A stretch of DNA of 48,640 nucleotides from Hydrogenimonas thermophila (GTDB lineage: Bacteria; Campylobacterota; Campylobacteria; Campylobacterales; Hydrogenimonadaceae): the NCBI RefSeq assembly GCF_900115615.1, contig NZ_FOXB01000014.1, forward strand, positions 1-48,640, read 5' to 3'. The notes beneath the pieces were generated by a model, which had not been told where the DNA came from, did not search any database, and saw nothing but the letters and a program-made list of their open reading frames with translations. Shown in pieces: positions 1-48,640 of the stretch (its first letter is position 1; every line of letters begins with the position of its first letter). A program made the translations under genes and the position numbers.

Positions 1-2
1 AT

Positions 3-305
3 TTAATAGCAAACTTTAGAACTACTGCTGAGGATTTTTACAATAAAATTATCTCTCACTGGAGAGTTGAAACTTACCATTACCATTTAGATATGCTAAT
101 GGACGAAGATGAACATATAGCTTATAAAGAGCCTTATTCTATGGCAATCTTAAGATCATTTGCACTCAATCTATTTCAACTATATCACAATGAAAACAAA
201 GGCAAAAAGCTACCTACTGGCAAGGTTACAATGGCTGAAATTAAAAGGACTTGCAAATATGACGATAACTTTACAGCAGAGCTTTTTGAGCAAGAATATG
301 TTTAA
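3..305 (+). CDS. ISAs1-family transposase, C-terminal fragment (5' end outside window)
   Basis: The frame is open from the left window edge, so only the last 100 residues are visible. The sequence HWRVETYHYHLDMLMDEDEH followed by SMAILRSFALNLFQLY matches the C-terminal signature of ISAs1/IS1549-type DDE transposases, in which an HW-x-IE-N segment carries the last catalytic Glu and is followed by NLAILRxxALNLL. The last residues resemble the usual short tail of the family. The stop lies directly against the remnant of traT, so the element appears to have landed in, or recombined with, that gene. No terminal inverted repeat could be placed between about 306 and 340. Whether the full element is active cannot be judged from this fragment. 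Confidence 0.8.
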   Translation, partial: LIANFRTTAEDFYNKIISHWRVETYHYHLDMLMDEDEHIAYKEPYSMAILRSFALNLFQLYHNENKGKKLPTGKVTMAEIKRTCKYDDNFTAELFEQEYV

Positions 306-829
306 GGTTAGTTTTAAATTTCATTGGATTTGGCTGGTTTGCTGATAATTTAAAAGAAGCAAATGCTGCTAATGCTGCTGCAGCATCAGGTACAATAGGT
401 GCAGTTGCAGGTTCTTATAATGGTGGAAGAAATGGGCTTGTAACAGGTCTTGCTGCTGCTGCTGTTGGTGGTCTTGTTGGTAAACTTACAGAAGATGAGA
501 TTTATAGAATGGTAGTAGATATTGTTGTCAAAGAGAAGACAAATCAACAAGTTATTACAACTGAAAATAGTTCAATGGGACAAGCACAAATTACTAATAA
601 AAAGCGTGCAGGGTTTATGAATACCTTTGCAGGTCCGATTAGAAGTAATGATAGTGCTGGAGAACTTCATGATAATATTAATACACAAAAACAACAACAA
701 TATGCTACAAACTACATAGAAAAGAAAACAAGAATTTTTGCTGAAGCTATAAAAATGAATCTAAAACTTGAAGAAGCATTACCAATCTTAGAAAAAAAGA
801 TTGCTAAACAAATTGTCGGAATTTTCTAA
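290..829 (+). pseudogene. traT: traT, 5'-truncated complement-resistance/surface-exclusion lipoprotein
   Basis: The frame is open from 290 (preceded by TGA at 287-289) and reads through a Gly/Ala-rich segment (GTIGAVAGSYNGG, LAAAAVGGLVG), then MVVDIVVKEKT and a C-terminus NLKLEEALPILEKKIAKQI. The same order is found in TraT-family proteins: Gly/Ala-rich hydrophobic stretch, a (M)xxDVQIxERT strand and a final NLKFEEAxPxLxxxLAKSI helix. The signal peptide, lipobox and roughly the first 100 residues are absent; the frame instead fuses into the tail of the transposase. The first in-frame ATG is at 509, after the Gly/Ala-rich segment, so any product would lack export and lipidation signals. TraT normally sits in the outer membrane and affects serum resistance or mating exclusion; this copy is probably dead. 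Confidence 0.75.
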
Positions 830-843
830 AAAAGGTTTTTATT

Positions 844-1356
844 ATGTTAAAAAAAATTATTATAACAATGGCTATATCAACTACAGTTATTATGACAGGA
901 TGTGCATCAAAACCAAAAGCAATTACTATTGGAAAATTAAATGATGCTCCACAAATATTAATTAAAGTAAGAAACGGTGCAGGTGCTCCTTCGTGGTCAT
1001 ACAATGAATCAAAAGCTTTTAGAAATGTATTAGAATCAGCTGCAACTGTTACACTTCAAAAAGGTTATAAATATTTTGCCATTGTTAAGCCTAATGAAAT
1101 TTCAAATATACAAGGGGCAATGATTAACTCTGCAGAAGAGTTACTTAAAAGATGTGACCCTGCAGATGCTGCATTTATTAATATTGCAGGAGCAGGACTA
1201 CATAAATGTGGAGTATACAATACTAAAGCAACTCTAGTAATAGCGTTATACAATAAAAAACCTGTCGATTTTACTGTTTATGATGCTCAACAAGTTATTG
1301 ACTATTTAAAAAGTAAAGGTCTATATGAAGGTCAAGGTATTGAAACTACAAAATAG
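844..1356 (+). CDS. Small lipoprotein of unknown function (paralogue of next gene)
   Basis: The 170-residue product starts with a short positive N-terminus and hydrophobic helix ending in the lipobox MTGC (Cys20), so it is predicted to be a lipoprotein. An AAAGG ribosome site lies 8 nt before the ATG, and the gene begins 14 bp after the traT remnant, suggesting former co-transcription. The mature part has a QKGYKYFAIVKP segment, a SAEELLKRC segment and a C-terminal KKPVDFTVYDAQQVIDYL segment. The same three landmarks in the same order occur in the next lipoprotein, so the two are probably diverged paralogues. No enzyme motif is visible. The GYxYF pattern is common in small envelope lipoproteins, but I do not recognise a named family and assign no function. 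Confidence 0.75.
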   Translation: MLKKIIITMAISTTVIMTGCASKPKAITIGKLNDAPQILIKVRNGAGAPSWSYNESKAFRNVLESAATVTLQKGYKYFAIVKPNEISNIQGAMINSAEELLKRCDPADAAFINIAGAGLHKCGVYNTKATLVIALYNKKPVDFTVYDAQQVIDYLKSKGLYEGQGIETTK

Positions 1357-1427
1357 ATTATACAAAGTTATGTTTCACGGCAAATAATATATTCTAATTT
1401 ATACTTTAAACTATTTAAAGGGATATT

Positions 1428-1886
1428 ATGACTTTCAACAAAATAAAAACTACTGCACTAATTGGTTTAATGGGCGTGGGAAGTTTGTTGTTAAGTGGAT
1501 GTGGACCTAAGACATATGTAAATAATTTACATAAAGATTATGTAGGTGTAACAGTAAGTGAAAGTAAAACATTATACTTTGGTAATGCTGGAATAGCAGG
1601 AAAAGCAGCATATAAACTTGCTGAAATATGCAAACAAAATGGCTATAATTATATGCTTATTACCAATCCAATAAATTCAAATAAAAAGATGTACTCTAGC
1701 GCAGAAGAACTAAAAGGATGTCTTGAATCAAAAGTATTCTCTATGTGTCCTGAATCAAGAATACGTATTAGGTTTTCAGATGCCGTTTATACTATCTGGG
1801 GTAAGTTTTACAAAGAACAACCAGTAAATATTATTACAATACCTTGTGATAAAGTTCTTGTAGAATTCAAAGAATATGTAGAATAA
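1428..1886 (+). CDS. Small lipoprotein of unknown function (paralogue of preceding gene)
   Basis: The 152-residue product has an N-terminal hydrophobic helix ending in LSGC (Cys25), a clear lipobox. AAGGG precedes the ATG. The mature part contains KLAEICKQNGYNYMLITNP, SAEELKGC and EQPVNIITIPCDKVLVEF, each aligning in order with the upstream lipoprotein. It has several extra cysteines (Cys68, Cys98 and others) that could form disulfides in the periplasm; this is inference. The gene ends just before a strong hairpin facing the sensor kinase gene. Function unknown. Confidence 0.75.
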   Translation: MTFNKIKTTALIGLMGVGSLLLSGCGPKTYVNNLHKDYVGVTVSESKTLYFGNAGIAGKAAYKLAEICKQNGYNYMLITNPINSNKKMYSSAEELKGCLESKVFSMCPESRIRIRFSDAVYTIWGKFYKEQPVNIITIPCDKVLVEFKEYVE

Positions 1887-1892
1887 TAAATA

Positions 1893-1923
1893 AATGAAGC
1901 TCCTATAATCAAGGAGCTTCATT
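1893..1923. terminator. Bidirectional hairpin terminator between convergent genes
   Basis: A perfect 12-bp stem (AATGAAGCTCCT / AGGAGCTTCATT) with a 7-nt loop lies between the lipoprotein stop at 1886 and the end of the minus-strand kinase at 1949. An AT-rich tract follows on the plus side, and As precede it, giving Us on the minus side. The position between convergent genes fits a shared terminator. Confidence 0.8.
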
Positions 1924-1948
1924 AAATTACAAATATTTTTTATTAATC

Positions 1949-3976
1949 TTAACTATTCAAAGAGATCCAAAAAATAGCTGTAGTACCTTTTACTTCACCT
2001 TCGCTTTCAAGGTAAACATCTCCTCCCAAAATATGAGCCATCTTTTTACTCAAAGACAAACCAAGTCCAGTACCTTTATGACTTTTTTGCATAACATTTT
2101 CTACTTGTGTAAAATCACTAAAAAGTTTTGACAAATTCTCTTTTGATATTCCTATGCCTGTATCTTTAACTTTTATGTAGAGTCTATCTTGTTCAAAATA
2201 TAGCTTTATTTCAATAAATCCTTTAGCAGTAAATTTCACTGCATTTGATACTAGATTGACAACAACCTGTTTAAACATTTTAGGATCAGTTTTAACTATG
2301 GTGTCTTCATCAATATCTGTTTCAAACTTAAACTCTACTCCTTTTTGCTCTGCCAAATGCTTTAACATTTCAATAATACTTTTAACAAGAGAAACAATCT
2401 TAACATCTTCAGGTTTTGCTTCCATTTTACCTGACTCTATTTTTGCAATATCCAAAATATCGTTTATCATACTCAAAAGATATTGTGCTGATGACTCTAT
2501 ACTTGCTACAATGTCATACTGTTCTTCATTTAAATCTTCATAAGCTATAAGATATTGTGTAAACCCAATAATTGCATTTAGAGGGGTACGCAGTTCGTGT
2601 GACATATTTGAGATAAATGCAGATTTAGATCTTGAAGCTGCCATTGTTTTTTCTATTAGATGTATCCTATCAAGTTGAAGAGAGATCATCTTTGCAATAG
2701 ATTCATAAAATTTTCTCTCATTTGGATCTACCAAATGCTTTTTATCTAGTAAAATAGCACCAAAATACTCTTTTTCACCGCTTTCAAAATTACTGACATA
2801 TAATCCTATAGCACCCTCATCATTAACTTTTTCCTGAGTAAATTTAAGCTCACTATCTTTTGTCAACTCTTTTATATTCTCTAATGATACATTTATACAG
2901 TCTTTCTCATTCTGTGTCTGCATAATACTGTTAAAAATATCAATCAACTGTATAAAACGCTGTAATCTTATTTTATTCTCTTTTTCTAAATTCTTTAAAG
3001 CTCTGTTTGTCATTTGAAGCATTAGGTTAAAAGAGTTACTTAACTTTGCTATCTCATCTTCTGTATATATGGAAATATGTGTAGAAAAATCTTGTGTTCT
3101 TGTTATTGTATCTGTCAGTGATGTTAAATCTTCAATAGGACGCATTATAGATTTAGAATATTTCAATGCAATTACAATTATCAAAATTATTACTACAGGA
3201 ATCATATAGAGCATAAAGTGTAAAAAGTCATACAAAAAAGCTAATGCAACATCTTTCTTTACGGCATAAACTATATACCATCCATCAAGAAATTTTTTTA
3301 ATGCTTTATAAACAATAAGATGATTATGATCAATTAGGTCACCCATTCTACCCTTATAGTCAATTGAGAAACTCATTGCTTTACCAATTATATATCTATT
3401 ATCTGGACTTATAATAAATGAGTGTATTTCTCCATTACTACTTAAAAAAAGATTTAAATTATTAAGATTATATGCAAGTACTATTGTTCCAAGTTCAGTT
3501 GATCTGTCAAAACTTGCTATGACTTTTGCATAAAAATATAGTGTTTTTTCTTTTATATAGAAACCATTTGCACTTTGTGAATTAAAAGAGATAAAATCAG
3601 AATAATTTTTTGTTGATGATGCAACTAAATTGCCTTTAGTATCTAAGATGTAAAGCACTGCATCCAATTCTAAATCTTTTGCTTTCTGCTCTAAAAGTCT
3701 TGTTAATCTTTTATCTATATCTTCTGTTACAATATCATCCATTAACTCAAGACGACTTAAAAAAATAACCTCTTTATTTAGCTGAGACAGATGCATATCT
3801 ATTAATCTCTCCATCTCATCTATTCTCAAATACTGCTCACTTATACTCTTTTGAACTATTTTGTTTTCGCTTAAAAAGAGCATATAAACAAAAAAGGCAG
3901 TATATGGAATAAAACCAACTAATATAAATGCTACAATAAGAATATTTCGAAGAGATTTTCTAAAAATTTTAAACAT
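1949..3976 (-). CDS. Membrane sensor histidine kinase (Cache-like/HAMP/GAF-like/HisKA/HATPase)
   Basis: The 675-residue product has one membrane helix at about 12-34, a large periplasmic region resembling a Cache sensor, a second helix at about 254-272, a HAMP-like segment, a GAF-like region at about 342-440, and then the kinase core. The HisKA motif FISNMSHELRTPLNAIIGF contains the phospho-accepting His460; the HATPase N box (NLVSNAVKFT) and G boxes (DTGIGI, GTGLGLSLSK) are intact. There is no attached receiver. The ATG at 3976 overlaps the upstream response-regulator gene by 8 nt; a longer version would need a TTG at 4000. The overlap implies translational coupling with the HD-GYP regulator, its likely partner. 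The periplasmic ligand is unknown, but the co-encoded phosphate-binding-like protein is a candidate upstream component. Confidence 0.9.
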   Translation of the reverse strand: MFKIFRKSLRNILIVAFILVGFIPYTAFFVYMLFLSENKIVQKSISEQYLRIDEMERLIDMHLSQLNKEVIFLSRLELMDDIVTEDIDKRLTRLLEQKAKDLELDAVLYILDTKGNLVASSTKNYSDFISFNSQSANGFYIKEKTLYFYAKVIASFDRSTELGTIVLAYNLNNLNLFLSSNGEIHSFIISPDNRYIIGKAMSFSIDYKGRMGDLIDHNHLIVYKALKKFLDGWYIVYAVKKDVALAFLYDFLHFMLYMIPVVIILIIVIALKYSKSIMRPIEDLTSLTDTITRTQDFSTHISIYTEDEIAKLSNSFNLMLQMTNRALKNLEKENKIRLQRFIQLIDIFNSIMQTQNEKDCINVSLENIKELTKDSELKFTQEKVNDEGAIGLYVSNFESGEKEYFGAILLDKKHLVDPNERKFYESIAKMISLQLDRIHLIEKTMAASRSKSAFISNMSHELRTPLNAIIGFTQYLIAYEDLNEEQYDIVASIESSAQYLLSMINDILDIAKIESGKMEAKPEDVKIVSLVKSIIEMLKHLAEQKGVEFKFETDIDEDTIVKTDPKMFKQVVVNLVSNAVKFTAKGFIEIKLYFEQDRLYIKVKDTGIGISKENLSKLFSDFTQVENVMQKSHKGTGLGLSLSKKMAHILGGDVYLESEGEVKGTTAIFWISLNS

Positions 3977-4943
3977 CTTTATGTGCTTCTTTAATTGCAA
4001 TTACCTTATCAATATTTTCTAAAAATAGTGACAATATTTCAGGATGAAAATGTTTTCCGCTGCCATCTTTTAAAATTTCAAGAGTCTTTTCTATGCTAAA
4101 TGCTTTTTTATACGGTCTTTCACTTGTCAATGCATCAAAAACATCGGCAATTGCTACAATAGCTCCGCTTTCAGGTATTTCATCTCCTTTTAAACCTCTT
4201 GGATACCCACTACCATCATACTTTTCATGATGAGTATATGCAATTTCAGCAGCAAGTTTTAAAAGAGGAGTCTCTTTATGTGTTAAAAGTTGATAACCAA
4301 TATATGCATGGTTTTTCATTATTTCAAACTCATCTTCTGTGAGTTTTCCAGGTTTTAAAAGTATTGAATCGGCAATTCCCACCTTGCCTACATCATGCAT
4401 TGGAGCCGTAAGACGCATCAATTCTACACGCTCGTTGTCCCATCCCCATAATTTTGCTAAAAAGGCAGAAAACTCACCTACTCTTACAGTATGCTGAGAT
4501 GTCTCATTGTCACGATACTCTGCCATTTTTGCCATAATACATAAAATCTCTTTTTCACTTTTACTATTTTGTAATCTGCTCATTTTCAGAGCATTACTTA
4601 TTCTTAATCTAAACTCTATAAGATCAAATGGTTTTAAAAGATAGTCATCTGCTCCTAATGACAAACCTTTATGTATAGCCTCTTTATCTGATAATGCCGA
4701 GATAATAATAAGTGGAATTGTAGCTGTATTTTCATTCTCTTTTATCTTTTTTGTAGCTTCAAAACCATCCATAACAGGCATCATTAGGTCCATAAGTATT
4801 AAGTCAAAACTCTCATTATCCAATAAAGCAAGTGCCTCTTCTCCGTTTTCTGCTTCAACGACTTCATACCCCTCTTTTACCAATATTTTACTAGCCAATT
4901 TCCTATTCATCATCTCATCATCACACAAAAGTACCCGTTGCAT
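3969..4943 (-). CDS. Response regulator with HD-GYP c-di-GMP phosphodiesterase output
   Basis: The N-terminal receiver has the acidic pair in LLCDDE, the phosphorylation site Asp52 in LMDLMMP and Lys104 in LLKPF. The C-terminal half is an HD-GYP domain: HDVGK at about 183-187, LLKPGKLTEDE, the metal-ligand His in MKNHAYIG, and HHEKYDGSGYP at about 238-248 with the diagnostic GYP. All expected catalytic residues are present, so c-di-GMP hydrolysis (as in RpfG-type proteins) is likely. I prefer the ATG at 4943: it overlaps the previous stop as TGATG and has GGAGAG a few bases upstream; an ATG at 4955 would add four residues. Membership of a tight four-gene run with a kinase, a periplasmic binding-like protein and an outer-membrane barrel argues for a sensing pathway. 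Confidence 0.92.
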   Translation of the reverse strand: MQRVLLCDDEMMNRKLASKILVKEGYEVVEAENGEEALALLDNESFDLILMDLMMPVMDGFEATKKIKENENTATIPLIIISALSDKEAIHKGLSLGADDYLLKPFDLIEFRLRISNALKMSRLQNSKSEKEILCIMAKMAEYRDNETSQHTVRVGEFSAFLAKLWGWDNERVELMRLTAPMHDVGKVGIADSILLKPGKLTEDEFEIMKNHAYIGYQLLTHKETPLLKLAAEIAYTHHEKYDGSGYPRGLKGDEIPESGAIVAIADVFDALTSERPYKKAFSIEKTLEILKDGSGKHFHPEILSLFLENIDKVIAIKEAHKDV

Positions 4944-5347
4944 CAATCTCTCCATTTGTATATGATTTTTATCTCATCATCTACCATATCTGCTTCAATA
5001 TAGCCTATGGCTCCTTCAATCTTTTTAACAAAAGCTTTTACACTTTTTTGAGATTTCATTTTTAGAGGCGGTCTGCGTCCTAAATAGTGCTGTTTTGTCC
5101 AATAAGCTTTAAGCCTACTGTGTCCCATTTTTAAAACTCTCTCTTCAAAAGATTTTCTAATTAAAGAAGATGCTGACAAATTAACAGGAACAAGGAGCAT
5201 ATTGTTTAAAATAGTAATTTTTTTAAGATAAATTGCACGAATCTGCTTTTCAGAAAGAGGTGGCATACTCTTTTGAGCAATAACAGCATATTCGGCTGAC
5301 CAAGAAAAAGATAAAATTAATAAAAAGATCAACACAAACTTTTTCAT
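4943..5347 (-). CDS. Small phosphate-ABC-type periplasmic binding-like protein
   Basis: The 134-residue protein has a signal peptide (about residues 1-17, cut near SWSA/EY). The mature part shows the pattern of small stand-alone PstS-like domains: LSEKQIRAIYLKKI, LVPVNLSASSLIRKSFEERVL, YWTKQHYLGRRPP and a terminal GAIGYIEADMVDDEIKII. It is far shorter than a true transport PstS (about 300 residues) and covers only one lobe, so a sensing or presenting role is more likely than bulk uptake. Its gene overlaps the HD-GYP regulator (TGATG), tying it to the signalling pair. No phosphate permease genes are nearby. The ligand is not determined by the sequence. Confidence 0.75.
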   Translation of the reverse strand: MKKFVLIFLLILSFSWSAEYAVIAQKSMPPLSEKQIRAIYLKKITILNNMLLVPVNLSASSLIRKSFEERVLKMGHSRLKAYWTKQHYLGRRPPLKMKSQKSVKAFVKKIEGAIGYIEADMVDDEIKIIYKWRD

Positions 5348-5391
5348 TCAAATATCTCCTTGTTACCCATTAGTAACTAGTAAATTTCTCA

Positions 5392-6384
5392 TTAAAATAG
5401 TACTGAAAATGAAAATAGTAATTTATCATTTGCTTCTTCTGAATGAATTTGATACTCTGCTTTCAAAGCAACAGGATATAATGGACGATATGTATACCCA
5501 AAAATAACTATTTCATCATCTTTATTCATAACTTTATCCTTATAACTCTCGAACCTTAAAACACCTATATTATGGTCATTAAAATAGTATAAACCTTGCA
5601 GATATAAGGCATAAGGAGTTGAAACAAGATTATTTGAATATTGTCTTCCAATTTCACAAAGAATCTGATACCGCTCTCTCTCAATTTGAGCAGATAACAT
5701 TGCATAATAACGACTACTTTCTATCTGTGATTTATTTAAATGAAAATAACCCCCATTAAACTTTAATGAAAAAGTGTCTTTTTCATACTCAACTGATACT
5801 CCATAGTGTTCATCTATTTTATAGTTGTTATACTCATCATCTATATCTTCATTCTGCTGAGCTAAAAACTCCACATCTAATGTTTCACTCTCATAATTTT
5901 GATACTTCAGCGTAACACCTGTAGTAAATTTTGGAAAAATAATATATGTTGAAACAGGGCTAGATGTAGTTTCACGCAGTACATTTATGGGCATTAAATT
6001 CCAATATCCAATAGGTGAATTATATTTACCTACCCTAATAGAATAATTGTCATTTATAGTATAGTCAATATATAATCTCTCAATATGAAACTTACTATTA
6101 TGCTCTGTAGTAGAAGTGTTTTGGTCATACTCTTTTACATACAGCTCTTTAAACTCAAACTCAGCCATATATGAAAATTTATCTTTTTTACCATAACTTA
6201 AAATTGCTAGATCGTCAATACGATAACGATCATAATCATTTTCATGCTTATAGTCTATAGAAAAGTATCCTCCAACATAAACAGGAAAATCACTTACCTT
6301 TAAGCCTTCTCCCAACTGATAATCATCACTATATAAATTAATAGAAGAGAATAAAATGAAAAAGAGAGAAATAATCTTTCGCAT
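5392..6384 (-). CDS. Outer-membrane beta-barrel (porin-like) of the signalling operon
   Basis: The 330-residue product begins with a signal peptide (hydrophobic MRKIISLFFILFSSINLYS) and then alternates amphipathic strands: VYVGGYFSIDYKH, FSYMAEFEFKELYV, YSIRVGKYNSPIGYWNLMP. Its last residue is Phe after a strand (LLFSFSVLF), the usual barrel-assembly signal. The VGKYNSPIGYWN segment resembles the constriction-loop region of phosphate/polyanion-type porins and related barrels. It is the first gene of a minus-strand run with the small binding protein (44-bp gap), HD-GYP regulator and kinase. Upstream (6385-6554) is AT-rich with several TATAAT-like boxes, none decisive. Exact substrate unknown. 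Confidence 0.75.
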   Translation of the reverse strand: MRKIISLFFILFSSINLYSDDYQLGEGLKVSDFPVYVGGYFSIDYKHENDYDRYRIDDLAILSYGKKDKFSYMAEFEFKELYVKEYDQNTSTTEHNSKFHIERLYIDYTINDNYSIRVGKYNSPIGYWNLMPINVLRETTSSPVSTYIIFPKFTTGVTLKYQNYESETLDVEFLAQQNEDIDDEYNNYKIDEHYGVSVEYEKDTFSLKFNGGYFHLNKSQIESSRYYAMLSAQIERERYQILCEIGRQYSNNLVSTPYALYLQGLYYFNDHNIGVLRFESYKDKVMNKDDEIVIFGYTYRPLYPVALKAEYQIHSEEANDKLLFSFSVLF

Positions 6385-6554
6385 CTATCTTCCTTATTTG
6401 AATATAACAAAGATAAAGCAAATCTAATTATACTTATTAAATAATATTATATTTACTTATCTTATAGTTCTAGTATAACAAAATTGAAGATAAAATCAAA
6501 GCAGAAGAGTATTTTTATGAAGTAAAAATCTGCTATTTATTGTATTTTTAAAAA

Positions 6555-6971
6555 CTAAATATAGTACATATTCTCATTTGCAGATTTCTGTATATACTCA
6601 GAAAAACATGTAATTGGTTTTGAAAGAAATATCTGCATATGTGATCTAAAGTCATTCCAAAAAAGTCTAAGTACAGGATTGTCAGTTCTACATACATCTT
6701 CACAGCATTGTGTTTCAACACTGTTAATGATATCCATTACTGTAATTTCTGACGGGTCTTTAGCTAAAAGGTATCCGCCGTATGCACCTCTTATACTTTT
6801 TAAAATACCACTCTTTTTCAAAGAGACTAAAATCTGTTCCAAAAAATTTTTTGGAACATTAGCCTCATTAGCAATCTTTTCAATAGAGAGAGGAACATTT
6901 TTATCTGCATGCTGATACAAAACAAGCATTGCTGCTACGGCATAGACACCTTTAGCTGTAATTCCCGCCAT
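6555..6971 (-). CDS. Rrf2-family transcriptional regulator
   Basis: The 138-residue protein starts MAGITAKGVYAVAAMLVLYQ and has the Rrf2 winged helix-turn-helix: IEKIANEANVPKNFLEQILVSLKKSGILKSIRGAYGGYLLA. The recognition helix and GGY wing are typical. It carries a cysteine cluster (QCCEDVC) where IscR/NsrR-type members bind an Fe-S cluster, so redox, NO or sulfur sensing is plausible; the spacing is not identical to IscR. The ATG at 6971 is preceded by AAGGA and lies 3 bp after the DUF4395 stop; a longer reading from 7022 would overlap that gene heavily and lacks support. The run FadL, DUF4395, Rrf2 looks like one operon, so it may autoregulate with its neighbours. Confidence 0.88.
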   Translation of the reverse strand: MAGITAKGVYAVAAMLVLYQHADKNVPLSIEKIANEANVPKNFLEQILVSLKKSGILKSIRGAYGGYLLAKDPSEITVMDIINSVETQCCEDVCRTDNPVLRLFWNDFRSHMQIFLSKPITCFSEYIQKSANENMYYI

Positions 6972-6973
6972 CT

Positions 6974-7399
6974 TTATCCTTTTATTTTTATTAAAAACCC
7001 ATACATTACACAGCCAACACAAAACTTGAAAATCACTTCAAGCCCTATACACAATAGTAGAATTATACTAATAAAAGTGGCAATTTTGTCAACTCCAAAT
7101 AGAGAAAACAATAAAATTAAAACTGCCATTAAAAAACCAATACGCACTGCAAACCGTTTAGGTGCAGCATCCTCCAACTGTGGTGCTATTTTTAAAATAT
7201 TTATTACCATCTTCGATAAAATAAACATAGGTGCATATTTTGCCGAAAAAATAGCACGAATAGCAAGTTCTAACACTACTGGCAACAGCCAAATTATACT
7301 ATTTTCACTTACAAAAAGCAGTGTAAATAGAAAAAGAAAAATTCCACTTAAACGCAAAGTATGTGTATCGATCCGTTCAAATGATATAGGACAAACCAT
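6974..7399 (-). CDS. DUF4395 integral membrane protein
   Basis: The 141-residue protein has four predicted hydrophobic helices. It shows DUF4395 landmarks: a start with VCPISFERID, a central AAPKRFAVRIGFLMA segment, and a C-terminal FCVGCVMYGFL with two cysteines. In other bacteria DUF4395 genes sit near rhodanese, thioredoxin or sulfur-metabolism genes, hinting at a thiol or sulfur role, but no biochemical function is established that I know of. The ATG at 7399 lies 14 bp after the FadL-type gene, and its stop is 3 bp from the Rrf2 start, so the three are likely co-transcribed. Confidence 0.8.
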   Translation of the reverse strand: MVCPISFERIDTHTLRLSGIFLFLFTLLFVSENSIIWLLPVVLELAIRAIFSAKYAPMFILSKMVINILKIAPQLEDAAPKRFAVRIGFLMAVLILLFSLFGVDKIATFISIILLLCIGLEVIFKFCVGCVMYGFLIKIKG

Positions 7400-7413
7400 G
7401 TTTACCTTCTTCC

Positions 7414-8586
7414 TTAGAATCTATAATCTAAACCAAAACTAAATGAAGATTGACTATTAGAAGCCTCAATTCCGGCAAATGACTCAGTTGCTTTTGGAGC
7501 ATAAACATATGCTGCATTTATTTGAATAGCATCATCAATTTTATAAGATGCTCCTACACTGTAGTGTGTTTGCGTAATAGCTGGAAAACCTACAAGATTA
7601 AAAAAGGCAATTTGTTGACTTGGAAATGGAAAACCTTCTACTACTCCATCCTTATACTCTTTATTATGAAGCGGTGATTTTGCATAACTGTAACCACCTC
7701 TAAATGTCCACTTTTCATTATAGTTCCAAGTTGCTCCCAAAGAGATTACATTCTGATCATCCCACTGAAAATCTTTGTAACCATCTGCTTTTGACCAAAA
7801 TATACGCTTATAGTCAGCTTCCAAACGTAAACTATCAATGCTATATGCTACTGCTGTACCTACCTCAGCAGGTTGCGTAAGAGTCAAATCATCTTTAGTA
7901 CCATCAAAATTAAAATCAAATACACCTTTATATTTCATATGTACTTCTGAAGTATATGTCAAAGAAAAATCTATATTTTCATTAAATTCATAATTAGCTC
8001 CAAGATGATAACCTGCACCTATGTGACTATCTCCATTGCTTCCAAGATCAGACCCATCAAACTGGTTGATCATATGCATCTCAAGATCTCCATAAGAGAT
8101 ATCTACACCACCACCTAATGAAAGTTTTCCAAAACTTCTTGCATACACAGTACTGAGCTTTGCATAAACAAGATGTGTTTTCATACCTGCAAGCCCTTTT
8201 TGAACAGGTTCATCACTATAATCGACACCCATTCCGCTTACTGAGAATAGCCCAATACCAAAACTGCTCTTATCATCTATAGACTTAACATATCCCAAAT
8301 ATGGAATAACTTCAAAATCACTCTTGCTTTTTGCAACTTCGCCACTGGCATTACTGTTTTTAGCAGTTACATCCGGCATAAAGAGTGTAGTACCAATGGA
8401 AAACTCAGACTTTGAAGCCTTAGTTAAAAGTGCGGGATTTATAAATATAGATTCTGCGCCAAGATATGTAGAAGAAGCAGCTCCTGCAATAGCTCTTGAC
8501 TTTGTACCGGCACCTATGAGATTGTCACCCTGAGTAGCAAAAAGCGCTACCGATAAAGTAGCAGATAAAACAATGACCTTTTTCAT
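7414..8586 (-). CDS. OmpP1/FadL-family outer-membrane transporter
   Basis: The 390-residue protein has a signal peptide ending near ATQGDN and the FadL hallmark N-terminus: GAGTKSRAIAGAASSTYLGAESIFINPALLTKASKSE (read here in pieces), where the NPA motif marks the plug/hatch. The remaining sequence is alternating beta strands ending SFGLDYRF with C-terminal Phe. Family members move long-chain fatty acids or other hydrophobic molecules such as alkanes and aromatics through a lateral gate. It is the first gene of an operon with DUF4395 and Rrf2, behind a near-consensus promoter and an AGGGGG ribosome site. The substrate in this organism is unknown. Confidence 0.88.
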   Translation of the reverse strand: MKKVIVLSATLSVALFATQGDNLIGAGTKSRAIAGAASSTYLGAESIFINPALLTKASKSEFSIGTTLFMPDVTAKNSNASGEVAKSKSDFEVIPYLGYVKSIDDKSSFGIGLFSVSGMGVDYSDEPVQKGLAGMKTHLVYAKLSTVYARSFGKLSLGGGVDISYGDLEMHMINQFDGSDLGSNGDSHIGAGYHLGANYEFNENIDFSLTYTSEVHMKYKGVFDFNFDGTKDDLTLTQPAEVGTAVAYSIDSLRLEADYKRIFWSKADGYKDFQWDDQNVISLGATWNYNEKWTFRGGYSYAKSPLHNKEYKDGVVEGFPFPSQQIAFFNLVGFPAITQTHYSVGASYKIDDAIQINAAYVYAPKATESFAGIEASNSQSSFSFGLDYRF

Positions 8587-8629
8587 TTTATTTCCCCCTA
8601 AGCAATTAATTTACTTAATAATTGCCGGT

Positions 8630-8658
8630 ATTATAGTCAATGAAAAAGTTAATGTCAA
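8630..8658 (-). promoter_or_regulatory. Consensus sigma70-type promoter of the fadL-like operon
   Basis: On the minus strand TTGACA (8658-8653), a 17-nt spacer and TATAAT (8635-8630) form a full-consensus promoter, about 45 nt upstream of the FadL-type start at 8586. A full -35 box is unusual in Campylobacterota, whose promoters generally show only the -10 box. Confidence 0.8.
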
Positions 8659-8727
8659 GTATATCTATAGATATTACGTATTTTATATTTTGACAATAAA
8701 TGATTATTATAAATTATAATTAAACCA

Positions 8728-10656
8728 TTAAAGAACTAAAGCACCTAAAACAGCATTTTCTTTACCTATGGGAAACTTTCTATTCATTAAAAATTTTTCA
8801 TTTGCAAAATTTCTTTTAACACGGCTAAAAAGTGATTGATGACCAAATGCTTTACCGCATAAAACTATATGTTCTGCTTTTGAACGCCGTTTTAACTCTT
8901 GTAATACTTCTGTAATGTAGTCACCAAATGATTCAAAAATTGAGTATGCAAGAAGTGTTACAGGAACATCAGCCAACTTATAACTCATAATACTTGCAAG
9001 AAAAGCGTATGGATCAAATCTATTATCAGAGAGTTTTGTATCTATTTGTAGTCCTCCTTTACCAACAAATGAAAGTGCCTCTTTGCCTACTGCTTCAAAT
9101 CCTAGGTTTTTTAATCCCATAATCAGTGCAGCTGCCTCAAAAAGATCTGTAGGAGCATCTTTTGAAAAGAGTTTTTCTGCTATTTCAGGAAACTTCTTTG
9201 AAAAATTTTCAACAAGCCTGTCAGACCCTTCACGAAGAGTTGCAATATTTTCACGTAGTTGTGATGAAGTAAACTTTAGTGAAGGCACTGCTACAATAGG
9301 CTTATTACCATTATGGTATAAAAATATAGGAAGTTTATCAAAATATACACCAACTGCCTTCTCATTTACAAACTGATATTCTAGTAAAACAGAGAGTAAA
9401 GATGCAGATGCTTGATCAAAATAGACTGTTCTTGAGTGTTCAGGTACTTCAGTCTCGCTATCTAAAACAAAAAGCTCTGTAGCTTCAACATTGTCCATAT
9501 GCTCCATTTTATCTATTAAAACATTACCATTATTTGGTACAGCAGCTAAACCGTGAGCTATTGCTACCCGATTTGTATGATGTTTTAAATGTGCAGGGAA
9601 TGAGACTCTTTCACCTTCTACAATAAATTTAGAATCTTTATTTATAAAATATCTCATATCACTTTGAGAGCTTATTTGCAGATCATAATCAATTATATAA
9701 TCAGCCGATTGCTCTTCATCACACTCAATATATCCTACATAACCAAACCCTTGAGATGTCAACTCTTTAGCCAATAAAATAGAAAATCCGTCATCAGGAT
9801 ACTTAATAGTAGCTACACGTCCATAAAATGGCCATAGCTCTTCATCACTAACAGCTACATCAATAATTGGTCTCTCAATTGATAGAAGAGAGTGTATTTC
9901 ATCTTTTATAACAGAGCAAAATGACTCAATATTTCCTGCGTCAAGCACCATAAGCCTTTTATTTGGTAAATTATATTCTCTCTTTGCATCAAAAAAGAGT
10001 CGCTCTCCCATTAATGTTTTTATTTTAACTGTTTTACCATCTTTTATTGCCTTGGCTGCAACCTCAAACATGGTTCTAAAACTTCCGGCATCATTGGCAT
10101 ACCGCTCTTTGGAACGGTCTCTCATTTTAACAGGAATACCGCAAGCATGACAGCTTATGAGCTGATAATCTTTTCTAAACGGGTTAGAGGTCATCTCCTC
10201 TTCGCATGCTTTACAAGGCACAAAAAAACGCATCTGAGAATTTTCACGTCTAAAAGGATAACCTTCTATTAAAGCATATTGAGAGCCACAACAATTACAG
10301 CTTGTAAAAGGGTAATAGTAACGCCTAGAAGATGGGTCAAACAACTCTTTTTGACAAACTGGACATAAACCTATTGAGTGCGGAATAGAAAAACTATTGT
10401 CTAACTCTGTTTTTATGGCAGGTATATCATCTACTCTATGTTCAGATCCCCTCATAAAAAGAGAGGCAGGAAGAGTTTCACCCAAAACTTTCAAAAAATC
10501 TACAAGATTTGGATCATTCTCATCTGCTATAAATGTTATTTTATCATTAGACTGGATTAATGAAACCTCAACTTTACTTTGCTTAGACAGAGCCTCTATA
10601 TAGCGTAAAATATAACTATGTGAAGAGATATACTCTAATTCAAAAATAAATGCCAT
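8728..10656 (-). CDS. hydE: HydE, HypF-related hydrogenase maturation protein
   Basis: The 642-residue protein has a HypF-like double zinc finger: C98PVC101, C120NCC123, C148KAC151 and C169HAC172, with spacings close to the HypF pattern. The C-terminal half resembles the carbamoyl-transferase (Kae1-like) part of HypF, but the N-terminal acylphosphatase motif is not recognisable and the HHxAH metal motif is absent. This matches HydE, the extra protein closing the hydABCDE operon in Helicobacter and Wolinella, which is needed for active hydrogenase. AAGGAG precedes the ATG at a 6-nt spacing, and the gene follows hydD by 21 bp. Its role is probably accessory rather than as the true HypF, which would be elsewhere in the genome. 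Confidence 0.85.
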   Translation of the reverse strand: MAFIFELEYISSHSYILRYIEALSKQSKVEVSLIQSNDKITFIADENDPNLVDFLKVLGETLPASLFMRGSEHRVDDIPAIKTELDNSFSIPHSIGLCPVCQKELFDPSSRRYYYPFTSCNCCGSQYALIEGYPFRRENSQMRFFVPCKACEEEMTSNPFRKDYQLISCHACGIPVKMRDRSKERYANDAGSFRTMFEVAAKAIKDGKTVKIKTLMGERLFFDAKREYNLPNKRLMVLDAGNIESFCSVIKDEIHSLLSIERPIIDVAVSDEELWPFYGRVATIKYPDDGFSILLAKELTSQGFGYVGYIECDEEQSADYIIDYDLQISSQSDMRYFINKDSKFIVEGERVSFPAHLKHHTNRVAIAHGLAAVPNNGNVLIDKMEHMDNVEATELFVLDSETEVPEHSRTVYFDQASASLLSVLLEYQFVNEKAVGVYFDKLPIFLYHNGNKPIVAVPSLKFTSSQLRENIATLREGSDRLVENFSKKFPEIAEKLFSKDAPTDLFEAAALIMGLKNLGFEAVGKEALSFVGKGGLQIDTKLSDNRFDPYAFLASIMSYKLADVPVTLLAYSIFESFGDYITEVLQELKRRSKAEHIVLCGKAFGHQSLFSRVKRNFANEKFLMNRKFPIGKENAVLGALVL

Positions 10657-10677
10657 AAATGACTCCTTTTTTAATAA

Positions 10678-11226
10678 CTATATACTTGCCACAGTAGGAG
10701 AATTGTACTCTCTAATAATTTCATCTAACGTTTTAAATAATTTTTTTGGTTTTGCACTTATACCGCTATTTTGAAGCTCTTTTAATGTTGCTTTAACCAA
10801 ATTATCAAACTTCTCTTTTATAGTGTAAGTCAAATCTATATCAACACTCTCAATATCTTTAGGTACTATACCTATAACATTAACTTCTGCCATACTGTTA
10901 AGCATTGAACATATTTCAAGCATTTCAACTACTTCAACTTCATGTGCAGTCTGACGATAACTTCCCAGCCCCATTAAAGCATCGGCCGGTAGATTATATA
11001 CTGAACCGGCCTCATCTTTGATTGAGACTGTATCGAGAATGATAACCTTTTTATAGCTTTGGTAATATGTCATAAGCTTAAAGCCCAATGTTCCACCATC
11101 AATAATATCTATATTTGGAGAAAAATCATAATTCTCCTCCAAATACTTAGCGGCATAAATACCAACTCCTTCATCTTTAAACAGTATATTTCCAATACCA
11201 ATAATAATAGTATCATTCTCTTTCAT
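10678..11226 (-). CDS. hydD: HydD, hydrogenase large-subunit maturation endopeptidase
   Basis: The product belongs to the HyaD/HybD nickel-dependent protease family: GIGNILFKDEGVGIYAAKYL has the GNxLxxDEG motif with the metal-ligand Glu, IDIIDGGTLGF the central Asp, and TAHEVEV the conserved His. These proteases cut the C-terminal tail of the large subunit after Ni insertion, here HydB encoded two genes upstream. I give the ATG at 11226; a GTG at 11235 overlapping the hydC stop (GTGA) would add three residues and is equally possible. Length (182) is typical. Confidence 0.88.
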   Translation of the reverse strand: MKENDTIIIGIGNILFKDEGVGIYAAKYLEENYDFSPNIDIIDGGTLGFKLMTYYQSYKKVIILDTVSIKDEAGSVYNLPADALMGLGSYRQTAHEVEVVEMLEICSMLNSMAEVNVIGIVPKDIESVDIDLTYTIKEKFDNLVKATLKELQNSGISAKPKKLFKTLDEIIREYNSPTVASI

Positions 11227-11231
11227 TTTTA

Positions 11232-11930
11232 TCACTTTCGTTTAAATTTAGATCCACCAAAGACAATAGCAATATCGCCCTCTTGCCAATAGATAGTACG
11301 CCAAACTTGATAGTAAATATGAAACATTACCCATGCCAATATCCACCACATTGTAAGATGATGAGAGATTCTTACATCCATCAATGTACCACCAGTAACA
11401 GAAATAGTCCAGTCAGTTGTTAAATGTAAAATTGTAGGCCACCAGCTTCCAACAGAGCTTGTTCCTGACCCTAATCCATGTACATATAACTGCAAACCAG
11501 TTAATAGCATCCAACCAAGCAATAGATGCAAAATAGTAAAATAGACTGTGTTAAAACTATCATTATGACTTGAATCAAAGTTCTTTCTTCGATTAAGTGT
11601 TAATAAGTTTATCAATACTTCAAAAAACTCTTTAATATTTTTAGCAGTTGGTATCAGCTTTTTATAAGGCTTTTCAAATCTACTGAAAAAGTATAAATAG
11701 CCAATAATGATAGATGTAACATCTAGTAAAATTGCACCTATCAGATGAACCCATCTATTCCAAGCCATTACATATTTATCTACCGCAGGATCAGATATAA
11801 AACTTTGATAATAAGGGTGGGCTATATATAATCCTGTAATTACAGCAGTTAATATAGCAATTGCATTTACCCAGTGAATGATCCTTCCTGCTGTAGTCAT
11901 CCTTTTAACTCTTTTATATTCAGGTTTCAT
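11232..11930 (-). CDS. hydC: HydC, [NiFe]-hydrogenase cytochrome b subunit
   Basis: The 232-residue membrane protein has four to five hydrophobic helices and the Ni/Fe-hydrogenase b-type cytochrome pattern: RIIHWVNAIAILTAVITGLYI in the first helix, HLIGAILLD, a HLLLGWMLLTGLQLY helix and SHHLTMWWILAWVMFHIYY. Paired histidines in separate helices would ligate two haems. It anchors HydAB on the periplasmic face and passes electrons to quinone. The ATG follows AGGAGATCGC, 9 bp after the hydB stop. Confidence 0.92.
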   Translation of the reverse strand: MKPEYKRVKRMTTAGRIIHWVNAIAILTAVITGLYIAHPYYQSFISDPAVDKYVMAWNRWVHLIGAILLDVTSIIIGYLYFFSRFEKPYKKLIPTAKNIKEFFEVLINLLTLNRRKNFDSSHNDSFNTVYFTILHLLLGWMLLTGLQLYVHGLGSGTSSVGSWWPTILHLTTDWTISVTGGTLMDVRISHHLTMWWILAWVMFHIYYQVWRTIYWQEGDIAIVFGGSKFKRK

Positions 11931-11939
11931 GCGATCTCC

Positions 11940-13670
11940 TTAAAAAGAACAGCTTGTATCTACCTTGTAAACGCCAAGCTCTCTACCTTTTGTATCAACT
12001 ATATGTACAGCACAAGCAATACATGGATCAAAACTGTGAATAGTTCGAAGAATCTCAAGAGGCTGATCTGGATCTGCAACTTTGATTCCAATCAAACTTG
12101 ATTCATAAGCTCCCATTCTCTCTTTATAATCACGAGGTGCTGCATTCCAAGTAGATGGTACAACTGCTTGATAGTTTGATACTAAGCCATTTTCAATTCG
12201 TACCCAATGACCAAGTGATCCACGTGGAGCCTCTTCAATACCATAACCTTTAGCACTTTTACTCACTTTATCAAAATCAAATTCAGTCCATGTTGAGAGA
12301 TCACCTGATGCACTATTTTTAGCCAATTCATCAATCCAATCTATCATAATGTCTGCCATTAGTTCAGTCTCTATTGCACGTGCAGCAGTACGCCCAACAG
12401 TAGAAAAAAGTACTTTTACAGGCAAGTTTCCATTTTTTAAGAATCTATTTACATACTCTTGAATACGTTTATCTCCTCTTGCATAACCAACTACCATTCG
12501 TGCAAGTGGTCCAACTTCAACACGTGTATCATCATATAAAGGAGATTTGATCCAACTATATTTATTCTTAGTATCAAGATATGCTATACCATTCTCTCTC
12601 TTGCCAAATCCTGTATACTCAGGCTCTGTTTGCCCATTATACGGATGAAGAGGTTTTTCTCCTTTATACCATGAATGAGAAACATCTTCAGCAATTTTTT
12701 CTGTATCAAAATCGATAACATTATTAAGGTCACCATTTAAAACCAATCCACTAGGGAAAAGTAGCTCACCTTTATACATAGGATTGTCATCAAGCCTGAA
12801 TCCACCATAAACCAAATAGTTTTTCAATCCGCCACCTGCACCCTCAAGTGCTTCATCGGCATACATTGTACCTGCCATATAGACATCTGGAAGATAAGCC
12901 TGTTTAATAAACTTTCTAAATTTCATGTGTAAATCTTTAAAAAGGGCAATTCGTGCCGGATTTTTAATATCTTGTACACATGTTACTCCACCAACAACAA
13001 TACTTTGTGGATGAGGATTTTTACCTCCAAAAATCGCCATCATTTTTGCAACATCACGCTGAAGATCAAGTGCTTGCAAATAGTGTGTAACGCCTATGAG
13101 ATTCTGTTCTGGAGTCAATTTATAATTCTTATTTCCCCAATAACCATTGCCAAATATTCCAAGTCTTCCCTGCTTAACAAATTTTGCAATACGTTCTTGA
13201 ACTTGTGAAAACTCACTTTCAGAATCTGTCCAAGCCTTTTCTCCTGCAATAGAAGCCCATTTTTTTGCCTCTTCAGCAGTTTTCTTGGGATCAGCTTTTA
13301 GTGCAGAGGTAATATCAACCCAATCTAGTGCGTGTAAATGATAAAAGTGAACAACATGATCATGAAGATAGAGTGAGCCTTGAATTAAATTTCTAACTAA
13401 CCTGGCATTTTTTGGAATTGTGATGCCAAATGCATGTTCAACTGCTTCAATACTTCGTTGATAGTGTGTTCCTGTGCATACACCACATATTCTCATTGCT
13501 AAAAGACCACAATCTCGAGGATCTCTACCTTTTAAAATTGTTTCAATACCTCGAAACATAGTTGACGAACTATATGCGTCTACAATAGTATTGTTATCAT
13601 CTATTACAGCTTCTATTCTAAGGTGCCCTTCAATTCTTGTAATTGGATCAACAACAATATGTTTGCTCAT
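11940..13670 (-). CDS. hydB: HydB, [NiFe]-hydrogenase large subunit
   Basis: The 576-residue catalytic subunit has the N-terminal L1 motif RICGVCTGTH (Cys62, Cys65) and the C-terminal L2 motif DPCIACAVH (Cys550, Cys553), which together hold the NiFe centre. Twenty residues follow His556 and should be removed by HydD. The N-terminus DPITRIEGHLRIE and the LHDHVVHFYHLHALDW region are standard for group 1 uptake enzymes. It would be carried through the Tat system with HydA. The ATG overlaps the hydA stop by one base (TAATG), so the subunits are translationally coupled. Confidence 0.97.
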   Translation of the reverse strand: MSKHIVVDPITRIEGHLRIEAVIDDNNTIVDAYSSSTMFRGIETILKGRDPRDCGLLAMRICGVCTGTHYQRSIEAVEHAFGITIPKNARLVRNLIQGSLYLHDHVVHFYHLHALDWVDITSALKADPKKTAEEAKKWASIAGEKAWTDSESEFSQVQERIAKFVKQGRLGIFGNGYWGNKNYKLTPEQNLIGVTHYLQALDLQRDVAKMMAIFGGKNPHPQSIVVGGVTCVQDIKNPARIALFKDLHMKFRKFIKQAYLPDVYMAGTMYADEALEGAGGGLKNYLVYGGFRLDDNPMYKGELLFPSGLVLNGDLNNVIDFDTEKIAEDVSHSWYKGEKPLHPYNGQTEPEYTGFGKRENGIAYLDTKNKYSWIKSPLYDDTRVEVGPLARMVVGYARGDKRIQEYVNRFLKNGNLPVKVLFSTVGRTAARAIETELMADIMIDWIDELAKNSASGDLSTWTEFDFDKVSKSAKGYGIEEAPRGSLGHWVRIENGLVSNYQAVVPSTWNAAPRDYKERMGAYESSLIGIKVADPDQPLEILRTIHSFDPCIACAVHIVDTKGRELGVYKVDTSCSF

Positions 13671-14905
13671 TACTCTTCCCCCTCATCAGATTTATTACCA
13701 GCCAATGCACTTGCTGCAGCGTGTATTCCTATTCCTATTCCCGTAGCAGTCAATATACCAAGACCAAATTCATCTACTGTTTTTTCTACACCTCCGGTAG
13801 GTGCTTTAATATTGGCATCTGCCATTGGACGCTCATAAGCATATTTGTCCCAAAAATCTGGTTCAGAACAGCCAATACATCCACGCCCTACTCCAATAGG
13901 CCAGTTCACACCTTCGTTATAGCGAACAATAGAGCAGTTATTAAATGTCATAGGTCCTTTGCAACCCATTTTATATAAACAGAAATTATTTTTAGCACCT
14001 TCATCACCCCACTCTTCTACAAACTCTCCTGCATCAAAGTGTGCACGTCTTTCACAATTGTCATGAATTCGGTAACCAAATGCAAATTTAGGTCGTAAAA
14101 GAGAGTCTAGTTCAGGAATCTGTCCTGTCAATACATAATGCAATATTACCCCTACCATATTTGCCGGATTTGCTGGACATGCAGGAATATTAATAATAGG
14201 TTTACCTTTAACAATATCCATAACTCCTTTTGCACCAGTTGGATTAGGTGAGGCTGCAGGAATTCCACCAAATGTAGCACAACTTCCAACAGCAACAACA
14301 GCAGCAGCATCATTGGCAAGTCTTTTAAGATGCTCTTCAAAAGTTTCACCACTTGGTCCTATTGTTCCATAATAACCATTCATTCCAGTAGGAATAGAAC
14401 CTTCAACAAAAAGAAGATATTTTCCTTTAAATGTCTCCATTGCATCATGTAATTGTGCTTCTGCCTGATGACCTGATGCAGCCATTAGTGTTTCTTGAAA
14501 CTCAAGACTAATCAACTCTAAAATAATTTCATCTACTTTAGGGCCATCACTTCTAATGAAAGCTTCAGAGTTACCTGCACAATCTTGAAGTTCGATCCAA
14601 ATAACAGGCACACGATTCATAACTTCAGCTGCTTCTGCTACCAAAGGTTCAAAAAAACTTGGCAACATAAGCATTGCAGTAGTTGCACTTACCCATTTCA
14701 TAAAATCACGTCGACTACATCCCTCTTCAGAAAGAATTTCATTAAGTTCAAGCTTATTACCAAATGGTTCAAGTATCTTTAACTCTTCAATATGTTTTTT
14801 ACACTGTTCATAAAGCCGTTGATAGTAGATATCACCTCTGTTAGTATCTATACGAGAACTTTTTGCAGTAAAAAGTTTTTTTACTGCTTCTCTTCTATCA
14901 TCCAT
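13670..14905 (-). CDS. hydA: HydA, [NiFe]-hydrogenase small subunit with atypical proximal-cluster motif
   Basis: The 411-residue Fe-S subunit has an unusually long N-terminal extension before the twin-arginine motif SRRDFMK (64-70), which related Campylobacterota also tend to have. The distal and medial cluster ligands are visible: H281DNC284, C309, C315, C324, C343IGC346. For the proximal cluster, GSC209 and PAC243 are present, but the usual CxGC reads C109-A-G-N112, so one ligand is Asn instead of Cys. A C-terminal hydrophobic helix (about 382-402) anchors the protein. The ATG follows a ribosome site fully complementary to 16S rRNA (AGGAGGTGAT). It is the first gene of hydABCDE, divergent from an exported-protein operon. 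Confidence 0.95.
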   Translation of the reverse strand: MDDRREAVKKLFTAKSSRIDTNRGDIYYQRLYEQCKKHIEELKILEPFGNKLELNEILSEEGCSRRDFMKWVSATTAMLMLPSFFEPLVAEAAEVMNRVPVIWIELQDCAGNSEAFIRSDGPKVDEIILELISLEFQETLMAASGHQAEAQLHDAMETFKGKYLLFVEGSIPTGMNGYYGTIGPSGETFEEHLKRLANDAAAVVAVGSCATFGGIPAASPNPTGAKGVMDIVKGKPIINIPACPANPANMVGVILHYVLTGQIPELDSLLRPKFAFGYRIHDNCERRAHFDAGEFVEEWGDEGAKNNFCLYKMGCKGPMTFNNCSIVRYNEGVNWPIGVGRGCIGCSEPDFWDKYAYERPMADANIKAPTGGVEKTVDEFGLGILTATGIGIGIHAAASALAGNKSDEGEE

Positions 14906-14907
14906 TA

Positions 14908-14917
14908 ATCACCTCCT
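14908..14917 (-). promoter_or_regulatory. Extended Shine-Dalgarno site of hydA
   Basis: AGGAGGTGAT lies on the minus strand with the GGAGG core 6 nt from the hydA ATG. It is the longest anti-16S match I noticed in the window and suggests strong translation of the hydrogenase operon. No convincing -35/-10 pair was fixed in 14918-15118; a GATATAAAAT stretch on the minus strand is a weak candidate. Confidence 0.75.
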
Positions 14918-15148
14918 GTTTTTAGTAGCTTTATATGATAAAAAATCATAACTTAATTTTATATCACTGCTGTAAATTAACTATAATTTTTATTTATTAA
15001 AGTGAATGATGAAAAATATGATATTTATTTATAGCAACACCCCTATATACCTGCATTTTCTTTGCAATAAACATTTGTACAATCCTCCAATTGCGTAAAG
15101 AAAAAGAGTTTTTCGTTTATGCAAAATTTCATTAAAAGGGTCATCATC

Positions 15149-16627
15149 ATGACAAAAAAATTACTCTCAACAGTTACTGCAGCTGCAGTTTTAACTACAG
15201 GCGCAATGGCATATGAAGTCAGTGATCTGCACTATTTAGATAACAATACCACTAGTTATGAGACAACCGACAAATTAGAGCACTCTTTAGAGTATTCAAA
15301 AAATCTTAATGGTGATGCTCTACTCTTCCCAGCATTTTATGCCGGTGGTGGGTTTACAACAGAGATAAAAATCATTAATACTAGTGGTCAATACTCAAAT
15401 GTTGCAAAAGTGATCTTTTTTGAGAAAGAGACATCAAAAGAGATAATGGATTTCAATGTATATCTATCAGCCCATGATGTTTGGACAGCACAAGTTGTAG
15501 AGAAAGATGGTAAATACTATATTGAGTCTACAGACAACTCTAGTCCTCTTGAGACAATCAACTATGAAATGGCAAGTATAGAACACCCTCTAAGTGTAGA
15601 GATTCCATCGAATGCAGGTTATTTTGAAGTTGTAAAAAGTGTTGTTGTTAACAATGATTACCACGGTCAACACTTAACTCTTAGACAAGATTATAGTGAG
15701 TGGGCTACAAAAGTCAGAACGGGTGGACTTACAACAGCAATACTTATTGATGATGGAATATTTGCACATGTAACAAGTCCAAGCATTGATACTGTAAATA
15801 CCGGTACAGTATTTGGTGACAATGTAGAGGTACTGGCAAAATATGCAACACTGGTAGGTGAAGTAAAAATCATCAATACCATCACAAAAACAGCTATGAC
15901 TATTCCACCTGTATATTATGATTATAACAACCCTGAAACAGGGCTTGTTTACCTTGAAGGTGAAAAAGGAAATATGATTGATATTACACTTGGAAGAGAT
16001 GCCAACGGTATGCTTCAATATGGTGTAAACAAAACACTTGGTCAGTGGCTTGATGATCTTGAATCAAAAGATTTGGATGATGTGATCATAGCTTATGACA
16101 ATGAAGATGCAATTGATAATAACTTACTTCTAATGACTTCACCTTTCAAAAGAACTATCATTCAAAAAATGAATTTTGCTCCAAATACAAATGATGGTTT
16201 GGTAGCTTTAGATGCCGCTAATCCAGCAGATAGATTTGATGGAGCAGAAGGCAGAAAACTCTTTGAAGGAGTTCAAACAGATGAAAATGGAGAGATCACT
16301 AACTTTGGTCAATACAAAGCTTTTGCAGCTATCTACAACAATAATGAGACTGAGTTTAACAGTATTGCATTCTCCCCTGCTCTTCCAAGCTATCTGACAT
16401 TTACAAAAGAGGTGCAATCAAGTGAGAGCATAGATGTAACACTGTCAACCTACATAAGAGAAGCAATAGCTCAAGATGCAACTTTTGCAAACGGTGGGTA
16501 TGTCTTGGTTGATTTTGATAAAGCCGGATACGATGTACCATCTATAGCTACCCAAATGGTAGGAACATATGTAGAGGGGCAAGGCGTTACAAACTGGGTC
16601 TATCCAGCTATCAATATTCAAAAATAA
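15149..16627 (+). CDS. Exported protein of unknown function
   Basis: The 492-residue product (from ATG 15149) has a classic signal peptide MTKKLLSTVTAAAVLTTGAM ending in AMA, then a mature part rich in Asn, Thr and Asp. A segment GDALLFPAFYAGGGFTTEIK followed by IINTS begins the globular part; similar starts occur in exported proteins of unknown function in marine Campylobacterota, as far as I recall. No enzymatic motif, membrane anchor or lipobox is seen. AAGGG lies 8 nt before this ATG, while an upstream ATG at 15119 has no ribosome site and would put charged residues before the signal peptide. It heads a plus-strand run with a lipoprotein, a PpiC-type isomerase and a small exported protein. 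Confidence 0.75.
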   Translation: MTKKLLSTVTAAAVLTTGAMAYEVSDLHYLDNNTTSYETTDKLEHSLEYSKNLNGDALLFPAFYAGGGFTTEIKIINTSGQYSNVAKVIFFEKETSKEIMDFNVYLSAHDVWTAQVVEKDGKYYIESTDNSSPLETINYEMASIEHPLSVEIPSNAGYFEVVKSVVVNNDYHGQHLTLRQDYSEWATKVRTGGLTTAILIDDGIFAHVTSPSIDTVNTGTVFGDNVEVLAKYATLVGEVKIINTITKTAMTIPPVYYDYNNPETGLVYLEGEKGNMIDITLGRDANGMLQYGVNKTLGQWLDDLESKDLDDVIIAYDNEDAIDNNLLLMTSPFKRTIIQKMNFAPNTNDGLVALDAANPADRFDGAEGRKLFEGVQTDENGEITNFGQYKAFAAIYNNNETEFNSIAFSPALPSYLTFTKEVQSSESIDVTLSTYIREAIAQDATFANGGYVLVDFDKAGYDVPSIATQMVGTYVEGQGVTNWVYPAINIQK

Positions 16628-16639
16628 TCAAAAAATTCA

Positions 16640-16660
16640 GCAGAGATTTTTCATCTCTGC
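16640..16660 (+). terminator. Intercistronic hairpin
   Basis: GCAGAGAT / ATCTCTGC form an 8-bp stem around a TTTTC loop, between the exported-protein stop at 16627 and the lipoprotein start at 16676. There is no U-tract after it, so partial attenuation or mRNA 3'-end protection is more likely than full termination. Confidence 0.5.
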
Positions 16661-16675
16661 ATACAAGGAAATATA

Positions 16676-17512
16676 ATGCAAAAAAAGAGACTACTTATTA
16701 CAATGTCAGCCGCAGCAGTTTTAACTTTTAGTGGATGTGGTGGAGGTAGTGATGATTCAGCAATAAACAGCACTACAGATACACAAACAGCACCTGTAGA
16801 AGCTGCAAGTACAGATATCCAGGTAATTGATGGATATGTTATAGGAGCAACTGTTACAGCACTGAATGATTCTACTTGTAGCTCCATTACCCAAACTGAA
16901 GGGCATACTACTCTTCAATGTGAACTTGAAGGATTTAAGACAGTTGGAGGAAAAATAGATGTCAATCAAAACGGCATAGCAGATGTTACAGAGCCAACTG
17001 CACCAAATATGGTTGCACCTGCTGGATACAGTGTAGCTACACCTTTTACAACACTAATAGCAACAGGTAAAGTAACAACTGAACAGATCGCTACAACTCT
17101 TGGAATTAGTGCAGAAGAGGTAATGTCAGATCCTTACTCAACTAACAATATCGACCTTGCTAAAGCTTACAACTTGGTAGCAGCAGCATTACTGAACAAT
17201 GCTGCTGATTTGATGGCAGATAAAATAGTTGAGGCTTCTGCAACACAAACTATGTCACCATCTGCAATAGATATTGATCTGCTCACCTCTATGGTAAAAG
17301 ATGTATTAGCAACAAGTGTAGCTGTAGAATATATCTCTGCTTATAGTCTCTATATAGATTCAATTGCAGCATTAGAAGCAAATTCATCAGCTGAACTTGA
17401 TCAAAGTATAGCAGAATTAAGAGATAACCTGGAAATAGAAAAAGCTTTAGATAGCTCAGATACGGTAACTGATCAAGAAAACATTACCGGTACACTATTG
17501 CCTGCATTATAA
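16676..17512 (+). CDS. Lipoprotein of unknown function
   Basis: The 278-residue product has a signal peptide with lipobox FSGC (Cys21) followed by a GGGSDDS linker, a very common surface-lipoprotein start. The next part (IDGYVIGATVTAL, GGKIDVNQNGIADVTEP) looks like a small beta domain with an Asp/Asn-rich loop that could bind Ca2+; the remainder is helical and rich in Ala, Ser and Thr (VATPFTTLIATGKVTTEQIA). Similar domain order is seen in carboxypeptidase-regulatory-like surface lipoproteins, but I do not recognise a specific family. It lies 48 bp after the preceding exported-protein gene and AAGGAAAT precedes the ATG. Likely an envelope partner of that protein. Confidence 0.7.
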   Translation: MQKKRLLITMSAAAVLTFSGCGGGSDDSAINSTTDTQTAPVEAASTDIQVIDGYVIGATVTALNDSTCSSITQTEGHTTLQCELEGFKTVGGKIDVNQNGIADVTEPTAPNMVAPAGYSVATPFTTLIATGKVTTEQIATTLGISAEEVMSDPYSTNNIDLAKAYNLVAAALLNNAADLMADKIVEASATQTMSPSAIDIDLLTSMVKDVLATSVAVEYISAYSLYIDSIAALEANSSAELDQSIAELRDNLEIEKALDSSDTVTDQENITGTLLPAL

Positions 17513-17533
17513 AATATACATACTATTTTGTTA

Positions 17534-17568
17534 TTGGCTAGCTGGTTTATTCATTAACCAGTTGCCAA
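17534..17568 (+). terminator. Hairpin after lipoprotein gene
   Basis: TTGGC-TAG-CTGGTT pairs with AACCAG-TT-GCCAA, giving 6 + 5 bp around a small internal loop and an 8-nt apical loop. It lies 21 bp after the lipoprotein stop and before the ribosome site of the PpiC gene. No long U-tract follows; a terminator or attenuator is likely. Confidence 0.5.
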
Positions 17569-17590
17569 TTAACTATATCAAAGGATTTTC

Positions 17591-18346
17591 TTGAAACTAA
17601 ATACAATAACTGTGTTATTAACACTACTTGCATCTTTGTTACAAGCAAAGCCATCTTGTTATGATATTAATCTACCAGATATATCATCAAAACAAATAGA
17701 GTTATTACGTAATATTGATAACTTGAATATACCTGATAAATATATAAAAAAGATTCAACAGAGAAATCTGATTTTTGCAAAGGCACTACAAAAAAATTAT
17801 ATGCTTGATGCAAACGACAAAGCATATTTGAAACTAAAACTTACAGAGGCTATGGCTAAACTATATATTAAAAAGAGAAGTAGCGAGTTTGAACCTACAG
17901 AAGATGATATTAAATCTTTTTACATTGATCATAAAGATGAGTTTAAACCATCTTTAGAAGCAAATCTTTCAATTATGGTCATACCATCTTTAACTTTTGC
18001 AGACAGTATAGAAAGAGAGTTAAAAGAGAATATAGAAAACTTTGAAAAACTTGCAAAAAAATACTCAATAGATGATTCAGCTCAAATAGGTGGCTACATT
18101 GGTTACACTAAACTCGACAAATTTCCATACTCTTTACGTAATTGGATAGAAACAGCACAAAAAAATGGGGTATCTGAACCAATTAAAGCAGGAGATTACT
18201 GGTTTATCTTAAAACTTGATGGTAAAAGAGTCTCTTCTACAGAGTATAAAGATCTAAAACCTGCTATTAAAAAACTTCTTAAAAAACTAGTAAAAAGAGA
18301 AAAAATGTTAGAAGAAGAAAAATGTTTAAAGAGGTCTATTTTATGA
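17591..18346 (+). CDS. Periplasmic PpiC/SurA-type peptidyl-prolyl isomerase
   Basis: The 251-residue product has a signal peptide (cut near LLQA/KP), a short N-terminal helical region and a parvulin-type rotamase domain at about 100-215: a helix preceding EFKPSLEANLSIMVIPS, FEKLAKKYSIDDSAQIGGYIGY, WIETAQKNGVSEPIKAG and YWFILKLDGKR. The order fits the PpiC_2/SurA family, which assists folding of outer-membrane and exported proteins. Translation most likely starts at TTG 17591, because AAGGA lies 5 nt upstream and the signal peptide begins directly there. The 3' end overlaps the next gene by 4 nt (ATGA). It probably helps fold the exported proteins of this cluster. Confidence 0.8.
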   Translation: MKLNTITVLLTLLASLLQAKPSCYDINLPDISSKQIELLRNIDNLNIPDKYIKKIQQRNLIFAKALQKNYMLDANDKAYLKLKLTEAMAKLYIKKRSSEFEPTEDDIKSFYIDHKDEFKPSLEANLSIMVIPSLTFADSIERELKENIENFEKLAKKYSIDDSAQIGGYIGYTKLDKFPYSLRNWIETAQKNGVSEPIKAGDYWFILKLDGKRVSSTEYKDLKPAIKKLLKKLVKREKMLEEEKCLKRSIL

Positions 18347-18735
18347 AAATATTAATAATAGTTTTTTTGTTTGTTCAAATGCTTTTTGCTGTAGAGTTTG
18401 ATTTTAAAGTACCTTTGGAGTCTAGCCTTCAAGAGTCATTTAAAAGATACTGGAGTCTAAAAGAGAGTGAAAGTTATGATCTAAAAACTCTTTACAAAAT
18501 GGAACTGCCATATTTACGATACCTCAACCCAATAAAAAAATATAAACTATTTGTACCACCTCTTGAAATTAAAAAGGTAGAAGTTACAAAAATCTTTAAA
18601 AACAGAGGCGACAAGGTTGAGCTTGGAGCCTGGCTCTATAACTTTGATGAAGAAAAGAGTTACTTTCATGATATTTGGGTTAAAATGGATGATAAATGGT
18701 ATCACCGTTTTATAGACAAAATTCTTCCTTTTTAA
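18343..18735 (+). CDS. Small exported protein of unknown function
   Basis: The 130-residue product starts MKILIIVFLFVQMLFAVEFD, a short signal peptide cut near FA/VE. The mature part is basic and aromatic (SFKRYWSLKESESYDLKTLYKMELPY in two parts, KYKLFVPPLE, DDKWYHRFIDKILPF) and reads as a small alpha+beta domain, perhaps NTF2-like, though I cannot confirm this. The ATG overlaps the PpiC stop (ATGA), and GAGG lies 9-10 nt upstream, so it is translationally coupled to the isomerase. An in-frame ATG at 18322 would precede the signal peptide with extra residues and is less likely. Confidence 0.65.
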   Translation: MKILIIVFLFVQMLFAVEFDFKVPLESSLQESFKRYWSLKESESYDLKTLYKMELPYLRYLNPIKKYKLFVPPLEIKKVEVTKIFKNRGDKVELGAWLYNFDEEKSYFHDIWVKMDDKWYHRFIDKILPF

Positions 18736-18775
18736 AACTTGAAACAAAATAGTGCAAAGATTAGTCTAGTTTAGA

Positions 18776-18781
18776 TATAAT
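18776..18781 (+). promoter_or_regulatory. -10 box upstream of rimO
   Basis: GATATAAT sits 46 nt before the rimO ATG, after the end of the exported-protein operon. No clear -35 hexamer is present, which is normal for Campylobacterota promoters. Confidence 0.5.
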
Positions 18782-18827
18782 CACCTAAAATTTTTTTGTA
18801 AAAAGTTTCAAGATAATGGAAGATTTA

Positions 18828-20144
18828 ATGAATAAAAAACTACACGTAGTTTCGCTAGGCTGTACAAAAAATCTTGTTGATACTGAAGTAATGCTTGGTC
18901 GTTTGAAAAATTTTGAGATGACAGATTCCCCTGATGAAGCTGATGTCATAATAGTAAATACCTGTGGATTTATAGATGCGGCAAAAGAGGAGAGTATTCA
19001 AACTGTTTTAAATCTGCATGAGGCACGAAAAGAGGACTCTGTTCTTGTTATGGCAGGCTGTTTAAGTGAACGCTATAAGCAAGAGTTGCAAAAAGAGATG
19101 CCTGAAGTTGACATTTTTACAGGCGTGGGGGATTATGACAAAATAGATGAGCTTATTGCAAAACGAAAAAGCCATTTTACCCCTCATGTCTTTTTGGCAG
19201 ATGAAAATCATGAACGGATTGTTACAGGCTCAACTTCTCATGCATACGTTAAACTGGCTGAAGGATGTAATCAAACTTGTAGTTTCTGTGCCATTCCAAG
19301 TTTCAAAGGAAAGCTTCACTCAAGAACACTAGAGAGTGTTGTTAAAGAGGTAAAAAGACTTGTAAATCAAGGATTTTACGATTTTAGCTTTATATCTCAA
19401 GACTCCAGCAGTTACTTAAGAGATCTTGGAAAAAATGATGGCTTGATTGATCTAATAAAAGCTATTGAAGAGATTGACGGCGTAAAGAGTGCCAGAATTT
19501 TATACCTCTACCCTAGCACTACATCTATGGAATTAATTGAAACTATAGCTGTATCTAAAATCTTTCAAAACTACTTTGATATGCCAATACAACACATAAA
19601 TCATAGAGTACTTAAAGCAATGAAGCGCGGAATTGGCAGTGATAAAATTAAAATACTTCTTAATGCTATGAAAGCTGTACCAAACAGTTTCGTGCGTACC
19701 AGTGTCATTGTCGGTTTTCCTACTGAGACACAAGAGGAGTTTGAAGATCTTTGCAATTACATTGAAGAGTTTGCTTTTGATCGTGTTAATATTTTTGAAT
19801 ATTCAGATGAAGAGGGAACATCTGCATATGAACTGCATCCAAAAATAGATGAAGAAACCATACATAAAAGAGCTGAAAAACTTGGTGAAATTGTAGAAGA
19901 AACTACTAAAAACTCTCTCAATAAAATGGTAGGAAAAACTTTGGAAATGATTGTTGAAGGTCCAAGTGAAGAGCATGAGTATCTGCTTGCTGCTAGACCT
20001 TTGCTTTGGGCACCAGAGATAGATGGAACTGTTTTAATAAATGACAGTGAAGTTGAAGGTGTAGAATTTGGTAAAACCTACCAGGTTTTAGTTACAGAGT
20101 CTGCAGGAAATCAATTAATTGGAAAAATTATAAATGCTTCTTGA
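18828..20144 (+). CDS. rimO: RimO, ribosomal protein S12 methylthiotransferase
   Basis: The product begins MNKKLHVVSLGCTKNLVDTE, the UPF0004/MTTase N-terminal motif with the first cluster cysteine; further cysteines occur in VNTCGF and AGCLSE. The radical-SAM motif is C-NQT-C-SF-C within AEGCNQTCSFCAIPSFKGK, followed by a TIM-barrel segment and a C-terminal TRAM domain (about 370-438). The SLGCTKNLVDTE start and CAIPSFKG favour RimO over MiaB. It methylthiolates an Asp of ribosomal protein S12. GGAAG just upstream favours the ATG at 18828 over that at 18816. The 3' end overlaps tilS by 11 nt. Confidence 0.93.
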   Translation: MNKKLHVVSLGCTKNLVDTEVMLGRLKNFEMTDSPDEADVIIVNTCGFIDAAKEESIQTVLNLHEARKEDSVLVMAGCLSERYKQELQKEMPEVDIFTGVGDYDKIDELIAKRKSHFTPHVFLADENHERIVTGSTSHAYVKLAEGCNQTCSFCAIPSFKGKLHSRTLESVVKEVKRLVNQGFYDFSFISQDSSSYLRDLGKNDGLIDLIKAIEEIDGVKSARILYLYPSTTSMELIETIAVSKIFQNYFDMPIQHINHRVLKAMKRGIGSDKIKILLNAMKAVPNSFVRTSVIVGFPTETQEEFEDLCNYIEEFAFDRVNIFEYSDEEGTSAYELHPKIDEETIHKRAEKLGEIVEETTKNSLNKMVGKTLEMIVEGPSEEHEYLLAARPLLWAPEIDGTVLINDSEVEGVEFGKTYQVLVTESAGNQLIGKIINAS

Positions 20145-21147
20145 GCCTTCGAGCTTAAAGATTTTAAAAAACAGAAAAAATCTTCTTGCCTTTTCGGCAG
20201 GAGTTGACTCTACTGCACTCTACCACCTTCTTAAAGAGGAAAATATAGATTTTGATATTGCAATAGTAAACTACAAAGTTAGAGAGCAAAGCGAAAAAGA
20301 GGTAGAGTATGCACTTCAACTTGCAAATAGTGATAACAGAAAGTGTCATCTTCTTGAAATAGAGTTAAGCGGTAAAAACTTTGAGTACAATGCACGAAAT
20401 ATACGCTATAAATTTTTTGAAGAGTTAATAGAAAAGTATAACTACAACAATCTAATTACAGCTCATCAACTTGATGATATGCTTGAGTGGAGTTTAATGC
20501 AACTTTGTAAAGGTTGTGGCTTAGCAGAGCTTATTGGAATGCAGCCAATAGAATCTAGAGAGAGTTACAACATAGTTAGACCTCTTCTTTTCACTCCCAA
20601 AAAGAGTCTGCTTGAGCTTTTAGAGACAAAAAAGATAAAATACTTTTTAGATCATACAAACCAATCTGACTCTTTTAAAAGAAACCGTTTCAGAAAATAT
20701 GCTGCATCATTTTTAATGGAAGAGTCAAGCAGTGGAATTGCTAAAAGCTTTAAAATTTTGCTACAAGAAAAAGCAAACTGTTTTCCACCTCCGTACATCT
20801 ACTTTCAAAGTAAAAAGTTTTACTGTATTAAAACACCAACTGATGATAAACTTTTAATACACCATATTGATACTCTGCTAAAAAAGGAAGGGTATATAGC
20901 CAGCAGTGCTCAACGTGAACATATTTTAAATAGTCGCAGCGCTGTTATTGGGGGAGAGTGGTGCATAGAGATAAATGACAAACTTACATATATATCTGCA
21001 TATATTAAACCAGGAAAAATAAAAATGCCTAAATGGTTTAAAGAGCGTTGCAGAGAACTTAAAATAGGTTCTAAAGTTAGACCCTATCTATTTGACTCTG
21101 TCAATTTTGAAGAATTATTTTCACTACTTGAAATAGAAACTTTTTGA
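20134..21147 (+). CDS. tilS: TilS, tRNA(Ile)-lysidine synthase
   Basis: The 337-residue product has the N-type ATP-pyrophosphatase P-loop LLAFSAGVDSTALYHLL (SAGVDS in place of SGGxDS), ITAHQLDDMLEW with the second conserved motif, and NRFRKYAASF typical of TilS. It converts the wobble C34 of the minor tRNA-Ile to lysidine so that it reads AUA. The protein is shorter than E. coli TilS and lacks much of the C-terminal domains, as is common in this phylum. The ATG lies inside the rimO end. At its 3' end it overlaps the convergent PilO-like gene by 64 nt. Confidence 0.9.
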   Translation: MLLEPSSLKILKNRKNLLAFSAGVDSTALYHLLKEENIDFDIAIVNYKVREQSEKEVEYALQLANSDNRKCHLLEIELSGKNFEYNARNIRYKFFEELIEKYNYNNLITAHQLDDMLEWSLMQLCKGCGLAELIGMQPIESRESYNIVRPLLFTPKKSLLELLETKKIKYFLDHTNQSDSFKRNRFRKYAASFLMEESSSGIAKSFKILLQEKANCFPPPYIYFQSKKFYCIKTPTDDKLLIHHIDTLLKKEGYIASSAQREHILNSRSAVIGGEWCIEINDKLTYISAYIKPGKIKMPKWFKERCRELKIGSKVRPYLFDSVNFEELFSLLEIETF

Positions 21148-21668
21148 TCTCTTCTCTTTTCCTGAAAGACTTTAATACGAAAAACTCCACTTATAAAATC
21201 GCCATTTGAGTAAAATGATATAGGAAAATCTGCCTGAATTGCAAATGGCATAAGAGGAAGTGCTTCCATAAAGCGATAAAAATTTTCAGGAGAAGACATC
21301 TGTGTAGTAGCATCAAGTTCATATATTTTAAATTTAGTATCACTTAAATTATTATCTACAAGTTTTAGTTCTGTTCTTATGAAAAATCTATTTGCTTTTT
21401 CAAGAAAAACATTTTTATCCCAATCTTTTTCAAATGTCTCTATTATTTTTCTATTTTTATGTTGTAAAGATTTGAGTTTATCATAAAAAGACTCATGCTC
21501 ATTTTTAATCATTTCATACTCATTTTGTACCGTATGGTACACTTTACTTTTTGATTTATACTGTTTAATAGAAGGAATAACTATACCAAAAATTAGTATG
21601 AAGAGTATAATCAAATATATCAATATTAATACAAGCATACGTATTAAACGAATCTCTTTAAAGTTCAC
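21084..21668 (-). CDS. PilO-like inner-membrane protein
   Basis: The 194-residue product has one N-terminal membrane helix (about 10-32: MLVLILIYLIILFILIFGIV), a coiled-coil segment (HTVQNEYEMIKNEHESFYDKL in parts) and a periplasmic alpha+beta domain (FYRFMEALPLMPFAIQADFP, NGDFISGVFRIKVF). This is the PilO/GspM topology. It starts at a GTG overlapping the PilN-like stop (GTGA). It would form the alignment subcomplex of a type IV pilus or type II-like DNA-uptake machine with the two genes upstream. The last 64 nt overlap antisense the end of tilS. Similarity is structural rather than strong in sequence. Confidence 0.6.
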   Translation of the reverse strand: MNFKEIRLIRMLVLILIYLIILFILIFGIVIPSIKQYKSKSKVYHTVQNEYEMIKNEHESFYDKLKSLQHKNRKIIETFEKDWDKNVFLEKANRFFIRTELKLVDNNLSDTKFKIYELDATTQMSSPENFYRFMEALPLMPFAIQADFPISFYSNGDFISGVFRIKVFQEKRRDQKVSISSSENNSSKLTESNR

Positions 21669-22192
21669 TCATCAACTCCATTCCCGGTATCTATGCCACC
21701 TTCATTGATTGACACAAAACGATACCATCCATTTTTAAGAGGGTAAAATGTAGTATTATTTCTATGAAAAACTGATTTTAGTGGAGCCTGAAGAAGATAG
21801 TTATATACATCTTTTGAAGGAGTAACACCATATAAAACTAATCCATCTTTATTTAAAATTGCTTTTGTTAAAGTTATCTGATCCGGTACTAAATCAAATA
21901 GATTTTGAATACTCTCTTTTAAAAGTGTATTGCGTGTTTGAATTGATTCAAATTTCTGTACTAAAAACTCTATTCTCTTAATTTCATTTTTATAAGTACG
22001 GTTTTCATTTTGAAATTTAGCGATCTCTTTTCTCATCAATTCTGTATCATCAATAAAATTATTCTTTTTAAGTATAATGAATATTGCAAATCCAACTGTT
22101 AAAATAATTGTAACCAAGAAAAAAACTAAAATTATTTTAGTATCTGAATCTATAGAATTTTTTGGTTTTGGACGTATAAAACTATATCTCAT
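21665..22192 (-). CDS. PilN-like inner-membrane protein
   Basis: The 175-residue product has a basic cytoplasmic N-terminus (MRYSFIRPKPKNS), one membrane helix at about 24-45, a long coiled coil (ELMRKEIAKFQNENRTYKNE onward) and a small C-terminal domain containing DLVPDQITLTKAILNKDGLV and GVTPSKDVYNYLLQ. The motif (LVP-x-x-(I)TLT / L-x-G-x-(S/T)PS) is the PilN/GspL ferredoxin-like signature. AGGG precedes the ATG. It overlaps the PilO-like gene by 4 nt and follows a PilM-like gene by 40 bp. Confidence 0.65.
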   Translation of the reverse strand: MRYSFIRPKPKNSIDSDTKIILVFFLVTIILTVGFAIFIILKKNNFIDDTELMRKEIAKFQNENRTYKNEIKRIEFLVQKFESIQTRNTLLKESIQNLFDLVPDQITLTKAILNKDGLVLYGVTPSKDVYNYLLQAPLKSVFHRNNTTFYPLKNGWYRFVSINEGGIDTGNGVDE

Positions 22193-22232
22193 TTAACCCT
22201 CTTTAAATAGCAAAATAGAAATTCTTCTAGAA

Positions 22233-23198
22233 TCATTTCTTGCTCTCAAAATCTTTAATTACCAATTTACTCATAGACTCAATAGGGTCAAAAGTTTGTA
22301 AAGAACAACTCATAAAGAGTTCATCTTCAATATAACGCACAATATCTTTACCTATTTGAGCATCAATGTCATATATAGCAATTGCTTCTAAAAAATCATG
22401 TTTATAGAGGTCATTATGATAAAAGTTTTCAATAGAAGATTTTAATCTGTCAAAGAAATCAAGATCATACTCTAAAAGTTCCAGTTCAGCCTCTTCATCT
22501 GTGTCAAGATTTTCAGACGTTATATCTTCTTTAAAATCATCTAATGTATCAACTTCACTTATTGGCTCTATATCTGTTTCCATACTATCTAGATCAAATG
22601 CCAAACCTATGTCGTCATCTTCTTCACTCTCTAACATATCATCATCTAATGATGCCTCTGAAACTGTCATAACTTGAGAAAACCATAAACCCTCTTTTGA
22701 AAATACAGCTACGTATAAAACTCCTTTTTGGTGCAAAACAGTCAATATAGGTGTATTTGTCAAATTTGGTTTTACTTTATCATATAGCATTACAAATGGA
22801 GAAAATAGAAAGTCCAAAGTAAGAGATTTATACTTATTTTCAAACCATTTCATTTCAACTAAAGAGACATAAGCCAACCAACTATCTTCTATACAAATGG
22901 TATGTACAAGTGAACTTTTTATATCAAATTTTTCAAGATCTTGTTTAGAACAGCCTGAAATAGCTCCTTGATTTGCTGTATCTAACATTGTGGCAAGGTA
23001 AGTTTTAGGGTAAGTTTGCAAAATCTCTTTATACCACTCTACAAGCTTATGTTCGCGCTTTTTGCCTTCAAACGTTTGTCGTACCTCAATAGATACACCA
23101 TCTTTTTCAATATATCCGAAAGCTGCTTCTATAGTCTCTTCGTTTAAATAAAAAAGAAGTAAAGTTTTTGGCCACCAATAGCGCTGTAGTTTTCCCAC
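22233..23198 (-). CDS. PilM-position protein, conserved in Campylobacterota
   Basis: The 321-residue product has no signal peptide. Residues 1-180 alternate strands and helices as in an actin-like PilM/GspL cytoplasmic fold (LLLFYLNEETIEAAFGYIEKD, TPILTVLHQKGVLYVAVFSK), but the ATPase phosphate loops are not recognisable. A very acidic, probably disordered linker (about 190-245, ESEEDDDIGL, DTDEEAELELLEYD) precedes a helical C-terminal segment. The place upstream of PilN- and PilO-like genes suggests the PilM role. Start is GTG 23198 with AAGGG 6 nt upstream. From memory this corresponds to one of the hypothetical genes between the acyltransferase and thiC in C. jejuni. Function not proven. 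Confidence 0.55.
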   Translation of the reverse strand: MGKLQRYWWPKTLLLFYLNEETIEAAFGYIEKDGVSIEVRQTFEGKKREHKLVEWYKEILQTYPKTYLATMLDTANQGAISGCSKQDLEKFDIKSSLVHTICIEDSWLAYVSLVEMKWFENKYKSLTLDFLFSPFVMLYDKVKPNLTNTPILTVLHQKGVLYVAVFSKEGLWFSQVMTVSEASLDDDMLESEEDDDIGLAFDLDSMETDIEPISEVDTLDDFKEDITSENLDTDEEAELELLEYDLDFFDRLKSSIENFYHNDLYKHDFLEAIAIYDIDAQIGKDIVRYIEDELFMSCSLQTFDPIESMSKLVIKDFESKK

Positions 23199-23233
23199 AC
23201 CTTGCCCTTGTTTTAAGTTATGTTTATCTTAAA

Positions 23234-23710
23234 CTATTTTTGCTTAATTTGGCTTTTTCCATATAATGATTCATACAGTCTCTTAAATTTTTCATATACC
23301 TCTTTAGCTTTTTCTATTAACTCTGACTCTGTTAACTTAGAAGAAGGCAAAGATGAATATTTGTCTATCATAACTTCACACATCATCTTAATTCTTATTT
23401 TATCAGACTGCTGAATAGGTGGATTATTGGCAATTGATTCAATCTGTTCCAAATAAGCCTTACCCTCTTTTATATAATCGACAAATTCGCGCGCTATTTC
23501 AGTCTGTCTCATAACTGTTAATGCAACACGGTTATAAGGATCAAGCTTATATGCCTCTTTTGCCAAAATTAATGCTTGTTCATACTCTCCTGACATGTAG
23601 TACCACTTTGCTTTAAATGCTTTTTCGTAAGATGGATTTGTTAAGGCAAAAAGAACCATTAATAGCAAAAGAAGAATAGAGAGTGCCAAAAAAAGTAGTT
23701 TAGACTGCAT
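23234..23710 (-). CDS. Membrane-anchored TPR-like protein
   Basis: The 158-residue product starts [20 protein letters not shown], a single membrane anchor or uncleaved signal, then a TPR-like hairpin: AFKAKWYYMSGEYEQALILA followed by KEAYKLDPYNRVAL (canonical A-E-LDPxN pattern). The rest is helical. The ATG at 23710 overlaps the acyltransferase stop by 11 nt; a longer form from 23749 would bury the anchor. It lies just before the PilM/N/O-like genes and may act with them (inference). Confidence 0.65.
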   Translation of the reverse strand: MQSKLLFLALSILLLLLMVLFALTNPSYEKAFKAKWYYMSGEYEQALILAKEAYKLDPYNRVALTVMRQTEIAREFVDYIKEGKAYLEQIESIANNPPIQQSDKIRIKMMCEVMIDKYSSLPSSKLTESELIEKAKEVYEKFKRLYESLYGKSQIKQK

Positions 23711-24326
23711 ATTTAAGCATCCTCTCTTTAAGATATAATTTTGCTTCATCTTTTGTCATATCATTTATATAAATAGGTTCAGATATATAAAAATCGATTG
23801 TTCCAAAAGGCTTTGGTACTGTGAACTTATCCCAGCTTGAAGCTTGCCAATACTTTTCAGGATGACAATTTACAATTACTATAGGAATTTTTGCTTTTTG
23901 TGCAATAACAACAGCACCATCAGAAACAGAGTGTCTTGGTCCTTTTGGACCGTCCGGAGTAATAGCAACATGCTCTCCAAACTCTTTAACCGATTTTATA
24001 GCAGAAATAAGAGCTTTTACAGCACCTTTGCGAGATGAACCCCTTATAGTCTTTATACCCATAAGTTTAGTTACTCTAGCTATAATCTCACCATCAAAAT
24101 GATCACTTATCATTACATTTAATTTTCTTGACGTATCCAATTTTGCATATATAAATGGAGCGAGAAGAAGTTCACCATGCCAAAAGAGGATTACTACAGG
24201 AGAGTCAGGAAACTTTCCATTAAAGTTCCATCTCTTTTTAGATGTAATAAATAAAAACCACATAAAGGACCATATAAGAGGAGGAAGTATCCAGAGCCCA
24301 AGGGCTCTAGCAAATTTTTTACGCAA
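23700..24326 (-). CDS. DUF374-family lysophospholipid acyltransferase-like protein
   Basis: The 208-residue protein has an N-terminal membrane helix ([19 protein letters not shown]) and the DUF374 motif set: [45 protein letters not shown], and [18 protein letters not shown]. These match PlsC-related enzymes of lipid or lipooligosaccharide assembly that use HGE instead of the HX4D box. A TTG start at 24326 with GGAG 6 nt upstream, inside the miaB end, is supported. It continues the miaB operon. Confidence 0.85.
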
Positions 24327-25620
24327 TCACAACTCCAAAGTTAGACAGACGACCAGCATCAGTAATTTTAACAGTAACTATTTTGCCTAAAAGTTCTTCA
24401 CTTCCATCAACTTGAACCATAACATTATTATCACTTCGTCCTGCTACTTTTCCACCTGGTCTTAACTCTTCAAAATATACATCTACGACTTTACCAACTC
24501 TTTCACTTTTCATCTCATCAAGAATCTCATTATGGCGTGACTGAAGTCGTGTTAAACGTTGTGAGCCTATTTCATCAGGTATCTGATCTTCATAATCTTT
24601 TGCAGGAGTCAAAGGTCTTGGAGAGTATTTAAAGCTAAAGATTTGCTCAAACCTAACCTTTTCAATAACATCCATTGTATCTTCAAAATCCTCTTCACTC
24701 TCTCCTGGAAAGGCTACAATGATGTCGGTGCTGATCGAAACGTCAGGAACCATTTGGCGAAGTTTTAGTGCTCTGTCAAGAAACCACTCTTTTGTATAAC
24801 CCCGTTTCATAGCCTTTAAAATTTTTGTCGAACCACTCTGTAAAGGCATATGCATAGATTTACAAATCTTTGGATTATTTGCAAACTCTTCTAAAAACTC
24901 ATCATCCATATGAAGAGGATGCGGTGATGTAAAGCGTATACGCTCAACACCATCAACTTCACTGACCAATCGAAGCAAATTAGTAAAATTCATCTTTGGA
25001 TGTTCACCACTGAAACGGCGACCGTAATTGTTTACATTTTGCCCTAAAAGGAATATCTCTTTAGCTCCAGTTTTGGCAGCTTTTTCAACCTCTTTTACAA
25101 TCAAATCAGATGGAATTGAAACCTCTTCACCACGAGTATGAGGAACAATGCAGAAAGTACACTGTTTATCGCATCCTATAGAGATATTCACGTATGCTTT
25201 GTATGGTGAGCTTCTAAAATCACCAAATGCATACTGACTCTCATCATAATCAATATCGACTTCAACAGCTTTAGGTTTATGCAACACCTCTGTTATTTTG
25301 CTGACATTTCTTGCACCAAGTACAAAGTCTACAAATGGTGCTTTTTTAATGATCTCTTCACCAAGATGACTTGCAGTACAACCGCATACGCCTATTTTTG
25401 CACCATCTTTTTTTCGCTTGTTGAAAACTCCTATCTCACTAAAAAGCTTATGTACAGGTTTTTCTCTTACGCTACAGGTATTGATCAAGATAAGATCTGC
25501 TTCTTCAAGCGTTTCAGTCTGTTCATAACCCTCTTTGTAACTTAGCTCTGCAATCATATGTTCACTGTCACGAACATTCATCGCACAGCCGAGTGTTTCA
25601 ATGTAAAATTTTTTTGCCAT
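24319..25620 (-). CDS. miaB: MiaB, tRNA-2-methylthio-N6-dimethylallyladenosine synthase
   Basis: The 433-residue product begins [20 protein letters not shown], the MiaB N-terminal motif, with further cluster cysteines in INTCSVREK and GVCGCTAS. The radical-SAM motif is [17 protein letters not shown], followed by the SAM barrel and a TRAM domain at about 370-432. CSVREK and the IVPHTRGEE string identify MiaB rather than RimO. It methylthiolates A37 in tRNAs reading U-starting codons. The gene sits between an HP0268-like gene and a DUF374 gene, an order I recall as conserved in C. jejuni and H. pylori. Confidence 0.95.
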
Positions 25621-25634
25621 ATTAGATACCCTGC

Positions 25635-25880
25635 TTATGACAGGATATGAGCCTCATAAAGATAATCATTCTCATCAAGACCGTAGCGAACCTCTTTGAA
25701 GTAGACACTTAAACCTTTGCTTTCAAAGTACTCTACCATCTCCATTAGATCTTTGTGTGAATTTTCACGATCAAAATAGAATATTTTTTGCCCCTCTTTT
25801 TCAATCTCTTTTTCAATCTTTTCAAGACTAATTGTTTTAGGTTTTGCATTTAGTTCTGTTCGTACAGCTTTTAATTCCAT
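25635..25880 (-). CDS. HP0268-family small protein
   Basis: The 81-residue product ([20 protein letters not shown] start; central [23 protein letters not shown]-terminal [13 protein letters not shown]) matches the HP0268 family specific to Campylobacterota. The H. pylori member is reported to have nicking endonuclease and RNase activity with a SMR-like fold. It is the first gene before miaB on the minus strand and divergent from nusA, the same neighbourhood as in H. pylori and Campylobacter by my recollection. Confidence 0.8.
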
Positions 25881-25973
25881 AGACTCTTCCTCATTTTTAT
25901 GTGCATATTATTGATTTCTTAATTGTATCAAAACAAAAGTAAAGCTTTTATAAATGTTAAAGATTGCTTTCAG

Positions 25974-25979
25974 TATAAT
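25974..25979 (+). promoter_or_regulatory. -10 box upstream of nusA
   Basis: TATAAT occurs 78 nt before the nusA ATG in the divergent gap 25881-26056. No strong -35 hexamer is visible at 17 nt; a T-rich stretch is present instead, as usual in this phylum. Confidence 0.5.
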
Positions 25980-26056
25980 TAAGCCTCTAGTCAGTCTGCA
26001 TAACTCTACTGCAACATTAAAAATCACCGAAAATTATAGAAGGAATTGTTAAAGAT

Positions 26057-27178
26057 ATGGAAAAAATTATAGATATTATCGACTCTATTGCCCATGAAAA
26101 GGGACTTAAACCAGAATCAGTCAAAGAAGCATTTAAAACTGCGGTGATTCAAACTGCCAAACGTGTAATATGTGAAAATTGCGATTTTGAGGTAGAGATA
26201 GATGAAAAGAGTAAGCAGTATACTCTCTATCAAAAGATCACAGTTGTAAATTCTGATGACAAACGTTTGGAGGAAGAGCCGGAAAAATATATCTCTCTAA
26301 CCGAAGCAAAAGAGTTAGATTCTGATGTTGAACTTGGTGATGAACTAACAAGTGAAGTCAGCTTGGAAGATTACGGAAGAAGTGCGGCATCTGCACTTTT
26401 TCATGAAATAGAGTACCACATTCAACGCTTTGTAGAAGAGCAGATGTTCAATAAATACAAAGCTATGATAGGCACCGTTGTAAGTGGACCAGTAACACGA
26501 GTCGATAATGAGCAAAATACTTACATAGAGATTGATGAAGTTCGAGCTGTATTGCCAAAACGAAACCGTATCAAAGGTGAATATTTTCATGTTGGCGATA
26601 CAATAAAAGGTATTTTGAGATATGTTGGCATAGATAAAAAGTTTGGCATTCACTTAGAAGTTTCACGTACAATGCCAAAGTTTTTAGAAGAACTGCTAAA
26701 ACAAGAAGTTCCAGAAATAGCAGACGGTTTGGTTGTCATAGAAAAATCGGCAAGAATTCCTGGAGAGCGTGCTAAAGTAGCATTGACTGCTACAAGTCCA
26801 AGAGTAGATCCTGTTGGTGCTACAGTTGGTGTAAAAGGTGTAAGAATAAATGCAGTCAGTAAAGAGTTAAACGGTGAAAATATCGACTGTATTGAATACT
26901 CACCTATTCCTGAAATATTTGTAGCAAGAAGCCTAAGCCCAGCTATCATAAGCAGTGTGAAGATAGAAGATAAAAAAGCCATAGTTACACTGCCTAGTGA
27001 TCAAAAGTCTAAAGCAATTGGAAAAAGCGGAATAAACATTAGACTAGCATCAATGCTAACCGGATACCAGATAGAACTTAATGAAATAGCTGCAACTGCA
27101 TCAAGCAGTGATGAAGCCAAAACAGATGAAGAAAAACAGATAAATCCAGATGCTCTAAAAGCTCTCTTTGGAGAGTAA
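26057..27178 (+). CDS. nusA: NusA transcription termination/antitermination factor
   Basis: The 373-residue protein has the N-terminal RNA-polymerase-binding domain (IIDSIAHEKGLKPESVKEAF), an S1 domain at about 130-200 (GTVVSGPVTRVDNEQNTYIEI in part, VLPKRNRI), and two KH domains (GERAKVALTA, DPVGATVGVKGVRINAV, and SKAIGKSGINIRLAS). It lacks the C-terminal acidic repeats of E. coli NusA, as in most bacteria outside Gammaproteobacteria. AAGGAA lies upstream of the ATG. It is monocistronic here, facing a permease gene across a small palindromic repeat. Confidence 0.96.
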   Translation: MEKIIDIIDSIAHEKGLKPESVKEAFKTAVIQTAKRVICENCDFEVEIDEKSKQYTLYQKITVVNSDDKRLEEEPEKYISLTEAKELDSDVELGDELTSEVSLEDYGRSAASALFHEIEYHIQRFVEEQMFNKYKAMIGTVVSGPVTRVDNEQNTYIEIDEVRAVLPKRNRIKGEYFHVGDTIKGILRYVGIDKKFGIHLEVSRTMPKFLEELLKQEVPEIADGLVVIEKSARIPGERAKVALTATSPRVDPVGATVGVKGVRINAVSKELNGENIDCIEYSPIPEIFVARSLSPAIISSVKIEDKKAIVTLPSDQKSKAIGKSGINIRLASMLTGYQIELNEIAATASSSDEAKTDEEKQINPDALKALFGE

Positions 27179-27197
27179 CTGCATTGCACTCTCTGTA

Positions 27198-27239
27198 AGA
27201 AAGTCCAATCCCCAATACGGGGTCGGGACTTTAGTCCCG
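27198..27239. repeat. Short palindromic repeat, copy A
   Basis: Between nusA and the permease, AAGTCC is followed by ATCCCC-AATAC-GGGGT and by CGGGACT-TT-AGTCCCG, giving two perfect hairpins in a row. The order and sequence match copy B at 31187-31233 with small changes. It can also work as a terminator between these convergent genes. Confidence 0.65.
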
Positions 27240-27260
27240 CATTAATGCAAAAAAGCTCAA

Positions 27261-28226
27261 TTATAAACTCTTATCTTTAAAATAAGGGTTTAACTTAGCA
27301 AGTATTAAATCTGCCAAAACATTGCCAAGAAGTGTTAAAAACGCTGTAATAATCAAGATTCCCATAATTACCGGATAGTCCCTGCTAAGTGCTGACTGAT
27401 AAAACAATAGCCCCATTCCATTTATAGAAAATATTGACTCAATTATAACACTCCCACCAATCAGTCCAGGCAAAGATAGTCCTAAAATTGTTATGATTGA
27501 CGGCATCAGATTTGGCATAATGAATTTTTTTCTTACGGTTTTATCATCTATACCTCTAGCCTTGGCAAAAAATATGTAGTCACTTTTTAAAATCTCTAAT
27601 GTAAGTGAACGTACATACATAGTCAAACCGCCTATACCACCAAATACCATTACAAAAATAGGTAAGCTTAAATGCCAAGCCTGATCTATCAATTTAGCTA
27701 TGCCCTCTTTTGGTTCAATGCTCTGTAAACCGCTTATGGGAAACCAGCCAAGCTTTAAACTCAAAAAGAGTATTAAAAGCAGAGCAAGATAGAATGATGG
27801 CATAGCAAAACTTACTAACGATAACTGCTTTATTGCTTTATCTTCTAAACTTTGCTGTTTTAATGCTGCTTTTATTCCAAGCCAAAGAGAGATGAAAAAT
27901 ACAAAAAACATAGATACCAGATTGATTGTCAAAGTAATAGGAAGCCTAGAAACTATTTCATCTACCACTGCCTTCCCGCTTGCAAAAGAAAGACCAAAAT
28001 CTAAATGAAGCAAGGCCCATACCCAATGCAGATACTGTTCAAAAAGAGGCTTGTCTAATCCATAAATTGCCTTAAGATGTTCAATGGACTCTTTTGTAAT
28101 GTTTGGGTTAAGCTCTCCAGCAGCAAAAAAACTGTTAGGAGCTGCGTGAATAGCTAGAAAGGAGATAAGCGAGATGAGAAGTAACATCCCGCATATATAG
28201 ATCAATTTTCTAAAGATCAACTTCAT
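27261..28226 (-). CDS. DppB/OppB-type ABC transporter permease (orphan)
   Basis: The 321-residue membrane protein has about six helices and the binding-protein-dependent permease pattern for peptide/nickel systems: an N-terminal helix, HAAPNSFFAAGELNPNIT, YGLDKPLFEQYLHWVWALLH, LDFGLSFASGKAV, and the EAA loop (IFFAKARGIDDKTVRKKFIM). The length fits DppB. The second permease, ATPases and binding protein normally encoded alongside are not adjacent; the next gene upstream is an unrelated periplasmic protein whose stop overlaps this ATG (TAATG). The transporter may work with partners encoded elsewhere. Substrate (peptide, nickel or other) cannot be told. Confidence 0.88.
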   Translation of the reverse strand: MKLIFRKLIYICGMLLLISLISFLAIHAAPNSFFAAGELNPNITKESIEHLKAIYGLDKPLFEQYLHWVWALLHLDFGLSFASGKAVVDEIVSRLPITLTINLVSMFFVFFISLWLGIKAALKQQSLEDKAIKQLSLVSFAMPSFYLALLLILFLSLKLGWFPISGLQSIEPKEGIAKLIDQAWHLSLPIFVMVFGGIGGLTMYVRSLTLEILKSDYIFFAKARGIDDKTVRKKFIMPNLMPSIITILGLSLPGLIGGSVIIESIFSINGMGLLFYQSALSRDYPVIMGILIITAFLTLLGNVLADLILAKLNPYFKDKSL

Positions 28227-28786
28227 TACTTACGAACCAGTACAACATCCTTGAGAGTTCTTAGTTTCAAACTTTCATTATGTAAAGTTTTTCCATCTTC
28301 ATCTATATGTAAAATCCAGTGTTCTCCGCCAAATGAGATGAAGCCTAGATTACCCTCTTCACCTATATTTACAACAACATTACGCATCTTTTCATTGACG
28401 TCATCTACTTTATATGTTGTCTCAACCCACTTGTTTTTGTTTTTTATGCTAAGTTTGCCACCTTTTTCAAACTTGTAAACCAAAGAGCCGTCAGGACTCT
28501 CCCAAGTACCAATGAGCATTTTAGCAAGCTTTGAAGTTTTTGCTTTGTAAACTGCTTTGCTTTTTTCATTTACAACAGTTTCAGCAACAACTACATTTTC
28601 AGGAACAGCTTCCCAAGTTCCATCTTTTTTAAGAGCAATCATCTTGCCATTTTTCTTAATTAGTGTAACTTGTTCATAAGTTCCATCATCTTTCAAAAGA
28701 ACTGTTTTACCATTTTCAAGTGTTACAAACTGAGATGCAAATGACATAGCAGATAACATGAGAAAAAGTGTCATTTTCTTTAGCAT
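28226..28786 (-). CDS. DUF3157-like periplasmic protein
   Basis: The 186-residue product has a signal peptide (MLKKMTLFLMLSAMSFAS) then two tandem short repeats, GKTVLLKDDGTYEQV and GKMIALKKDGTWEAV, typical of DUF3157-like proteins. The C-terminal part (LIGTWESPDGSLVYKFEKGG, GFISFGGEHWILHIDED) resembles a small beta-barrel, lipocalin-like sensing or stability domain. No catalytic motif. It is translationally coupled to the orphan permease (TAATG), but there is no evidence that it is the transporter's binding protein. Confidence 0.65.
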   Translation of the reverse strand: MLKKMTLFLMLSAMSFASQFVTLENGKTVLLKDDGTYEQVTLIKKNGKMIALKKDGTWEAVPENVVVAETVVNEKSKAVYKAKTSKLAKMLIGTWESPDGSLVYKFEKGGKLSIKNKNKWVETTYKVDDVNEKMRNVVVNIGEEGNLGFISFGGEHWILHIDEDGKTLHNESLKLRTLKDVVLVRK

Positions 28787-28895
28787 TACTTATCCTTTTA
28801 TTGTTAATTTAAAAGTTTGATAAATATATAGTATCAACTTTTTCAAAGTATAAGCTTAAAAAAGAGGAAAACAAAAGAAGTTTTTTAAAGAAGTA

Positions 28896-28916
28896 TTCCC
28901 ACGCAAAGCGTGGGAA
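28896..28916. repeat. Palindromic hairpin (TTCCCACGC type)
   Basis: TTCCCACGC-AAA-GCGTGGGAA is a perfect 9-bp stem with a 3-nt loop, 17 bp beyond the end of the porin gene. Very similar GTTCCCACGC...GCGTGGGAAC sequences are scattered in many bacterial genomes as REP-like units. It may also terminate the porin transcript. Confidence 0.65.
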
Positions 28917-28933
28917 CGAGGAGAAAGAAAAAA

Positions 28934-30208
28934 TTAGAAGTTGTAAGTTAGGTAAACTTGTACAGTGTTAAAACTGTCAGCATTATTTAAATTATCAGCA
29001 TCAGTATAAATGTATGCTAAAGTTGTATCAAGTGCACCAAGTTTTTTAGATGCAGTAAGAGTAAACTCATTCATATCAACATTTGTTGAGTCATTAGAAG
29101 TAGAAGTGAAATATGCTCCTAAATCTGCAACATCTTTTAGGCTATATTCTGCAGCTAAAGCAACCGCATCAGTATCTGGTGCACCTACATAACCATATGT
29201 CCACCAAGCTTCTGTATAAAGTTTAGATTGTGCTTTATATGTTCCAGTTGCAGTATTTGCAATATATACAACACCATCTTTATCGGTAGAAGAATAAGCA
29301 GCAGATACACTTAAGGCACCCATTGTATAACCTACTTTTGCTGCCCAAGCACTTGAATCACTTACTTCATTATTATTAATTTTTACTTTACTATCTGGAT
29401 TGATATTGGCATACTGCACACCAACAGTTAAACCTTTTATTGGTGCAACATCAGCTTGTAACCAATATGCAGTTGCAATATTAACAACATTATAATACCA
29501 ACCTTGTGCTGTAGTCATTGGAATTGCCGTAGTTACAGCACCAATAGCATATGCACCACCTGCTGTCGCAGTAGTACCTGCTAAAGTTACTCCTAAATCC
29601 GTTGCTTGTTGCGTGACACCACCTAAAACTGCACTTCCATAAGTGTTAAAACTATCATCACCATCTGCAGCACCTGTAGTTACGCCACCATTTGAAGCAC
29701 CATTACCACGTCCAACCCAAGCAGCTACCAAAGTAGTTTTAGGAATATCTTGGTTTAAAACAACAGCTGCATCAAAAGTATTTGCTGCAATATTCCATTT
29801 TTCTGTAAATGCAAGTGGGGTATCAAGCTCTTGACGACCAACTTTAATAGTAGTTTTTCCTAGAGTTTTAGCAATCCAAGCTTCATTTACCCACCATTGA
29901 GTTTTAAGTAAATTAGCATCATCATTAGAAGCCCAAGTAGCTGATACAAGATTTTTTTCTAATCCTAGTGTGCTAAGAGCAGTAACACCAATTTTTCCTG
30001 CAACACCATTTGCAAGATCAGCAGAAGCACTTAAATCAAATGCAGCTTGTCCCATTGACCCATCTTGATTGAATATATCATTACTACCTGTATCATCAGT
30101 ACTATAATAAAGTTTAGCATCTCCACTAACTTTAATATTTTGAACATCTGCGAATGCAGATACACTCATAGCCATAATTGCCGCAAGGCTCAGTTTTGCA
30201 AATTTCAT
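28934..30208 (-). CDS. Major outer-membrane porin, Campylobacterota type
   Basis: The 424-residue product has a signal peptide ending AFA/DV, begins the barrel with VSGDAKLYYSTDD, and shows repeated strand pairs with the family-typical INEAWI-like segment (QWWVNEAWIAKTLGKTTIKV) and GRQELDTPLAF, found in OprD-like/major outer-membrane porins of this phylum. It ends NTVQVYLTYNF with terminal Phe. A central Gly/Ala/Thr-rich stretch (about 165-245) is probably a surface loop. It has its own promoter and an AAGGAG ribosome site 5 nt from the ATG, fitting high expression. Confidence 0.88.
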   Translation of the reverse strand: MKFAKLSLAAIMAMSVSAFADVQNIKVSGDAKLYYSTDDTGSNDIFNQDGSMGQAAFDLSASADLANGVAGKIGVTALSTLGLEKNLVSATWASNDDANLLKTQWWVNEAWIAKTLGKTTIKVGRQELDTPLAFTEKWNIAANTFDAAVVLNQDIPKTTLVAAWVGRGNGASNGGVTTGAADGDDSFNTYGSAVLGGVTQQATDLGVTLAGTTATAGGAYAIGAVTTAIPMTTAQGWYYNVVNIATAYWLQADVAPIKGLTVGVQYANINPDSKVKINNNEVSDSSAWAAKVGYTMGALSVSAAYSSTDKDGVVYIANTATGTYKAQSKLYTEAWWTYGYVGAPDTDAVALAAEYSLKDVADLGAYFTSTSNDSTNVDMNEFTLTASKKLGALDTTLAYIYTDADNLNNADSFNTVQVYLTYNF

Positions 30209-30251
30209 TCCTACTCCTTAGGTATTTTAAATTGTTTAGCTTGCAAACGTC

Positions 30252-30257
30252 ATTATA
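30252..30257 (-). promoter_or_regulatory. Extended -10 promoter of porin gene
   Basis: On the minus strand TATGGTATAAT lies about 44 nt before the porin ATG, an extended -10 box. A T-rich stretch occupies the -35 area. Confidence 0.6.
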
Positions 30258-30333
30258 CCATATAAAAAACTTAAATAACTATTATAACGAGTAAACTAAA
30301 CTTATAACAATCTACGTTTACATTAAGTAACAC

Positions 30334-31182
<849 letters not shown>

Positions 31183-31186
31183 TTAT

Positions 31187-31233
31187 AGGACTAAAGTCCT
31201 ATCCCCAGATAAGGGGGTTGAGACTTAAGTCTC
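31187..31233. repeat. Short palindromic repeat, copy B
   Basis: Between tpiA and fabI, AGGACT-AA-AGTCCT, then ATCCCC-AGATAA-GGGGG, then the perfect palindrome GAGACTTAAGTCTC form three successive hairpins. Copy A at 27198-27239 has the same blocks in the same order, so this is a dispersed element, not chance. Confidence 0.7.
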
Positions 31234-31246
31234 ATCAATAAAAAGC

Positions 31247-31963
31247 CTAATCTATATTTTTAGCTATTTCAAGCATTGAAATCATACTTTCAGCGTCCCA
31301 GCTGGCTGTTCCTATCAATGCTCCGTCACAACCTGGAACTGCAAGTATCTCTGCTAAGTTTTGAGGTTTTACACTCCCTCCATAAAGCAAAGGTTTATCA
31401 ACCATTTCTTTTATCATTGAATGAGTACGTTCTATTAGTTCAGCAGTTGCAGTTTTACCTGTACCGATTGCCCAAACAGGTTCATATGCCAAGATCAGAT
31501 TTTCATAAGATGTATCTATTCCTTCTAACTGCTCTACAAGATATTGACGTACTGCTTTGTCTCCTGCTTCTCTAACTTCCAATGGTTCACCGATACAGTA
31601 GAAAATCTTAAACCCTTTTTCTATAAACCATATATATTTTTTTGCTATAAACTCTTGAGTTTCTCCTAAAATGTGTCTTCTCTCACTATGACCTATTAAA
31701 AGAGTCTTTACATTAAACTCTTCCAACTGCTCTACCCCTATCTCACCTGTAAAAGAGCCTTTTATAGTTGGGTAAGCATTTTGTGCACCTATATGTATGC
31801 TGTTTTTAACATTAAAATTATTTAAAGCAGTAGCAGGTGGGAAAAGGTATAGATCATCCAAATAACCAAGCTCACCCATAGAGGTATCAAGCTTTTCCAC
31901 ATACTCCTGCGTTGATGCTCTTGTATGGTTTGTTTTGAAATTGGCTGCGAGTATTTTACTCAT
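31247..31963 (-). CDS. tpiA: TpiA, triosephosphate isomerase
   Basis: The product (238 aa from ATG 31963) has the substrate Lys in [12 protein letters not shown], the catalytic His in [14 protein letters not shown], and the catalytic Glu in [12 protein letters not shown], plus the phosphate-binding [11 protein letters not shown]. It is slightly short for the family, as is typical in this phylum. GGAG lies 6 nt before ATG 31963, which overlaps the pgk end by 8 nt; upstream alternatives use ATG 31966 or TTG. It interconverts DHAP and glyceraldehyde-3-phosphate, here most likely for gluconeogenesis. Confidence 0.95.
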
Positions 31964-33164
31964 CATCTTCTCCGTCAATTTGCAGTGCTGCTATACCAGG
32001 TAAGTTTTTGCCTTCAAGAAGTTCCAGACTTGCACCGCCTCCAGTGGAGATAAATGTCATCTCATCATCAACGCCTACACGCTGAACCAAATCAGCAGTA
32101 TCTCCTCCGCCTATTATTTTTGTAGCGTATGATTCTGCTACATAATTGGCAAGCTTGAAGCTTCCTCGTGCAAATTTATCCATCTCGTAAACACCCATTG
32201 GACCATTCCATAAAATAGTTTGACAATCTGCCAATGCTTCACGGAACAGACGTGTAGATGCCAATCCTATGTCAAGCCCCATCCAATCTTTAGGCATCTC
32301 TTGAAATGTAACATATTTTACTGGTGCATCCTCTTTAAACTCAGGAGCAACTACAAAGTCAACAGGAAGATAGAATTTAACACCTAACCTCTTTGCTTCT
32401 TCCATAATATGACGTGCATCATCAAGCAAATCATCCTCAACAAGAGATTTGCCTACTTCATAACCTCGCGCTTTCCAAAATGTAAATGCCATTGCACCGC
32501 CAATGACCATTTTATCTACTTTAGGAAGAAGGTTTATGAGTGCTTCAAGCTTACCTGAAACTTTACTTCCGCCAACAATTGCCATAAATGGTCTAGTCGG
32601 TTTTCTAAGTAACTTATGAAAATACTTAATCTCTTTTTGAAGTAGAAAACCTGCACCTTTGTGATGGATGTCAAAATAGTGGGTGATTGCTTCAACAGAT
32701 GCATGAGCGCGATGGCTTACACCAAAAGCATCATTAATGTAAAACTCTGCCATAGATGCAAATTTTTTAGCAAGTTCAGGATCATTTTTTGTCTCACCAG
32801 GCTCAAAACGAACATTTTCAAGCAGTAAAATCTCTCCACTTTGAAGAGCTTCAGCCTTTGCTACTGCATCTGGTCCAACAACATCTTTAGCCAAAATGAT
32901 ATCTTGATGCAAAAGCATATGCAGACGTTTTGCTACAGGTTCAAGAGTATACTTTTCATTAAACTCACCTTTAGGCCGCCCCATATGACTTGCCAAAATG
33001 ATGGCGCATTCATGATCAAGACAGTATCGTATAGTCTGTAAGGCAGCACGTATGCGACGATCATCTGTAATATTTCCAAATTCATCTAACGGTACATTAA
33101 AATCACAACGAATAAAAACCTTCTTACCTGCTAAATCCATATCTTTTACTGTTAAAAGTTTCAT
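31956..33164 (-). CDS. pgk: Pgk, phosphoglycerate kinase
   Basis: The 402-residue protein carries [20 protein letters not shown] with the substrate-binding RxDxNVP motif, [42 protein letters not shown], the NGPMGVYEM nucleotide loop and GGGDTADLV. It is full length for the family. AAAGGG lies 5 nt before the ATG. It sits 9 bp after gap and overlaps tpiA, forming a lower-glycolysis operon. Confidence 0.97.
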
Positions 33165-33173
33165 TTGATCCCT

Positions 33174-34169
33174 TTATTTTGATATATAGAGTGCCATCTC
33201 GACAAGACGATTGGCATATCCCCACTCATTGTCATACCAAGCCATAATTTTGACCATATTGCCACCGATAACTTGCGTTAAATCTGTTGCAACTATTGAG
33301 CTTCGTGTATCACCACAAAAATCTTGACTTACACCATAATTATTATCAATACCCATAATACCGTTTAATTCACCTTTTGCCTTCTCTATCAAAAGCAGAT
33401 TAACCTCATCAACTGATGTCTCTTTTTCAAGAACCAAGTTTAAGTCCATTAAAGAGACATCAGGGGTAGGTACTCGTACGCTTTGACCGTGAAGTTTACC
33501 TTTTAGAGTTGGCAAAACTTTATATATTGCTTCGGCAGCATGCGTTGTTGTAGGAATCAAATTGACTCCAGCAGCACGGCATCGGCGAAGATCTTTTGAA
33601 ATGGGAGCATCCATTAGGCTTTGACCGCCTGTATATGCGTGAATTGTTGTCATTAAGCCGCTTTTAATGCCATATACTTCATCCAAAACTTTTGCTATAG
33701 GACCTAAGCAGTTAGTCGTACAGCTTGCATTGGAAATTATTTGCTCACCTTTGTACTGATCAGCATTTACACCAAATACATAGGTTGGAGTATCATCTTG
33801 TGCAGGTGCTGAAATGATAACTCTCTTAACTCCATTATGCAAATGGCATCGCAATTGATCACTTCTTAAAAATCTGCCACTGCACTCTAAAACTACATCA
33901 GCTCCTACATCGGCAAAACGCAACTCTGAAGGATCAGACTTCTGAAAAATCTCTATAGACTGTCCGGCAAAGTTAAGTCTGTTGCCCTCCAGAGATGCCA
34001 TTGTATCTAAAGGCCCGTGTACACTGTCAAAATTTGTAAGATACTCAAGCGTTTTAGCATCGGCAAGATCATTGATCGCAACCAGCTCAACATCATCACG
34101 CTTTGAGACGATTCGTGCAACACTCCGCCCGATGCGTCCATATCCATTGATTGCAATCTTTAAAGCCAA
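33174..34169 (-). CDS. gap: GAPDH, glyceraldehyde-3-phosphate dehydrogenase
   Basis: The product begins MALKIAINGYGRIGRSVARI, the NAD(P)-binding Rossmann motif, has the catalytic SNASCTTNCLGP with the active Cys, HAYTGGQSLMD, and the C-terminal WYDNEWGYANRLV. The start is inferred as TTG 34169, since AAGGA lies 6 nt upstream and MALKIAING is the family norm; an upstream TTG at 34187 would add six residues. This is one of several TTG starts in the window. First gene of gap-pgk-tpiA-fabI. Confidence 0.96.
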   Translation of the reverse strand: MALKIAINGYGRIGRSVARIVSKRDDVELVAINDLADAKTLEYLTNFDSVHGPLDTMASLEGNRLNFAGQSIEIFQKSDPSELRFADVGADVVLECSGRFLRSDQLRCHLHNGVKRVIISAPAQDDTPTYVFGVNADQYKGEQIISNASCTTNCLGPIAKVLDEVYGIKSGLMTTIHAYTGGQSLMDAPISKDLRRCRAAGVNLIPTTTHAAEAIYKVLPTLKGKLHGQSVRVPTPDVSLMDLNLVLEKETSVDEVNLLLIEKAKGELNGIMGIDNNYGVSQDFCGDTRSSIVATDLTQVIGGNMVKIMAWYDNEWGYANRLVEMALYISK

Positions 34170-34232
34170 TATAAATCCTTGTATCAAAAAATCAATATGA
34201 TTTTATCAAATTATGTGTACAATTAGGTTTAA

Positions 34233-34796
34233 ATGGAAGTTGGAAAATATACAATGGAAGATAAAAATAGAAGTGTAGCAATTTATGGTGGAAGTTTTGA
34301 TCCTCCTCATATTGGACATCTTGAAATTATTAAAAAAGCGCTATATACTCTTCCTATAGAAAAACTTATAGTGATACCTGCATTTATAAGCCCATTTAAA
34401 AAAGGGCACTTTGCACCACCTGAACTTAGATTAAAGTGGCTTGAAAAGATAACTTACTTTGACAATCGAATAGAGATAAGTGATTTTGAACTTAAAAAGT
34501 CTAAAAAATCTTACACTATTGATACTGTAAACCATTTTTCTTCAGTTTATGATACAATTTTCTTTATTATAGGTGCAGATAACCTAAAGTCATTGCATAA
34601 ATGGCATAAGTTCGATGAACTGGATAAAAAAGTAAAATGGGTAGTTGTAACAAGAGATGATGTAAAAATTCCAGACAAATTCATAAAGCTGGATATTGAT
34701 ATACCCATAAGTTCTTCTATACTAAGAGAAGAGATAGACCCAAACAAAATACCTGAAGAGATTCGGGATGAAGTAGTAAAATTTTACAAAAATTAA
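34233..34796 (+). CDS. nadD: NadD, nicotinate-nucleotide adenylyltransferase
   Basis: The product has the nucleotidyltransferase motif AIYGGSFDPPHIGHLEIIKK and the C-terminal ISSSILREEI (SSTxxR-like) motif, defining NadD, which forms deamido-NAD. Length 187 is normal. Start is uncertain between ATG 34233 (AGG 5 nt upstream) and ATG 34254; the first would give an 18-residue lead before the motif's first strand. It is divergent from gap and runs into rsfS with a 9-bp gap. Confidence 0.93.
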   Translation: MEVGKYTMEDKNRSVAIYGGSFDPPHIGHLEIIKKALYTLPIEKLIVIPAFISPFKKGHFAPPELRLKWLEKITYFDNRIEISDFELKKSKKSYTIDTVNHFSSVYDTIFFIIGADNLKSLHKWHKFDELDKKVKWVVVTRDDVKIPDKFIKLDIDIPISSSILREEIDPNKIPEEIRDEVVKFYKN

Positions 34797-34805
34797 GGAG
34801 AATGA

Positions 34806-35159
34806 TTGAGTACTACACTAGAAACAAGAACAGACAGGATAGTTAATCTGCTAGATATGAAAAAGGCTGAAGATATACAAGTATTTGATTTAAGAGATAG
34901 AGAGTATTTAACCGATAGTGTAATCATCGCAACAACACTCGGAGACAAACATACTCTTGCATTGCTTGATATGCTAAAAGAGGAGTTAAAACCTGCAGGT
35001 GAAACTTTCTTAGCAGTAGATGAAGGTGATGAGTGGACTGTAATTGATCTTGGTGATATAATGATTCATTTGATGGTACCGGAGTACAGAACAAAATATA
35101 ATCTTGAAGAGTTTTTAGCAAATTTGAGCCTCGAAAGACCGGAACAGTCTGCAAGCTAA
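34806..35159 (+). CDS. rsfS: RsfS, ribosome silencing factor
   Basis: The 117-residue RsfS/Iojap protein has the family segments KKAEDIQVFDLRDREYLTD, VIIATTLGDKHTLALLDML and WTVIDLGDIMIHLMVPEYRTKYNLEE (cited in part). It binds L14 and keeps subunits apart under starvation. The start is TTG 34806, with AAGGAG 5 nt upstream; the neighbouring ATG at 34802 is out of frame. The nadD-rsfS pair is common in bacteria. Confidence 0.93.
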   Translation: MSTTLETRTDRIVNLLDMKKAEDIQVFDLRDREYLTDSVIIATTLGDKHTLALLDMLKEELKPAGETFLAVDEGDEWTVIDLGDIMIHLMVPEYRTKYNLEEFLANLSLERPEQSAS

Positions 35160-35183
35160 TTCCGAGGCTCTTGCTCGGAATTA
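35157..35183 (+). terminator. Hairpin overlapping rsfS end
   Basis: TAATTCCGAG / CTCGGAATTA form a 10-bp stem with a 7-nt loop directly at the rsfS stop codon. No U-tract follows; it may slow the polymerase or protect the 3' end ahead of the stronger terminator at 35204. Confidence 0.5.
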
Positions 35184-35203
35184 AGCAATAACTGTTCCAA
35201 CTT

Positions 35204-35235
35204 TGCTATGAACCACAATGGTACATAGCATTTTT
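35204..35235 (+). terminator. Rho-independent terminator after rsfS
   Basis: TGCTATG / CATAGCA form a 7-bp stem, 13-nt loop, directly followed by TTTTT. It lies between the convergent rsfS and argS genes. Confidence 0.65.
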
Positions 35236-36820
35236 ACATCTTTTTCAGAGCTTCTATTCCCAGCATCTTCAAACCAACACGCAAAGAGAGAGCTACCATA
35301 GCTGAAAGCTTCAACAGTGCATCTTCGTTTGGAGTTCCCACTACTTTGTTATCATAATAGAATTTATGATACATCCCTGCAAGATACTTTAAATAATCTG
35401 TAACTTTTTGTAACTGACGACTCTCAAATGCATCTTCAAGAACTTCAGGCAACAAAAGAGCTGTAAAGAGAAGGTCATATGCACTCTCACTCAAACCTTC
35501 AATTGATGCATCAAAAACATCTTCTTGATTTTTGCCTGCTTTTTCAAAGAGTGAAAAAACACGAGCATGTGCATAATTGATGTAATATATAGGGTTAGAG
35601 TTATCCTCTTTTTTCAAATCCTCTACATCAAACTCAAGGTGCGTATCACTCTTTTTAGTTAAAAAGGTAAAACGCAATGCATCATTCCCTATCTCTTTAA
35701 CAATATCTTGCATCAAGATGAAGTTACCTGCCCTCTTAGACATTTTATACGGTTCACCACCTTTAAGCAAAGATACCATTTGAGAGAGAATAATCTCTAG
35801 CCTTTTAGGATCATGACCAAAAAATGCAATTGCTGCTTTTACACGGGCAATATAACCGTGGTGATCAGCTCCCCAAATGTTGATGTAGTGATCATACCCC
35901 CGCTCAAACTTCAAATAGTGGTAAATAATATCACCAGCAAGATAAGTAGGTCGTCCATCTTCTCGTACGACTACGCGATCTTTCTCATCACCATGCTCGG
36001 TTGACTTCAGCCACCATTTACCATCTTTTTCGTAAACAGCTCCAGCTTCAGACAATTTTTCAAAAATCTCATCCCACTTATCATAGAGTGATTTCTCACT
36101 GACATAGTGGTCAAAAGTAATTCCAACTTCTGCAAGATTTTGGTTAATGAGATCAAGCATTTGATCTTTTGCCCACTCAGAAATTTCTGCTATACTGCTT
36201 TCATCTTTAAACTTTTCAGCTCCAAGCACTTCAACAGCTTTACGGGCAAGATCAACAATATATTCACCACGATAATACTCATCAGGCCACTCAACATCAA
36301 GACCAAGAACTGTTTCACGCCCTGCAAGGTAAACTGAAAGACCTAACAAATAGATCTGATTACCTGCATCGTTAACATAATATTCCCGTTCTATCTTGTA
36401 ACCTACGTGGCTTCCTATGCGAGCCAATACATCACCCCAAACTGCACCTCTTGCATGTCCTATGTGTAAAGGACCAGTTGGGTTTGCACTTACAAACTCT
36501 AAGAGTATAGATGTATTATTATCACCCTTACCGAAATCATTTTCATTCTTTAATGCCCAAACTGCATACTCATTCAAAAAATTTTGACTAAGCTTTATGT
36601 TTACATACCCTTTAAGAGCATCAACCTTTTCAAACATCTCTTCTTGACGAAGCTTTTCAGCAAGCTCTTCAGCAATCTGCATAGGATTGCGTCGAAGAAC
36701 TTTAGCTAATGAAAAGGCTATAGGTGTCGCATAGTGACCAAAACTTTTATCTTTGGGCTTTTCAAGAACAATTGGATGATCTATATGTTTTTGAAGAACC
36801 TCATAAACCCTTCGCCTCAA
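35234..36820 (-). CDS. argS: ArgS, arginyl-tRNA synthetase
   Basis: The 528-residue class I synthetase has SANPTGPLHIGHARGAVWGD with HIGH, KMSKRAGNF, and a DALR anticodon-binding domain at the C-terminus (YINYAHARVFSLFEKAG onward). FGHYATPIAFSLAK marks the N-terminal Add1 domain, which looks shortened. The start is TTG 36820 with AAGGA 6 nt upstream, 10 bp after tatA. It is in the argS-tatA-gmk run conserved in Campylobacter. Confidence 0.96.
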   Translation of the reverse strand: MRRRVYEVLQKHIDHPIVLEKPKDKSFGHYATPIAFSLAKVLRRNPMQIAEELAEKLRQEEMFEKVDALKGYVNIKLSQNFLNEYAVWALKNENDFGKGDNNTSILLEFVSANPTGPLHIGHARGAVWGDVLARIGSHVGYKIEREYYVNDAGNQIYLLGLSVYLAGRETVLGLDVEWPDEYYRGEYIVDLARKAVEVLGAEKFKDESSIAEISEWAKDQMLDLINQNLAEVGITFDHYVSEKSLYDKWDEIFEKLSEAGAVYEKDGKWWLKSTEHGDEKDRVVVREDGRPTYLAGDIIYHYLKFERGYDHYINIWGADHHGYIARVKAAIAFFGHDPKRLEIILSQMVSLLKGGEPYKMSKRAGNFILMQDIVKEIGNDALRFTFLTKKSDTHLEFDVEDLKKEDNSNPIYYINYAHARVFSLFEKAGKNQEDVFDASIEGLSESAYDLLFTALLLPEVLEDAFESRQLQKVTDYLKYLAGMYHKFYYDNKVVGTPNEDALLKLSAMVALSLRVGLKMLGIEALKKM

Positions 36821-36829
36821 TTGTTTTCC

Positions 36830-37066
36830 TTATGCCTCTTTTTTTTCTTCAGGCTTATCGCTTTTAGCTGCATCAGATTTTTGCTCTACCTGTTTTTCAG
36901 CTTTATTTGCTGCAACCTCTTCCTCTTCATCCTCTTTCATCGCTTTTTTGAAATTGCGAATTCCACTTCCCATTCCTTTTGCAAGCTCAGGAATCTTTTT
37001 AGCTCCAAAAAGTAATACGACAATTGCAAGAATTATCAGAAGTTCTGGCATAGATGGCATTCCCAT
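36830..37066 (-). CDS. tatA: TatA, twin-arginine translocase subunit
   Basis: The 78-residue protein has one N-terminal helix ([20 protein letters not shown]) with the FGAKKIPEL hinge, an amphipathic helix ([15 protein letters not shown]) and a charged tail rich in Glu and Lys. This fits TatA rather than TatB. Tat is needed by the hydrogenase small subunit encoded in this window. tatB/tatC are not here. Ribosome site AGGAG precedes the ATG. Confidence 0.92.
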
Positions 37067-37140
37067 ATCTATCTCCTTTTAAAATTTTGGTTTTATTATA
37101 TCTACCATTCGCTGTTGCAGGGCTTATAATTTTTTAATTA

Positions 37141-37767
37141 TTATTTCCCATTTCTCCACTCATTAATAAAATGGAGTGCTTGTTTACGACCTTTTTTAAG
37201 CCGAGCCGCTTTAGCTACTGCAATAAAAGAGTCAACAGCATCTTCAAAATTATCATTGACAATTAAAAAGTCATATGCTGTTATATACTCAATTTCAACT
37301 AAAGCATTATCAATTCTTTTTTTGATAATACTCTCATCATCTGTTCCTCTGCCATGCAGTCTTCTTTCCAACTCTTGAAGAGATGGCGTTGTAACAAATA
37401 CTGATGTAATTAAATCACCCATTCTCTCTCTTGCAATTGCATGACCTTGAACATCAATATCAAAAATTACTAATTTTCCTTCTTCTAAAGCCTCTCTTAC
37501 AGGTTTAAGTGAAGTACCATAATAGTTTCCATGTACTTGTGCATACTCCAAAAACTCACCAGCTTTAATATCGGCTTCAAATGTTTCTCTATCTACAAAA
37601 AAGTAATCTACTCCATCTTTTTCGCCTTCTCTTGGAGGACGAGTAGTTGTAGATATTGAAAAATAGAAATCTCCTATTCTATCTTTTGCTGCTTTAATCA
37701 GTGAACTTTTTCCAGCTCCGCTTGGACCAGAAATAATTAGTACACTTCCAAAACTGCTTGGCATCAT
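37141..37767 (-). CDS. gmk: Gmk, guanylate kinase
   Basis: The protein has the P-loop LIISGPSGAGKSSLIKAA, the GMP-binding STTTRPPREGEKDGVDYFFV (in part), GNYYGTSLKPV, and the IDVQGHAIARERM and RLHGRGTDDES segments. It phosphorylates GMP to GDP. The ATG at 37767 or the next ATG at 37764 overlaps the stop of the acidic-protein gene (TGATG), so they are translationally coupled. Confidence 0.95.
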   Translation of the reverse strand: MMPSSFGSVLIISGPSGAGKSSLIKAAKDRIGDFYFSISTTTRPPREGEKDGVDYFFVDRETFEADIKAGEFLEYAQVHGNYYGTSLKPVREALEEGKLVIFDIDVQGHAIARERMGDLITSVFVTTPSLQELERRLHGRGTDDESIIKKRIDNALVEIEYITAYDFLIVNDNFEDAVDSFIAVAKAARLKKGRKQALHFINEWRNGK

Positions 37768-39677
37768 CAATCTTTCGGGAATGTAATATTTATATTTATT
37801 TGAGCACCTGCAAGCAGCTTTCTTAATGCAATAGGATCCATCCCTGAAAGTTTAGAGATCAGCTCTGCACCTTCAACACTTTTATCTGCCTCATTAGCTG
37901 GTAACTGTTCTGGCTCTACTGCTGCTTTAACAGGCTCTACTTTATCTTGTAAACTTGTCTTAACAGCAGTGCTTTCATCTGCTGCAATCTCTTCTCCTAA
38001 AGCTTTTCCAAGCTCTTCTTCGCTAATTAGATCAAACTCATCATCAATATCTTCTGACTCTACTTTTGATTCATCATTAATAGCCATTTCTTCACTATCC
38101 TCCATTTCAATCTTCTCTTCTGGCTCATCTTCAAAACTTATATCATTCTCTTCTGGCTCATCCATTTCATCATCAAATGAGATATCTATATCATTAGATG
38201 ACTCTTCCGATAATATTTCCATCGGCTCATTTGGTTCATCTTGTTTTTCACTATTTTCTACTTCATTTATATCGCTGGTTAAGTCTTCATCTTCAATAAG
38301 TGCAAACTCATCATCTTCAGATGATGCAGCATTTCCATCATCATCCAATAACTCTTTTACTTTTGTAAGTTGATTTTCATCAAGAATTCCACCCTCGTCT
38401 TCAGCCCCTTCAACTAAAGGTTGTTCATCTTCAGTTTCATCATCTGAGAATGTCAACATTTCAGTTTCATTACTCTCTAAATCGTTATCGTCATCTGTAT
38501 CTTTTGTAAAATCAAACTCTGTATTATCTTCAAGGCTTTCATCAAAATTGACAGTAGTATCTTCCCCTTCATCTTCTGATAAAATATCAAACTCTTCTAT
38601 ATTCTCATCATTTTCTGTTTTACTTTCTAATGAATCAAAATCAATAGTTTCCTCATTATCAGTCTCTTCTTGAGTAATTAAGAAATCTTCTTCTTTTTCT
38701 TCGTTATCTTCATTCATCAACGTATCAAAATCATCAAAACTTTCTTCTTTTTTTATCTCTTCATCGTTATTATCACTCTCTTCATCCATATCTCCCATTA
38801 GAGCATCAAAATCAACTGAGTTTTCCTCTTCATTACTATCTTCAGCTACTGCAATTTCCTCTTTATTCTCACTATTGTCTTCATCTAAACTATCCATTAA
38901 TGCATCAAAGTCAACTGAATTTTCATCTTCACTACTGTCATCTGCTATTGCAATATTATCTTCATTCTCATTACTATCTTCATCTAAACTACCCATCAAT
39001 GCATCAAAATCTTCAGAACTATCTTCTTTTTCTTCTTCTTTATCTTTTGTACTCTCTTCTAAAACATTAGAGGAAGGCTCTTTTATTGAAATTTCCACAT
39101 CCAAGTCATCGTCCATATCATCCAACAAAGAGTCGAAGTCTAAATCATCATCCATATCATCAGATGAATTGCTGCTGCTCTCTTTTTCATCATCCATTTG
39201 GTCCATTAATGAATCAAAGTTTGCAAAACTATCTTCATCAAGATCATCATTACTATCTAAATCACCTAATGAATCATCAAATGAACTTGATAATAGGTCA
39301 TCATCTGATGATGGAAGTGAAATATCATCATCACTAGAAGTCATATCATCAACTGTCAATTCATCTTTAATTTTGCTAAGAAGATCAACCATCTCTGTTG
39401 GAAGAAAAGGTTTTTTCAAATAAAAATCAAATTCAGGATTTTTTTGATTTTCATCAGCATAAATCAATCCATATTTTTTTGCTTTGACTAAATTTTTAAA
39501 CTCATCTACCGTTAATTCATTCAATTTTGCATTGTCTATGAATACAATATCGGCACTTGTACTACCCTCAATCTCTTCAATATCAAAGATTTCTTCGACT
39601 TCAACACCAGCTTTTTGCGCACTTAAACCTGTGAGTTTTGCAACAACAGGATTGTCGTTTACCAGTAGCATTCGCAT
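37767..39677 (-). CDS. Highly acidic repeat protein with degenerate receiver domain
   Basis: The 636-residue product has an N-terminal response-regulator-like domain (1-108): LLVNDNP in place of the DD pair, a possible phospho-Asp48 in VFIDNA and Lys89 in YLKKPF. A very long acidic region (about 109-590) of Asp, Glu and Ser follows, containing about eight spaced copies of an FD-[SAT]-L-[ML] core (near residues 154, 181, 224, 257, 290, 317, 347, 363), mostly 33 residues apart. The C-terminus (about 600-636) is a conserved-looking hydrophobic tail (LISKLSGMDPIALRKLLAGA). From memory C. jejuni (Cj1178c, highly acidic protein) and H. pylori (HP0322, poly-E rich) have acidic proteins beside gmk. 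Function unknown; location before fliR hints at flagellar or polar organisation. Confidence 0.75.
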   Translation of the reverse strand: MRMLLVNDNPVVAKLTGLSAQKAGVEVEEIFDIEEIEGSTSADIVFIDNAKLNELTVDEFKNLVKAKKYGLIYADENQKNPEFDFYLKKPFLPTEMVDLLSKIKDELTVDDMTSSDDDISLPSSDDDLLSSSFDDSLGDLDSNDDLDEDSFANFDSLMDQMDDEKESSSNSSDDMDDDLDFDSLLDDMDDDLDVEISIKEPSSNVLEESTKDKEEEKEDSSEDFDALMGSLDEDSNENEDNIAIADDSSEDENSVDFDALMDSLDEDNSENKEEIAVAEDSNEEENSVDFDALMGDMDEESDNNDEEIKKEESFDDFDTLMNEDNEEKEEDFLITQEETDNEETIDFDSLESKTENDENIEEFDILSEDEGEDTTVNFDESLEDNTEFDFTKDTDDDNDLESNETEMLTFSDDETEDEQPLVEGAEDEGGILDENQLTKVKELLDDDGNAASSEDDEFALIEDEDLTSDINEVENSEKQDEPNEPMEILSEESSNDIDISFDDEMDEPEENDISFEDEPEEKIEMEDSEEMAINDESKVESEDIDDEFDLISEEELGKALGEEIAADESTAVKTSLQDKVEPVKAAVEPEQLPANEADKSVEGAELISKLSGMDPIALRKLLAGAQININITFPKD

Positions 39678-39744
39678 AGTCAGCCCTTTTTAGGTGGGAA
39701 TTTTAATATATTGTATAACCCTATTCATTTATTTTTGCTTTAAC

Positions 39745-40512
39745 TCAGCTTATCCAACGCATTAATACATCTATAGCATTTAAAAAATGTGTTTTAAACA
39801 GTATCATAATAGATCCAAATATAGCGATCCAGACACTCATAGACAAAAATATTTTGATAGGAAAACCTACTACAAGCAAGTTAAATTGCGGCATTGTTTT
39901 CATCAACATTCCAAAAATAACATCTGAAAGCAATGAAAGAGCAATTATTGGAAAAGCTATAGAAAAACCAAACATAAACAATCCACTCATTGCATTCATA
40001 AGGTAATCAAACATTGAATGGTTCATAACAATATCACCTAAAGGGGCTGTTCTAATTGCATCAACCATCCACATCAGCATCATATAATGACCGTTAAAAC
40101 TAAGCATTACAACTGTAGCCATCAATAGCAAAAACTGACCTACCAAAGGAGATTGCACCTGTGTTTGTGGGTCAATGACACTTGCCATAGAAAAACCCAT
40201 TACAAATGATATCTGTTCACCTGCATATGATATGATGCCAAAAACAATATTCATAGCCAAACCAGCCAAAAGTCCCATAATTACTTCAGAAAGTATTGCA
40301 GCAAAAAATGCTGAAGCAGTAGGAGGCTCTGGTGTAACAGGTACTACCGGATATAAAACAATAGCCAAATAGAATGCAAATGCCGCTTTAATCTGTGTCG
40401 GGACTGACATATGATTGTAAAATGGTAAAAATACAAATAACGTGGAGAGTCTTACAAAAAGAAGAAGAAAAGTATAAATATGATCAGGATGAAGTAAGCT
40501 GTACCAGCTCAC
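39745..40512 (-). CDS. fliR: FliR, flagellar export-gate protein
   Basis: The 255-residue integral membrane protein has six or so helices and the FliR/SpaR/YscT pattern: RLSTLFVFLPFYNHMSVPTQ, EVIMGLLAGLAMNIVFGII, DPQTQVQSPLVGQFLLLMAT, and a C-terminal GFPIKIFLSMSVWIAIFGSI. It belongs to the FliPQR core of the flagellar secretion apparatus. The start is GTG 40512 overlapping the ABC gene stop (GTGA), with GGAG upstream. It suggests a motile organism; no other flagellar gene is in the window. Confidence 0.93.
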   Translation of the reverse strand: MSWYSLLHPDHIYTFLLLFVRLSTLFVFLPFYNHMSVPTQIKAAFAFYLAIVLYPVVPVTPEPPTASAFFAAILSEVIMGLLAGLAMNIVFGIISYAGEQISFVMGFSMASVIDPQTQVQSPLVGQFLLLMATVVMLSFNGHYMMLMWMVDAIRTAPLGDIVMNHSMFDYLMNAMSGLFMFGFSIAFPIIALSLLSDVIFGMLMKTMPQFNLLVVGFPIKIFLSMSVWIAIFGSIMILFKTHFLNAIDVLMRWIS

Positions 40513-41195
40513 TGTATCTGCTCCAATCTTCTATTTTCCAATCGATATACCCTATCACAACTTTTTGCTATTCGCTCATCATGAGTTACAAGAAATAGAG
40601 CGCCTGAAACTTTTTTAATATGTTCAAAAACTGCATCCATAACTATGTGTGCAGTCTCATCATCCAAATTTCCGGTAGGCTCATCTGCAAAGATGATTCT
40701 CGGTTTTTTTGAAAGAACACGGGCTATTGAAACTCTTTGCTGTTGACCGCCTGAAAGTTCTGTAACCCTTTGGTTAATTACATTTTCAATGCCTAAACGA
40801 TGTAAAATCTCAGTATCAGGCTTATTTTCGCTCAAAAGAGTCGCTATCTCAATATTTTCCGCCCCACTCATTCCTTTAAAAAGATAGTGAAACTGAAAAA
40901 TTATACCTATTTTGAAGCGTCTAATTGCTAGCTGCTCTTTTGAACTCAAACTGTACAAATCTTTTCCAAAAAGCTCTACTGAACCCTTTTGCGGTTTTAG
41001 AAGTGTTGCTAAAATATGTAAAAGTGTAGATTTTCCACTACCGCTTACACCGATAACAGCAACTTTTTCATTCTCTTTGATAGTAAGATCGATATTTTCA
41101 AAAAGTAGATAATCAAATGAATGAGATAGATTTTTTGCCTTAAGTAGTTCCAAGCCGCCTGAAGATGGCGACTCAGATAGAGATGAAAGAGACAT
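40509..41195 (-). CDS. LolD/FtsE-type ABC transporter ATPase
   Basis: The 228-residue ATPase has Walker A GVSGSGKSTLL, Q-loop GIIFQFHYLFKGMS, signature LSGGQQQRVSIARVL, Walker B RIIFADEPTGNLDDE and the switch His in VTHD. The sequence fits the MacB/LolD class that acts with FtsX-like permeases on lipoproteins or other substrates. Its permease is not adjacent. The ATG at 41195 has no good ribosome site; the first ~15 residues (Ser-rich) may not be translated and a later TTG start is possible. Conserved in position between tsf and fliR in Campylobacter by recollection. Confidence 0.88.
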   Translation of the reverse strand: MSLSSLSESPSSGGLELLKAKNLSHSFDYLLFENIDLTIKENEKVAVIGVSGSGKSTLLHILATLLKPQKGSVELFGKDLYSLSSKEQLAIRRFKIGIIFQFHYLFKGMSGAENIEIATLLSENKPDTEILHRLGIENVINQRVTELSGGQQQRVSIARVLSKKPRIIFADEPTGNLDDETAHIVMDAVFEHIKKVSGALFLVTHDERIAKSCDRVYRLENRRLEQIQ

Positions 41196-41201
41196 AGGGA
41201 A

Positions 41202-42122
41202 TTATTTGCCCATTTGTGCCGCAACTTCTGCTGCGAAATCTTCCTCTTTCTTTTCAATACCTTCACCAAGCTCAAAGCGGATGAATTCAACAATTTTAGC
41301 AGTTCCACCAGCCTCTTTTGCAGCTGCATTTAGAACTTCACCAACTGTTTTCTTGTCATCCATAACAAATGGCTGGTTTACAAGAGTGTTATCTTTTAAG
41401 AAACGCTTGATCTTACCAGGAAGGATTTTATCCCAGATATTCTCAGGCTTACCCTCTTTTTTAAGTTGTTCAATAGCGATCTCTTTCTCTTTTTCGATCA
41501 CTTCAGCAGGAACAGCTTCTTCATCAAGATATGCAGGGTTCATTGCAGCAATGTGCATTGCAATATTTTTAAGTGTAGGGCGAACAGCTTCACAAGTTTT
41601 GTCACTGTCACATTTTGCAGCAACTAAAACCCCAACTTTTCCATTTCCGTGAATATAACCCTCTACCACACCATTTTCACCTGCATTAACAGTTACAAAG
41701 CGGCGAGTAACGATGTTTTCACCAATTTTTGCAATCTCACCTTTAAGGAACTCTTCAAATCTAGTTCCATCAATCTCTGTCTCAAGAAGATCTTCAACTG
41801 TTGTAGCAGTTGAACAGTGAATGTGGCGAGTAGCTTTTTTTACAAGTGCTTTAAAGTTATCGTTTTGAGCAACAAAGTCTGTTTCAGAGTTGATCTCTGC
41901 AATAGTACCTTTGCGAGAATCTTCACTGATTTCAATGCTAATAGCACCTTCACTTGCAATTCGTCCAGCTTTTTTAGCTGCACTTGAAAGACCTTTTTTA
42001 CGAAGCCACTCAACAGCAGCATCCATATCACCATTTGTTTCAGTAAGAGCTTTCTTACAATCCATCATCCCCGCATTTGTCATTTGGCGGAGTTCTTTTA
42101 CCATTGCTGCAGTTACTGCCAT
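41202..42122 (-). CDS. tsf: EF-Ts, translation elongation factor Ts
   Basis: The 306-residue protein starts with the UBA-like domain (VKELRQMTNAGMMDCKKALT, MDAAVEWLRKKG), has the TDFVAQN motif that displaces Mg2+ from EF-Tu, and a duplicated core domain. It recycles EF-Tu from GDP. It lies 3 bp after rpsB, the universal rpsB-tsf pair. Confidence 0.97.
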   Translation of the reverse strand: MAVTAAMVKELRQMTNAGMMDCKKALTETNGDMDAAVEWLRKKGLSSAAKKAGRIASEGAISIEISEDSRKGTIAEINSETDFVAQNDNFKALVKKATRHIHCSTATTVEDLLETEIDGTRFEEFLKGEIAKIGENIVTRRFVTVNAGENGVVEGYIHGNGKVGVLVAAKCDSDKTCEAVRPTLKNIAMHIAAMNPAYLDEEAVPAEVIEKEKEIAIEQLKKEGKPENIWDKILPGKIKRFLKDNTLVNQPFVMDDKKTVGEVLNAAAKEAGGTAKIVEFIRFELGEGIEKKEEDFAAEVAAQMGK

Positions 42123-42125
42123 AGG

Positions 42126-42920
42126 TTACTCTCCTTTTTTCTCTGTTGCTTCTTCAGCTTCACCCTCTGCAACTGCTTCTTCAGTTACAGCCGCCATCTC
42201 TTCTTCAGTTACCTCTTCTACAGCCTCTTCACCATCTTGAGCTGCAAGTTCGCGACCTTCAATAACAGCGTCAGCCATTTCACGGCAGAAAAGTTGGATA
42301 GATCTGATAGCATCGTCGTTACCAGGAATTGGGTAATCAATTACATCAGGATCGCAGTTAGTATCTAGTGGAGCAACAACAGGAATACCTAGGCGGCGTG
42401 CTTCTTTAATAGCAATACGCTCTTTAACTGCATCAACAACAAAAAGCATATCAGGAAGTTTTTTCATACTACGGATACCGCCAAGATAGTTCTCAAGCTT
42501 CTCTTTTTTACGCTTGAGCATCAATGCCTCTTTTTTAGTAAGAAGGTCCATTTTTCCAGACTCTTCCATCTCTTCAATAACTTCTAGCTTACGAATAGAT
42601 TTGCGGATAGTTTGATAGTTTGTCAACATACCACCTAACCAGCGAGTCTGAACATAAGGCATTCCACAGCGCTGTGCATGCTCAACAATTGCATTACGAG
42701 CTTGCTTTTTTGTTCCTACGAACATAATAGTTTTACCTTCAGCAGCTGCATCACGAACTATATTATATGTATATCTGAAATATCGAAGAGTCTTTTGCAA
42801 ATCGATAATATGAATATTTTTTCTTACACCAAAGATGAATTTTTTCATCTTAGGGTTCCAACGACGTGTCTGATGTCCAAAGTGCATACCGCACTCAAGT
42901 AGGTCTTTCATTGTGACCAT
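42126..42920 (-). CDS. rpsB: Ribosomal protein S2
   Basis: The 264-residue protein has [53 protein letters not shown] and the [20 protein letters not shown] region, all S2 hallmarks. The C-terminal 40 residues are an added acidic tail (Glu/Ala-rich). AAGGAG lies 5 nt before the ATG. A leader of about 70 nt with the palindrome GCCATATGGC lies between its promoter and the start and could host autoregulation, which is inference only. Confidence 0.97.
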
Positions 42921-42994
42921 GAGTTCTCCTTGAAGAATATATTATTTTTGATTTAGCCATATGGCCAGGTTTGTTCCTCTGTGCCCATCAACGC

Positions 42995-43000
42995 AATATA
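42995..43000 (-). promoter_or_regulatory. Putative promoter of rpsB-tsf
   Basis: On the minus strand TATATT (43000-42995) is preceded, at 17 nt, by TGTCAA, and a TTGACA lies in between at non-standard spacing. The position gives a 5' leader of about 70 nt. Confidence 0.45.
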
Positions 43001-43032
43001 GCGCAACCTGTCAAGGATTGACACATGTGAGG

Positions 43033-43047
43033 TTTCCCAAAGGGAAA
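43033..43047 (-). terminator. Small hairpin at end of bcp operon
   Basis: TTTCCC-AAA-GGGAAA forms a 6-bp stem just beyond the 32-residue membrane protein gene and before the rpsB promoter. There is no U-tract on the minus strand, so its role as terminator is tentative. Confidence 0.35.
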
Positions 43048-43093
43048 GCGATTTTATCTAAAAAGTGTTTAAGAGTTGTTTAAATATTTAGAA

Positions 43094-43192
43094 CTATTTA
43101 TCAATATCTTCAATAAATCTATACTCATCATAAAGCATATAAAACAGTGTACCAAATACTCCAATAATGGCAAATGCAACAGCAAAACTCAT
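43094..43192 (-). CDS. 32-residue membrane protein
   Basis: The frame encodes MSFAVAFAIIGVFGTLFYML followed by YDEYRFIEDIDK and a TAG: one hydrophobic helix and a short acidic tail. The ATG is 1 bp beyond the stop of the upstream 87-residue gene, and an AAGGA site with 5-nt spacing lies in that gene's end, which is strong support for translation. It completes the bcp / 87-aa / 32-aa run. Too short for reliable family assignment; small one-helix proteins often regulate membrane complexes. Confidence 0.6.
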   Translation of the reverse strand: MSFAVAFAIIGVFGTLFYMLYDEYRFIEDIDK

Positions 43193-43193
43193 A

Positions 43194-43457
43194 CTAATCC
43201 TTTACAACTTCTAATTGCTTTATAAAGAGATCTCGCTTTCTCTCTTCTTTTCTAATCATAAAACCTAAAACAATAACCCCAATTGTACCAAGAATTAAAA
43301 GAGTGTTAACAATTATATTATCTTTTACAGTCTCTTGAGAGATACCAAACACAACTCCAATAATACCTGACATTAAAACAATCAAAATATATCTTAAATG
43401 CCTTACTCTATCAGCAATCTGTTCAATTCTTTTTTGTAATGCTTCTCTCTTTCCCAT
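43194..43457 (-). CDS. Small two-helix membrane protein
   Basis: The 87-residue product has an amphipathic N-terminal helix (MGKREALQKRIEQIADRVRH), two hydrophobic helices (about 22-41 and 50-67) and a basic C-terminal tail (MIRKEERKRDLFIKQLEVVK). The ATG lies 5 bp after the bcp stop without its own ribosome site, so it is probably translated by re-initiation. Function unknown. Confidence 0.6.
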   Translation of the reverse strand: MGKREALQKRIEQIADRVRHLRYILIVLMSGIIGVVFGISQETVKDNIIVNTLLILGTIGVIVLGFMIRKEERKRDLFIKQLEVVKD

Positions 43458-43462
43458 TTCAA

Positions 43463-43930
43463 TTATATCTGCATTCCACTTAGTTTCTCTTTTACAGCCT
43501 TAACATGCCCTTTTACTCTAACCTTGTACCACGTAGCAGCAATGTTGCCTTCAGGGTCTATGATGAATGTAGATCGAATAACACCTTCATACTCTTTGCC
43601 ATACATCTTTTTCAAACCCCAAGCTCCGTAAGCTTTTAACACCTCTTTGCTCTCATCACTAAGAAGTGTAATTTTAAGCTCTTTTTTCTCTATAAATTTA
43701 CGATGTTTTTCAGGTGAATCAGGACTTACACCTAAAATTACCGCATCTAAACCTTCAAACTCTGGTTCAGCTTCTGTAAATTCACACGCTTCTGTTGTAC
43801 ACCCAGGTGTTAAATCTTTAGGATAAAAATAGAGTACTATCCACTTTCCTTTAAGATCTCTCAAGCAAATTTCAACTTCATCCTGATTTGGTAAACAAAA
43901 CTCAGGTGCTTTTTGTCCAACTTCTAACAT
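43463..43930 (-). CDS. bcp: Bcp/PrxQ-type thiol peroxidase
   Basis: The product (155 aa from ATG 43930) has the peroxiredoxin core YPKDLTPGCTTEACEF with peroxidatic Cys in TPGCT and the PrxQ-type resolving Cys five residues on (C-TTEA-C), then GVSPDSPEKHRKF and RSTFIIDPEGNI. It reduces peroxides with thioredoxin. AGGAG lies 5 nt before the ATG; a GTG two codons upstream is less likely. Divergent from a small plus-strand gene. Confidence 0.93.
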   Translation of the reverse strand: MLEVGQKAPEFCLPNQDEVEICLRDLKGKWIVLYFYPKDLTPGCTTEACEFTEAEPEFEGLDAVILGVSPDSPEKHRKFIEKKELKITLLSDESKEVLKAYGAWGLKKMYGKEYEGVIRSTFIIDPEGNIAATWYKVRVKGHVKAVKEKLSGMQI

Positions 43931-43990
43931 TCCCACTCCTTTTTCTGCTCTTATTTTATTTTTTAACTCAAAAACGGTAGTATATCATTT

Positions 43991-44194
43991 ATGGAAAATA
44001 TGGAAAAGAGACAACTGCTTGAAGATATAGAAAAACTGCTCAGTTTTGATGGTAATGATACCGAGATAAACCCAAACTATTTGAAATATTTTACTATTGA
44101 CGAACTAATTTCGATCAAAAAAGAGTTAGAAAAAAAATATGCCAATATGGTAGAAGATAATCTCGAATGGATGCAACAGTTTAAAAAACAATGA
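43991..44194 (+). CDS. Small acidic helical protein
   Basis: The 67-residue product is predicted to be wholly helical and soluble (MEKRQLLEDIEKLLSFDG, YFTIDELISIKKELEKKY, a C-terminal NLEWMQQFKKQ). It lies divergent from bcp in a short gap. The start may be ATG 43991 or ATG 44000. I do not recognise a family; similar short proteins occur in this phylum. Confidence 0.55.
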   Translation: MENMEKRQLLEDIEKLLSFDGNDTEINPNYLKYFTIDELISIKKELEKKYANMVEDNLEWMQQFKKQ

Positions 44195-44301
44195 TCTATA
44201 TTATTTTTTTAGTAAAATATTGAAGCTTATCAATTATTAGTTTTTTATCAAAATCTATATTTAAACAGCAAATAAGTTGATAGTAATCTTTTATATCAAT
44301 T

Positions 44302-44475
44302 TTAAAACTTGATGGAGATTAATACTAAAATTATGGAACCAACACCGATTAGTTTTCCAAAAACTGGTAAAAACTCATTTTCATTTTCAAGAGAATCAAT
44401 AAGCCAATATCCAAATATAAAAAAAATAATTCCAGTTAACAATAAAATAAAAGGAGCTTTTTTAGATACTGTCAT
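44302..44475 (-). CDS. 57-residue two-helix membrane protein
   Basis: The minus-strand frame starts MTVSKKAPFILLLTGIIFFI, continues with FGYWLIDSLENENEF and ends in a second hydrophobic helix (LIGVGSIILVLISIKF). AAGG lies 8 nt before the ATG. This reading makes better biological sense than the overlapping plus-strand frame, which has no ribosome site and is rich in Ser, Lys and Ile. It sits between the small acidic protein and the AAA ATPase. Function unknown. Confidence 0.55.
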   Translation of the reverse strand: MTVSKKAPFILLLTGIIFFIFGYWLIDSLENENEFLPVFGKLIGVGSIILVLISIKF

Positions 44476-44528
44476 CTTCTACACCTTAATTAAGTTTTTA
44501 ATGTTTGTACTGTAAAACTTTCAAGTAT

Positions 44529-45731
44529 TTAATACAAAAAACCAAAAAGCCAAAGAGGGATAACATTTTTATCTCCTATTTCGATGTCGTCTTTTACAAT
44601 AAAACCATTTTCAATATTTTTAATCTGTTTTTTTGTTTTGTTTTTCCCACCAACTTCAAAAGTATATTCATTTACTGTAAAATCACCTTTTGGAGGTGCA
44701 TATATTTCATGCCCTTCAAGCATAGAAGCGAAAAATACTTCTCTTATTGAGCCAATTTCTTGTGTTTCACAATAACAAAAATGAAGATTGGTGTTATTAA
44801 GATATATTTTTTCAGGTTTAGTAAGAATTGCATCTTTTTTATTGGCACTTTTTATAAGTCTGATTATTTTGGCTTTTTGCAGTAATTCTAAATATTCATA
44901 AATTTCAGCATAAGAAGTTTTTGCCATATCCATTTTTGTTAGAAGTTCTTGCATATTTGGTTTAAAAGGATGTGAAGAACAGATATATTCTATAAGTTTT
45001 TTAAATTTTCTTATTGTAGTGAATTTTATATTTGATATTGCTGGTATATCAACTTCCAATACTACATTTATTGTCTCTTTGAGTTTTAAAAGATATGAGC
45101 TAATATCACGATTTTGAAAATAAAAAGGATAATATCCAACTTCGAAATACTCTTTAAAATCAGGTAATAATGAAGGTTTATTAATTTTTTCCATAATCTC
45201 AAAAGCTATATTTACATGATTTTTAATCAACTCATCTAGTGTAATACTCTCTATTTCAAAACCATACTTAAAATTCAAAAACTCCCTAAAAGACATCCCT
45301 TTAACTTCTTTTAGCAACACTCTTCTACTTAAATCAGCTTTTGCATTGTTTATAGATAATACACTGCTACCACTTACAATAACTCTTAAATCAAAAATAT
45401 CATAAATGTTTTTGAGCTCTTTTTCGAAATTTTGATATTTATGAATTTCGTCTATTATTAACAGTTTGCCATTTTCTTTATAAAAAGCCTCAGCAATTTC
45501 AAACAGACTCTCCCCATCAATCCAGTCGGCACTGATATATAGTTTTTCATTTGCCAAGATTTCTGATTCTTTTAAATATTGAAGAAGTGCAGTAGTTTTA
45601 CCAACACCTCTTGCTCCTATAATTGCCAAAAGCTTTTCGTTATTGTTTAACTCATTGTAAAAATATCTTTTATGCGTAGTTTTTAAATTTCTAACAATTG
45701 CACTTTGAAAAAGCCTTAATCTATTTAACAC
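44529..45731 (-). CDS. AAA ATPase with DUF4143 domain
   Basis: The 400-residue protein has an N-terminal AAA_14-type ATPase with Walker A AIIGARGVGKTTALL, Walker B KLLIIDEIHKY and sensor-like RVIVSGSSVLS, followed by a C-terminal DUF4143 nuclease-like region (VNEYTFEVGGKNKTKKQI, with E-x-GGKNK resembling the ExK motif of restriction-like folds). Such ATPases are frequent, patchily distributed accessory genes; roles in mobile elements or defence are suspected but unproven. The start is GTG 45731 with AAAGGA 5 nt upstream. It lies at the end of the block just before the CRISPR array. Confidence 0.85.
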   Translation of the reverse strand: MLNRLRLFQSAIVRNLKTTHKRYFYNELNNNEKLLAIIGARGVGKTTALLQYLKESEILANEKLYISADWIDGESLFEIAEAFYKENGKLLIIDEIHKYQNFEKELKNIYDIFDLRVIVSGSSVLSINNAKADLSRRVLLKEVKGMSFREFLNFKYGFEIESITLDELIKNHVNIAFEIMEKINKPSLLPDFKEYFEVGYYPFYFQNRDISSYLLKLKETINVVLEVDIPAISNIKFTTIRKFKKLIEYICSSHPFKPNMQELLTKMDMAKTSYAEIYEYLELLQKAKIIRLIKSANKKDAILTKPEKIYLNNTNLHFCYCETQEIGSIREVFFASMLEGHEIYAPPKGDFTVNEYTFEVGGKNKTKKQIKNIENGFIVKDDIEIGDKNVIPLWLFGFLY

Positions 45732-45775
45732 ACTGTTCCTTTATAGTTTCAACTATAAAAATTATAGCAGAAATT

Positions 45776-45907
45776 ATGGATAAAACTATAACTCAATTCT
45801 CAATTATCCTTTTTAGTATCTCTTTGTATGCTTTTTTTCTAAGAGTTTTGATCGATTTTCAGTTTAACTCTATAATATCCTCACCGATAAACAGCCTAAA
45901 AAAGTAA
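45776..45907 (+). CDS. Possible 43-residue membrane peptide or YggT-like fragment
   Basis: The frame reads MDKTITQFSIILFSISLYAF then FLRVLIDFQFNSIISSPINS: one helix followed by an RVL-x-DF segment reminiscent of YggT family proteins, which continue for another helix. It ends about 50 bp before the first CRISPR repeat. The ribosome site is weak. It may be a remnant truncated when the array or neighbouring DNA arrived. Low confidence. Confidence 0.3.
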   Translation: MDKTITQFSIILFSISLYAFFLRVLIDFQFNSIISSPINSLKK

Positions 45908-45958
45908 ACCTCTAGTGTCGCTTATTTAGCTCATTTTCAGTAAGAAATGTTTCAGGCA

Positions 45959-48305
45959 GTTTCAACTCCCATAGGAATACTTCAAACGCTCCTCCAACTT
46001 CTCTTTCATCGCCTGTCCGTAGTTTCAAATCCCATAGGGATACTTCAAACGTAAGTCCTTGAAATCCAAGAATACCTATTTCAAGTTTCAAATCCCATAG
46101 GGATACTTCAAACAATAAATGCTCTAATATATTAAAAGCATTAGCAAAAGTTTCAAATCCCATAGGGATACTTCAAACGGATGCTGGTCTGTTTGAATAT
46201 TTGAAGGCTATTGGTTTCAAATCCCATAGGGATACTTCAAATTAATGCTAAGAGTTATTACGCTTAGACAGACCTAGTTTCAAATCCCATAGGGATACTT
46301 CAAATCTTGCAGACAAACTCTATTATGAGAATATTTTAAAAGGTTTCAAATCCCATAGGGATACTTCAAATTCCAGTATCCACAGGTACTTTTGCTCTGG
46401 CTTCTTGTTTCAAATCCCATAGGGATACTTCAAATCTTCCCCGAAAGAAGAGAAGATTTTAGAAAGATAGGTTTCAAATCCCATAGGGATACTTCAAATT
46501 CGCCATCTGCCCACGGTCAGCGATTTGGTAATAGCGTTTCAAATCCCATAGGGATACTTCAAATTTTGAGATGAGTACAGACAGAAACAGTGTGACCTAG
46601 TTTCAAATCCCATAGGGATACTTCAAATGAAGATAAAACATTATGTTAGGTATGTTGATGACTTTGGTTTCAAATCCCATAGGGATACTTCAAATTCTGT
46701 AGAAAAACTTTTTAATATCTAGCTTTGCAGTTTCAAATCCCATAGGGATACTTCAAATTGAGATAGGCAGGATAATAGGCGCGTGGATCAATAAATGTTT
46801 CAAATCCCATAGGGATACTTCAAATATTTGGTGTATCTGCTTTTGATAGCAATGGTAAGTTGTTTCAAATCCCATAGGGATACTTCAAATGTATTTTGAA
46901 TTTAAAGATGGCAAGAAAAACGAAAAAGGTTTCAAATCCCATAGGGATACTTCAAATCAAAAAAAAGCCTAACTATGTCGGACGATTACTTGTTTCAAAT
47001 CCCATAGGGATACTTCAAATCTCACTCGTTAGCTGTTTAAAATACTCTTCATCGGTTTCAAATCCCATAGGGATACTTCAAATTACATTCGTCATTAAAA
47101 AGAGTGTGCGAGATAGAGCGTTTCAAATCCCATAGGGATACTTCAAATATAATCAGACCAGTACAACTGCCACCACTGCAATTAGGTTTCAAATCCCATA
47201 GGGATACTTCAAATCATTTGCGTGGAACCACAGAACCACCCCAGCCGGTTTCAAATCCCATAGGGATACTTCAAATCGGCTGAAACGGAAAAAGTAGCTG
47301 TTATTGTAGCCAGTTTCAAATCCCATAGGGATACTTCAAATGGTTGCTGATACGATAGATGATCAGACATATTATGAGTTTCAAATCCCATAGGGATACT
47401 TCAAATTCGAATATCAAGGGGACAACCGCCACTAGTTTAGAGTTTCAAATCCCATAGGGATACTTCAAATGGTGAATGGGTAGCACCAAAGTGGATGGTA
47501 GACAAGTTTCAAATCCCATAGGGATACTTCAAATGGATACTGGCTTGGATGTCAGTGACCTAGCTGATAGTTTCAAATCCCATAGGGATACTTCAAATTC
47601 AATATGAAGGAGATTAAATGAGTTTAAAAAGTGGTTTCAAATCCCATAGGGATACTTCAAATAGTAGTGAAGATTACGCTTTCCAAGAGGCTACCATGTT
47701 TCAAATCCCATAGGGATACTTCAAATACGATAGCCTTCAAATATTCAAACAGACCAGCATCCAGTTTCAAATCCCATAGGGATACTTCAAATTGGAGATT
47801 GCAGGATGACTATTTGTAAAAACAGAGGTTTCAAATCCCATAGGGATACTTCAAATTCTGAGTTGATGTTTTCCCATCCAGCATCGCATAGGTTTCAAAT
47901 CCCATAGGGATACTTCAAATAAAGCCCACATAGCCAGTAGCAGCGTATAGTTCATGTTTCAAATCCCATAGGGATACTTCAAATTGGTGGTTGGAGCTGT
48001 TCGAGCGTCTGCAAAACCTTGTTTCAAATCCCATAGGGATACTTCAAATTATGAGTTTCTTCCAGGTGTTGAAGATGTGAAGGGTTTCAAATCCCATAGG
48101 GATACTTCAAATTTTTATAGATGTAAAAGCTGAAGGAACTATGACTATGTTTCAAATCCCATAGGGATACTTCAAATTATATGCCCATTTCTTCTTAGAT
48201 AGCTTCGCCCACCGTTTCAAATCCCATAGGGATACTTCAAATTCATTGCAACAATAGGCGACCAAACATACTATGAGTTTCAAATCCCATAGGGATACTT
48301 CAAAT
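45959..48305 (-). CRISPR. CRISPR array, 37 repeats and 36 spacers
   Basis: The 29-nt repeat reads (plus strand) GTTTCAAATCCCATAGGG then ATACTTCAAAT; it holds the small palindrome ATCCC-ATA-GGGAT. Spacers are 33-38 nt, mostly 34-36. Read on the minus strand the repeat ends in GATTTGAAAC, the GAAAC 3' end typical of type I and III crRNA repeats, so transcription is probably leftward with the leader to the right. The left-most repeat (45959-45987) has several changes and the first four repeats end CAAAC, not CAAAT, which marks the old trailer end. From 46214 on the repeats are essentially invariant. Spacers read through as coding, suggesting phage or plasmid genes. No cas gene is in the window. 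Confidence 0.97.
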
Positions 48306-48553
48306 AAAAGCCGTTTTATAAGAAACAACTTAAACGGCTGAAATTTTAAAAAAAAACATACCTTTTTGTTTCATTTTTAAAACACTTCAAAACTGCGAAG
48401 TGTTTTGATGATGAAACATAAGTTTCATCAATAACACTAACAAGGTATCGGCTTGTAGTTTAATAGAGCCGATATAGTTTGATTTTTGTTGTTGTGTTAG
48501 CTCTTTAACAATTCATTGTCAATGGCACAAATACAATCAAGAGGAAGTGCTAT
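48306..48553 (-). other. Non-coding region with four hairpins: CRISPR leader and/or IS-encoded RNA
   Basis: No gene is seen here. Four successive inverted repeats occur: AGCCGTTT/AAACGGCT (48309-48339), AAAACACTTC/GAAGTGTTTT (48379-48406), TGATGAAAC/GTTTCATCA (48409-48430, loop ATAA) and TATCGGCT/AGCCGATA (48446-48474). An A9 run lies at about 48349-48357. The first hairpin abuts the array and, read on the minus strand, is followed by TTTT, so it could terminate transcription from the transposase side. The region is where the leader should be, but it also follows a probable IS110-family recombinase end, where IS1111-type elements encode a structured guide RNA. Confidence 0.5.
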
Positions 48554-48640
48554 CTATTTTGTTGGTTGTGCAACAAATACTCTCTTAGGATCATAAGGTG
48601 TATTATGCACATAGATTGCATAGATAATCTGCAATAGTTT
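48554..48640 (-). CDS. Probable IS110-family transposase, C-terminal fragment (start outside window)
   Basis: On the minus strand the last 28 codons before TAG read KLLQIIYAIYVHNTPYDPKR and VFVAQPTK. The pattern KLL-x-IIYA-x5-TPYDP matches the C-terminal end of IS110/IS1111-type recombinases (typically KLL-x-IxYAxxKxxxPYDP). The rest of the gene lies beyond the right edge. The call rests on this short segment only. Confidence 0.5.
   Translation of the reverse strand, partial: KLLQIIYAIYVHNTPYDPKRVFVAQPTK

Follow-up and report, generated by a model that had tools for sequence, protein, structure and literature searches.

The spacers of Hydrogenimonas thermophila very probably represent ordinary type I-B CRISPR memory whose main recorded enemy is one tailed phage lineage with an active diversity-generating retroelement (DGR). 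This identifies the phage to which more than half of the bacterium's spacers trace, and the result is a natural host-phage pair in which CRISPR memory and programmed hypermutation are readable from the same few contigs. The window that we analysed, 48,640 nucleotides, is the entire contig C14 of the 2.44 Mb draft genome. A CRISPR array lies at its right end, with a repeat unit made up of 28 bp and one further base, C or T; the first repeat (45959) is degenerate, and the left end is the oldest end of the array. The array, its flank and the two spacers considered first are as follows:

45959-48305, minus strand: CRISPR array of 37 repeats (GTTTCAAATCCCATAGGGATACTTCAAA + C/T on the plus strand) and 36 spacers
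48306-48640, minus strand: leader-side flank of the array, reaching the contig end; orientation from the PAM
46629-46666, minus strand: spacer 11; exact match in the YVDD motif, residues 293-304, of the reverse transcriptase (RT) of a phage DGR; PAM TTA
46696-46729, minus strand: spacer 12; match in motif A, residues 221-231 (AKLDIRKFFYR), of the RT gene matched by spacer 11, on the opposite strand; PAM TTA

Two adjacent spacers match the active site of one phage RT

Spacers 11 and 12 had been predicted from the window alone to encode the two catalytic motifs of a single RT, and both readings were correct at the exact coordinates. Spacer 11 (38 nt) encodes KIKHYVRYVDDF in plus-strand frame 2, and on the minus strand spacer 12 (34 nt) encodes AKLDIKKFFYR in the one frame that is open. 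When IMG/VR was searched for the spacer 11 peptide with degenerate codons, 16 contigs were recovered; two of these, IMGVR_UViG_3300023507_000110 (L012) and IMGVR_UViG_3300009408_000277 (L027), contain the exact spacer 11 sequence (L012:4733-4770 and L027:3106-3143, 0 mismatches each). As anticipated, each of these contigs carries both protospacers, and in each a single RT gene is matched by the two spacers at its active site, in motif A and YVDD. The flanking PAM is TTA for spacer 11 and for spacer 12. The spacer 12 site at L012:4517-4550 has five mismatches, of which three are synonymous, one changes K to R and one lies just outside the codons shown; the L027 RT gene is likewise matched with five mismatches. 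An exact degenerate-codon search with the spacer 12 peptide found only contigs L028 and L029, neither of them an exact match, and L028, with four mismatches, is the best spacer 12 match anywhere. The exact source of spacer 12 was absent from the collections searched (best 4-5 mismatches), and the spacer must derive either from a phage variant or from a time when the RT gene had yet to diverge.

The catalytic residues of the phage RT are D224 (motif A) and D302-D303 (YVDD). The distance between the motifs, expected to be 80-130 codons, fell just under that range (72 codons between motif starts; 78 from Asp224 to Asp302). The original prediction had also proposed two closely spaced uptake events. 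Uptake from an RT-bearing phage is upheld; however, at least 28 uptake events can be traced to the lineage, of which this pair makes up only two, and, because spacer 12 has five mismatches, one infection need not have supplied both spacers.

We conclude that the RT matches of spacers 11 and 12 are not due to chance, because spacer 11 is exact, spacer 12 falls in the same gene, and shuffled spacers give no matches: composition-matched shuffles of all 48 spacers in the genome's two arrays yielded 0 matches at ≤8 mismatches in 1.0 Mb and 0 matches at ≤9 mismatches in 2.3 Mb. A blastn search of spacer 11 against INPHARED phages gave weak chance matches only. The host genome carries no detected phage copy. 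Spacer 11 was found in the array only, a DNA search of the host genome with the DGR cassette recovered spacers only, and the host genome had no match to the phage RT or the phage head protein. RT relatives with 67-75% identity occur on contigs from Campylobacterales and from Sulfurovum genomes, as well as in one genome of the same order.

The targeted RT is assigned to a DGR

As judged from its genes and repeats, the targeted element is a DGR, with an RT of the DGR clade. This was one of the classes originally offered, and it proved to be the right one: avd and a template repeat/variable repeat (TR/VR) pair lie beside the RT. The gene order in L012 is target gene (2114-3448), avd (3466-3858) and RT (3858-5123). 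Both repeats are present, with the VR forming the 3' end of the upstream target ORF 2114-3448 and the TR overlapping the start of the RT frame. Within the scored 60-nt stretch, TR and VR differ at 11 positions in L012 and 17 in L027, all at template A, with 0 other mismatches. The small ORF is Avd, matching bAvd PF22296 above cut-off (Pfam 6e-17) and phrog_3206, "Avd protein of DGR" (PHROGs 7e-19). The RT carries an IGNLLSQ motif and matches phrog_1423, a phage RT family, at 2.7e-117. Its best PDB match is 8ub7, at 199 bits versus 70 for a group II intron RT, with retron-type RTs also far behind; we take 8ub7 and its sister entries to be BPP-1 DGR RT complexes. The template-encoded stretch of the RT frame matches the Major Tropism Determinant (Mtd) 1yu4, and a PDB search with the target gene sequence gave no good match.

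The element shares with phage DGRs of the BPP-1 kind a target gene with a 3' VR, avd, TR and RT, A-specific mismatches, and the matches of the phage RT and template-encoded stretch to 8ub7 and Mtd. By contrast, the TR of these phages falls within the RT reading frame, at its 5' end (L012 sequence), and the host group here is Campylobacterales-like.

L012 and L027 are near-identical contigs from different metagenomes that differ almost only in the DGR VR (L012:3344-3448). They differ at 17 positions, 14 of which are in the VR at template A's, and are otherwise 99.6% identical. The concentration of differences in the VR at template A's is direct evidence that the DGR is active in nature, and the phage DGR is diversifying in the environment.

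More than half of the spacers match one tailed phage lineage

We scanned all 48 spacers against every sequence fetched. Four contigs (L012, L027, L131 and L134) account for 28/48 spacers at ≤7 mismatches, with no matches for shuffled spacers at ≤8. Among these 28, 25 are within three mismatches and 14 are exact; 20 are from the 36 in the window array and eight from the 12 in the second array, and the remaining 20 of the 48 spacers were unmatched. L131, which encodes major head, neck, major tail and tape-measure proteins, and L134, which encodes terminase, share their source metagenome with L012, and the end of L131 overlaps the end of L012 (72 nt, 97%). Assignment of L131 and L134 to the same phage genome as L012, with the contigs as fragments of it, rests on the shared sample, the end overlap and the gene order of relatives. 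The lineage is tailed, with an HK97-type head.

The RT is matched by four spacers, 11 and 12 together with neighbours c3 and c4 of the second array; avd is matched by two (13 and 15) and the target gene by one (10). The remaining lineage spacers match structural genes and others nearby. Further spacers of the window array are:

46179-46213, minus strand: spacer 4; tape-measure gene, exact (L131:1510)
46500-46535, minus strand: spacer 9; major head protein gene, 2 mismatches (L131:5569)
46565-46599, minus strand: spacer 10; DGR target gene upstream of the VR, 0 mismatches (L012:3188-3222)
46759-46796, minus strand: spacer 13; avd, 7 mismatches in L012, peptide EIGRIIGAWINK versus EIGKIIGAWINK; flank TCA
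46891-46928, minus strand: spacer 15; avd, 2 mismatches, PAM TTA (L012:3717-3754)
47021-47054, minus strand: spacer 17; terminase large subunit gene, exact (L134:956)
47342-47377, minus strand: spacer 22; tape-measure gene, exact; same site as second-array spacer c8
47727-47763, minus strand: spacer 28; spacer 4 protospacer, opposite strand, 34/35 reverse-complement identity
47793-47827, minus strand: spacer 29; phage, exact; runs from the end of the tape-measure ORF into the start of the one that follows
47921-47955, minus strand: spacer 31; major head protein gene, exact
48050-48083, minus strand: spacer 33; phage gene directly 3' of the DGR RT, exact
48178-48213, minus strand: spacer 35; small ORF upstream of the tape-measure gene, 1 mismatch (L131:2403)

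Spacers 4 and 28 capture both strands of a single tape-measure protospacer, each with a TTA PAM, and spacers 22 and c8 represent a single site taken in two variants. Peptide matching of the leftover spacers showed a resemblance of spacers 23, 25 and 36 to the L012 tape-measure region, with scores (36, 39 and 35) that do not pass the null maximum of 40, and these spacers are uncounted. Spacers 22, 36 (48243-48276) and c8 (L011 ~16164-16199) apparently represent one phage site (..DQTYY) in three variants, although spacer 36 is too diverged on score alone. In the second array (L011:15879-16680), spacers c1-c7 are all from the same phage strand, and the four newest, c9-c12, match nothing found. 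Searches with the spike-like ORF and with the ORF after the tape-measure gene returned the known contigs and one distant relative only.

The host carries a complete type I-B system

The host's defence is a complete type I-B CRISPR-Cas system. The second array, on contig C27, has 13 repeats with an identical repeat and lies directly after a complete cas operon in the order Cas6b, PD-T4-5-like ORF, Cas8b, Cas7b, Cas5b, Cas3b, Cas4b, Cas2b and Cas1b. PADLOC models on this contig were matched for Cas8b, Cas7b, Cas5b, Cas3, Cas6, Cas4, Cas1 and Cas2. The ORF between cas6 and cas8b (L011:7672-8397) resembles PD-T4-5, a phage-defence type.

A 5'-TTA sequence flanks 24 of the 28 best protospacer places on the crRNA strand, versus a 2.5% background; the exceptions are spacer 13 (TCA), spacers 27 and 34 (TTT) and c1 (TAA). 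We assign the minus strand of the window as the crRNA strand because of the 5'-TTA PAM in the protospacer flanks, and the newest end of the array is therefore at the right. The degenerate repeat at the left end agrees with this direction, and the minus-strand repeat end, ...ATTTGAAAC, also supports the minus orientation. On the crRNA strand the PAM is found on the 5' side of the protospacer, as expected for type I-B. Protospacers occur on both strands, with a DNA-type PAM.

With other type I-B systems (Cas8b/Csh1, Csh2, Cas5b, Cas3) this one shares a full set of effector and adaptation genes, repeats that end in GAAAC on the crRNA strand, and one 5' three-base PAM. It differs in that the PAM is apparently TTA, the leaders of the two arrays are dissimilar, and a PD-T4-5-like ORF lies inside the operon. 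A comparison of the leader-side flanks of the two arrays (L011:15743-15878 and window 48306-48640) detected no similarity, though the repeat and the target phage are common to both.

The DGR is not evidently a favoured target

Spacer positions showed no enrichment in the DGR when tested by length and by PAM sites. With 27 spacers placed on joined coordinates, the RT has four versus 2.3 expected by length (p = 0.20) and the whole DGR cassette seven versus 5.5 expected by length (p = 0.31); within L012, avd and RT together hold 6/15 spacers versus 3.8 expected by PAM sites (p = 0.16). No spacer matches the VR, and this absence is uninformative because the VR holds just 4/289 PAM sites. Spacers that are neighbours in the window array tend to map close together in the phage (p = 0.02), with no clear tendency in the second array (p = 0.27), and priming is a plausible cause of the clustering. 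Targeting of the RT active site follows incidentally from the dense coverage, with no evident selection.

We envisage that Cas1-Cas2-Cas4 would have taken spacers from phage DNA during repeated infections by diverging variants, and that partly matching spacers may have primed further uptake, helping many spacers from one element to accumulate. Cascade-Cas3 would then destroy phage DNA at any matching site; the match to the RT active site is incidental because cleavage of the phage DNA anywhere suffices. The DGR could vary the receptor-binding protein, and would leave intact the RT, avd, head and tail sites held in the array.

Alternative explanations

It is very unlikely that CRISPR aims selectively at the DGR machinery, with blocking of tropism switching, or hits to constant DGR parts, being especially protective. 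Such aim would account for the four RT, two avd and one target gene spacers across the two arrays, and for the run of spacers 10 to 15, of which five (10-13 and 15) lie in the cassette, but the length and PAM-site tests show no excess, and type I interference destroys DNA wherever it is matched. The broader proposal, that hosts of DGR phages gather spacers in constant DGR parts (RT, avd, target body) against tropism switching, so that arrays would be a selected record of DGRs, we regard as improbable.

Ordinary memory of a DGR phage also accounts better for the origin of spacers 11 and 12 than does derivation from another RT class (group II intron, retron or abortive-infection RT) on a plasmid or in the cell. 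The YxDD and DIxxFF motifs are common to all these classes, and the best NCBIfam match is a group II intron RT model; however, the score for that model, TIGR04416, is 116 bits where the cut-off is 300, among solved structures 8ub7 comes closest with group II intron and retron-type RTs far behind, and the exact spacer 11 match sits in an RT accompanied by TR, VR and avd. A different RT class therefore has hardly any chance of being the source. RT-Cas1 fusions exist in other CRISPR systems (PMC11014452, PMC5513706) and could in principle have taken both spacers from RNA. Here, a 335-aa Cas1b that lacks an RT domain is the sole Cas1 found, an RVT_1 search of the genome found none, no RT is fused to or beside cas1, and protospacers with a DNA-type PAM are present on both strands, making uptake from RNA by an RT-Cas1 type complex vanishingly improbable.

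Relation to known systems

CRISPR arrays dominated by one phage lineage arise through repeated or primed acquisition. The arrays described here share with them the many spacers, the use of both strands and the recapture of the same sites in variants; they differ in that the phage carries a working DGR, and variable and constant target regions are separable for that reason. PMC7521656 is one example of work on adaptation in a I-B system. A literature search found no paper describing CRISPR targeting of DGR parts as such; in PMC8144416, spacers are used only for host assignment and host-range estimates of DGR phages, and in PMC6401485 retroelement variation of tail fibres comes up in passing only. 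The case is a clear, well-resolved further example of a known phenomenon: a type I-B system giving immunity against a phage lineage that bears a DGR. It provides IMG/VR fragments that lacked an assigned host with a probable one, and offers a view of a DGR in mid-diversification in the environment.

Sequences flanking the arrays

An ATPase-like ORF of 400 aa (44529-45731, minus strand) adjoins the window array. On the other side, an Rfam search of the flank (48306-48640) gave no match. Within that flank, the stretch at ~48488-48530 resembles L011 ~16780-16830 (GTTGTGTTAGC...GTCAATGGCACAAAT), and both array-bearing contigs end soon after it. The window copy includes CTCTTTAACAATT, and the stretch may be an rRNA operon leader that recurs in the genome.
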